Shown here: positions 1-43,462 of the stretch, one piece after another
Numbering within the stretch: the stretch's first letter is position 1
Layout: each line of letters starts with the position of its first letter
Source of the DNA: Terriglobia bacterium
GTDB lineage: Bacteria; Acidobacteriota; Terriglobia; Acidiferrales; UBA7541
Direction of reading: 5' to 3'
Length of the DNA stretch: 43,462 nucleotides
Assembly (NCBI GenBank): GCA_020073705.1
Contig: JAIQES010000039.1
Location: 1-43,462, forward strand
Position numbers and translations under genes: made by a program
Notes under the pieces: generated by a model
Seen by the model: only the letters and a program-made list of their open reading frames with translations
Databases searched by the model: none
Told to the model about the DNA's origin: nothing

Positions 1-878
1 TATCCCTTGAGCGCCTTTTGAACCGCCTTGCCGATCTCGACGATCGTCTCGGCGACGATGACACCGGCGCTGCGCAAAGCGTCTTTCTTGGCGTCGGCGG
101 TTTCCTTGCCGCTGGAGACGATGGCCCCGGCATGGCCCATGCGCCGTCCCGGCGGCGCCGCGGCGCCGGCGATAAAGGCCGCGACCGGCTTTTTATTCGT
201 CTTCCACGATTTGATGAACTCCGCGCCCTCGATCTCGGCGGTGCCGCCGATTTCGCCGATCATCACGATCCCATCGGTTCCGGGGTCGTCGAGGAACAGC
301 TTCAGCGCGTCGACGAAGTTGGTGCCGTTCACCGGATCGCCGCCGATACCGATGATGGTGGATTGGCCGAGTCCGGCCGCGCCGGTCTGCACCGCGGTCT
401 CATAACTTAGGGTTCCCGAGCGCGATACGACGCCGATCCGTCCCGGCGCATGGATATAACCCGGCATGATGCCGATCTTGCCGATGCCGGGCGAAATCAC
501 GCCCGGGCAGTTGGGTCCGACAAGCCGAGTCTTGCTGCCGATAAGCTCGCGCTTCACCCGCTGCATGTCGCGCACGGGGATGCCGTCGGTGATGCACACG
601 ACCAGCTCCAGACCTGCGTCCACGGCCTCGAGGATGGCGTCGGCCGCGAACGGCGGCGGGACGTAAATGCCCGACGCATTGGCGCCGGTCTTGGCGACGG
701 CCTCGGCAACGGTGTTGAACACCGGCAGGCCAAGATGCGTGGTGCCGCCCTTATCGGGAGTAACACCGCCGACCATGTTGGTGTTGTACTTGATCGCCTG
801 TTCGGAATGGAACGTGCCCTGGGCTCCGGTGAAGCCCTGGCAAATGATCTTCGTTTCGCGCGTGATGAGGACAGCCAT
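1..878 (-). CDS. sucD: Succinyl-CoA synthetase (ADP-forming) alpha subunit, cut at the window edge
   Basis: This is the alpha subunit of succinate-CoA ligase, which makes succinate and ATP/GTP from succinyl-CoA in the TCA cycle together with SucC. The minus-strand frame opens with [18 protein letters not shown], the usual CoA-binding start. It continues through [11 protein letters not shown], the PNCPGVI and SRSGTLSYE segments, and the phosphohistidine loop GHAGAIVSS near residue 246. The last full codons before the edge read LKG and the next two bases are TA, so only the stop codon is probably missing (about 292 aa, normal length). ATG at 878 lies two bases after the sucC stop with AAGGGG ahead of it, so the two genes are translationally coupled. 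Identification is firm. Confidence 0.96.
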
Positions 879-880
879 TG

Positions 881-2047
881 CTAAAGCCCCTTCACGGCGT
901 CGACGATTTTCTTGGCCGCTTCGCCCATGGTGTTCACGGGCTGGATCGGCAGACCGGACTTCTCGAGAATTTCACGCCCGAGCTCGACATTCGTGCCTTC
1001 GAGGCGAACGACCAGCGGCTTGTTGAGGCCGACCTCGCGCGCGGCATTGACTAAGCCTTCGGCGATGGAATTGCATCGCATCATGCCGCCGAAGATATTC
1101 AGCAGAATGCCTTTCACGCCGGGATCGGAGTAGATCAGCTTGAAGGCCGCAGCCACGCGCTCGGGCGTTGCCGCGCCGGCGACGTCGAGGAAATTCGCGG
1201 CGGAGCCGCCGTAATACTTCAAGATGTCCATGGTCGCCATCGAGAGCCCGGCGCCGTTCACCATCAACCCGATGCTGCCCGGAAGCTTGACGTAATTGAG
1301 GTCATGCCGCGCGGCTTCGAGCTCGAGCGGATCGATCTCTTCGTCGTCGCGCAACTCTTCGATATCGCGATGCCGCCACAGCGCGTTGTCGTCGAAACTC
1401 ATCTTGCAATCGAGCGCCATCACGTCGCCGGCCTTGGTGGTAACCAGCGGATTGATTTCGAGCAGCGTCGCGTCGAGATCAAGGAAGGCGCGGAACACGT
1501 TCATGAACAATTTCTGCGCCGAACGGCCCGTCTTGCCCTTGAGGCCGAGATCGTAAGAGAGGCTGCGCGCGTGATGCGGCTGCAGCTCCGCGGCCGGGCC
1601 GAGCCGGACCTTGATGATCTTGTCCGGGGTTTTTTCCGCGACCTCTTCGATGTCCATGCCGCCTTCGGTGGAGGCGATGAGGGTGATGCCGGCCGTTTCA
1701 CGATCGTTCAGGATCGAGAAATAGAGCTCTTTGTCGTAAGCGACGCCGGATTCGATATAGACGCGATGGACGCTGCGTCCCTCGGGCCCCGTCTGATGGG
1801 TGACGAGACGCATGTTGAACATCTTGTCGGCGGCCTCGATCGCCTCTTCGACGGAGCGCACGATCTTGACGCCGCCGGCCTTGCCGCGGCCGCCGGCATG
1901 GATCTGCGCCTTGACCACCATGATCGGCTCGTCGAGCCATTTGGCGACGTTCTCCGCCTCATGGGCCTTGTAGGCGATGTCGCCCACCGGCACCGCGACG
2001 CCGTATTTGGCGAGGAGCTGTTTCGCTTGATATTCGTGGATATCCAT
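881..2047 (-). CDS. sucC: Succinyl-CoA synthetase beta subunit
   Basis: This is the 388-aa beta subunit of succinate-CoA ligase, holding the ATP-grasp nucleotide site and part of the succinate site. The start MDIHEYQAK is typical. The ATP-grasp glycine-rich loop [10 protein letters not shown] is at about residues 52-61, LEINPL near 196, and the C-terminal ligase domain carries [10 protein letters not shown] near 318. Length matches the family exactly. It is followed two bases later by sucD and lies downstream of mdh with a 154-bp gap. That gap contains an inverted repeat (2071-2090) close to the start codon, which may act in termination or attenuation between mdh and sucCD. The sequence is clearly of the proteobacterial type. 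Confidence 0.97.
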
Positions 2048-2070
2048 TGCTGACCGCCTAAATCAAACGA

Positions 2071-2090
2071 GAGCGCCGCGAACGGCGCTC
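2071..2090 (-). terminator. Perfect 8-bp hairpin between mdh and sucC
   Basis: The arms GAGCGCCG and CGGCGCTC are perfectly complementary around a four-base loop (CGAA on the plus strand, TTCG on the minus strand). In the minus transcript the hairpin sits 24 bases before the sucC ATG and is followed by TCGTTTGATTT, a poor U-tract. It could be a leaky terminator or an attenuator between mdh and sucCD, or simply a stabilising 5' hairpin. Confidence 0.4.
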
Positions 2091-2201
2091 CGGCTTGTCC
2101 CCCCTGAAAACAAAGCCCGCATTAATAGCCATGCGTCCTACCTCGTGCAACCGTTCCAATCCAGATTCGCCATGCTGCGCCACCCTGCCGCAGGCCACGG
2201 T

Positions 2202-3197
<996 letters not shown>

Positions 3198-3329
3198 CTA
3201 CTGCACCGTTGCGAGCCCGGCCGGTCTGCCTTCGCAAATCCGACCGAGTTGCCGGGTCTTTGCCCGGGTGCGGTGCTTCAAGCTAAGTAACGTGATTCCC
3301 CGGACAGGGCAAGAAAAGAGGGAGTAACC

Positions 3330-4169
3330 CTACGCAGTTGGAGCGTAATCGAGGCCGATATCGACCGCCGGGGCCGATTGGGTAATGCGTCCGACCGAAA
3401 TGTAGTCGACGCCGGTCTCGGCAATGGCGCGCACGGTTTCGAGCGACACCCCGCCTGAGGCCTCGGTGGTCGCGCGGCCCTTGGCCAGCATCACCGCTTG
3501 ATGCAGTGCAGCATGATCCATGTTGTCCAACAGCAAGTGCGATACGCCGAGCTCAAGGGCTTGGGTTACCTGATCGAGATCGTCGCATTCGACCTCGATG
3601 TCGTTCAGGCCGCGCGCCTTGGCCGCTTCGACCGCCGCCCGGATGCCGCCGCAGACGGCGATGTGATTGTCCTTGATCAACACGCCGTCATAGAGCCCGA
3701 AGCGGTGATTCTGTGCCCCGCCCAAGGCGGTCGCGTATTTCGCCAGAAGGCGCAAACCGGGCACAGTCTTTCGCGTATCGAGTATGACGGCGCCGGTCCC
3801 GGCAACGCGCTCGACAAAGCTTCGCGTCAGCGTCGCGATGCCGGAGAGATGTTGAAGGATGTTGAGCGCGGTGCGCTCGGCCGTAAGCAAGCCGCGCGCC
3901 GGGCCTTCGATCCGCGCCAATGCGGCGCCCTTCGCCGCGCGGTCGCCGTCGCGCACCAGAGCGTCGGTGCGGCATTCGGGTTCGAGCCTGCGGAAGACGC
4001 CGAGCGCAATGTCGAGGCCCGCCACCACCAGCGCTTCGCGACTGCGCATCTCGGCGCGAAGCCGGGCGCTTTGCGGGATCACCGCGGTGCTGGTGATGTC
4101 GCCGGCGCCGATGTCCTCGGCAAGCGCCCGGTCGATGAATTGTTCGATCTCGCTGCCGCTTAAAGCCAT
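3330..4169 (-). CDS. nadC: Nicotinate-nucleotide pyrophosphorylase (quinolinate phosphoribosyltransferase)
   Basis: It converts quinolinate and PRPP to nicotinate mononucleotide, CO2 and PPi in de novo NAD synthesis. The 279-aa length is normal. Recognisable segments are EDIGAGDITS near the N terminus, the PRPP/quinolinate site DTRKTVPGLRLLAKYA near residue 130, the GAQNHRFGLYDGVLIKDNH run, EVECDD near 193, and EASGGVSLETV followed by GVDYISVG at the C-terminal end. It lies 94 bp downstream of nadA on the same strand and is probably co-transcribed with it. Confidence 0.96.
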   Translation of the reverse strand: MALSGSEIEQFIDRALAEDIGAGDITSTAVIPQSARLRAEMRSREALVVAGLDIALGVFRRLEPECRTDALVRDGDRAAKGAALARIEGPARGLLTAERTALNILQHLSGIATLTRSFVERVAGTGAVILDTRKTVPGLRLLAKYATALGGAQNHRFGLYDGVLIKDNHIAVCGGIRAAVEAAKARGLNDIEVECDDLDQVTQALELGVSHLLLDNMDHAALHQAVMLAKGRATTEASGGVSLETVRAIAETGVDYISVGRITQSAPAVDIGLDYAPTA

Positions 4170-4263
4170 GGCCGCCCGCGCTGCGACGCAACGGCCGTCA
4201 AGCGGTTGCGCCGGATGTGAACTCAGATGCCGGAAGCGAGGATAGCGCGGCGGGGATTTGGCG

Positions 4264-5280
4264 TCACGCGGCGCCGGCGATCTTCGATGCCGGGCGTGGC
4301 GACATCTCCAACATGCGTTGGAGCGGCTTCAGCGCCGCGCGGCGAAGCTCTTCGGGCATCGTGATTTGCGGCATCGTGTCCCGCAAACAGAGATAAAGCT
4401 TCTCCATCGTATTCAGCGCCATGAACGGACAGTTGCTGCAGGAGCAGCTTTCGTCCATTCCAGGGGCCGCAATGAAGCGCTTATGCGGCACGCGCTTTTG
4501 CATCTGATGGATGATATGGGGCTCGGTCGCGATGATGAATTCTTCATCCGGCGCCTTGGTCACATATTCGATCAGCGACGAGGTCGAGCCGATATGATCG
4601 GCCATGGCCAATATCGGCTCGGGACATTCGGGATGAGCCGCGAGCTTCGCGCCCGGATGCTGGGCGCGAAGCCGGACCAGCTCGCGCTCCGAGAATTGCT
4701 CGTGGACGATGCAGGTGCCCGGCCACAGCACGAGGTCGCGCCCGGTCTTGCGCGCCAGATAGGCGCCCAAATGACGGTCGGGGGCGAAAAGAATTTTTTG
4801 GTCTGCGGGGATCTGGCGGATGATCGCTTCGGCGTTCGACGACGTCACGATGATGTCGGAAAGGGCTTTCACCTCGGCCGAGCAATTGATGTAGGTAAGC
4901 GAGATATGGCCCGGGTGACGCTCGCGCCAGGCGCGGAAGGCTTCGGGCGGGCACGACGTTTCCAACGAACACCCGGCATCCATGTCGGGCAAGAGGACGG
5001 TGCGGTCGGGGCTGAGGATCTTCGCCACTTCCGCCATGAATTTCACGCCGCAAAAGACAATGACGTCGGCCTTCGTTTCGGCGGCGCGGCGCGACAGATC
5101 GAGAGAATCGCCGACGAAGTCGGCCAAGTCCTGAATCTCGCCGTCCTGATAATAATGCGCCAAAATGACCGCATTGCGCGTGCGCCTCAGGCGCGCGATC
5201 TCGGTCTCGAGATCGATCATGGGATCGAGCGCCCGGACCCTCGCCGTCACCGAATTCTCTTTCACCAGCATTTCGGCCAT
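4264..5280 (-). CDS. nadA: Quinolinate synthase A
   Basis: This 4Fe-4S enzyme condenses iminoaspartate with dihydroxyacetone phosphate to quinolinate. The 338-aa protein carries [21 protein letters not shown] in its first domain. The three expected cluster cysteines are in [17 protein letters not shown] and the C-terminal CSCSNCPFM segments, and AHPECPEP is also present. The nadB (L-aspartate oxidase) that often sits between nadA and nadC is absent here, so iminoaspartate must come from a gene elsewhere (NadB or aspartate dehydrogenase). It is divergent from the DUF6494 gene. Confidence 0.96.
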
Positions 5281-5527
5281 CTATCGACTCTCTGGAACCG
5301 CTCCGCCGGACAGCATCGGCTGCACCCGCGCTGCTGTTCCGTTACCTTGAATCAAGGGAGGGCGCCAGGGGATTTCAATGGCCGAACAGGGCTTTGCCGG
5401 GCTTTTTAGCGGCTGTCGACGGCGCCAATTGGGGCTTTGGCCGGACGAAGTCAGAGCCTACATGTCACTCAGGCCAGTGCACTCGGGCGCGCAATTCCGC
5501 CCGCATTCAGGCGAAAGGGGAACGGCG

Positions 5528-5734
5528 ATGAAAGACGATGTCTTCAATATGGAGATGAGAAAATTTCTCAAGACGGTCGGCGTGACCTCCCAGCGCGAGA
5601 TCGAAAGCGCCGTACAGCAGGCGATCCGGTCGGGCCGCATCAAGGGCCGGGAAAAACTGGCGGCGCGCATGACCCTGACGATCGAAGCCATCGGCCTTAC
5701 CCACAAGATCGAGGGCGAAATCGCGCTCGAGTAG
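5528..5734 (+). CDS. DUF6494 family small protein
   Basis: A 68-aa protein beginning MKDDVFNMEMRKFLKTVG and ending GEIALE, a pattern I recognise as the DUF6494 family of short conserved proteins in proteobacteria; function unknown. It has no signal peptide or membrane segment and is predicted mostly helical, with a C-terminal beta-like end. I prefer the ATG at 5528 because GAAAGGGG lies just upstream and the family is about 65-70 aa; an in-frame start at 5378 would add 50 uncharacteristic residues. It is divergent from nadA and ends 11 bp from the convergent methyltransferase-like gene. Confidence 0.8.
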   Translation: MKDDVFNMEMRKFLKTVGVTSQREIESAVQQAIRSGRIKGREKLAARMTLTIEAIGLTHKIEGEIALE

Positions 5735-5745
5735 ACGCCGGAGCG

Positions 5746-6372
5746 CTAGGGAAGGCGCCAGAGAACGGGAAGAATCCCGATGCCGTGAAAATAGGCGATG
5801 AGATCGAGCAGCGGGAAGGCCAAGAAGAAAAGCGCGCTGTCGCGGAAGGTGAAGAAGATGAATCGTGGCTTGACCACAATCTCTTCGGTGTCACTCCAGA
5901 GCGAAAAATCGGGAATCCAGCGGGGCACGCGGGCCGTGTAATTGGCAAAATCGTCGCCGAACGTCGCCGCCAGGAATTTTTCTTCGCGCCACACCACCAC
6001 GGCGTAATAGCCGGCGAACAGAAGCGTGAGAATTGCGAGATACGTGACGGTTCCGGTGCAAAGCCCGATCCCAACGACACCGATGAAGCTGAACACATAG
6101 AGCGGATTTCGCACGACCGAGTAGGGGCCGATCGCGGTGAGCTCGTAATTCTTGCGCCCGCCGATATAGGCCGAGCACCAGGCCCGGCCCATGACGCACA
6201 GCACCAGCGCAAAATATCCCGCCCATTGGTAGACCTCGTTGATGAGCGGCCAAGACCGCCAGCTGCTGTCGGTGACGAGCAGGGCCAGAACGAACGGCAC
6301 CGCCGCATAGCGCGTGTGCCGCGTGCGTGCCTTTAAAAGCATCGAGCGTGATGCGGGGGCGGCTGTGTTCAT
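5746..6372 (-). CDS. ICMT-like membrane methyltransferase family protein
   Basis: A 208-aa polytopic membrane protein with about five hydrophobic segments. The segment IGPYSVVRNPLYVFSF (about residues 81-96) and the later WREEKFLAATFG and YTARVPRWIP segments match the isoprenylcysteine carboxyl methyltransferase/phospholipid methyltransferase fold (GPY..vRnPlY and EE motifs). Bacterial members are mostly uncharacterised; SAM-dependent methylation of a membrane substrate is inferred from the family only. It lies 52 bp downstream of sdhB on the same strand and may be the last gene of that transcript, though a functional link to succinate dehydrogenase is not implied. Confidence 0.8.
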   Translation of the reverse strand: MNTAAPASRSMLLKARTRHTRYAAVPFVLALLVTDSSWRSWPLINEVYQWAGYFALVLCVMGRAWCSAYIGGRKNYELTAIGPYSVVRNPLYVFSFIGVVGIGLCTGTVTYLAILTLLFAGYYAVVVWREEKFLAATFGDDFANYTARVPRWIPDFSLWSDTEEIVVKPRFIFFTFRDSALFFLAFPLLDLIAYFHGIGILPVLWRLP

Positions 6373-6424
6373 GACGGGTTACCGAAACTTACGCCCGGAT
6401 ACAGCGCCCGCCGGGCGGCGCGGT

Positions 6425-7204
6425 TCATTCGCGGCTCGCGATCAATTTCTTGATCTCGCCGATGGCCTGCGCAGGGTTCAGCCCCTTGGGGCAGGTTTTG
6501 GTGCAATTCATGATGGTGTGGCAGCGATAGAGCTTGAACGTGTCGTCCAGATCAGACAACCGCTCGTCGCTCGCTTCGTCGCGGCTGTCGGCGATCCAGC
6601 GATAGGCCTGAAGCAGAACCGCCGGGCCCAAATATCGGTCGCCGTTCCACCAATAGCTCGGGCAAGCGGTGGAGCAGCAGGCGCAGAGGATGCAGTCGGA
6701 TGGCCCGTCGAGCTTGGCGCGATCCTCCGGCGATTGGCGGCGCTCGCGATCGGCCTCAGCCGGCGGCGCCGCCTTCATCCACGGTTCGATCGACGCATAT
6801 TGGCGATAGACCTGCGAGAGATCGGGAACGAGATCCTTGACCACCGGCATGTGCGGCAGCGGATAAACGCGCACCTTGCCGCTGACCTCGCCGATCGGCT
6901 TCAAACAGGCGAGCGTGTTGGTGCCGTCGATATTCATCGCGCAGGAACCGCAGATGCCTTCGCGGCAGGAGCGGCGCAGAGTCAGCGTGCTGTCCACCTC
7001 GTTCTTGATCTTCAACAGCGCATCCAGAACCATCGGACCGCAACTGCCGAGATCGACTTCGTAGCTGTCGAGCCGCGGGTTCTCGCCCGAATTGGGATCG
7101 TAGCGATAGACCTCGAAGGTTTTCGTGGAGGTCGCAGTCTCGGGCGCCGGATGTTTCTTTCCGGGCGTCACGCGAGAATTCTTGGGCAGGGCGAATTCGA
7201 CCAT
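6425..7204 (-). CDS. sdhB: Succinate dehydrogenase iron-sulfur subunit
   Basis: The Fe-S subunit of complex II passes electrons from SdhA to quinone. The 259-aa form starting [10 protein letters not shown] is normal; an in-frame upstream extension to 7504 overlaps sdhA and is rejected. The N-terminal 2Fe-2S ferredoxin domain has [17 protein letters not shown] (about residues 80-96). The C-terminal domain has [16 protein letters not shown] and [17 protein letters not shown], giving the 4Fe-4S and 3Fe-4S ligands, all intact. It is the last gene of sdhCDAB, 32 bp after sdhA. Confidence 0.97.
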
Positions 7205-7236
7205 CTCTGTCCTCGTGATCTCCGGTTCCGGCGCGC

Positions 7237-9024
7237 CTAATAGACTCGCGGCTTGGGTGCCACCGGCGCCACGTCGTTCGACAGCGGCTTCAGGCAAACG
7301 GGCCGGTAGCCGATGGACGACTTTCCATCCTCGCCGACGGTCGCCAGCGTGTGTTTGAGCCAATTGGCGTCGTCGCGCTCCGGGTAGTCTTCGCGCGCGT
7401 GGGCGCCGCGGCTTTCGGTCCGGTTGGCGGCCGAATGCAGGCTCGCCACGGCTTGATAAAGCAGATTGTCGAGCTCCAGCGTCTCGACCAGATCGCTGTT
7501 CCAAATCATCGAGCGGTCCGAGACGTTGATGTCGGCGCGCTTGGCCCAGGTCTCGGCGAGACGGCGCTTGCCCTGTTCCAGCACTTCGCCGGTGCGGAAC
7601 ACCGCGCAGTCTTCCTGCATGATCCGCTGCATTTCGAGGCGCAGCGCCGCCGTCGGCGTGGCGCCCTTGGCGTGACGGAAGCGGTCGAGACGCGACAACG
7701 CGAGATCGGCGGCGTCCTTGGGAAGCGGGCGCGGGCGCGAGCCCTTTTCAATGATCTGCGCGCAGCGCAGCGCTGCGGCGCGGCCGAAAACGACAAGATC
7801 GAGCAGCGAATTCGAGCCGAGCCGGTTGGCGCCGTGAACGGAAACGCAGGCCGCCTCTCCGACCGCCATCAGGCCCGGCACGGTCTTGGCTTCGCCGTCC
7901 CTCATCACCACCACCTCGGCGTTCCGGTTGGTGGGGATGCCGCCCATGTTGTAGTGGACCGTAGGGATGACCGGGATCGGTTCGCGTGTCACGTCGACGC
8001 CGGAAAAAATACGCGACGATTCGGCGATGCCGGGCAGACGCTCGTGGATGGTCTTGGCATCGAGATGGCTGAGGTGCAGAAGGGCGTGGTCCTTGAGCGG
8101 GCCGACGCCGCGGCCCTCGCGGACCTCGATGGTGATCGAGCGGCTGACCACGTCGCGCGATGCCAGGTCCTTGGCGTGGGGCGCATAGCGCGGCATGAAG
8201 CGCTCGCCCGTCGAGTTGGTCAGGAACCCGCCTTCGCCGCGGGCCCCTTCGGTGATGAGAATGCCGACGCCGTAGATGCCGGTCGGGTGGAATTGGATGA
8301 ACTCCATGTCCTGAAGCGGCAGCCCGGCGCGCAGCACCATGGCATTGCCGTCGCCGGTGCAGGTGTGGGCCGAGGTGCAAGAGAAATAAGTGCGCCCGTA
8401 GCCGCCGGTCGCCAGCACCGTCATCTGCGCATTGAAACGATGCAGCGTCCCGTCGTCGAGATTCCACGCCATCACGCCGCGGCAAGCGCCGGTGCTGTCC
8501 ATCATCAGGTCGATCGCGAAGTATTCGATGAAGAAAGCGACTTGGTGCTTGAGCGATTGCTGATAGAGCGTGTGCAGGATGGCGTGGCCGGTGCGGTCGG
8601 AGGCGGCGCAGGTACGTTGCGCGGTTCCTTCGCCGTAGTGCGTCGTCATGCCGCCGAAGGGGCGCTGGTAAATCTTTCCGTCGGGTGTGCGCGAAAACGG
8701 CACGCCGTAATGCTCGAGCTCGATCACCGCCGGTACTGCCTCGCGGCACATGTATTCGATGGCGTCCTGATCGCCGAGCCAGTCCGACCCCTTAATCGTG
8801 TCGTACATGTGCCAGCGCCAATCGTCCTCGCCCATGTTGCCGAGGGCGGCCGAAATGCCGCCCTGCGCGGCGACCGTGTGGCTGCGGGTGGGAAAAACTT
8901 TCGAAATGCAGCACGTGCGCAAGCCCGCCGCGGCCATGCCGAAAGCGGCGCGAAGGCCGGCGCCGCCGGCGCCCACCACCACCACGTCGCAATCGTGGTC
9001 GATAATTTCGTAGCTCTTGGTCAT
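7237..9024 (-). CDS. sdhA: Succinate dehydrogenase flavoprotein subunit
   Basis: The catalytic subunit of complex II oxidises succinate to fumarate with covalently bound FAD. The 595-aa protein has the FAD dinucleotide loop [14 protein letters not shown] (residues 14-27). The covalent-FAD histidine is His49 in [22 protein letters not shown], the catalytic [10 protein letters not shown] region, and the [19 protein letters not shown]-terminal FAD contact are all present. It starts four bases after the sdhD stop, showing tight coupling in the operon. No disruption is seen. Confidence 0.98.
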
Positions 9025-9028
9025 AGCG

Positions 9029-9400
9029 TTATCCGGTGAAGGCGAGCCGCAGAACGGCGAAGATTCCGGCCACCGCGAGTGCTGCGCCGAACAGCCTGAT
9101 GAAAATGAGGGCGGCGATCCGCGCGGCAGCGCAGTGAACGTAATCGACGATCACTTCGCCGAGTCCGAGCACCCCGTGATAGAGCGTGGCACCCAGGGTC
9201 AAGATCATGAGCACGGAGGACAGCGGCGACGAGAGCCAAGCGGCGAGAGCCGCGCGGTCGGCACCCGCGTGCATGATGACGCTGGCGGCAAACCAAAGCG
9301 AAAGCGGAATGAGCGCGATAGCGGTCAGCCGCTGCGCCCACCAATGGTGGAATCCCTTGGCGCCCTTGGTCCGATGCGACATGTTCGCGCCCGTGCTCAT
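9029..9400 (-). CDS. sdhD: Succinate dehydrogenase membrane anchor subunit
   Basis: The second membrane anchor of complex II (123 aa), contributing to the heme b and quinone site. Three hydrophobic segments are visible. The start region contains [19 protein letters not shown], typical of SdhD, and the second helix has [23 protein letters not shown] with a candidate heme histidine (LYHG). I set the start at 9400 because its ATG overlaps the sdhC stop in an ATGA arrangement; an eight-residue longer form starting inside sdhC is possible but less likely. Confidence 0.92.
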
Positions 9401-9783
9401 AGCCCGTGAATCGCCCAAACCCATGCGAATGCCGTCAGCGCGGCGGCGGCGACAACCACGGTCCAGCCCGTCGCATAGGTCGTCTTGAGGTCAAAACCGA
9501 CGCCCGCGTCCCAAACCAAGTGCCGGATGCCATTGGCCAAGTGATAGAACAGCGCGAAACTCCATCCGATAAGGAACAGCCGGCCAGCCCACGAGGCGAT
9601 GGCGCATTGGACCACGGCAAAGGCCGCGTCTCCGCTCGCCGCGGCGAACAGCCACCAAACCAGGGCGACGGCGCCGAGGCTCAAGAACACGCCCGTCAAG
9701 CGGTGCAGGATCGACAGCACCGACGTGAGCTGCCAGCGATACACCTGCAAATGCGGAGACAATGGGCGGTTGACGGCGGACAT
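9397..9783 (-). CDS. sdhC: Succinate dehydrogenase cytochrome b556 subunit
   Basis: The first membrane anchor of complex II, 128 aa. It has the family signature RPLSPHLQVYRW at residues 6-17, then the SILHRLTG segment that contacts heme/quinone. A second signature, YHLANGIRHLVWD near residue 80, contains the heme ligand histidine. Three transmembrane helices are evident. It is the first gene of sdhCDAB; the promoter must lie in the region beyond 9783, which contains repeated AATACTGT elements. Confidence 0.95.
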   Translation of the reverse strand: MSAVNRPLSPHLQVYRWQLTSVLSILHRLTGVFLSLGAVALVWWLFAAASGDAAFAVVQCAIASWAGRLFLIGWSFALFYHLANGIRHLVWDAGVGFDLKTTYATGWTVVVAAAALTAFAWVWAIHGL

Positions 9784-10140
9784 GGATTCCTCGGTCGGAG
9801 TAGCTCTGGCACGCGCCGGCGCGTTTCTCGACCCGGACGAACCGCTAGCCCCACTGTTTAGCGGCGTGAAAATTTCGAGTCAACGATAGCCCGGTAGACG
9901 GGGCGCCGCGGCAAGACTTCGGGAACCGCTTAGCTCTGCCGCAAGATGTGCGGCGCACGACGCCAACGAACATAGTCGCGCGTCGCGCCGTCAACGCGGA
10001 AGCGAGAGTCGCGTCGCAATAGACGCGGCGGCGGGGAGCGGGAGTTTGCGTGGACAATACTGTGGATAACTTGTGGGAAAACTGTGAATTCATACAGTAT
10101 TTCCACACAAGAAATATGCCGAATACTGTCCTTTACTCTT
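9784..10140 (-). promoter_or_regulatory. sdhC upstream region with AATACTGT repeats and a DnaA-box 9-mer
   Basis: This is non-coding upstream sequence of sdhCDAB. AATACTGT occurs at 10056-10063 and 10122-10129 on the plus strand and inverted (ACAGTATT) at 10094-10101. A perfect DnaA-box 9-mer (TGTGGATAA, the complement of TTATCCACA) sits at 10061-10069, overlapping the first copy, and weaker TGTGG/CCACA variants follow. The A/T-rich 10050-10140 patch stands out in otherwise GC-rich DNA. A regulator-binding region for sdh is the simplest reading. No convincing -35/-10 pair was identified. Confidence 0.5.
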
Positions 10141-10710
10141 TTGCTGTTGCGTGACCAATCGAATCGCGCCACGATCTTCTTGGTGCTTGAGAGCGGCTGT
10201 CGATCGGTCGGTCTCAAAAGCCGGGGGTGAAAATCTTCGGCTGGCGCGGACGGCGGTCCGGGGAGAAATCCTGCGGGCAACCGGCGACGCGCCCTGTGCC
10301 GGCGCTTGGCCAGACCTTCGGGCGAGACCGGGTGTCGTGGATGTAGCCGCGGCGGAAAGCCCGCCTCGGCCTGCGTCTGCCTCTAGCGGCTGCTTGGGTA
10401 CTCCGGCGCGGCCAAGGGGCACGATGGCGGCGGTCCTTCCCGGGACTGTCGCAACGCCGCGGAGCCCCCCTTGTTCGGAAGGGGTGGCGACGGGACGGGC
10501 GGGTCGGGCTGGGGTGACTGCGTCGGCTCCGCGGGGCGGCGATCCGGGCGGATCGCGTCCATCCCTTAGCGGGCGGTGTCCTCTGGGGCGCACGGCCCAC
10601 GTCGGAGATGGTCGGGTTGCCCGTCTGCTTCAGGTGCCAGGAGCTGGGCCAGCTCCCGGAGGCGTCAGGCGGTTTCGGGTTCCCCGAATGCCCCTGACGC
10701 CTCTTTCATT
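10141..10710 (+). other. GC-rich non-coding block, candidate structured RNA ending in a strong hairpin
   Basis: About 570 bp of very GC-rich DNA between sdhC and the MaoC gene. Open frames on both strands (for example plus 10151-10786 and minus 10090-10593) translate to Arg/Pro/Ala/Gly-rich low-complexity sequence with no domain, so I do not call a protein. Several short inverted repeats are visible, including GGAGCTG/CAGCTCC at 10640-10656, directly before the strong hairpin at 10659-10703. A plus-strand non-coding RNA is possible. I looked for the hallmark motifs of RNase P RNA, SRP RNA and tmRNA and did not find them. Confidence 0.3.
10659..10710 (+). terminator. Strong terminator-like hairpin with nested stem
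   Basis: The arms GAGGCGTCAGG (10659-10669) and CCTGACGCCTC (10693-10703) are perfectly complementary over 11 bp. A nested TTCGGG/CCCGAA stem lies in the loop. The plus strand continues with TTTCATTATC; the minus side is followed by GC-rich DNA, so orientation favours ending a plus-strand transcript. No protein gene on the plus strand ends here, which supports an untranslated RNA upstream. Alternatively it could act in either direction for the MaoC transcript. Confidence 0.55.
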
Positions 10711-10797
10711 ATCAGATCGCGACGCCAGCAACAACAATATTTTGTGTCACTTTAGTGAAAACACGCAAAATCCGGGAGCGCATTGACGCGCCCGAGT

Positions 10798-11988
10798 TCA
10801 GCGGCCACGGCTGGATTTCTTGCCCGCCCCTGTCTTGGCCGCCGTCTTCGTTTCATTCTTGAGCGTCTTCTGGGCCGAAGATTTTGCCGGCTTCTTGGCC
10901 ACGCGCTTCTCGATCCGCCGCGGCATCAGCACCGTGTAATCGAGATCGAGGACCACCGCGGGGTCATAGTCGCGCTTCCCGTCGGCGCTTTCGCGCTGAT
11001 ACGGGAAATCGGCGCAGGGACGGTCCTTGGTCGCGATCGTACGCAACCGCAACGCGCCGACGTCGTCGCGGCCCGGAATCTCGGATTTCTCGATGACGGC
11101 ACTCCAGGCGTAGATCGTATCGCCCGCAAATGACGGCGCGGTATGGCGGCCGCCGTTGATGGCGGCGATGCGAAAGGCATTGGCGAGTCCGTTAAAGCTA
11201 TGGGCACGGGCAAGCGAGATGATGTGCCCGCCGTAAACGATGCGCTTGCCGAAACGGCCCTGCTTTTCGACGTGCTGATTGAAATGAACGCGTGCCGTGT
11301 TCTGATAGAGGCGCGTCGCCATCATGTGCTCGGCCTCTTCGAACGTCATGCCGTCCATATGATCGATCCTTTCGCCGGGCTGGTAATCGTCCCACAGCGC
11401 CGGCGACCCGGCCAAAGCGGTGTCGTAAGCCGATAAATCCAGCCCTTTTGGCACAATGAGTTCGGAGATCGGCACGCGGGGCGGAAGATCCGGCACGACG
11501 GCCGCCGGCGCCGGGCGCGAGAGATCGCGCTTGCGCACCATGACCCAGCGGAAATAGTCGAGCACGATTTCGTCGCGCTGATTGAATCCGGTCGAACGCA
11601 CATAAACAATGCCGGTCTTGCCGTCGGAATTCTCCTTGAGACCGATGACCGTCGAGCGCGAGCGCAACGTGTCGCCGGCATAGACGGGCACGCCGAATCG
11701 GCAGCCGGCGTAACCCAGGTTGGCGATGGCGTTGAGCGAGATATCGGGCACCGTCTTGCCGAGCACGAAATGAAAGGTGAGAAGGTCGTCGATGGGCGCC
11801 TCGCGATAACCTACCGCGCGCGCGAACGCGTCCGAGGAATGCAGCACGTAGCGAGACCCGGTGAGGGCGATGAAGAGCGCCGCGTCGCCCCGCGTCGCCG
11901 TGCGCGGCGTTGCATGGACGATCTCCTGGCCCACGGAGAAATCCTCGAAGAAATTGCCAATGACCGATTTCGAAGCGGTGGGGCTCAT
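10798..11988 (-). CDS. MaoC-domain hydratase, mesaconyl-CoA hydratase-like
   Basis: A 396-aa double hot-dog (MaoC) hydratase. The N-terminal half begins NFFEDFSVGQEIVHATPRT, with GVPVYAGDTLRSRSTVIGLK further on. The second half has FEEAEHMMATRLYQNTARVH and YGGHIISLARAHSFNGL, then PSFAGDTIYAWSAVIEK. This matches mesaconyl-CoA (beta-methylmalyl-CoA) hydratases, which interconvert mesaconyl-CoA and beta-methylmalyl-CoA. The CitE-like lyase at 12839-13738 would be its natural partner. The last 40 or so residues form an unusual Lys/Ala-rich tail (RVAKKPAKSSAQ onward). It is transcribed towards the sdh genes but 1 kb away. Substrate is inferred from family and context. Confidence 0.85.
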   Translation of the reverse strand: MSPTASKSVIGNFFEDFSVGQEIVHATPRTATRGDAALFIALTGSRYVLHSSDAFARAVGYREAPIDDLLTFHFVLGKTVPDISLNAIANLGYAGCRFGVPVYAGDTLRSRSTVIGLKENSDGKTGIVYVRSTGFNQRDEIVLDYFRWVMVRKRDLSRPAPAAVVPDLPPRVPISELIVPKGLDLSAYDTALAGSPALWDDYQPGERIDHMDGMTFEEAEHMMATRLYQNTARVHFNQHVEKQGRFGKRIVYGGHIISLARAHSFNGLANAFRIAAINGGRHTAPSFAGDTIYAWSAVIEKSEIPGRDDVGALRLRTIATKDRPCADFPYQRESADGKRDYDPAVVLDLDYTVLMPRRIEKRVAKKPAKSSAQKTLKNETKTAAKTGAGKKSSRGR

Positions 11989-12215
11989 GATGCGTCTTTC
12001 CGGATTCGCTGTTGCGTTGCTGGCGCGGGCCCGTCCAATGGGCCCGGCAAGGCGGCGAGAGAGTAGGGAAAAACCGCGGCGCCTTGCAAGCCGCGGATCA
12101 AGCCTGGCCTTGTGCCTCTCGTCATGCTGCGATACAGAACCGAATGGTTGCAGCCCGGCGAGCCCGGCGACGCGGGTTGCGGGCCACGCCGACGCCGCAG
12201 GGGAGCTTACCGCGC

Positions 12216-12827
12216 ATGTATCTCGAGGTGTTCCTCAAGGGGATCGCGGCCGGGCTTTTGATCGCCGCACCCGTCGGTCCCGTGGGCGTTCTCTGCGTGC
12301 ACCGCACGCTCACATGGGGCCGCGTCCATGGCCTTGTTTCCGGATTGGGAGCCGCCGTCGCCGACGCTTTATACGCCACGGTGGTCGCCTTCGGTCTCGG
12401 CTTCGTTTCGGATTTCCTGCTGGCCGAGCAGCATTGGCTGCGGCTCGGCGGCGGACTCCTGCTTCTCGTCCTCGGTATCGCAAACCTTCTCTCGAAACCG
12501 GGGACGGCAGAATCCGAGCCGAGGCGGAGTCTCGCCGGCGATTGCGCTTCCGCCTTCGTGCTGACCGCAACCAACCCGGTCACCATCATCTCGTTTATCG
12601 GCGTGTTCGCGGCGCTCGGCGCGGCCAACGCCGGCACCTTGATCGAGGGCGAGACCTTGGTGCTTGGCGTCTTCGCCGGATCGGCGATTTGGTGGCTCGT
12701 GCTCTCGGGCTGCGTCGGCCTGGTACGCAAGACCATCGAGGCGATTTATCTGCACCGCGCCCATATCGTTAGCGGCGTATTGCTCTTGGCTTTCGGCGTC
12801 GGCGTGCTGGCGACCTTGCGATGGTGA
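12216..12827 (+). CDS. LysE family amino-acid/metabolite exporter
   Basis: A 203-aa inner-membrane protein with about six hydrophobic segments. The N terminus GIAAGLLIAAPVGPVGVLC (residues 8-26) is the LysE/RhtB family hallmark. GLGAAVADALYATVVAFGLG and the TATNPVTIISFIGVFAALG segment also match. The substrate cannot be told. ATG at 12216 follows CAGGGGAGC; the longer in-frame start at 12012 lies in sequence with no membrane-protein character. It lies between the MaoC and CitE-like genes but on the opposite strand, and ends 11 bp before the convergent CitE-like gene. Confidence 0.88.
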   Translation: MYLEVFLKGIAAGLLIAAPVGPVGVLCVHRTLTWGRVHGLVSGLGAAVADALYATVVAFGLGFVSDFLLAEQHWLRLGGGLLLLVLGIANLLSKPGTAESEPRRSLAGDCASAFVLTATNPVTIISFIGVFAALGAANAGTLIEGETLVLGVFAGSAIWWLVLSGCVGLVRKTIEAIYLHRAHIVSGVLLLAFGVGVLATLRW

Positions 12828-12838
12828 CGAGAGCGAAA

Positions 12839-13738
12839 CTACTGGGCGCGCTCTTTCTCCAGTTCGGAAATGGCTCTGGCCAGAAGCAACGTCCGCCGCG
12901 CGCCTTCGACATGCAAATTTTCGATCAGCTTGCCGCCGACGACGACCAGGCCCTCGCCGCGCTCGCGCGCCTCCTTGTAGGCGTCGATGATGCGATGCGA
13001 CCAAGCGAGGTCCTCGTCGGACGGCGAAAAGGCCGCGTTGGCGGCCGCGATCGTTTTGGGATGGATGAGCGTCTTGCCGTCGAAACCGAGTTCGGCGCCT
13101 TGACGGCAGGCGTGGACGAAGCCTTCTTCGTCCTCAAGATTGAGATGAACACCGTCGATGATGGCGACGTCGCAGGCGCGCGCCGCCAACAGACACATGC
13201 CGAGGCTGGTCAAAAACGGCAGGCGCTCGCGCGTGTGCATCGCGCCCAAATCCTTGGCGAGGTCGGACGTGCCCATGACGAGGCAGCGGATGCGCGGGCT
13301 TGCACCGGCGATTTCCTCGGCATGGAGGATGCCTCGCGGCGTTTCGACCATGCACCAAATGGCGGTCGGAGTCGCGGCGCCGCTCGCCGCAATAATGGCC
13401 TCGGCCTGGCGCACCATGTCGCCGGATTCGACTTTGGGAAGCAGAATCGCGTCGGCCCGCGATTTGGCCGCCGCAATCAAGTCGTCGTAACCCCAATGGG
13501 AATTGAGCCCATTGACCCGGATCACCGCTTGACGCCGGCCGAATCCGCCGGCGTCCACCGCGGCGCAAACCCTTGCGCGAGCCTGTTCCTTGGCACTCGG
13601 CGCGACGGCGTCCTCGAGATCAAAAATAAAAGCGTCCGCGGAGAGCGTCCGCGCCTTATCAATCGCTCTCTCGTTGGATCCCGGAACGTACAGAACACTG
13701 CGAAGGGCGAGGAACGTGCGCGGCATGCCGTCCTCCAT
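12839..13738 (-). CDS. HpcH/HpaI-CitE family CoA ester lyase (malyl-CoA lyase or thioesterase-like)
   Basis: A 299-aa TIM-barrel protein of the CitE family. It has the RSVLYVPGSNERAIDKA start, AFIFDLEDAVAPSAKE with the metal-binding Asp/Glu (about residues 36-51), VIRVNGLNS with the conserved Arg, ILLPKVES, the metal ligand Glu in MVETPRGILHAEEIA, and GFDGKTLIHPKTI at the C-terminal end. Likely roles are cleavage of beta-methylmalyl-CoA or malyl-CoA, or hydrolysis of malyl-CoA. The MaoC partner two genes downstream favours C5-dicarboxylyl-CoA metabolism. The start could be four codons later (13726), where GGAGGAC is well placed. Confidence 0.9.
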   Translation of the reverse strand: MEDGMPRTFLALRSVLYVPGSNERAIDKARTLSADAFIFDLEDAVAPSAKEQARARVCAAVDAGGFGRRQAVIRVNGLNSHWGYDDLIAAAKSRADAILLPKVESGDMVRQAEAIIAASGAATPTAIWCMVETPRGILHAEEIAGASPRIRCLVMGTSDLAKDLGAMHTRERLPFLTSLGMCLLAARACDVAIIDGVHLNLEDEEGFVHACRQGAELGFDGKTLIHPKTIAAANAAFSPSDEDLAWSHRIIDAYKEARERGEGLVVVGGKLIENLHVEGARRTLLLARAISELEKERAQ

Positions 13739-13881
13739 CGCTCCTGGGGAACGCCGGCGGGAACAACCGCCGGATGAAACGCGGCGTCAACGAGGAGCGG
13801 ATTTACTGTGCGGCGGGGGACGGAATTATGCAATCCGTAATCGGGACAAATCGCAATCCGGACAGCACGAATGGCAGGGAC

Positions 13882-14370
13882 ATGAAATCGTTCGTGCTTG
13901 CGGCCATCCTCTTGGCGCTATCGGCACAAGCGGCCGCGGCCGAACCGCCGGCGGGAGCCCCCGTCTACGAAAAGAAGAACGGCGCCGTGCAGTCCGCATG
14001 TCAGAAAGACAAAAAATCGAACAATCTCGTGTGCGTCGTCGTCTACGCGAAGCAGCCTTACCTCGGCGTCCAATTGGGGTCCGAAGATGATTCCGATTCG
14101 GTGGCGATTACCGCGGGGGCGCGGCGTGCCCCGAACTCGAAAATCGAAATCCAGGTCGACGGCAACGTCCCGCATTTCATCTACGGCGACGGCTTCATCG
14201 GCTACGAGGCCGAAGTCCTGCTGCAGGAGATCGAAAAGGGAAAGCGGGCCTCGGTAAGGACCACATCGCAGGATGCGGGGGTAAAGACCGAGGACGACTT
14301 CGACCTCGGTGATTTCAACGCCGCGCTGCACGAGGTCGAGGCGTTGCGCGCTCTCAAAGGTGAAAAATAA
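13882..14370 (+). CDS. Secreted hypothetical protein
   Basis: A 162-aa protein I do not recognise. It has a clear Sec signal peptide: MKSF, then a hydrophobic Leu/Ala core, with probable cleavage after the Ala run at residue 20. The mature part has two cysteines (about residues 40 and 51) that could form a disulfide and a beta-rich middle (YLGVQLGSEDDSDSVAITAG). The end is acidic and helical. The layout loosely resembles small periplasmic IalB-like proteins, but I do not see enough to assign it. Earlier in-frame ATGs at 13774 and 13828 would bury the signal peptide and are rejected. It is divergent from the CitE-like gene. Confidence 0.75.
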   Translation: MKSFVLAAILLALSAQAAAAEPPAGAPVYEKKNGAVQSACQKDKKSNNLVCVVVYAKQPYLGVQLGSEDDSDSVAITAGARRAPNSKIEIQVDGNVPHFIYGDGFIGYEAEVLLQEIEKGKRASVRTTSQDAGVKTEDDFDLGDFNAALHEVEALRALKGEK

Positions 14371-14513
14371 GACCCCGCAGCTCGCTGGTTAAGCGGATCG
14401 GCTAAAGCGGTAAGATAGGAACCGTGAAAACGCGCAATTTCGTAGGTATCTCACGACATTGTTAAAGAAATAAGACAAATTCGTTTCCATTTTATTGTGA
14501 GCGAAACAAAAAG

Positions 14514-14544
14514 TTAAAGACACAAATCATCGTATTTCTATAAT
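14514..14544 (+). promoter_or_regulatory. Candidate promoter for the metallophosphoesterase gene
   Basis: A perfect TATAAT (14539-14544) lies 30 bp before the ATG at 14575, in a markedly A/T-rich stretch (14430-14545) within a GC-rich genome. The best upstream partner, TTAAAG at 14514, is weak and spaced 19 bp. The remaining intergenic DNA from 14371 shows no other feature. Confidence 0.35.
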
Positions 14545-14574
14545 GCGGCCAGCGAAACTTTTGCAGATGACCGC

Positions 14575-15363
14575 ATGCTTCCTTTTCCGAACCGCAATCG
14601 TTACCGCGCCATTTGGATTTCCGACGTTCATTTGGGGACGCGGGGCTGCAAGGCGGAGCTTCTGTTGAAGTTCCTGCGCAGCCATGAATGCGACAGGCTC
14701 TATCTGGTCGGCGACATCATCGACTTCTGGCGTCTCAAAAAAGCGTGGTTCTGGTTGCAGAGCCATAACGACGTCGTGCTGGAAGTCATGCGCAAGGCCA
14801 AACACGGCACCGAGGTCGTATACATCCCGGGCAATCACGACGAAGGCGCCCGGGACTATTGCGCGCTGCAGTTCGCCAACATCAAGATCGTGCGCGAGGA
14901 CGTGCATGAGACGGCGGATGGGCGTCGCCTTCTCGTCATCCACGGCGACGAATTCGATTGCGTCGTGAAATACGCCAAATGGCTGGCCATGCTCGGCGAC
15001 GGCGCCTATCAGCTGGCGCTGGGGCTCAACCATTGGTTCAACGAGGCGCGCCGGCATCTTGGCCTGCAGTACTGGTCGCTTTCCGCCTATCTCAAATCGA
15101 TGGTCAAGGACGCCGTTAAATACATCGACAGTTTCGAGTGCGCGCTGGCCGACGAAGCCCGCCGCCGCGGTCTCGACGGAGTCATCTGCGGCCACATCCA
15201 CCGCGCCGAGATCCGGCCCATCGGCGACGTGCTTTATTGCAATTCCGGCGACTGGGTCGAAAGCTGCACGGCGCTGGCCGAAGATGAGCGCGGGCGGTTC
15301 CGCATCATTCACTGGACGAAGGAGCTGCAAGAGCCCGCTCCCGTCTACGCCGTTGCGAGTTGA
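14575..15363 (+). CDS. UDP-2,3-diacylglucosamine diphosphatase-like metallophosphoesterase
   Basis: A 262-aa calcineurin-like phosphoesterase of the COG2908 (LpxH-like) group. All metal motifs are present: ISDVHLGTRG near residue 16, GDIIDFW near 46, GNHDEGAR near 86, HGDEFD near 122, and GHIHRAEIRP near 205. The C-terminal NSGDWVESCTALAE is also typical. In alphaproteobacteria this group is often encoded next to a GT4 glycosyltransferase, as here. A role in lipid A or envelope glycolipid metabolism is inferred from the family; the substrate is not proven. The stop codon is followed within nine bases by the next ATG. Confidence 0.88.
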   Translation: MLPFPNRNRYRAIWISDVHLGTRGCKAELLLKFLRSHECDRLYLVGDIIDFWRLKKAWFWLQSHNDVVLEVMRKAKHGTEVVYIPGNHDEGARDYCALQFANIKIVREDVHETADGRRLLVIHGDEFDCVVKYAKWLAMLGDGAYQLALGLNHWFNEARRHLGLQYWSLSAYLKSMVKDAVKYIDSFECALADEARRRGLDGVICGHIHRAEIRPIGDVLYCNSGDWVESCTALAEDERGRFRIIHWTKELQEPAPVYAVAS

Positions 15364-15371
15364 GGAGCACG

Positions 15372-16175
15372 ATGCGCATTCAAATCATTTCCGACGCCTG
15401 GCACCCGCAGATCAACGGCGTCGTGCGTACGCTTACGCAGACGACGACGCAACTCGAACGGTTCGGCCACCGCGTCAGCCTGGTGACGCCCGACATGTTC
15501 CCGACATTCCCCTGCCCCGGATATGCCGAGATCAGGCTTGCCGTGGCGACCCCCGCTTCGGTCGGCGCGATCATCGAGCGATTCGGACCGGAGGCGGTCC
15601 ATATCGCGACCGAAGGCCCGCTCGGTGTGGCGGCGCGGCGTTACCTGCTGCGCCAGCGCATCCCCTTTACCACGTCGTTCCATACCAAATTTCCCGAATA
15701 CATGCGGATGCGCTGGGGCTTTCCCGCCAATTGGGGCTACGCGGCGCTGCGCCGTTTTCATGCCGCGGCAAAACGCACCCTGGTTCCGACCGAGGGCTTG
15801 CGCCAGGAGCTGATGGAGCTCGGTTTCGACAATCTCGCGCTATGGGGACACGGCGTCGACACGCATCTCTTCCGGCCGCGCCCCAAAGAGACGCTGCCCG
15901 ATGCGCGGCCGATCTGGCTCTACGTCGGCCGCATCGCGACCGAAAAGAACATCGCCGCCTTTCTCGAACTCGATCTTCCCGGCACGAAATACGTCGTCGG
16001 CGACGGGCCGATGCTGGGCGAATTGCGCCGCCGCTTTCCGGATGCGCGCTACTTCGGCTCGAAGACGGGCGAGGAATTGGCGCGGATCTATGCCGCTTCG
16101 GACGTTCTGGTGTTCCCCAGCGTCACCGATACCTTCGGCAACGTGATTCTCGAAGCGCTGCAGGATTGCGAATAA
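15372..16175 (+). CDS. GT4 family glycosyltransferase, C-terminally truncated at the putative chimera junction
   Basis: The N-terminal part (267 aa) of a GT-B glycosyltransferase: ISDAWHPQINGVVRTLTQT start, FHTKFPEYMRMRWGFP, the C-domain entry LYVGRIATEKNIAAFL near residue 178, and PSVTDTFGNVILEALQ near 250. Relatives continue for about 70-80 more residues (EALA.G.P and beyond); here the frame instead reads DCE and stops. GAGGAG precedes the chosen ATG. Family members of this type add hexose to lipids. The abrupt loss of homology at about 16,160 coincides with the change of genome style, so the truncation is probably not biological. Confidence 0.85.
   Translation: MRIQIISDAWHPQINGVVRTLTQTTTQLERFGHRVSLVTPDMFPTFPCPGYAEIRLAVATPASVGAIIERFGPEAVHIATEGPLGVAARRYLLRQRIPFTTSFHTKFPEYMRMRWGFPANWGYAALRRFHAAAKRTLVPTEGLRQELMELGFDNLALWGHGVDTHLFRPRPKETLPDARPIWLYVGRIATEKNIAAFLELDLPGTKYVVGDGPMLGELRRRFPDARYFGSKTGEELARIYAASDVLVFPSVTDTFGNVILEALQDCE
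16155..16175. other. Putative junction between alphaproteobacterial and acidobacterial DNA
   Basis: To the left the glycosyltransferase frame is well conserved up to EALQ; to the right the sequence no longer matches that family. The following genes have a different taxonomic character and lower GC. No repeat, tRNA, integrase or insertion-sequence end is visible at the switch. I take this as a probable assembly breakpoint. Confidence 0.6.
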
Positions 16176-16222
16176 CCGTGAGGTGCGCTACCGTTTTTGA
16201 GGCTCCCGAGGAGGTCTCAAAA

Positions 16223-16732
16223 ATGACTGGTAAATCTCTAGCGGTTGCGGTGGCGTTCAGCCTGATACTGGCGGGGACGGGGCTGGCGCAACTCCGCCCG
16301 GCTCTGTTCCCCGATATGGAAGCCTCTGACGCACAGATGCAAATGGAAATGACGGGGCCTGTCGACCAAGGCATTCCTTCGTATCATGCCTATGCCCTGA
16401 AGCCACCGATTCCAGCTACGCTTGACCCGAAACAGTTTCCGGACGCGCTCAACCGCAATGTCTACGGAATGGCGGCAAAAATCAAATCCGTCCTGTACCA
16501 GCAGCCGTGCTACTGCTACTGCGACCGGAACGTCGGTCACAAGAGCCTGCTCGATTGTTACGCCAGCATGCATGGCACGGAATGCGACATCTGCCAGAAA
16601 GAAGCGATTCTTGCCTACCAGCAGACTCGAAAGGGAAAGACGCCGGCGCAGATTCGCGCCGCGATTATTGACGGCGATTGGAAATCGGTGGACCTGAAAC
16701 CCTACATGACCAGCGCCCCGATAGCCCGCTGA
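16223..16732 (+). CDS. CYCXC family protein (PCYCGC motif)
   Basis: A 169-aa secreted protein with a Sec-type signal peptide (about residues 1-23). Its hallmark is QQPCYCYCDRNVGHKSLLDC at residues 94-112, followed by HGTECDICQKEAILAYQ. This is the PCYCGC/CYCXC family, some members of which are selenoproteins. Here every family position is Cys and no in-frame UGA is seen. The closely spaced cysteines (96, 98, 100, 112, 121, 124) suggest metal binding or redox chemistry outside the cytoplasm. GAGGAGG is well placed before the ATG. This is the first gene right of the junction, so its own upstream region is probably missing. Confidence 0.82.
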   Translation: MTGKSLAVAVAFSLILAGTGLAQLRPALFPDMEASDAQMQMEMTGPVDQGIPSYHAYALKPPIPATLDPKQFPDALNRNVYGMAAKIKSVLYQQPCYCYCDRNVGHKSLLDCYASMHGTECDICQKEAILAYQQTRKGKTPAQIRAAIIDGDWKSVDLKPYMTSAPIAR

Positions 16733-17154
16733 ATAATTCCTCGCAGTTTCATCGAATGACGCGGGACCGTGTCTTCATCAACTTAACTCGGCGTGGCTCG
16801 TTCTAGCAGGGGCGCTAATCGGCATTGCCGCGCAATTCGTCCAGGGAGCCTAAGAGGTCCTATCGGCGAGCAGGGTGTACACTGGACTGCGGGCTTTGAT
16901 CTGTCACCCATCTATGTTCGTGGATTACACGATGGTTTGCGGCGGGCGTGGTAGCTGCCCGGGCAGCTTTGCCTGGATTCGGACTATAGTACAAATTTCG
17001 CAGCGGATGGTGCAGAATAGAACGGGTGTATGGAGACCCAGGCGCGAGCCTTGCATGTGCGCGAGAGGCTGACGATTTCCTCCCACGTAGGGGCGCAGGG
17101 CCGACTGAGCCGCTAAAGAGTTGTCCGTGGCATTAGCGGAAGGGAGCGATCCAC
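16733..17154. other. Upstream region of the pca operon with a 16-bp palindrome
   Basis: There are 422 bp without a convincing gene. A perfect palindrome AGCTGCCCGGGCAGCT lies at 16953-16968 and could be a regulator site or a short hairpin. A hydrophobic frame around 16790-16850 (WLVLAGALIGIAAQF) has no start codon and is left uncalled. The pcaH ribosome site (GGAAGGGAGCG) is at the right end. No clear sigma70 promoter is visible. Confidence 0.4.
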
Positions 17155-17880
17155 ATGGGAACGAACACGATTCTTGATATGCGCGGGTACCGTCGGCCCG
17201 AACCAGGAACACAGCCGGCTTACCTCTTTCCTCCTTACAAGTCCACGCTGCGGCGGGCCCCCACGAAGCCTCTGGTATTGCTGCCTCACACGCTTTCGGA
17301 GGTGACGGGGCCTGTCTTCGGACACGACGCGATTTCCCCGGGAGATGATGACCTGACCCATGCCAATGGAGGCGAGGCCATCGGACCACGAATTATCGTG
17401 AGCGGCCGCGTGCTGGAAGAAGACGGACGCCCGGTTCCCAATGCGCTGGTGGAAGTTTGGCAGGCTAACGCTGGAGGACGGTACCGGCATAGGAATTGCC
17501 AGCCTCACTCACCGCTCGATCCGAATTTCAATGGTTATGGACGCGTGATGACGAATTCCGAAGGACGCTACCGATTCCAATCGATTAAACCGGGCCCTTA
17601 TCCTTGGGGGAACCACTCCAATGCCTGGCGGCCCTCGCATATCCACTTTTCTCTGTTCGGTCCCGCCTTCGTGTCGCGACTGGTCACGCAGATGTATTTT
17701 GAGGGCGATCCCTTGCTGCCTTTCGATCCTATCTACAATAGTATCCCGGATGAAAATGCACGGAAGCTTCTGATTTCGAGTTTCGATTGGGAAACCACGG
17801 TCCCCGATCACGCCAACGGCTACCATTTCGATATCGTGCTGCGCGGGCGCAACGAGACGCCCATGGAGAACAAGAGATGA
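17155..17880 (+). CDS. pcaH: Protocatechuate 3,4-dioxygenase beta subunit
   Basis: The iron-bearing subunit of protocatechuate 3,4-dioxygenase, which opens protocatechuate between its hydroxyls to give 3-carboxy-cis,cis-muconate. The 241-aa length is normal. The four Fe(III) ligands are in place with canonical spacing: Tyr110 in GGRYRH, Tyr149 in PGPYPW, and His162/His164 in RPSHIHF. PNALVEVWQANA and LDPNFNGYGR also match. It is the first gene of pcaHGBDC, and its stop overlaps the pcaG start. No pca regulator gene is beside it. Confidence 0.96.
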   Translation: MGTNTILDMRGYRRPEPGTQPAYLFPPYKSTLRRAPTKPLVLLPHTLSEVTGPVFGHDAISPGDDDLTHANGGEAIGPRIIVSGRVLEEDGRPVPNALVEVWQANAGGRYRHRNCQPHSPLDPNFNGYGRVMTNSEGRYRFQSIKPGPYPWGNHSNAWRPSHIHFSLFGPAFVSRLVTQMYFEGDPLLPFDPIYNSIPDENARKLLISSFDWETTVPDHANGYHFDIVLRGRNETPMENKR

Positions 17881-18446
17881 AGCTCACCGCGACAGGGAAC
17901 CAGACCGTCGGACCGTATTTCCATATCGGTCTCAGCAGGATGCTCATACCCGTTGTTGCGGGGCCTGACGCTGAAGGCAAGCGGATCACGATTCACGGGC
18001 GCGTTTTGGACGCGGACCAGAAGCCGATTCCCGATGCCCTCATTGAGACCTGGCAGGCCAATGCGTTCGGGAAGTACGCCCATCCGGAAGACATGCAGGA
18101 CAAGCCTTTGCAGAAGGGCTTTCTTGGATTCGGTAGGGTGGCGACCGACGACGGCGGGGCATTTTCGCTGACAACGATCAAGCCCGGACGCGTTCCGGGG
18201 CCGGGCGGAATCCTGCAGGCGCCCCACGTGGAAGTTTCCGTATTCATGCGTGGTTTGCTGCGGCACCTGGTGACACGGATCTACTTTCCGGACGAAGCGG
18301 GTAATGCGGAAGACCCTGTTTTGCGGCTGGTCGAACCGGATCGTCGCGCGACCATGATTGCCAAAAAGGTTCCCGGGAGCGAGGGCGTGCTGGAGTGGAA
18401 CGTCAACATGGCTGGCGAAAACGAGACCGTCTTTTTCGACTTCTAA
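17877..18446 (+). CDS. pcaG: Protocatechuate 3,4-dioxygenase alpha subunit
   Basis: The alpha subunit of the dioxygenase (189 aa). It shares the beta-sandwich core with PcaH (TGNQTVGPYFHIGL start, IPDALIETWQANAFGKY, FLGFGRVATDDGG) but lacks the iron ligand set, as expected. The conserved TIKPGRVPGPGG and APHVEVSVFMRGLLRHLVTR segments are present. The ATG at 17877 overlaps the pcaH TGA in an ATGA arrangement; a longer in-frame opening at 17787 inside pcaH is rejected. Confidence 0.95.
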   Translation: MKLTATGNQTVGPYFHIGLSRMLIPVVAGPDAEGKRITIHGRVLDADQKPIPDALIETWQANAFGKYAHPEDMQDKPLQKGFLGFGRVATDDGGAFSLTTIKPGRVPGPGGILQAPHVEVSVFMRGLLRHLVTRIYFPDEAGNAEDPVLRLVEPDRRATMIAKKVPGSEGVLEWNVNMAGENETVFFDF

Positions 18447-18487
18447 TCCAATCGGGCGCGTAGCTTCGGAAACAGGACGTACCTGAG

Positions 18488-19864
18488 ATGAATCTAGAAC
18501 GTTCGCCACGCCTGCTCGATCCCTTATTTGCCGACGACAGGATGCGCGCGATTTTTTCGGATCGAAACCGGCTCGAAGGGATGCTCCGTTTCGAGGCGGC
18601 GCTGGCGCGCGCTGAGGCCCGCGTGGGAGTGATCCCGAGTTCCGTCGTGCCAACGATTGAATCCCAGTGCCGCGCCGAGTTGTTTGACATCGAGAAACTC
18701 GGCTGCGCCACCGCCCTGGCTGGAAATCCTGCCATTCCCCTTGTAAAGGAGTTGACAGCGTTGGTCGCCCAGCGTGGCCGCGAGGCTGGGGATTTCGTTC
18801 ACTTTGGGGCGACAAGCCAGGATGCAATGGACACCGGTCTTGTTCTGCAATTGCGTGACGCCCTCGACTTGATCGAATCGGATTTATCGGCCCTGTCCGG
18901 CATACTTGCCGGGCTTGCGGTGGCGCAGAAAAAAACGCCCCTCGCCGGTCGGACTTGGCTGCAGCAAGCCGTGCCGGTGACATTCGGATTGAAAGCGGCG
19001 GGCTGGTTCAGTGCCGTCGAGCGGCATCGTGCGCGATTCCGCGCGATGCGGCCGCGGATTTTAGTGTTGCAATTCGGTGGAGCTGCGGGGACTCTGGCGT
19101 CCCTTGAGAAGAACGGCTTGCAGGTGGCCGAGGCGCTGGCGGTAGAATTGGGCCTCGTGGTGCCCGACGTTCCCTGGCACGCCCACCGTGACCGTGTCGC
19201 AGAGGTGGCAACCACACTCGGGTTGCTCGTGGGGACGCTAGGAAAGATCGCTCGCGATATTTCCTTGCTGATGCAGACCGAGATCGGTGAAGCATTCGAG
19301 CCGGCGGCGGAAGGCCGGGGCCGTTCTTCAGCAATGCCTCAGAAACGCAACCCCGTCGGGTCGGCTGTTGCATTGTCCGCAGCCATTCGCGTTCCTGCGC
19401 TCGTATCGGTGATGCTAACCGCGATGGTGCAGGAAAACGAGCGCGGCATGGGAAACTGGCATGCCGAATGGGAGACGTTGCCGGAGATTTGCACTCTTAC
19501 GGCGGGCGCGCTACAGCACATGACACAGGTGCTTCAAGGATTGGAACTCGACGTCACACAGATGGCAAAAAATCTCGACGCTACGGGCGGTCAGATTCTA
19601 GCCGAATCCATTGCCATGGTACTCTCGGCAAACCTGGGCCGGCCTCGAGCGAAGAGCCTAGTTGAGCAGGCCTGCCGTCAGGCAAGCCAGCAGGGGCGGC
19701 ACCTGCGAGATGTTCTGATGGAAAATCCACAGGTGCGCGAACAACTTTCTTCGAGCGACCTGGATGGGTTGTTTAACCCTAGCAACTATCTCGGATTGGC
19801 GGAGGCGCTGGTCGACCGTGCTCTTGGATCTCAGTCTAAGAAGTCCCATTCTGACTCAGAATAG
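18488..19864 (+). CDS. pcaB: 3-carboxy-cis,cis-muconate cycloisomerase
   Basis: A fumarase/aspartase superfamily enzyme that lactonises 3-carboxy-cis,cis-muconate to gamma-carboxymuconolactone. At 458 aa it is full length. HFGATSQDAMDTG (about residues 99-111) and the superfamily signature loop SSAMPQKRNPVGSAVA (about 280-295) carry the active-site residues; WHAEWETLPEI is typical of PcaB. It lies 41 bp after pcaG and 11 bp before pcaD, all on the same strand. Confidence 0.95.
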   Translation: MNLERSPRLLDPLFADDRMRAIFSDRNRLEGMLRFEAALARAEARVGVIPSSVVPTIESQCRAELFDIEKLGCATALAGNPAIPLVKELTALVAQRGREAGDFVHFGATSQDAMDTGLVLQLRDALDLIESDLSALSGILAGLAVAQKKTPLAGRTWLQQAVPVTFGLKAAGWFSAVERHRARFRAMRPRILVLQFGGAAGTLASLEKNGLQVAEALAVELGLVVPDVPWHAHRDRVAEVATTLGLLVGTLGKIARDISLLMQTEIGEAFEPAAEGRGRSSAMPQKRNPVGSAVALSAAIRVPALVSVMLTAMVQENERGMGNWHAEWETLPEICTLTAGALQHMTQVLQGLELDVTQMAKNLDATGGQILAESIAMVLSANLGRPRAKSLVEQACRQASQQGRHLRDVLMENPQVREQLSSSDLDGLFNPSNYLGLAEALVDRALGSQSKKSHSDSE

Positions 19865-19875
19865 TAAGGATAATA

Positions 19876-20655
19876 ATGCCATTTGCGCCTGTCGAAGACG
19901 GCCGGCTTCACTATCGTTTGGACGGCAAGCAGGATTTGCCGGTGCTTGTATTGTCGAATTCTCTGGGCACGGATCTTTCCATGTGGGACGCGCAAGTGCC
20001 TGCGTTTACTCAGCATTTCCGTGTGCTGCGTTATGACAGTTATGGACACGGCGCTTCCACGTTTAGCGTCAGGGAATCTAAGATCGATGTGCTCGGTAAA
20101 GATGTCGTCGGATTACTCGACCATCTGGGGATCGCAACCGTTTCCTTTTGCGGACTGTCGGTTGGTGGAATGGTTGGCCAGTGGCTGGCCCTGCACGCTG
20201 GCGAGCGTCTCGCAAAGTTAGTGTTGTGCAACACGTCGGCGCACATCGGAACCGTTGAAAGCTGGAATGCGCGCATCGAAGCTGTTCGACAAGGCGGCAT
20301 TTCGTCGATTTCGGAGGCCATTCTCGAGCGATGGTTCACCGCGCCCTTCCACCAGCGTGAGCCGGGCACGGTGGATCGCTTTCGGAAGATGCTCGAAGCA
20401 ACGCCGCGTGAAAGCTACCTCGCAACGTGCGTGGCCATCCGCGATGCGGACTTCCGCGGTGAGATTTCCCGCGTCCGTACAAAGACGCTCGTAATCGCGG
20501 GCACGCAGGACAAGGCGACACCTCCGGAGGGGGGACGCTATCTGGCGGAACAAATTCATGGTTCACGATATGTGGAGCTCGACACGGCACACCTGTCGAA
20601 TGTGGAATTGGTGCAGCGCTTTTCGGAAGAAGTCCTGAAATTTCTTGTTTCTTAG
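19876..20655 (+). CDS. pcaD: 3-oxoadipate enol-lactonase
   Basis: An alpha/beta hydrolase (259 aa) that opens 3-oxoadipate enol-lactone to 3-oxoadipate. It starts MPFAPVEDGRLHYRLDG. The nucleophile elbow is CGLSVGGMVGQW near residue 96, the acid lies in GTQDKATPPEGG near 214, and the catalytic His is in DTAHLSNVE near 237. Oxyanion-side residues SNSLGTD are also conserved. It follows pcaB by 11 bp and is separate from pcaC, rather than fused as PcaL. Confidence 0.94.
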   Translation: MPFAPVEDGRLHYRLDGKQDLPVLVLSNSLGTDLSMWDAQVPAFTQHFRVLRYDSYGHGASTFSVRESKIDVLGKDVVGLLDHLGIATVSFCGLSVGGMVGQWLALHAGERLAKLVLCNTSAHIGTVESWNARIEAVRQGGISSISEAILERWFTAPFHQREPGTVDRFRKMLEATPRESYLATCVAIRDADFRGEISRVRTKTLVIAGTQDKATPPEGGRYLAEQIHGSRYVELDTAHLSNVELVQRFSEEVLKFLVS

Positions 20656-20666
20656 GAGGAGATCCC

Positions 20667-21053
20667 ATGGACGAGTCTGAGCGGTACACAAAAGGAATAG
20701 AAGTTCGGCGCGCCGTCCTTGGCGACAAGCACGTGAACCGCGCGCTTGAGAACAAGAATTCGTTCAATGAAGAATTCCAGGATTTGATCACCCGGTATGC
20801 ATGGGGTGAAATCTGGACCCGGCCGGGCTTGCCTAGACACACGCGGAGCCTGATCACGATTGCCATGCTGGTGGCCTTGAACCGTGGAGAGGAATTTCGG
20901 ATTCATGTGCGTGCGGCGGCGAATAACGGTGTCACGCGCGACGAGATCAAGGAAGTACTCTTGCAAGCGGCGATTTATTGCGGTGTCCCGGCGGCAAATT
21001 CGGCGTTTCATGCTGCCGAAGAGGTGTGGGCCGAGCAGGAACGGCGCGTTTGA
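20667..21053 (+). CDS. pcaC: 4-carboxymuconolactone decarboxylase
   Basis: A 128-aa AhpD-fold enzyme that decarboxylates gamma-carboxymuconolactone to 3-oxoadipate enol-lactone. It has GIEVRRAVLGDKHVNRA at the start, RPGLPRHTRSLITIAML in the middle, the EFRIHVRAAANNGVTRDEI helix, and the C-terminal AAIYCGVPAANSAFH motif. GGAGGAG precedes the ATG. It is the last gene of the pca operon; the pcaIJ and pcaF genes needed to take 3-oxoadipate to succinyl-CoA and acetyl-CoA are not in the window. Confidence 0.95.
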   Translation: MDESERYTKGIEVRRAVLGDKHVNRALENKNSFNEEFQDLITRYAWGEIWTRPGLPRHTRSLITIAMLVALNRGEEFRIHVRAAANNGVTRDEIKEVLLQAAIYCGVPAANSAFHAAEEVWAEQERRV

Positions 21054-21116
21054 CCGGAGCGTTTTTGCGTTAATAATGAATGTTTGCGAAACCGTGGATT
21101 CTGAGGCCGGAACTTG

Positions 21117-21644
21117 TTATTGATGGAGTTTCCTTAGCATAGCCTTTCCTTCCTCTTCGGCCAGGACACCTTTCCGCATGAGCGCAATCACAAGCTCACT
21201 CAGCACATAACTGTGCTCTTCCTTTAACTCGCCGTCGGCACCTTCCGGACGGTGTTTCTCAGGCATATCTGATCTGAGTGGCAACTTGCCACTAAGCTCA
21301 AGTACCCACCTTTGAATAAGCTGGACTTGGCTTGGCTGGGCAGAGACGAACGCAAGACCCATACCCATTCCAATTTGGGAAGAGACGACCCTTGCATCAG
21401 CTTCGAAGGACTCTCTTCCTCTTATGATGCGGACCTTCGCATTTGCGCCCACAGGAAAGGGATTGAGGCTATCAACGTAGCAGCCTCCCAGACTCAAATC
21501 GCTTGCGCGACCTGTAATCCGCGCCCCGGACTTAGATTCAACGGCCTGGATCGAGCCTGTGAATGGGAAGCGCAGGCTGCGTCGTCGCTCAGGAATGGGC
21601 GGGTCAACAGAACTGGCAATCTCTTTGTTGCTGGTAGGCGACAC
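21117..21644 (-). CDS. PilZ domain protein with C-terminal helical extension
   Basis: A 175-aa cytosolic protein. PilZ residues are visible: the RRRSLRFPF (RxxxR) start near residue 20 and ASDLSLGGCYVDS (DxSxxG) near 47, then a beta barrel ending GMGMGLAFV. Binding of cyclic di-GMP is therefore likely. The last 50 residues form a charged, probably helical tail (EEHSYVLSELVIALMRKG). The best start is a GTG at 21644 preceded by AAAGGTGG; no nearer ATG precedes the domain. It converges with pcaC. Confidence 0.82.
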   Translation of the reverse strand: MSPTSNKEIASSVDPPIPERRRSLRFPFTGSIQAVESKSGARITGRASDLSLGGCYVDSLNPFPVGANAKVRIIRGRESFEADARVVSSQIGMGMGLAFVSAQPSQVQLIQRWVLELSGKLPLRSDMPEKHRPEGADGELKEEHSYVLSELVIALMRKGVLAEEEGKAMLRKLHQ

Positions 21645-21842
21645 GTCTGACCACCTTTGAGAGCGTGATGGTCCCTCTGCGATTTCGATTCCGCCAAAAA
21701 GTTTGATCTACAAGCCATCCGAACGCAAGGGCTTGCTGTCTGCAAGTGCCGGACTCATCACGATGCTTCTGCGGAGACGCCTGTCTTCGCCATCCGCCTG
21801 GTTACAAAATCTGTCTATGCTTGGGTAAGGGAAATTGGCTGC

Positions 21843-23363
21843 CTACACTTTCTGAAGCGCTTCCAAGGCTTCCCCGGTCGATTTCTCGATGTCGGCATGA
21901 AGGCTGTTGCCATGGGCATCCATCGTTACGATCGCAACGAAGTCTTTCACGCGAAGGTGCCACATCGCTTCAGGGATTCCGAATTCAATCAAGTCGACAC
22001 CCAGCACTTTCTCAACCGTGCGAGCGTAATACTGCGCGGCCCCGCCAATCGCGTTCAAATACACCGCCCCAAAATCCTTCAGAGCAGTTAGGGTTTTCGC
22101 GCCCATCCCGCCCTTGCCGATCACGGCTCGGACACCATACTTCTGGATTACGTTGGCTTGATAGGGCTCTTCGCGAATGCTTGTGGTCGGGCCGGCGGCC
22201 TTAACTGTCCAGTGGTCGCCCTGCTTCAGCATCACCGGGCCGCAGTGGTAGAGCACGGAGCCATTGAGGTCTGCAGGTGGAGGGTTCTTCATGAGGTAGG
22301 CGTGAACATTGTCGCGGCCGGTGAATATCTCGCCGTTAATCAGCACCAGATCGCCGACCTTCAGCGCGCGCATCTGCGTTTCCGTCAATGGAGGAGTCAG
22401 CACAACTTCGCGGCCGGTCAGCGTGAAACCTGCGCCGCGCGCCATACGTTCTACCGGCCGCGAGGGGTCGCGGTAGAGCCACTTCGTAATCGCACCGGTT
22501 GTCGCGTCGAGGCGCACGCCCAGGCGGCGGAACGCCCAGCATCCGTATGCCACTGAGACGAAAAAGCACGCAGGGAGCCGATTCGCAGCAGTAATCTTGC
22601 ACCCGATCAGAGTCGCTTTGCCGCCGAAGCCCATCGCCCCCACGCCGAGCTTATTCGCTTCCGTCATGATCTCGGCTTCGAGCTTTGCCAGCGTAGGATT
22701 GGGGTTTACATCGTCGAGCGTTCGGAAGAATTGTTCCTTGGCCAGTTCGTAGCCGTGCGCCCGGTCGCTGCCGATGCAGACTCCAAGGACGCCGGGCGAG
22801 CAGCCCTGTCCCTGAGCCTGCCATACGGCGTGGAGGATGCACTTGCGCACACCTTCCAGGTTGCGGTCGACGCGGCCCAAGTGGTCCAGGTTGCATGGCA
22901 CGGAATACTGAATGTTCTTGTTCTCGCAACCACCGCCCTTGAGAATCAGTTTGACTTCAATTTCGTCCTTTTCCCACTGCTCGAAGTGCACTACGGGGGT
23001 CTCTTCCCCCAGGTTGTTGCCGCTGTTCTTACCAGTGAGGGAATCCACAGAATTCGGACGCAGCTTGCCGAGCCGCGTAGCTTCGGCCACGGCATCCAAA
23101 ATCGCCTTCTTGATGCGGATCTGGTTCACGCCGACAGGTGTGTGAACCACGAAGGTCGGCATGCCGGTATCCTGGCAAATGGGGGCCTCGACGTCACTGG
23201 CCATGTCGACGTTGGACAAGACAATGTCGAGCGCCTGGGAGGACTGGGTTCCCGGCGTTTCGATGTTGGCCGCATTCGACATCGCTGCGCGGACGTCTGG
23301 CGGAAGATTGGTGGACGTCTGGGTGATAAGCTCGAGCAAACTGCCGGCAAGAAATTCCATCAT
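21843..23363 (-). CDS. fumA: Fumarate hydratase class I
   Basis: An iron-sulfur fumarase (506 aa) with the alpha and beta parts fused, as in FumA/FumB; it interconverts fumarate and malate. Candidate 4Fe-4S cysteines are Cys63 (PICQDTGMP), Cys188 (GCSPGVLG) and Cys255 (IGCKIT). GAMGFGGKATLIG, the C-domain GPTTSIREEPYQ and GKGGMGAKT also match. It is flanked by a PilZ gene and a hypothetical and is not in an operon with other TCA genes. The MM start leaves one codon of ambiguity. Confidence 0.94.
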   Translation of the reverse strand: MMEFLAGSLLELITQTSTNLPPDVRAAMSNAANIETPGTQSSQALDIVLSNVDMASDVEAPICQDTGMPTFVVHTPVGVNQIRIKKAILDAVAEATRLGKLRPNSVDSLTGKNSGNNLGEETPVVHFEQWEKDEIEVKLILKGGGCENKNIQYSVPCNLDHLGRVDRNLEGVRKCILHAVWQAQGQGCSPGVLGVCIGSDRAHGYELAKEQFFRTLDDVNPNPTLAKLEAEIMTEANKLGVGAMGFGGKATLIGCKITAANRLPACFFVSVAYGCWAFRRLGVRLDATTGAITKWLYRDPSRPVERMARGAGFTLTGREVVLTPPLTETQMRALKVGDLVLINGEIFTGRDNVHAYLMKNPPPADLNGSVLYHCGPVMLKQGDHWTVKAAGPTTSIREEPYQANVIQKYGVRAVIGKGGMGAKTLTALKDFGAVYLNAIGGAAQYYARTVEKVLGVDLIEFGIPEAMWHLRVKDFVAIVTMDAHGNSLHADIEKSTGEALEALQKV

Positions 23364-23402
23364 GCTGTCTCCAAGACTCTAAGTTTCAGTTCTCAAACTG
23401 CA

Positions 23403-23537
23403 ATGAAACCAGAATTTCATCAACCAGACTACTACGATTTTGTCTCGGAATGGTATGGCTCTTTTGGGAGCGGCTTCAGCGCGCCCCATCAGGGATTGGA
23501 TCCGGAAGCTGCAGGGCGGCACGGATTTGGCGGATAG
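23403..23537 (+). CDS. Possible 44-aa small ORF
   Basis: A short frame MKPEFHQPDYYDFVSEWYG to a Gly-rich end, in the 250-bp gap upstream of fumA and on the opposite strand. Its composition (aromatic and acidic, then Gly-rich) looks more protein-like than random intergenic sequence. There is no good ribosome site and no family I recognise. Confidence 0.2.
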   Translation: MKPEFHQPDYYDFVSEWYGSFGSGFSAPHQGLDPEAAGRHGFGG

Positions 23538-23613
23538 TACGACGAAACCTCTATCCCACGCAGTTGCACTAGATGCCGATATTCAGTACTAACGATACCC
23601 CCCGAACGTACTA

Positions 23614-23967
23614 TTGATCCCCTCACAACTTGGTTGCCAAATTGTTTCTGTGGCTCGCTATTCAGGTTTGTTGGGACGCCGGATTGAGGTGACCTACCGC
23701 GCAGGAGATATTCTCCTGCGCGCGACGGGTAACCTGGCTGCCGACTCGGGAAACTCTGTATTTCTCGAAGAGGGCTACCAACATCAGGGTGATGTGAAAA
23801 CGTTCCGCTGGGAAATTTCCTACCCGTGCATCGTTCAAATTAACGAATGCGCGGAAGGGCCGAGGCCGTCTGCTTCGGCAAATGCGCCGCGCGAAACATC
23901 CACTGAGACCGCACCCGAGCACGGTACCCTGCAATTGAAAAACCGCCCGGCATTGCCATTCGTATAA
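23614..23967 (+). CDS. Conserved-looking small hypothetical protein
   Basis: A frame of about 117 aa. The first 80 residues look like a compact beta-rich domain: VARYSGLLGRRIEVTYRAGD, then SGNSVFLEEGYQ, then VKTFRWEISYPCIVQI. The remainder is a low-complexity, Ser/Ala/Thr-rich tail. I recall similar small proteins in acidobacteria but cannot name a family or function. The start is uncertain: the frame opens with TTG at 23614, but a later GTG at VARYSG is also possible. It is 76 bp upstream of the beta-hydroxyacid dehydrogenase gene on the same strand. Confidence 0.5.
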   Translation: MIPSQLGCQIVSVARYSGLLGRRIEVTYRAGDILLRATGNLAADSGNSVFLEEGYQHQGDVKTFRWEISYPCIVQINECAEGPRPSASANAPRETSTETAPEHGTLQLKNRPALPFV

Positions 23968-24043
23968 CCCACCGATTTCTGTCCCGATTTTGAACGAACT
24001 CCTGTAGACTTTTTCGTCTGCAGTGCAGCAGGAGGGTATCCCC

Positions 24044-24913
24044 ATGAAACCGTCTGTCGGATTTATTGGCTTGGGATTGATGGGCCGCCCCATGGCGGCG
24101 AACCTGTTGAAAGCCGGTTACGATCTCACCCTATGGAATCGCACGGTTTCGCGCGCCGACGCCCTGGTGGCGCAAGGGGCGAAGCGCGCCGCCACACCGC
24201 GCGATGTCGCGGCGGCATCCGAAGTTGTCTTCACGATTGTCAGCGATCCCCCGGCGCTTGAGTCCGTCCTGTGGGGAGAGACCGGCGTATTTGCTGGATT
24301 GCGCCGTGGTAGTGTGCTGGTTGATTCGAGCACGGTTTCTCCGGCACTGGCGCGGCGCGCCGCGTCGGTTGCGGCTTTGCAGGGCGCCGAATTCCTGGAC
24401 GCGCCGGTGACGGGCGGAACTTGGGGCGCGGAAAAAGGCGAGCTTGTGTTCATGGTCGGCGGCGAGGCGGAAACACTCAAGCGCGTCGAGCTGGTGTTGG
24501 GCGCAATGGGCAAGCGGTGGTTTCACCTGGGCCCGTATGGAGCGGGCCAGACGGTGAAGCTCGCCATGAATCTGATCCTCGGGCTTCAGGTGGAGGCCTT
24601 CGCCGAGGCTCTAGCGCTGGTACTGCGCGGGGGAATTGCCGGAGAGCAACTCGTAGAAGTGCTACAGTCGAGCATGGGGCGCTCCGGGCTGATCGACATC
24701 AAGGCGCCGATGATGCTGAAGGGCAATTACACGCCAAGCTTTCCCCTTCGCCTGATGCACAAGGACCTGGGCCTCGCGCTTGATCTCGCCAACCAGTTGG
24801 GCGTGCCGCTGCCGGCCACGGCGGCCACGCGCGAAACCTACAGTGCTGTCAAGGGCGCTGGAAAAGAAGACGCGGATTTCTCCGTCATCGCCAGCTTCTG
24901 GCGAAAACCCTGA
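24044..24913 (+). CDS. NAD(P)-dependent beta-hydroxyacid dehydrogenase
   Basis: A 289-aa member of the 3-hydroxyisobutyrate dehydrogenase / glyoxylate-succinic semialdehyde reductase family. The Rossmann start is GFIGLGLMGRPMAANLLKAG, followed by LWNRT; an Arg at that place favours NADPH. The substrate-binding DAPVTGGTWGAEKGELV is near residue 119 and the catalytic Lys is in GAGQTVKLAMNL near 169. AGGAGGG precedes the chosen ATG; the frame extends 7 codons upstream without support. Its stop is 14 bp from the left copy of the 69-bp repeat, suggesting the DapB-fold gene at 26663 was once its direct convergent neighbour. Confidence 0.88.
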   Translation: MKPSVGFIGLGLMGRPMAANLLKAGYDLTLWNRTVSRADALVAQGAKRAATPRDVAAASEVVFTIVSDPPALESVLWGETGVFAGLRRGSVLVDSSTVSPALARRAASVAALQGAEFLDAPVTGGTWGAEKGELVFMVGGEAETLKRVELVLGAMGKRWFHLGPYGAGQTVKLAMNLILGLQVEAFAEALALVLRGGIAGEQLVEVLQSSMGRSGLIDIKAPMMLKGNYTPSFPLRLMHKDLGLALDLANQLGVPLPATAATRETYSAVKGAGKEDADFSVIASFWRKP

Positions 24914-25280
24914 GCGTCTGAACTGCCTATGGTCTTGCGCCGGGCGGGAAGAAGCACATCGGAAGGTCGCGTGAAATGCGCAGTCCCGCCGGGGCGACGG
25001 GCTTTCAGGACCCGGAAAATGGCGGCAGGGAGCCGGAGGGACCATCCGGGAGAAAATATTGTGCTCGGAGGGTCCGACTGGAGGCAAACGGATATATATT
25101 CCCAATCGCCGGGAGGCCAAAGAACTAATGCGGAAGAGGCAACGGCAGGACCGGGTTCGCCCCTGCGCCTCCGCTCCGCTTCGCAGGGCTTCGCTCCGGC
25201 TCTGGCGGCTCCGTGCCAGTCCGGTCCCACCCAAGCCAAACAACAACCTCGGAATAGACAAAACATCATAGGAGGGAATC
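24914..25280. other. Gap holding the left repeat copy and GC-rich simple sequence
   Basis: A 367-bp stretch without a confident gene. It contains the left 69-bp repeat (24928-24996) and a C/G/T-rich patch of near-repetitive sequence around 25150-25220. An AGGAGG ribosome site for the hydrolase gene lies near 25271. A frame beginning GPTGGKRIYIPNRREAKE near 25060 could be a decayed gene end, but I cannot identify it. Confidence 0.45.
24928..24996 (+). repeat. 69-bp direct repeat, left copy
   Basis: It runs from TATGGTCTTGCGCCGGGCGG to CAGTCCCGCCGGGGCG and matches 26664-26732 at 67 of 69 positions. On the minus strand it encodes the last 22 or so residues of the DapB-fold dehydrogenase, including an equivalent stop (TAG here, TAA in the right copy), but the frame is closed by a TGA a few codons upstream. 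It is therefore a gene-end remnant or a duplicated insertion flank. Both differences change an amino acid (T to I and L to F). Confidence 0.85.
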
Positions 25281-26522
25281 ATGATTTCGAAGGTGAATCG
25301 GAGAGGCTTAATCAAATGGGGGTTAATCTCAGCGGGGGTTCCTGTATTTTCGCGAGTATTGAGTTCGCCTCTTCTCGCCCAGGTTGGGGGAAGGGCGCAA
25401 GAAAAGCTCGGCTACCCCGCAACAAGAGAGGACATGCCCGGGGGAGGACAGTTAGAAATCCGGATGACAACGTCTCCTTTCACCAGCGACCCGGATGAAT
25501 TTGAAGCCTACCAACGAATCAGGCCATATAACCCGGAGTCTGTGTATGTCGAATGGGCGCGACTAGCGGAGAAGAATGAACAGATGGCGGAGAAGTTCGA
25601 GGGAGAAAAACGGATGGTCACGGCCTCGGAGTTCTATCTGCGGGCCGCGGAATTCTACCGCCGCGCGTGTGTGCGCCAAAACGAGGGTGAGCCGCGCATG
25701 GTTCCCACCTACAAAAAGTATGTGGGGCTGTTCAACAAGGCGTGGCAATTGGTGCCGCCCCCCTTTGAGCGTCTGCAAGTTTCCTATGAGGGGAAGATCT
25801 TGGACGGGTACTTCAGGAAACCTGCTGGCCCAGCAGGGCGACGCTTCCCCGTGGTAATTGAACAACAAGGAGCGGATACGAGTGCTGAAAGCAGCATTAT
25901 GGTGGGTGCTAGTCCCTACGTGGCTCGCGGTATGGCCTATTTGGTGGTAGATACCCCTGGCACGGTGGGAGCCATGCGCCTGAAAGATCTTCACGCCCCG
26001 CCGGACTCGGAAAGAATCGCCAAGATCCTGGTTGACTACGCGGTGTCGCGTCCCGATGTCGACCCCAGTCGAATCGGTATGAATGGAATCAGCTTGGGTG
26101 GCTATGGGGGGCCGCGGTCCGCCAGCGGCGAGAAGAGAATCAAAGCCCTGTGGATGATGAGCGGTGCCTACAGTTTGCTAGAAGATATTTTTGATTACTA
26201 TCCTCCGATCCGGGATCGGCTACGCTGGATCGTTGGAGCGAGGGATTTTGCAGATGCCAGGAAGAAGCTCGCTGACTTTACCCTAGAGGGGAGAGCGAGC
26301 AAGATCGAGTGCCCCATGTTGATCGGCTACAGCAACGATGACCGGATCATGGACCCACGAGGAGCTTCCAGGCTGTACCAAGCGGCGGTTAACTCGAAGC
26401 GGGAAATGCTGGAAGGCCTAGGCCACAACGTAGACGCTAATGTTGGGGGTCCACGGACTTTGCCATCAGCCGTGGTGATCCAGGCGGACTGGGCTGCCAA
26501 GCATCTGGTGGCGGGGGCGTAG
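25281..26522 (+). CDS. Tat-exported alpha/beta hydrolase (FrsA/DHPON-hydrolase-like)
   Basis: A 413-aa exported hydrolase. The N terminus NRRGLIKWGLISAGVPVFS is a twin-arginine signal. A helical lid-like domain follows (AYQRIRPYNPESVYVEWARL; about residues 60-165), then the alpha/beta core. The nucleophile elbow is NGISLGGYGG near 270, the acid lies in YSNDDRIMDP near 350, and the His in EGLGHNVDAN near 380. This architecture fits the FrsA/2,6-dihydroxypseudooxynicotine-hydrolase group; the substrate is unknown. Base composition looks lower in GC, with more AGA/AGG and GGG codons than its neighbours, and it is bracketed by 69-bp direct repeats, so it may be acquired. Confidence 0.8.
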   Translation: MISKVNRRGLIKWGLISAGVPVFSRVLSSPLLAQVGGRAQEKLGYPATREDMPGGGQLEIRMTTSPFTSDPDEFEAYQRIRPYNPESVYVEWARLAEKNEQMAEKFEGEKRMVTASEFYLRAAEFYRRACVRQNEGEPRMVPTYKKYVGLFNKAWQLVPPPFERLQVSYEGKILDGYFRKPAGPAGRRFPVVIEQQGADTSAESSIMVGASPYVARGMAYLVVDTPGTVGAMRLKDLHAPPDSERIAKILVDYAVSRPDVDPSRIGMNGISLGGYGGPRSASGEKRIKALWMMSGAYSLLEDIFDYYPPIRDRLRWIVGARDFADARKKLADFTLEGRASKIECPMLIGYSNDDRIMDPRGASRLYQAAVNSKREMLEGLGHNVDANVGGPRTLPSAVVIQADWAAKHLVAGA

Positions 26523-26662
26523 CCGTTCGATTCCGTCCGAACTGAGTTCGAGGCTACCAACTTCTGACTCAGAACATTAGGAAGATTCTTATGTGGTTTG
26601 GAAGACGTAACTCAAAACGGCGGCACTACGTATAAACAAATTTCGCAGATAGACCCCTACGC

Positions 26663-27676
26663 TTATGGTCTTGCGCCGGGCGGGAGGAAGCACATCGGAA
26701 GGTCGCGTGAAGTGCGCAGTCCCGCCGGGGCGTCTAGGATCGCCGGGATACAATTTACGACGACGGCGGCGGTGGCCATGTCACCGTGCGTGCCGCCCGG
26801 GATAGTGAGCGTCAGGGTGGGATTGCCGGTGATTTCGGCGGTATCGCCGGGTTCTGTGGCTCCGGCATACATCTGCAATTCCATGTAGATTTTTTCTTCG
26901 CCGCCAGCCAATCCGCGTGCGATCTGGAAGACACCGGCAACCTGTCCCGCCTCTACCTCAAGGAACGGGGTCGTGAGGCGCTCCCGCGCGACGACAGGCT
27001 CGATTGATTCTGTAATCACATCGACGTCCAGGCCCAGCGCGTCCGAAACCATCGCCACAGACTCGGGCAGGCCGTGATGCTTGATGCCCCCGGCCGCGAC
27101 CTGCGCGCGAAACTCTTCGACGGTCATCCCAGCACCCACTTTCTTCTGCAGCGGCAGGCGGCGCTTTGATGCGTCCACGATGCGAATCGCACGGGCCGAT
27201 TCGATCTGCTGCGAAGCGGCACTGAGCGTGATCAGAAGTTTGTCCATCACGAAACCGGGATTGACGCCTGTTCCGATCAGCGCGACGCCCCATGTTTTGG
27301 CCTCGGCATCGAGTTGCGTCACCAACTTGGGATATTTCCGGAACGGATACGCCAGCTCTTCGCAAGTCGAGACGACGCAGGATTCCGCAGCCAGGCACGC
27401 CATCAACTGGTCCATCACACTGGGTAACAGAGTGGAGGTCGAATGGATCACCACATCTGCCGATTCGGCCAGCATGGCCGCCGCATCATCAGTTACCTTC
27501 ACGCCCCACGGCGCATCCGCTGCGCCGGCCACTTCTCCCAGGTCGCGCCCCGCTTTGGCCGGATCGGTATCAATGGCTCCGATGATTTCGATGGATTTCT
27601 TTTCCCGCATCAGCCGCACGATGGCGGCTCCGATGGGACCGACGCCGTACTGCACCGCACGAATCTTTTTTTTCAT
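26663..27676 (-). CDS. DapB-fold NAD(P)-dependent dehydrogenase (2,4-diaminopentanoate dehydrogenase-like)
   Basis: A 337-aa protein beginning MKKKIRAVQYGVGPIGAAIV, with a Rossmann domain of the dihydrodipicolinate-reductase type (GAIDTDPAKAGRDLGEVAG, then DVVIHSTST). The C-terminal part is longer than DapB (GVALIGTGVNPGFVMDKLL, then GTHGDMATAAVVVNCIPAIL). This resembles 2,4-diaminopentanoate/amine dehydrogenases; a lysine-biosynthesis role is unlikely. Substrate not known. GGAG lies just upstream of the chosen ATG; a 51-residue upstream extension is rejected. Its last 22 codons form the right copy of the 69-bp repeat. Confidence 0.8.
   Translation of the reverse strand: MKKKIRAVQYGVGPIGAAIVRLMREKKSIEIIGAIDTDPAKAGRDLGEVAGAADAPWGVKVTDDAAAMLAESADVVIHSTSTLLPSVMDQLMACLAAESCVVSTCEELAYPFRKYPKLVTQLDAEAKTWGVALIGTGVNPGFVMDKLLITLSAASQQIESARAIRIVDASKRRLPLQKKVGAGMTVEEFRAQVAAGGIKHHGLPESVAMVSDALGLDVDVITESIEPVVARERLTTPFLEVEAGQVAGVFQIARGLAGGEEKIYMELQMYAGATEPGDTAEITGNPTLTLTIPGGTHGDMATAAVVVNCIPAILDAPAGLRTSRDLPMCFLPPGARP
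26664..26732 (+). repeat. 69-bp direct repeat, right copy
   Basis: This is the partner of 24928-24996, with differences at two positions. It is fully inside the 3' end of the DapB-fold gene. The copies flank 1,667 bp containing the Tat-exported hydrolase. The sequences outside both copies do not match each other. No terminal inverted repeats or transposase were found inside. Confidence 0.85.
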
Positions 27677-27939
27677 GATGGGCTCCGTTGCGCTCGCCGC
27701 GCGCTTACTTGAACAATTGATTCTCGCCAGCATCCCGGGCGGCGATTTCTTCGCACGTTGAATTCGAGCGAATACCATAAAGCAATCTCGCGGCACGTTC
27801 AACCGGATTCGTCTGCAGATTTGTTTCATATGGATGAGCGGTCGCGGCGCTGGTTTACTTGCCCGGTCCGCGCCGGGGACGGATAATGCGTTGAACTGCC
27901 AAACGGAGCGGCTTAATGCGCCGCAGAAGGGAGGCTTTT

Positions 27940-28230
27940 ATGGCGACAGCAAAGCTGTCGGAACAGGAGATCGCAGCGAAACTACGGAAGCTTGGCGGCT
28001 GGAGCGTGGTGGACGGAAACTTGCACCGAGTGTTCGAATTCCAGGATTTCACGCAGGCATTTGGATTCATGACGCGGGTCGCGCTCGTAGCCGAGAAAAT
28101 GGATCATCATCCGGATTGGTCGAACTCGTGGAACAAAGTTACCGTGGATTTGTCCACACACAGCGCCGGCGGCCTGACGAAGAAAGATGTCGACCTGGCA
28201 GGGAAGATCCAGCAAATCTACGGAGGTTAA
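27940..28230 (+). CDS. phhB: 4a-hydroxytetrahydrobiopterin dehydratase
   Basis: Pterin-4a-carbinolamine dehydratase, 96 aa, which regenerates the pterin cofactor after aromatic amino acid hydroxylation. The signature is clear: [20 protein letters not shown], then [19 protein letters not shown] with the catalytic histidines, and the C-terminal [25 protein letters not shown] precedes the ATG. It is divergent from the DapB-fold gene. No phenylalanine hydroxylase gene is next to it. Confidence 0.94.
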
Positions 28231-28562
28231 CAGATCCATCAGATGAACTCGCATGTTCGATATGTCCATGCCTACGGTCTCGGAGATGGCCGACAAGGCT
28301 GGGGTTGAGCTAAATATCCCGAGAGAGGATAAACTGAAGGGCACCGGAGAGACCTAGGGACGCTCAGGATCTGTCACCACGTATCTAACGAGGAATCTTC
28401 ACTGTGGCGGTCGTGTGCTGGTCACTGGGAGAAACTTCCTTTATTGGACCTGTTCGGTCACGCTGAACGGTTATCGCTACTCTTGTTGAGTCTCCTCCCG
28501 GCCCGCTACACTGGGGCATCAACAAAGAGGAACCCGCTAACCACAAACGTTGGCGCACGCTC
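28231..28562. other. Intergenic gap with a possible 34-aa ORF
   Basis: There are 332 bp between phhB and the convergent PilZ gene. The only item is a short frame at 28253-28357 (MFDMSMPTVSEMADKAGVEL onward), which reads somewhat like a protein end but lacks a ribosome site or known family. I saw no terminator or repeat. Confidence 0.3.
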
Positions 28563-28865
28563 TTACCTCAGAATCCAATCGCGTGGTTTTTCGGCAAACT
28601 GAAAGCCATACTGTTGCCCAGGAGTGTTGGGCCATTTGACATGGGCCACCCGAGCGCAACCCACCCTTCGTTCGATCCCACTGCCCTTTAGAAATACGTC
28701 TACTATGGCATCCTTCGCCAACGAGAAGCGACAGCCGCACAGGAATCCGACCGTGCTCACGTTTTCGGTTACAGTCAGCACGTCAAACGCTTTTCCGGTG
28801 CTATCAGTCCCTGTGAGCTTCAGGATTACCCTGAGCTTAGGACGTGTCTCGGCCCGCCGGTCCAC
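28563..28865 (-). CDS. Small PilZ-like domain protein
   Basis: A single-domain protein of 100 aa. The N terminus RRAETRPKLRVILKLTG and the following TVTENVSTVGFLCGCRFSL place it in the PilZ fold. The usual DxSxxG appears as NVSTVG, so cyclic di-GMP binding may be altered. The frame opens at a GTG (28865) with an in-frame stop only 11 codons upstream, so the start is well bounded. It lies 79 bp downstream of the hybrid histidine kinase on the same strand and may be co-transcribed with it. Confidence 0.72.
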   Translation of the reverse strand: MDRRAETRPKLRVILKLTGTDSTGKAFDVLTVTENVSTVGFLCGCRFSLAKDAIVDVFLKGSGIERRVGCARVAHVKWPNTPGQQYGFQFAEKPRDWILR

Positions 28866-28944
28866 ATTTTTGACATTTCGTTCTTTAACCGCCTCTTAAA
28901 CAGCAAGTTCGCAGGCTCATTGTTTCCTAGGAAATTCAAATCGT

Positions 28945-30657
28945 CTAGTTAGCCGTCAATTGCTTCGATGAATTCAGTACCTCATGCAGCTTAAGAAGCA
29001 ACGTATCCCGCGAGATTGGCTTAGCCAAAAAGATCGCTCCGGAATTGAGCTCCTGACGAGTAGTGAAGCTTGTGTAACCTGACATGTAGATGACCCTCAT
29101 CTCCGGGTGTAGCGGCATCAAATTCTCGGCCACCGCAAGTCCGTTCATTCCTGGCATCACCATGTCCGTCAACAGCAGATGGATAGGTCCGCGATGCAGC
29201 CGGGCAATTTCAATCGCTTGGCTACCACCGTTGGCCTCCAATACGATATAGCCGCCTTGCTCAAGCATCATACGGGTCAAGGTGCGGAGCGGCTCTTCGT
29301 CTTCTACTAGTAGGACCGTCTCCGATCCCTTGAGAGAGCCGGCAGCGACATCGCTAGGGCGACTCCGCGTGACTGCCTCGTCAACCTGTGGCAGATAAAC
29401 TTTGAACGTTGAGCCGAGTCCGGGTTCGCTTTCAACCCAGATATAGCCGCCGCTCTGTTTGACGATTCCGTAAACCGTCGAAAGTCCAAGGCCGGTACCT
29501 TTGCCTAACTCTTTGGTCGTGAAGAAAGGCTCAAAGATATGCGACCGTGTTTGCTCGTCCATACCGATGCCCGTGTCGGTCATTACGAGCATCACGTAAT
29601 TGCCTGGAACTGTTGGTGGATGGCGAAGGGCGTATTCCTCATCTAAATTGGCATTCCTGGTCTCGATGAATAGCTTCCCGCCTTCTGGCATCGCATCCCG
29701 GGCGTTGACGGCCAAGTTCATGATGACCTGTTCGATCTGTCCCTGATCCGCTCTGACCTGCCCGAGTTCCGAAGCCAGCACTGTGGTCAGCTCAATATCC
29801 TCACTGATCAGACGGCGAAGCATCTTTTCGGTATCAGTCACGACAGCGTTAAGGTCCAGAACCCTTGGTGCGAGCACCTGCTGACGACTAAACGCCAGCA
29901 ACTGGCGGATCAGCGAGACGGCACGCCGCCCAGCTTTCTTGATCTCTTCGACGCTCTTGCGAAGCTTGCTATCCCGTTCCAGACGCTCCTCGAGAATCTC
30001 ACTGTAGCCGATGATCACCCCCAGCAGGTTATTGAAGTCGTGGGCGATCCCACCTGTCAGCAGCCCAACGGCTTCCATCTTCTGTGTTTGGCGTAACTGT
30101 TGCTCCATCTGCTTCCTCTCGGTGATGTCCTGCGTGATGGCAACGAAATGAGTGATCTCTTCCCGAACGTTGCGCACCGGGATGATAGTCATGTCCTCCG
30201 TGTACTGCCGCCCATCCTTGCGACAGTTGATAATCTCCCCATGCCAGACCTGGCCGGCAAGAATGGTCTTCCACATACTCTCGTAAAACGATCGAGGGTG
30301 CTGGTGGGAGGAAAGAATGCGCGGATTTTGACCCTGCACCTCATTGAGGGAATAGCCGGTGATCGTCGTAAAAGCGGGATTCGTCCAAACGATGTTGCCC
30401 GAACGGTCGGCGATGACCACCCCGTTGAGAGTGAATTCTAGAACGGCGAGTTGCAGTTGGAGCCGGGCATCGGTCTTCCTGTAGAGGATGGCGTCGAGAG
30501 CATAGAGCAGCGGCGCGCAAATACCTACCAGCAACAGAGATTTAACCAGGATCCTTACGGCGCCTGTCAGACCAAACATCGGGAGAACGAACATTACCAG
30601 GATCTCGACCACTGCTACGATGGTCAAAGTCGGCAGGAATACCGCAAGCCTCTTCAT
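28945..30657 (-). CDS. Membrane-bound PAS hybrid histidine kinase
   Basis: A 570-aa sensor kinase. Two N-terminal hydrophobic helices (about residues 5-57) anchor it. A PAS domain follows ([20 protein letters not shown] to [13 protein letters not shown]). The HisKA box is [17 protein letters not shown], with His near residue 210. The HATPase domain has [23 protein letters not shown] and [15 protein letters not shown]. The C-terminal receiver has [10 protein letters not shown], the phospho-Asp in [13 protein letters not shown], and the conserved Lys in FLAKPIS. No partner DNA-binding regulator is adjacent. GAGGTGGGGG precedes the chosen ATG; a 29-residue upstream extension is rejected. Confidence 0.93.
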
Positions 30658-31183
30658 GAGTCCCCCCACCTCAATTGAAGTACCAGTATAATTTGCTATG
30701 AAAATACTTAAAGAAGAACTTACTGGGCGTTGTTCAATGCACAATTACGCATCTTCGAATCGCATATCTCTGGACGGCGATGTGTCCGTGCGATGCGACA
30801 AGTCAGGAATGAGAATTCCCGATTTCAACTTTATCTTTGCACAGGACCATAGGGCAGCCGCCCCTCTCCTGCTAATCTCAGATCGCCTTGGCTGTGGTTG
30901 AGTGGCATCGCGGCTCGTTGGGCAGTTCCGCTGGCTTGGTCTGGTCCTCGCTTGCAACCTACCTCCCCACTAACACTTCTCTTCACTGGATAACTTCTGA
31001 ACGCGCGATTCGCTGTCTCTCCTGGTTCGCCACCCGTTCGGCAGCGGCAGCGCCGCGATCCTACTGATTGGTCGTGGCGCGCCAATTTGGCGCGTGGGAG
31101 CCGTACCTGCCGCAGGTTTGATAGAATGTTTCTTTCGTCCCGGCAGAGTTTATTTTCGTCCACAGGGGATAGGGGAAACCACG
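30658..31183. promoter_or_regulatory. Divergent intergenic region with a 17-bp dyad upstream of the E1 gene
   Basis: There are 526 bp between the divergent kinase and sucA genes with no credible ORF. At 31078-31094 the arms CGCGCCAA and TTGGCGCG face each other around one base, an operator-like dyad about 90 bp before the sucA start. TAGAAT at 31122-31127 could be a -10 box just downstream of it, without a clear -35. The AGGGGA ribosome site is at 31171-31176. Confidence 0.4.
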
Positions 31184-33631
31184 GTGCAACGAAGCGCCGA
31201 GCACGAGCGTGTATTTGAGGCCTATCGACGTTGGGGCTATCTTGCGGCGAATCTCGATCCACTTGGTTTCCTGAAGCCGGTCGAACATCGCGAACTCATC
31301 CAGGATGGCGCGGACGCCGCTGCGGGACGAAAATTCTATTGTGGCACTATCGGCGCCGAGTTCGTGCACATCGGTGATCCCGAACGCCGCCAGTGGATTG
31401 CCGAGCGGCTGGAATCGGACCGGCCCCAGCCCGACCGCGCCTATATCCTGGAGCGGCTGATCCGCGCCGAGCTATTCGAACGAGTTCTGCAGGCGCGCTA
31501 CCTTGGCAACAAGAGATTCTCGCTCGAAGGCGTCACGGCGCTTATCCCGCTGCTCGACCACGTTCTCGAGGCGGCCGCGAAAGCAGGCGGCGAACAGGTT
31601 GTACTGGGAATGAGCCATCGCGGCCGCCTGAACGTAATGGCGCACATCGCGGGACAGCGCGCGGCGGATATTTTTGCGGGTTTCGAGGACGTGGACCCGC
31701 GCAGTGTGCTGGGAAGCGGCGACGTCAAGTATCACCTCGGCGCGACTGGGACCTACCGCACTCGGGATGGCCGCACGCTGAACGTTCATCTCGCTTCGAA
31801 CCCGAGCCACCTCGAAGCAGTCGATCCGGTCGCCATCGGCCGCACGCGCGCAAAGCAGGCGCGCATTGGCAAGGGCAGCCACGCCAAAGTGGTCCCGATC
31901 GTGTTGCACGGAGATGCCGCGTTTGCAGGACAAGGCATCTGGGCCGAAACGCTGAACTTCGCCGAACTGGCCGCCTATTCGGTCGGCGGCACGATCCATG
32001 TCATCGTTAACAATTTGCTCGGCTTCACGACAGCGCCCGCGCAACTACATTCCTCGCGTTTTGCGTCTTCGCTGACGAAGCGACAGGGGATTCCCATATT
32101 CCACGTCAATGGGGAAGACCCGGACGCGGTTGTGCGCGTCGGGCAGATGGCGCAGGAGTACCGCCACGCGTTCGAGAGCGACGTGGTCGTGGACTTGATA
32201 GGTTACCGGCGCCACGGCCACAGTGAGGTAGATGACCCGACTATCACGCAGCCGCGACTCTACGCCAAGATCAAGGACCATCCACCGCTGTGGCAGATTT
32301 ACGCAAAGCAGACCGGCGTGGACCCAACCGCGATGATCGAAGCGGTGCGCACTGAATTGGAAAGCGCACACAAAGCGGCGGGCGCCATGAAGAAAAAACC
32401 GCGACTGGGCAAGCTGCCCTCATACTGGTCGCCATACAAGCGCGGCTGCTACGACAGCGCCTATGAAGTGGACACCGGAGTCCCGGCGGAAAGGCTCGGC
32501 GAAGTCACGGACATGCTGACGCGCTATCCGGCGGATTTCGCAATTCATCCGAAAGTGAAGAAGCTGCTCGAGCAACGCTCCGAAATGGGACATGGCAAGC
32601 GCCCGGTGGACTATGGTATGGCAGAAGCGCTCGCGTTCGGGACGCTGCTGCTGTCTGGCACGCCGGTGCGCTTTACGGGTCAGGACACGCGCCGCGGCAC
32701 GTTCAACCAACGCCATGCGGCGTTTGTCGAAACGCAAACGGAAGCCGAATATGTTCCGCTCGAACACCTCGCTCCAGGCCAGGCGCGCTGCGAAATCTAC
32801 AACTCCCCGCTTTCCGAAGGCGGCGTGCTCGGCTTCGAGTACGGCTATAGCCGTGATTACCCCGAGGCACTTGTGCTCTGGGAGGCCCAATTCGGTGATT
32901 TTGCGAACGGCGCGCAGGTGATCATCGACCAGTTCATCAGCTCGGGTGAGGACAAATGGAATCTCCCGTCCGGAATCGTGCTGCTGCTGCCGCACGGGTA
33001 TGAGGGCCAGGGCCCGGAACATTCGAGCGCCCGCATCGAGCGCTACCTTCAACTCGCCGCCGAGGACAACATTCAAGTTTGCCAGCCCTCCAATGCGGCA
33101 CAGTATTTTCACTTGCTACGCCGGCAAGCGCTGCGCCGCTGGCGCAAGCCGCTGGTGGTGTTCACACCCAAAAGCATGCTGCGCCATCCCGATGCGTCTT
33201 CACCGCTTGAGGATTTGTCCCGCCCGCGGTTCGAGTGTGTTATTCCTGACCGCGAAATCACTTCTGCCCAGCGCATTTTGATTTGCAGTGGAAAAATCGG
33301 GCATGAGCTGCGCAATGAGCGCAAACAGCGCGGCGATAACGAAACGGCAATTCTATTTCTCGATCAGCTTTATCCGTTCCCGAAGAACGAACTGCGCGTG
33401 GAAATTGCGCGCCATCCGGATGCGCGCGAAATTGTGTGGGTGCAGGAAGAGCCGGCCAACATGGGTGCGCTCTCCTACGTCCTGCCGCGCATCCAGCACT
33501 ACATTCAAGGTATTCCCGCGCGTTCGGTGAAGCGCTCGGCGAGCGCCAGCCCGGCTACCGGATCGGCCAAGGCGCACGAACTCGAGCAGAAAATATTGAT
33601 CACTCTGGCCTTCACTACCGGCCCGAGCTGA
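31184..33631 (+). CDS. sucA: 2-oxoglutarate dehydrogenase E1 component
   Basis: The thiamine-diphosphate E1 subunit decarboxylates 2-oxoglutarate in the TCA cycle. The 815-aa protein is shorter than the 930-aa enterobacterial form, mainly at the N terminus. Recognisable parts are YRRWGYLAANLDPLG, VVLGMSHRGRLNVMAHIAG, HGDAAFAGQGIWAETLN, RRHGHSEVDDP, FTGQDTRRGTFNQRHA and LLPHGYEGQGPEHSSARIER. The usual VNNQ.GFTT reads VNNLLGFTT. I choose the GTG at 31184, preceded by AGGGGA; the 30-residue upstream extension has no E1 character. E2 and E3 genes are not adjacent. Confidence 0.93.
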   Translation: MQRSAEHERVFEAYRRWGYLAANLDPLGFLKPVEHRELIQDGADAAAGRKFYCGTIGAEFVHIGDPERRQWIAERLESDRPQPDRAYILERLIRAELFERVLQARYLGNKRFSLEGVTALIPLLDHVLEAAAKAGGEQVVLGMSHRGRLNVMAHIAGQRAADIFAGFEDVDPRSVLGSGDVKYHLGATGTYRTRDGRTLNVHLASNPSHLEAVDPVAIGRTRAKQARIGKGSHAKVVPIVLHGDAAFAGQGIWAETLNFAELAAYSVGGTIHVIVNNLLGFTTAPAQLHSSRFASSLTKRQGIPIFHVNGEDPDAVVRVGQMAQEYRHAFESDVVVDLIGYRRHGHSEVDDPTITQPRLYAKIKDHPPLWQIYAKQTGVDPTAMIEAVRTELESAHKAAGAMKKKPRLGKLPSYWSPYKRGCYDSAYEVDTGVPAERLGEVTDMLTRYPADFAIHPKVKKLLEQRSEMGHGKRPVDYGMAEALAFGTLLLSGTPVRFTGQDTRRGTFNQRHAAFVETQTEAEYVPLEHLAPGQARCEIYNSPLSEGGVLGFEYGYSRDYPEALVLWEAQFGDFANGAQVIIDQFISSGEDKWNLPSGIVLLLPHGYEGQGPEHSSARIERYLQLAAEDNIQVCQPSNAAQYFHLLRRQALRRWRKPLVVFTPKSMLRHPDASSPLEDLSRPRFECVIPDREITSAQRILICSGKIGHELRNERKQRGDNETAILFLDQLYPFPKNELRVEIARHPDAREIVWVQEEPANMGALSYVLPRIQHYIQGIPARSVKRSASASPATGSAKAHELEQKILITLAFTTGPS

Positions 33632-33671
33632 TCGCCGCGGAAACGCGGAGGTTTTCCAGGAGGAAGTAAAG

Positions 33672-34772
33672 ATGCGAACGATGGGTTTGAAAGCAATCCT
33701 GTTGATGGCCGTAATGTTTTGCACCGCGGCGTTCGTTTCCGCGCAGCAGAATGCACCGCTGACCGCAGTCCCGCCTAAAGAAGGGGATTTCGTGGTGCAT
33801 GACTTCAAGTTCTCCGATGGCCAGTCACTACCCGAGGTGCGGCTGCACTACACGACGATTGGCACACCGCAGCGTGACACAAACGGCCGGGTCACCAACG
33901 CCGTGCTGATTCTCCACGGCACGAACCGCGCTGGCAGAGTTTTTCTGGTCCCGTCATTTGCCGGAGTGCTCTTTGGCCCCGGCCAGTTACTCGATGCTTC
34001 GAAGTACTACCTCATTCTTCCCGATCAACTCGGCGCCGGCCTGGGAAAATCCACCAAGCCGAGTGACGGCCTGCGGGCGAAATTTCCGCACTACGACTAT
34101 TCGGACATGGTTCGCGCGTCACAATTGATGCTGACCCAAGGATTGCAGGTGAATCATCTGCATCTGCTCGTCGGCACGTCGATGGGCTGCATGGAAGGTT
34201 TCCTATGGGGCGAATCGAACTCCGAAGATATGGACGCCATGCTTCTGCTCTCCTGCCTGCCCGTGGAGGTTGGCGGACGCAACCGCATGGTGCGCAAAAT
34301 AATGATCGATGATGTGAAGAACGATCCAGGCTGGAACAACGGCAACTACACACAACAGCCTTATGGGTTGCGCGCCGCGCTCGGCCATCTGCTTGTTGTA
34401 GGAAGCGCCCCAACGCTTTGGCAGAGGGAATATCCCACCGCCACTCTGGCCGACAAGTTCGTGGATCAATACATCGAAGAGAACATGAAGACGACCGACG
34501 CCAACGATTTCATATACCAGTACGATGCGTCCCGAAACTACAATCCAGCAAAGGATCTCGGTAAGATCCGCGCGAAAGTGTTGCTCATCAATTTCCAGGA
34601 AGACTTTTGGAATCCCGCCGAACTCGGTGTCGCGGAGCAAGAAATGAAGAAAGTGAAAAACGGAAAGTTTGTCCTCCTGCCGTTTTCCGACCAATCGCGA
34701 GGCCACTATACGTTTTTCCAGGCCGCGTTCTGGCAGAAGTATCTGGCCGACTTCCTCAAGGACTTAAAATAG
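33672..34772 (+). CDS. Secreted alpha/beta hydrolase, homoserine O-acetyltransferase (MetX)-like
   Basis: A 366-aa protein with a Sec signal peptide (MGLKAILLMAVMFCTAAFVSAQ, about residues 4-25). The core follows the MetX pattern: LHYTTIGTPQRD, AVLILHGTNR, PDQLGAGLGKST, and the nucleophile elbow VGTSMGCMEGF. LINFQEDFWNP and QSRGHYTF give candidate Asp and His. Export argues against a biosynthetic acetyltransferase role, so an esterase or amidase is more likely; substrate unknown. AGGAGG precedes the ATG. It lies 40 bp after sucA and may be co-transcribed without a functional link. Confidence 0.85.
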   Translation: MRTMGLKAILLMAVMFCTAAFVSAQQNAPLTAVPPKEGDFVVHDFKFSDGQSLPEVRLHYTTIGTPQRDTNGRVTNAVLILHGTNRAGRVFLVPSFAGVLFGPGQLLDASKYYLILPDQLGAGLGKSTKPSDGLRAKFPHYDYSDMVRASQLMLTQGLQVNHLHLLVGTSMGCMEGFLWGESNSEDMDAMLLLSCLPVEVGGRNRMVRKIMIDDVKNDPGWNNGNYTQQPYGLRAALGHLLVVGSAPTLWQREYPTATLADKFVDQYIEENMKTTDANDFIYQYDASRNYNPAKDLGKIRAKVLLINFQEDFWNPAELGVAEQEMKKVKNGKFVLLPFSDQSRGHYTFFQAAFWQKYLADFLKDLK

Positions 34773-34850
34773 CGAGAAGCAGGCGCATCCTATTGCGGCA
34801 CTAGAAGCCCATTGTCGTGTGCAGAAAGAGCGTTTCAGTCAAAAGTGATC

Positions 34851-35507
34851 TTACTCGAACTGCTTTTGGAAAGCCGCGAGCTGCTGTTTCAAGTCCGCGA
34901 ACTCCTTCTGGATGCCCGCGACTTCATGCTCCAGGCGCGCGATCCGCTCGCTGTCGGCTGAGATTCTGGTGACCGCCGCGCCTGAATCCGGTTCAGGCGC
35001 CCACGATTCCATATCACCGGATAGCAAGTGCGCATAGCGCGCCTCTTTGGTGCCCTGCTGCCGGGGGAGCAATTTGGCCAGAGGCGGTTCGCGCTTCATC
35101 AAGCGCTGCAGCGTGGATTGCACGATGCCTAAATCTTCAAACGCGTGCATGCGATCCGCGCGGCTGCGAAGCTCGCCGGGCGTCTGCGGGCCTCGCAATA
35201 ACAATTCGCACAGGATCGCGAGCTCGTGACGAGTAAAGTTAAAAGCTTCCTGCAGGCGATGCTCGAACTTGCTCACGCGGCTGTCCATATTATCGGCCGG
35301 TCCCGCCAACTCTTTTTGATTGAGACTGCGCAATGCCTGCCGTACGGCATCTTCGTCCAGATTCATGAGTGGATGGCGATTCGATTTCTGGTTGCACGCG
35401 TGGACGAGCGCATTGAGCGAAAGTGGATAATACTCCGGCGTGGTGAGGTCCTTTTCTATCAAGGAGCCCAGTACTCTGGTTTCCACTTCACTTAGAATGA
35501 TGTTCAT
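34851..35507 (-). CDS. YceH family protein (DUF480)
   Basis: A 218-aa cytosolic protein of the YceH/DUF480 family, built from two winged-helix domains. It starts LSEVETRVLGSLIEKDLTTP and has YYPLSLNALVHACNQKSNR, then ELAILCELLLRGPQTPGELR. The last 40 or so residues form a coiled coil (ARLEHEVAGIQKEFADLKQQ). The function of the family is not established. An upstream in-frame extension to 35579 runs into the FabV promoter region and is rejected. It is divergent from fabV with a 108-bp gap. Confidence 0.92.
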   Translation of the reverse strand: MNIILSEVETRVLGSLIEKDLTTPEYYPLSLNALVHACNQKSNRHPLMNLDEDAVRQALRSLNQKELAGPADNMDSRVSKFEHRLQEAFNFTRHELAILCELLLRGPQTPGELRSRADRMHAFEDLGIVQSTLQRLMKREPPLAKLLPRQQGTKEARYAHLLSGDMESWAPEPDSGAAVTRISADSERIARLEHEVAGIQKEFADLKQQLAAFQKQFE

Positions 35508-35615
35508 CGTGCAAAATGATACAGCAAGGCTAACCGGTTCCCAAGTGTGCGGCACCGCCCCCGGTATTCGGGTGGACAACGGCGGGCGCTCGCGCTAACG
35601 TATCGGACTTCGAAT

Positions 35616-36812
35616 ATGCCACAACAAATCGTCAAGCGCCGATCGCGCGGCTTCATCTGTGTAAACGCACATCCGGAAGGATGCCGCCGCAACGTCGAGC
35701 GGTGGGTTGAAGGTGTGCGCGGGAAGATTCCTCCGGGCCAGATCGGGCCGAAGAACGTGCTGGTCATCGGCGCGTCGACCGGCTATGGCCTCGCGTCGCG
35801 CATCGCGGCGGCATGGGGATACGGTGCGAAGACACTGGGCGTATTTTTCGAGCGGCCACCCGAAGGCGACAAGACCGCGACGGCGGGCCATTACAACACG
35901 GTCGCGTTTCATTCGCTCGCGCAGAACGATGGCCTGTTCGCCGTAAGCATCAATGGCGACGCGTTTTCGGACGAAGTGAAACGGGACGTCGTGGACGTTC
36001 TCCGCAAACAGATGGCCCCGGTGGACCTGGTGATCTATTCGCTTGCGTCGCCGAAGCGCAGAGACCCGCGCACAGGACAGGTGCACAATTCAGTTCTCAA
36101 GCCCATCGGCCAGGCGTTTACCAACCGCACGATCGACCTCGATTTGGAAAAGGTCGTGAACGTCACGCTTCAGCCGGCGAGTGAAAAAGAAATCGCAGAC
36201 ACCGTCGCCGTGATGGGCGGCGATGACTGGAAGCGCTGGATGGGTGTGCTGCTCGAAGAAAAGCTGCTCGCCGAAGGGGCCCGCACGCTTGCGTATTCCT
36301 ACATCGGGCCCAAGACCACGTGGCCGATTTACCACGGTGGCACGATCGGGCAAGCGAAAAAAGACCTCGAATGTGCGGCAGGCTACCTCGATGCGGCGCT
36401 CGCGAGCAAACTCGGCGGCAATGCATGGGTTTCGGTGAACAAAGCTGTGGTTACGCAGGCCTCCGCGGCGATTCCCATCGTGCCCCTCTATCTGAGTCTG
36501 CTGCCGCTGGTCATGAAGAAGAAAAACCTGGACGAGGGACCGCTCGAACAAATGCGGCGTCTCTTCACTGATTTTCTTTGTGCGGGCAGGCCCCCCAAAC
36601 TCGATGAAGCGCGGCGTCTGCGCCTGGACGACCGCGAGCTGCGTGAGGATGTGCAGGCCGAAGTGGCCGCTCTGTGGCCGCAGATCACGACTGAAAATCT
36701 CCGCACGATGACCGATTTCGCAGGTTTCCAGCGCGGGTTCTGCGGCTTGTTCGGTTTCGAAGTAGAAGGTGTGGACTACGAACAACCCACGGAAACGAAC
36801 TTACATTGGTAG
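35616..36812 (+). CDS. fabV: Trans-2-enoyl-ACP/CoA reductase FabV
   Basis: An NAD(P)H-dependent enoyl-ACP reductase (398 aa), an alternative to FabI for the last step of each fatty-acid elongation round; FabV enzymes are known to resist triclosan. The cofactor loop VLVIGASTGYGLASRIAAA is near residue 49 and YSLASPKR near 151. The catalytic Tyr/Lys region is YSYIGPKTTWPIY followed by GGTIGQAKKDLE (Y-x8-K spacing). The C-terminal GFEVEGVDYEQP is conserved. The upstream 23-codon extension is not supported. Confidence 0.96.
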   Translation: MPQQIVKRRSRGFICVNAHPEGCRRNVERWVEGVRGKIPPGQIGPKNVLVIGASTGYGLASRIAAAWGYGAKTLGVFFERPPEGDKTATAGHYNTVAFHSLAQNDGLFAVSINGDAFSDEVKRDVVDVLRKQMAPVDLVIYSLASPKRRDPRTGQVHNSVLKPIGQAFTNRTIDLDLEKVVNVTLQPASEKEIADTVAVMGGDDWKRWMGVLLEEKLLAEGARTLAYSYIGPKTTWPIYHGGTIGQAKKDLECAAGYLDAALASKLGGNAWVSVNKAVVTQASAAIPIVPLYLSLLPLVMKKKNLDEGPLEQMRRLFTDFLCAGRPPKLDEARRLRLDDRELREDVQAEVAALWPQITTENLRTMTDFAGFQRGFCGLFGFEVEGVDYEQPTETNLHW

Positions 36813-37071
36813 CCGGGGAGATCTGGACGAACCAAAGTTAACGGTGGTGCGGGCGGGAGCACGGTCATAAACTGACTCGTGTTCTACGGGTTCATGCGAG
36901 TGGACTGGCGCGTATTTTGTTTGCGGAGTAGCAATGCCGGTGGCTGGCCAAAGTGCCGCGGCGTCCGCAACAGCATCAGGAGTGTCTTGCGCCTCGCATC
37001 TACCGCGCGACTCACGCGGATCTCGCTGCGGTGGCGGACCACAGCGAGAGTCGGCTTCGCGCGAACTTAAA

Positions 37072-37413
37072 TTAGAGAGCTACTGCGCCGCGTTCCCGGT
37101 TCCGGATGCGGATGGATTCTTCCACCTTGGAGAGGAAGATTTTTCCGTCGCCGATATTGCCAGTCGAGGCGGTTTTGAGAATCGCTTCAACTGCGGAATC
37201 GACCAAATTGTCGGGCAGCACAATCTCCAATTTTATTTTGGGAAGGAGATCTACGGTGTACTCCCGGCCGCGGTAGGTTTCGGTGTGGCCCTTTTGCCGT
37301 CCATGCCCGCGCACGTCGGTGATGGTCATGCCCCCGATGCCGAGTTCGGTCAGGACTTCCTTGACGGCTTCAAACTTGGACGGCTGGATGATCGCTTCGA
37401 GTTTAGTCATCAT
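37072..37413 (-). CDS. glnB: Nitrogen regulatory protein PII
   Basis: A 113-aa PII signal protein that senses ATP/ADP and 2-oxoglutarate and controls nitrogen uptake and metabolism. The T-loop GRQKGHTETYRGREYTVDLL carries the modifiable Tyr51 (numbered from the second Met), matching E. coli GlnB register. The C-terminal TGNIGDGKIFL signature is intact. AAGGA is seven bases before the first ATG of MMTK; an upstream 20-residue extension is rejected. It ends the minus-strand cluster that starts with Amt, so PII may gate Amt (GlnK-like) and perhaps the antiporter between them. Confidence 0.95.
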   Translation of the reverse strand: MMTKLEAIIQPSKFEAVKEVLTELGIGGMTITDVRGHGRQKGHTETYRGREYTVDLLPKIKLEIVLPDNLVDSAVEAILKTASTGNIGDGKIFLSKVEESIRIRNRERGAVAL

Positions 37414-37502
37414 GTTCTTATCCTTGAACTGCGATGGCGGATTCAAATCTCCTCTTGCCTTGCAGTACGACACCCTTAGTTTCTATATATTTCCTGGACC
37501 GG

Positions 37503-38783
37503 TCATGAATTCGTTACGTCTTCCAAAATGTTGTCGATGTCGGCGCCGACTGCGACCGCTTCCGCCAAAGCATCCTTGGGGAAAGCAAACCGCAGCAATC
37601 CCGGCGTGATCAACGTGGAGACGAGCACGATCACCACCACTTGTACGTAGATATCCCGCGTGACGATGCCAGCTGCCCACCCGATAGTCGCGGTGATCAA
37701 GCCCACTTCTCCGCGCGGGATCATTCCGACGCCAACGATTAACGACTCCCGCGTGTCGAATCCATTGAAGAATGCCCCAGCGCCGCACCCGGCAAGTTTC
37801 CCGACAATCGCAATCACCAACAACAAAGAGAAAAATCCGAGATGGCCGCTAAGCTGCCAGGCATTGATCTCCAAACCTATCGATACAAAGAAAAGAGGAC
37901 CGAAAAACGCACTGACCATCGGCTGAAGGTCATGGGTCACCTTTTGGTGAGCCGGTGTCGCTGCAACAAACAGTCCAGCGAGATAGGAACCCGTGATTGC
38001 CGCCATACCACCCGTCCACTCTGCATGAAACGCCAACAGGAACGCCACAACGAGCGCGGCTGCCACTTCCGTATGGCCATCATGGCTGCCATGGAGACGC
38101 CCAGCATACTTGAAGATCCAACGCGTCACCGGAGGGCCCAGCCAGAAGATGGTTATCAGGCAGACCACCATTCGGCCCAGTGTGATGGACAAGCCGTGCC
38201 ACGACACCGAACCGCCACTGGCCAACTGCGGTCCCAAAGCAATCACCAGCGATAGGACGACTAAGCCGAGCACGTCATCAATGACCGCCGCCCCCAGGAT
38301 CGTGGAGCCTGCCTTAGAGCGAATTTGCTTCAGATTCATCAGCGTTTGGGCGGTGATCGTTACGCTGGTGGCAGTCAGGATCGTGCCCACGAAAATCGAT
38401 TCTTGCCAGCCTAACCCGATGGCCCGCGACAGCATGGCACCCCCAACCATCGGGAGAATTACTCCGCCGGTCGCTGCCCAGAACGCGGGCGCAACGGCGC
38501 GGCGCATCATCTGGACGTCGGTCTCCAGGCCGGCGACAAACATCAGCAGGACAACGCCGATCTCAGCCAACACTTTGAATACGGATTCAGCAGAGACGGA
38601 GTTCGTCGCCGCAGTCAACCAGGATAGTCCCCAGAAATTCAGAAACGTCGGTCCTAATGCGACGCCGGCAATGAGCTCGCCCAAAACGACTGGCAAGCCC
38701 ATTCGTCCGGCCAGCGCCCCCGAGAGCTTCGCCGCTACGATGAGGATGGCGATGCACAACAGAATTTGTAATGAGGTGCTCAT
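37503..38783 (-). CDS. CPA2-family cation/proton antiporter
   Basis: A 426-aa membrane protein with about 12 helices, of the Na+/H+ or K+/H+ exchanger (NapA/GerN-like) family. LGELIAGVALGPTFLNF is near residue 35. The TATSVTITAQTLMNL segment precedes GAAVIDDVLGLVVLS, whose Asp pair is the ion-binding site in electrogenic members. GPLFFVSIGLEINAW and GMIPRGEVGLI also match. There is no C-terminal TrkA-N domain. The ATG overlaps the stop of the 82-aa membrane protein upstream (ATGA). Ion specificity cannot be told; ammonium or potassium exchange would fit the Amt/PII context. Confidence 0.9.
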   Translation of the reverse strand: MSTSLQILLCIAILIVAAKLSGALAGRMGLPVVLGELIAGVALGPTFLNFWGLSWLTAATNSVSAESVFKVLAEIGVVLLMFVAGLETDVQMMRRAVAPAFWAATGGVILPMVGGAMLSRAIGLGWQESIFVGTILTATSVTITAQTLMNLKQIRSKAGSTILGAAVIDDVLGLVVLSLVIALGPQLASGGSVSWHGLSITLGRMVVCLITIFWLGPPVTRWIFKYAGRLHGSHDGHTEVAAALVVAFLLAFHAEWTGGMAAITGSYLAGLFVAATPAHQKVTHDLQPMVSAFFGPLFFVSIGLEINAWQLSGHLGFFSLLLVIAIVGKLAGCGAGAFFNGFDTRESLIVGVGMIPRGEVGLITATIGWAAGIVTRDIYVQVVVIVLVSTLITPGLLRFAFPKDALAEAVAVGADIDNILEDVTNS

Positions 38784-39028
38784 CGTCCTCCCCGCAAGGT
38801 ATTTCGCACCTTCGTCCTGGACCGGTTCCGCAGAACTGCGATCCAGACCGCTAGGATGCATCCGACCAGCACTGGAATGATGGGCGCATGCACGAACACC
38901 ACAAGAACCACTGCCACCATGAACGCGGCCGAGAGCGGCAAGCGGTACTTCTTCATTGCTTCGACAATCGCTAGGGGCATCAATGTATCCACCATTTCGG
39001 GTTGTTCCCTGGTAAGCCCCGTAGCCAT
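38780..39028 (-). CDS. Small membrane protein coupled to the antiporter
   Basis: An 82-aa protein of unknown family. The N-terminal half is charged and possibly helical (REQPEMVDTLMPLAIVEAMK). One long or two short hydrophobic helices follow (LPLSAAFMVAVVLVVFVHAP, then IPVLVGCILAVWIAVL). The end is strongly basic (RNRSRTKVRNTLRGGR). The stop overlaps the antiporter ATG, implying translational coupling and possibly a complex. It starts 3 bp after the TPR gene stop. Confidence 0.7.
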   Translation of the reverse strand: MATGLTREQPEMVDTLMPLAIVEAMKKYRLPLSAAFMVAVVLVVFVHAPIIPVLVGCILAVWIAVLRNRSRTKVRNTLRGGR

Positions 39029-39031
39029 GAT

Positions 39032-39607
39032 TCACCGAACATGCGAAAGCATCAAGTGCCCGATCAACGCGACCACCGCTGCGGCAAGCCCGCCCCCAAG
39101 GACGACAAGTGACTTGAAACTGAACGGTTTGTTGAACCACGGTCTCGCAATGCCGTTGTGTTCCCTTGCGCGTTCTTCCTTCAGCAATTGCGCCAGCATC
39201 CGCCGCTCCTGCGGTGCACGGGCGCACTTCAGTGCGCGTTCGGCTGCCGCGTAGCCTTTCTGAGGGATCCTAAGCTTGAAGTTTAGTTGCGCCACCATGA
39301 AATGCGCCATGAAGCTGCCCGGCTCTAGTTCCGTTGCCCGCTCCAAATGGTCCATGGCGGGATAGACGCTGGAGGTCATGGCATGCGCAACCCCTAAGCA
39401 CATGTGCGCCTCGGTGAAATCCGGCGCGCTCTGAATACAGCGGGAAAGCACAACGATTGCGTCTTTCGCTTCCCCGGCCTGGATTAGTGCCAGCCCTTCC
39501 TGAAAACTCTCCCTTGCCTGTATGGAAAGATCGCCTCGAACCGGAAACAGCAGGGGCGCCGAAGATTTGGATAACTCACTCCGTGCTGGCAAATCACTGG
39601 TCAACAT
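39032..39607 (-). CDS. TPR-repeat protein with a C-terminal membrane anchor
   Basis: A 191-aa protein. About three TPR-like helix pairs span residues 28-140 (SFQEGLALIQAGEAKDAIVV, CLGVAHAMTSSVYPAMDHLE, YAAAERALKCARAPQERRML). A single hydrophobic helix lies near the C terminus (SLVVLGGGLAAAVVALIGHL), making it a likely tail-anchored scaffold. GAGGAGG precedes the ATG. It sits between amt and the antiporter in a tight minus-strand cluster. A protein-interaction role is inferred. Confidence 0.82.
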   Translation of the reverse strand: MLTSDLPARSELSKSSAPLLFPVRGDLSIQARESFQEGLALIQAGEAKDAIVVLSRCIQSAPDFTEAHMCLGVAHAMTSSVYPAMDHLERATELEPGSFMAHFMVAQLNFKLRIPQKGYAAAERALKCARAPQERRMLAQLLKEERAREHNGIARPWFNKPFSFKSLVVLGGGLAAAVVALIGHLMLSHVR

Positions 39608-39664
39608 GTCTGTTCCTCCTCTTCTGTCTTACCTATAATAATGCCCCTACAGCGGTCACAGCTG

Positions 39665-41356
39665 CTAATCCGCTGCGACTCCTCTGGCACCCTGGTCCGG
39701 CTTCAAGACAAAATCTGGATAGCATAGAGCCCCCATTTCCGGGATGTCCAAGCCCGCCAGTTCGTCTTCCGGCCGTACACGCTGACCGATAAAGAAATCA
39801 ATCACGAAATTGGCCACATAGGAGATCGTAAAAATGATTCCCACCAAAGTGACTACACCGATCAATTGCGCGACCAGTTGGCCTCCCCCTCCTCCGTAAA
39901 ACAGCCCCTGGACGGACCCGTTGACACCATTCCAACTGCCGCCATAGTTCGATTTGCCATCAGCGAATAGCCCGACCGAAATCACGCCCCAAATGCCGTT
40001 CGTTCCGTGCACGGAGATTGCCCCGACTGGATCATCGATCCTCGCGACACGGTCGAAGAATTCCACGCTGAGGCAGACGAGAACTCCGGCGATCAGGCCG
40101 ATAATCGCGGCTCCGACGGTGTTGACGAACCCGCTGGGGGCGGTAATAGCCACCAGACCGGCCAGCAGCCCGTTGCCAGTCATCGAAGCATCCGGTTTCC
40201 CGTAGCGCATCCACATGTAGAGGATGGCGCCAAAGGAACCCGTGCAACCGGCGAGCATCGTATTTACGGCGATGGAACCGATTCGCAACGCTCCATTCCC
40301 CGAGGCGGCCAGCGTGCTGCCAGGGTTGAAACCAAACCAGCCAAAGGCAAGAATGAAGCACCCCGTCAGAACAATCATGATGTCATGCCCAGGGATGGCA
40401 TTCGGGGATCCGTCACGATTATATTTTCCCAACCGCGGACCCAAAATCATCGAGAGTGCCAAAGCGGTGATCCCACCCACGGCGTGCACGACACCGGATC
40501 CGGCGAAGTCGGCGTATCCATGACCGAGGCCGTAGTTCGAACCCAACGTCGCAAGCCAGCCGCCCCCCCAGGCCCAGTTGCCGAACAACGGGTAGGTGAG
40601 TGCACCCATGAAAATGGATGAAGTTGCGAACGCCACGTATTTCCAACGCTCGGCGGCAGCCCCCGTCACGATCGTAAGCGCCGTATCCATGAACACCATC
40701 TGGAACAGGAATAGCACCATCACCGCAACGTCATAGGTGCCGCCCTGCGTCAGGAAAAAGCCATGTGTGCCGAACAGGCCCCAACTTTTTCCAAATACGG
40801 TGATCGAGGTTTCAGCATTCAAAGGCGCGGCACCGCCCAGAGTGCTTACCCCACCGACGCCACCCATCTGAATGGCGAAGCCGCAGACCCAGTAGGCGAA
40901 TAATCCGAAACCGTACACCATGAAGTTCATCATCATGGTGTGGTTTGCGTTCTTGGCGCGGCACAGGCCCGTTTCCACGATCGCAAACCCTGCCTGCATG
41001 AACATGACCAGGAAGCCCGTGACCAACGTCCAGACGAAGTTGATGGCGATGCGGTTTTGCCCCACTTGATTCACCGTGTCCGCCAGCGTCAACCCCTTCT
41101 TGGAATCGGAGACAACTACATCGCTGACGGTTCCCGTCATGGTCCCGCCGGGGTCTCCTTTGACCAAGTCATCACTCGAAGGGGGTGCCGCCGCCTTTGT
41201 ATCGAGTGGCTGAGCCATGGCTGGCGCAACCGGTGCCGGCGCAACTGCGGCTGGCGCACTGGGCGCAGGAGTTTGCGCCCTGGCCGCCAGTCCAAAACAC
41301 GACAATAGAGCGAGTACAATCCACGAACCTGCCTTCATTCGTCTATAAAGTTTCAT
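39665..41356 (-). CDS. amt: Ammonium transporter with secreted N-terminal extension
   Basis: A 563-aa Amt/MEP/Rh family channel for ammonium. The first 28 residues are a Sec signal; residues 29-100 form an Ala/Pro-rich periplasmic stretch not found in short Amt proteins. The eleven-helix core follows: FMQAGFAIVETGLCRAKNAN, DFAGSGVVHAVGG with the first pore histidine, GFNPGSTL, and SVHGTNGIWGVIS with the second. The C-terminal cytosolic tail (GLDIPEMGALCYPDF) carries the conserved regulatory segment. A hairpin (41368-41384) lies just before the ribosome site. PII is encoded downstream in the same direction. Confidence 0.95.
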   Translation of the reverse strand: MKLYRRMKAGSWIVLALLSCFGLAARAQTPAPSAPAAVAPAPVAPAMAQPLDTKAAAPPSSDDLVKGDPGGTMTGTVSDVVVSDSKKGLTLADTVNQVGQNRIAINFVWTLVTGFLVMFMQAGFAIVETGLCRAKNANHTMMMNFMVYGFGLFAYWVCGFAIQMGGVGGVSTLGGAAPLNAETSITVFGKSWGLFGTHGFFLTQGGTYDVAVMVLFLFQMVFMDTALTIVTGAAAERWKYVAFATSSIFMGALTYPLFGNWAWGGGWLATLGSNYGLGHGYADFAGSGVVHAVGGITALALSMILGPRLGKYNRDGSPNAIPGHDIMIVLTGCFILAFGWFGFNPGSTLAASGNGALRIGSIAVNTMLAGCTGSFGAILYMWMRYGKPDASMTGNGLLAGLVAITAPSGFVNTVGAAIIGLIAGVLVCLSVEFFDRVARIDDPVGAISVHGTNGIWGVISVGLFADGKSNYGGSWNGVNGSVQGLFYGGGGGQLVAQLIGVVTLVGIIFTISYVANFVIDFFIGQRVRPEDELAGLDIPEMGALCYPDFVLKPDQGARGVAAD

Positions 41357-41367
41357 TTCCTCTCCTT

Positions 41368-41384
41368 GCGCCCAGTACGGGCGC
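41368..41384 (-). promoter_or_regulatory. Hairpin directly upstream of the amt ribosome site
   Basis: The arms GCGCCC and GGGCGC are separated by five bases. In the minus transcript the hairpin is immediately followed by AAGGAGAGG and the amt ATG. It could affect translation initiation or mRNA stability; it is short, and chance is possible. Confidence 0.35.
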
Positions 41385-41425
41385 CGTATTGAATCGACTT
41401 GTCCGAAACTATTCGAAGAAAAGAG

Positions 41426-41608
41426 CTATGCCTTCCAGACTGCGTTCTTCATATGGGCTTTGTTGAGAACGCCCAGGATTCCCACCAAGCAGATCACAAA
41501 CCCCAAGATGGCCAAAAGCAAACGAGCGCCGGTTGACTGTGTGATTCCCAGTCCAACCACGGCGACCAACCATCCTGCAAGCACCACCAGAATACCTACG
41601 AGTTTCAT
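41426..41608 (-). CDS. 60-aa two-helix membrane protein
   Basis: A tiny membrane protein: MKLVGILVVLAGWLVAVVGL, a short GITQSTGAR turn, then LLLAILGFVICLVGILGVLN and a basic end. A well-placed GGAGG precedes the ATG, so translation is likely. Family unknown. It lies 69 bp upstream of amt and 62 bp downstream of another small two-helix protein, on the same strand, and is probably part of the ammonium cluster. Confidence 0.7.
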   Translation of the reverse strand: MKLVGILVVLAGWLVAVVGLGITQSTGARLLLAILGFVICLVGILGVLNKAHMKNAVWKA

Positions 41609-41670
41609 TCGATCCTCCTTCGTCCTTCTTCGTTTTCAGGTTTTCGACCAATCCAGCGATCAGCACAGAA

Positions 41671-41841
41671 CTACGCTGACTTGACTTTACGGAATTCGTA
41701 GCCTGCGTACAGCAGAAACGCCAACCCCGCGAAGGCCACAACCATTCCCGAACCGCCATGAATGACCAGGCCGGCCACAAAAGCAGTGAACCCAACCAAC
41801 AGTGATCCAAGCGCCGTTCCTTGTTGTGATACTGCTGCCAT
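41671..41841 (-). CDS. 56-aa two-helix membrane protein
   Basis: A small hydrophobic protein starting MAAVSQQGTALGSLLVGFTA, with a second helix GMVVAFAGLAFLLYAGYEF and a basic C terminus (RKVKSA). AGGAGG precedes the ATG at 41841; a 14-residue upstream extension is rejected. No family recognised. It appears to be the first gene of the minus-strand cluster leading to amt, and resembles the following 60-aa protein in size and layout though not closely in sequence. Confidence 0.68.
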   Translation of the reverse strand: MAAVSQQGTALGSLLVGFTAFVAGLVIHGGSGMVVAFAGLAFLLYAGYEFRKVKSA

Positions 41842-42414
41842 TCCATTCCTCCTTTTACAATTATTCAGATTCCCGTGTGGCACCCTCGAAAAGCACTATC
41901 CGTCGTGTGAGCGGAGCACGTATCGCAAACTATCCAAGCCAGAAGGAATCGCGAGTGTCACGCAGCCTCTCAGAAGCTCATAACGGCTGCGCTGCTCGTG
42001 TACCGTTCCCGGCTCGCATGCCGGCTCATCTTAAAGCAATCCCTCGTCTCGACCTGGAGCACGAAGGCAGATCAACGGCATCAAATTCTCCTTACAAATT
42101 CTGGACGCAGTCTGCGGTCGTGGCGGGAAAAAGGCAAACTCAAAGAACAAATGGCAAGAATTGAAATACGTTATCCCATCTGGGGTATGAAGAGAGAACA
42201 CATAACCGACGAAGGACGTATGCATATGGGTAATGGGTCCGGCTGAACGTGAATGTCTCAAGTCTCATATAGTGACGTTGTCAGATTACTGTTCCAGGGG
42301 ACGCGTTTGTGGAATTTACACACAGGTTCGTGCGGGGCATGTCAACTCAATGGGCGACCTTGTATACTTGAATCTTCGTTGTAGCAGCGTCGGTCCGGGA
42401 GTGTGTAATCGGCC
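41842..42414. other. Divergent intergenic region between the amt cluster and the methyltransferase gene
   Basis: There are 573 bp with no credible ORF. A good -10 box, TATACT at 42363-42368, lies 47 bp before the rightward ATG, with only a weak -35 (TGTCAA, 17-bp spacing). I looked for SAM and cobalamin riboswitch cores before the methionine gene and saw none. No convincing promoter was found for the leftward cluster. Confidence 0.4.
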
Positions 42415-43462
42415 ATGAAGATCGAAGAGTTTGAACAGAGACTGCGCGATTCGGTGCTGATTGCAGATGGGGCGATGGGATCGTTGCTCCACGAAACCCT
42501 GGGGCCGCAGCGTTGTATGGACGAATTGAACGATACCCGCGCGGAGGCGGTCTTTCGCATTCACATGTCCTACCTCGAAGCCGGCGCGCATATCATCGAG
42601 ACCAACACGTTTGGAGCGAACCGGAACAAACTTGGCGCATTCGGCTTGGAGGACCGAACCGCCGAGCTCAACCAGCGCGGCGTCAAGATCGCGCGCGAGG
42701 CGCGGGAAGCTGCCAAGCACGAGGTCCTGATTGCGGGCTCGATCGGTCCCCTGGGCGTCATCCGGCAAGTGCGCGAGCCACCGGCCGAACAAGTCCGGGC
42801 AATCTTTCGAGAACAGGCGGAGGCGCTCGAAGAGCGCGGGGTGGACTTTTTCATCCTGGAAACATTCAGCGATATCGAGGAGCTCCAGGCGGCAGTCGAA
42901 GCGATCCGCTCGTTCTCGCAGCTTCCCATTGTTGCCCAGCTTACCTACTCGGAAGAGGGAACTACCTTCAGCGGGACGCGGCCGCGGGATGCCTGGGCCG
43001 CACTGCATGAGCGGGGAATTCAGGCTATCGGCGCGAACTGCTCCGTCGGCCCTCAAGATCATCTGCGCATTCTCCAGGAATTGGCCGGGGTTGCGGGATC
43101 GTTTCCCATGAGTTCGATGCCGAACGTGGGATTTCCCCAGCGCACCGGCGATCGCGTCATCTATCCAAAATCTTCACCGGAATATTTCGACCTTTTTGCC
43201 CGTGAAGCAGTCGCAGTGGGCGCGCGGATTCTGGGCGGCTGTTGCGGGACTAGGCCCGAACACATTCGGGCGATGGTTCGCGCAGTGGAAGGCAGTCACC
43301 CGGCCAAAGGTCCTCGTGCGGTCACCGCCGTCGAGGCACCTCCCGAGGCGCAGCAGGTGGCGGCACGGGAACCGGAAAGTGCGCTGTGGCGGAAAATTCA
43401 GTTGCAGCAATTCGTTGTCTCCGTAGAAATTGACCCGCCGAAGGGCACGTCCATCGAACGGA
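42415..43462 (+). CDS. Bifunctional homocysteine S-methyltransferase / methylenetetrahydrofolate reductase, 5' part
   Basis: The first 349 residues of a protein that runs off the window. The N-terminal homocysteine S-methyltransferase domain has LIADGAMGSLLHETLG near residue 15, EAGAHIIETNTFGAN, GSIGPLG, FILETFSDIEELQ, and the zinc cysteines in GANCSVGP and GGCCGTRPEHI. After a Pro/Ala linker the frame enters QFVVSVEIDPPKGTS, the start of a methylenetetrahydrofolate reductase domain. The fusion makes methionine and its methyl-folate donor in one polypeptide, as in YitJ-type proteins. The B12-binding domains of MetH are not expected. Confidence 0.92.
   Translation, partial: MKIEEFEQRLRDSVLIADGAMGSLLHETLGPQRCMDELNDTRAEAVFRIHMSYLEAGAHIIETNTFGANRNKLGAFGLEDRTAELNQRGVKIAREAREAAKHEVLIAGSIGPLGVIRQVREPPAEQVRAIFREQAEALEERGVDFFILETFSDIEELQAAVEAIRSFSQLPIVAQLTYSEEGTTFSGTRPRDAWAALHERGIQAIGANCSVGPQDHLRILQELAGVAGSFPMSSMPNVGFPQRTGDRVIYPKSSPEYFDLFAREAVAVGARILGGCCGTRPEHIRAMVRAVEGSHPAKGPRAVTAVEAPPEAQQVAAREPESALWRKIQLQQFVVSVEIDPPKGTSIER

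Follow-up and report, generated by a model that had tools for sequence, protein, structure and literature searches.

We conclude that a foreign DNA fragment carrying a single hydrolase gene was probably joined, by microhomology-guided illegitimate recombination, into the 3' end of a diaminopentanoate-dehydrogenase-like gene, and that the target was duplicated in the process. The whole stretch of DNA analysed here (the window) is a 43-kb contig, C65, of a draft genome comprising 78 contigs and 3.79 Mb (labelled G000; the contigs of this genome cited in the text are C65, C15, C21 and C28). The host is a soil acidobacterium, and the two genes flanking the insert are household genes. The locus neatly illustrates a known and poorly understood kind of gene gain, and does not represent a new kind of mobile element. 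Its features are listed in the table; below, the left-flank gene is referred to as the HIBADH gene, and the right-flank gene as the DapB-fold gene.

Features of the split gene pair and of the insert, in window coordinates
Feature	Coordinates	Strand	Evidence or remark
3-Hydroxyisobutyrate dehydrogenase / tartronate-semialdehyde reductase-like gene (HIBADH), left flank	24044..24913	+	NAD_binding_2 1.8e-51, NAD_binding_11 3.3e-32 (Pfam)
Left repeat copy	24925..24996	-	orphan fragment of the DapB-fold gene's 3' end, stop codon included; Thr->Ile, putative relic
Left-junction microhomology GCCGGGGCG	24988..24996	+	common to the DapB-fold gene end and element E (GCCGAGGCG or GCCGGGGCG)
Element E, 5'-truncated copy	24997..25133	+	similarity to dispersed copies; complete copies, in other Terriglobia families, are about 157 bp long
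Insert cargo, predicted Tat-type exported alpha/beta hydrolase, 413 aa	25281..26522	+	ORF, phmmer, tree
Right end of the insert	26523..26660	.	no gene, no match found
Right repeat copy	26661..26732	-	coding 3' end of the diaminopentanoate-dehydrogenase-like gene, stop codon included
2,4-Diaminopentanoate-dehydrogenase-like (DapB-fold) gene, right flank, intact	26663..27676	-	DAP_DH_C 2.6e-41, DapB_N 8.1e-8 (Pfam)

The insert is enclosed by a direct repeat of 72 nt (24925–24996 and 26661–26732), with 69 of the 72 positions identical (96%) and a start-to-start distance of 1736. A preliminary description had given 69-bp copies with 67 matches, and the corresponding segments (24928–24996 and 26664–26732) do differ at two positions. 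The repeat search yielded no comparable direct repeats elsewhere in the 43-kb window, and a 30-nt core of the repeat, with at most three mismatches allowed, had two occurrences, as against none in 100 shuffled sequences. The 3.79-Mb draft genome holds these two copies only, which rules out a genome-wide interspersed repeat. A structured RNA at the locus was also rejected, as Rfam gave no match up to an E-value of 1, and the fold z-scores ranged from -0.5 to -2.1.

The right copy corresponds to the final 22 codons, plus the stop codon, of the minus-strand gene at 26663–27676, and the gene coordinates together with the Pfam domains bear out its earlier reading as the coding 3' end of a DapB-fold gene. 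The best NCBIfam match of this gene is ornith_Ord (2,4-diaminopentanoate dehydrogenase), at 268.9 bits, under the 400-bit cut-off of that family; its orthologues in the genus are 83–87% identical. The NCBIfam matches of the HIBADH gene are under cut-off as well. The left copy, which had been described as an orphan fragment of the same gene end close to the HIBADH stop, indeed encodes the same peptide with two changes and lies 13 bp away. Its translation is APAGLRISRDLPMCFFPPGARP followed by a stop codon, which starts 14 bases past the HIBADH stop (24913).

The two changes between the peptides of the left and right copies are Thr->Ile and Leu->Phe. The former site is occupied by Thr in nearly all orthologues; since Ile replaces it here, the left copy would be an unconstrained relic and no echo of the assembly, and a decayed relic is indeed the best reading of its sequence. 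The latter site is Leu in the genus and Phe in most of the family, and this difference alone gives no direction between the copies. That the whole arrangement is an assembly artefact or a chimera of strains is hardly credible: the draft state of the genome, with its 78 contigs, would leave room for such an error, but there are three differences between the copies, including the amino acid change at a conserved residue, and 72 bp is shorter than usual reads. Besides, the truncation of element E and the foreign phylogeny, considered below, are explained without it, and there is a similar case in another genome.

If a segment had split a formerly convergent pair, as had been proposed, relatives would be expected to retain the two genes facing each other directly, with a single copy of the gene end. 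In the family, the HIBADH and DapB-fold genes often are directly convergent, at gaps of 2–390 bp (66, 87, 364 and 385 bp in the genus; 2–50 bp in many other genera), and these loci, each with a single gene end, represent the empty site. The hydrolase is absent from all of the relatives' convergent loci, both in the genus and in other genera; the relatives with an empty site are other species, all at no more than 90% identity. Thus, the search for directly convergent relatives that the preliminary description had advised did find the empty sites, and their presence in many relatives supports the splitting of the pair by a segment that duplicated 69 bp. In some genera, 1–15 kb lie between the two genes, with no duplicated gene end.

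The insert between the repeats is about 1.66 kb long (1.67 kb had been reported) and comprises one gene in the ORF list. Its product starts with a twin-arginine motif, NRRGLIKW, in keeping with the earlier notion of a lone Tat-exported alpha/beta hydrolase. In phmmer the protein matches 2,6-dihydroxypseudooxynicotine hydrolase (PDB 2jbw) with an E-value of 1e-12 over residues 89–354, the GxSxGG nucleophile motif being in register (GISLGG in the window aligned with GRSLGG in 2jbw). It is under all NCBIfam and Pfam cut-offs, the FrsA-like NCBIfam match being sub-threshold, and PADLOC has no match for it. Compared with 2jbw and the FrsA-like hydrolases, the window protein adds a predicted twin-arginine export signal. 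The insert presumably has a function.

Homologues of this hydrolase are patchy: of 299 genomes in the class, 10 have one (E <= 1e-90). In the tree of 17 rows, the root of which is unreliable owing to one distant row (L132), the window hydrolase sits on a long branch outside a 10-row clade (support 100/99). This clade contains the vertical copies of the genus, including the host's own paralogue on contig C15, which is 66% identical to the window copy. The GC3 of the insert is 0.64, compared to 0.71–0.74 in the neighbouring genes. Judging by these sequence comparisons, the window hydrolase is horizontally acquired and foreign to the genus. Copying from the host's own paralogues was rejected, as these are 66% and 55% identical and match over the coding region only.

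Neither the ORF list and Pfam nor the inverted-repeat search revealed a transposase, an integrase or terminal inverted repeats in the insert. The absence of a transposase and of terminal inverted repeats agrees with the earlier suggestion that the mechanism is not that of a standard insertion sequence. The insert would not be classed as an insertion sequence or a MITE, as its ends have no terminal inverted repeats and the duplication amounts to 69–72 bp. Several other candidates were discarded: an integron cassette, since reading of the sequence revealed no RYYYAAC/GTTRRRY attC core sites at the repeat or at the insert ends; a plasmid source for the left end of the insert, for which there was no match; and a protein remnant at the insert start, where a 33-aa in-frame similarity belongs to element E instead.

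This element accounts for the first approximately 137 bp of the insert. In a survey of 399 genomes of the class, it was present in 19, mostly outside the window's family, from which it is all but absent; by similarity, it occupies 25 places in G139, 7 in G181 and 5 in G211, many of these copies being fragmentary. Complete copies are at least 157 bp long and extend upstream beyond the window's junction, while in the window E is truncated precisely at the left junction. The homology to E begins at 24988 and so takes in the last nine bases of the left repeat; at the junction, the sequence is GCCGGGGCG in the host gene and GCCGAGGCG in E, with GCCGGGGCG in one E copy. The consensus common to E and the DapB-fold gene is GCCG(A/G)GGCG, that is, 8–9 bp; a match of at least 8 of 9 positions has a frequency of 0.017% (1.7e-4) in random registers. 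Since the 8/9 match falls at the point where E is cut, we suggest that this microhomology is where the foreign DNA was united with the host gene, E being truncated by the joint. At the other end, nothing matched 26523–26660; on this reading, at least one of the two joints was guided by microhomology.

The left junction also bears on the order of events. The gene end might have been duplicated in tandem long ago, with the hydrolase arriving later between the copies, and insert-free orphan fragments do exist in this genome, an example being the 44-bp piece of an epimerase gene described below. Yet the left copy ends exactly where E joins, and two events at one place would be required, which makes this order of events very improbable.

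Element E itself carries a TATACT-like box near its 3' end (window 24988–25133; copies in L356–L412). An ORF of at least 150 aa starts no more than 100 bp downstream on the same strand in 24 of 39 copies, and is situated divergently upstream in 5 of 39. The element was not found in Rfam. It looks like a promoter-bearing dispersed repeat.

Under illegitimate joining, the following course of events may be suggested. A piece of foreign Terriglobia DNA, consisting of the truncated E and the gene of the Tat-exported hydrolase, would have been captured as one fragment, and its left end would have been joined at the 8–9 bp of microhomology between E and the DapB-fold gene. On the target, the attachment points of the two insert ends would have been some 69 bp from each other, placed such that the stretch between them was duplicated, doubling the last 22 codons and the stop. 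The copy fused to the gene body would keep the DapB-fold gene whole, the host gene thus surviving because the target was duplicated, while the displaced copy beside the HIBADH gene would have decayed. As to the molecular route, the fragment may have been captured at a staggered break whose two strands were then filled in, or it may have been inserted by end joining or by template switching during repair; the donor family is likewise presumptive.

The site has independently received another insert in G017, which belongs to another genus of the window's family. There, the HIBADH gene has next to it a 43-bp orphan of the DapB-fold gene end (95%), and after this come 22 bp from the HIBADH end, joined with an overlap of a few bases. 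The genes of a DNA methylase and an Eco29kI-type endonuclease are next, and then the DapB-fold gene end, running off the contig. Such patchwork is typical of illegitimate joining. In these two cases, the only ones available for comparison, the outer ends of the duplication are both near the stop codon, while the inner ends differ (69 vs 43 bp). That the outer boundary is no more than a few bases away from the stop codon in both cases counts against illegitimate joining; an attachment site would give the same picture, and selection for an intact gene end predicts it likewise.

On another contig of G017, the full DapB-fold gene is followed by genes of a MazE-type antitoxin and a PIN toxin, so that the restriction-modification genes (L164, 3980–7876) and the MazE/PIN genes (L165, 655–2458) both border the same gene end. 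The inserts on the two contigs are possibly stacked insertions or strain variants. In G002, from the window's genus, the DNA of the intergenic gap is 68% identical to the G017 antitoxin region. An apparent orphan gene end in G008 was set aside, since it is situated 3 bp from the contig end and most likely is an ordinary gene cut by assembly.

The 3' end of a gene serves as the attachment site, and is restored by the incoming element, in the case of e14 in icd and of islands in tRNA genes. Similarly, the end of the DapB-fold gene could be an att site, at which an integrase-dependent, non-autonomous element with the hydrolase restored the gene end by its attP copy, the old end becoming the distal repeat. 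The window has in common with such elements a duplicated gene 3' end with the stop codon, a restored gene and small accessory cargo; a duplication of this gene end occurs in two genera; and the window's genome has 3'-end duplications of tRNA-Arg and tRNA-Met, with a tyrosine integrase by the former. However, there is no integrase gene on C65 or on the G017 contigs C170 and C183, and the integrase-like tblastn match is marginal and limited to one long-gap relative. The inner breakpoints of the two cases are unlike (69 vs 43 bp), a dispersed repeat is interrupted at microhomology by the left junction of the window insert, and the left end in G017 is a patchwork with pieces of the HIBADH gene. 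Site-specific integration thus appears unlikely, though it keeps some weight, as both integrase-type and non-specific fragment duplications occur in this genome.

Such duplications were collected in a census of two-copy repeats (at least 35 bp, at least 85% identity, no more than 12 kb apart) in 1.12 Mb sampled from the window's genome, and few were found, among them the following. On contig C28 (L341, 10891–12552), 1.57 kb with a single PD40 beta-propeller gene lie between two identical 47-bp copies of the tRNA-Arg(tcg) 3' end, the tyrosine integrase gene being on the other side of the tRNA gene. On contig C21 (L335, 5718–5766 and 17035–17083), the tRNA-Met 3' end is duplicated over 49 bp, with 11.3 kb between the copies, likely a genomic island. 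Finally, a 44-bp epimerase orphan directly follows a glycosyltransferase stop on contig C28 (L338, 7270–7313), with the intact epimerase copy about 1.2 kb away.

The same anatomy would arise in one step by homology-facilitated illegitimate recombination, if a linear fragment came from a close relative already holding the hydrolase beside the DapB-fold gene and recombined homologously within the DapB-fold gene on one side and illegitimately on the other. In this case the left relic would be the recipient's own gene end, and the Phe of the left copy against the Leu of the genus would fit, as the two copies could stem from two strains. On the other hand, the first insertion is only moved to an unseen donor, and the hydrolase is absent from this site in the other loci of the family where both genes are convergent on one contig. 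We consider this route quite unlikely.

The closest known counterpart of direct illegitimate joining is insertion with long target duplication (Nobusato, Uchiyama, Ohashi and Kobayashi 2000, Gene 259:99), which is cited in PMC1643837 and also treated in PMC3031569, where the target duplications are long and variable. Inserts of this kind have a duplicated target, an empty site in relatives and no transposase, and their classic cargo, frequent and not required, is a restriction-modification system. The window shares with these insertions a long direct target duplication (72 bp, 96%), an empty site in relatives and the lack of a transposase, integrase or terminal inverted repeats; the G017 case carries the classic restriction-modification cargo. 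In contrast, the insert in the window carries just one exported hydrolase, the host is acidobacterial, and one junction has microhomology to a dispersed repeat. The window case is therefore best filed as an insertion with long target duplication, with non-restriction cargo and one readable junction.

The entry of single genes without mobility machinery into bacterial chromosomes is mostly unobserved, and here one junction is seen at the base level. If more convergent gene ends match, there would be a testable mechanism, beyond restriction-modification, for insertion with long target duplication. A broader and rather doubtful generalization would be that small cargo (a hydrolase, restriction-modification genes, perhaps a VapBC-like toxin-antitoxin pair) lands repeatedly at the 3'-to-3' junction of these two convergent household genes, caught by microhomology joining that duplicates the gene end and thereby spares the host gene, with E supplying both the microhomology and a promoter for the cargo.

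Two contigs labelled as Betaproteobacteria and Bacillota (L084 and L059) carry an acidobacterial gene at about 70% identity, and these labels look wrong.
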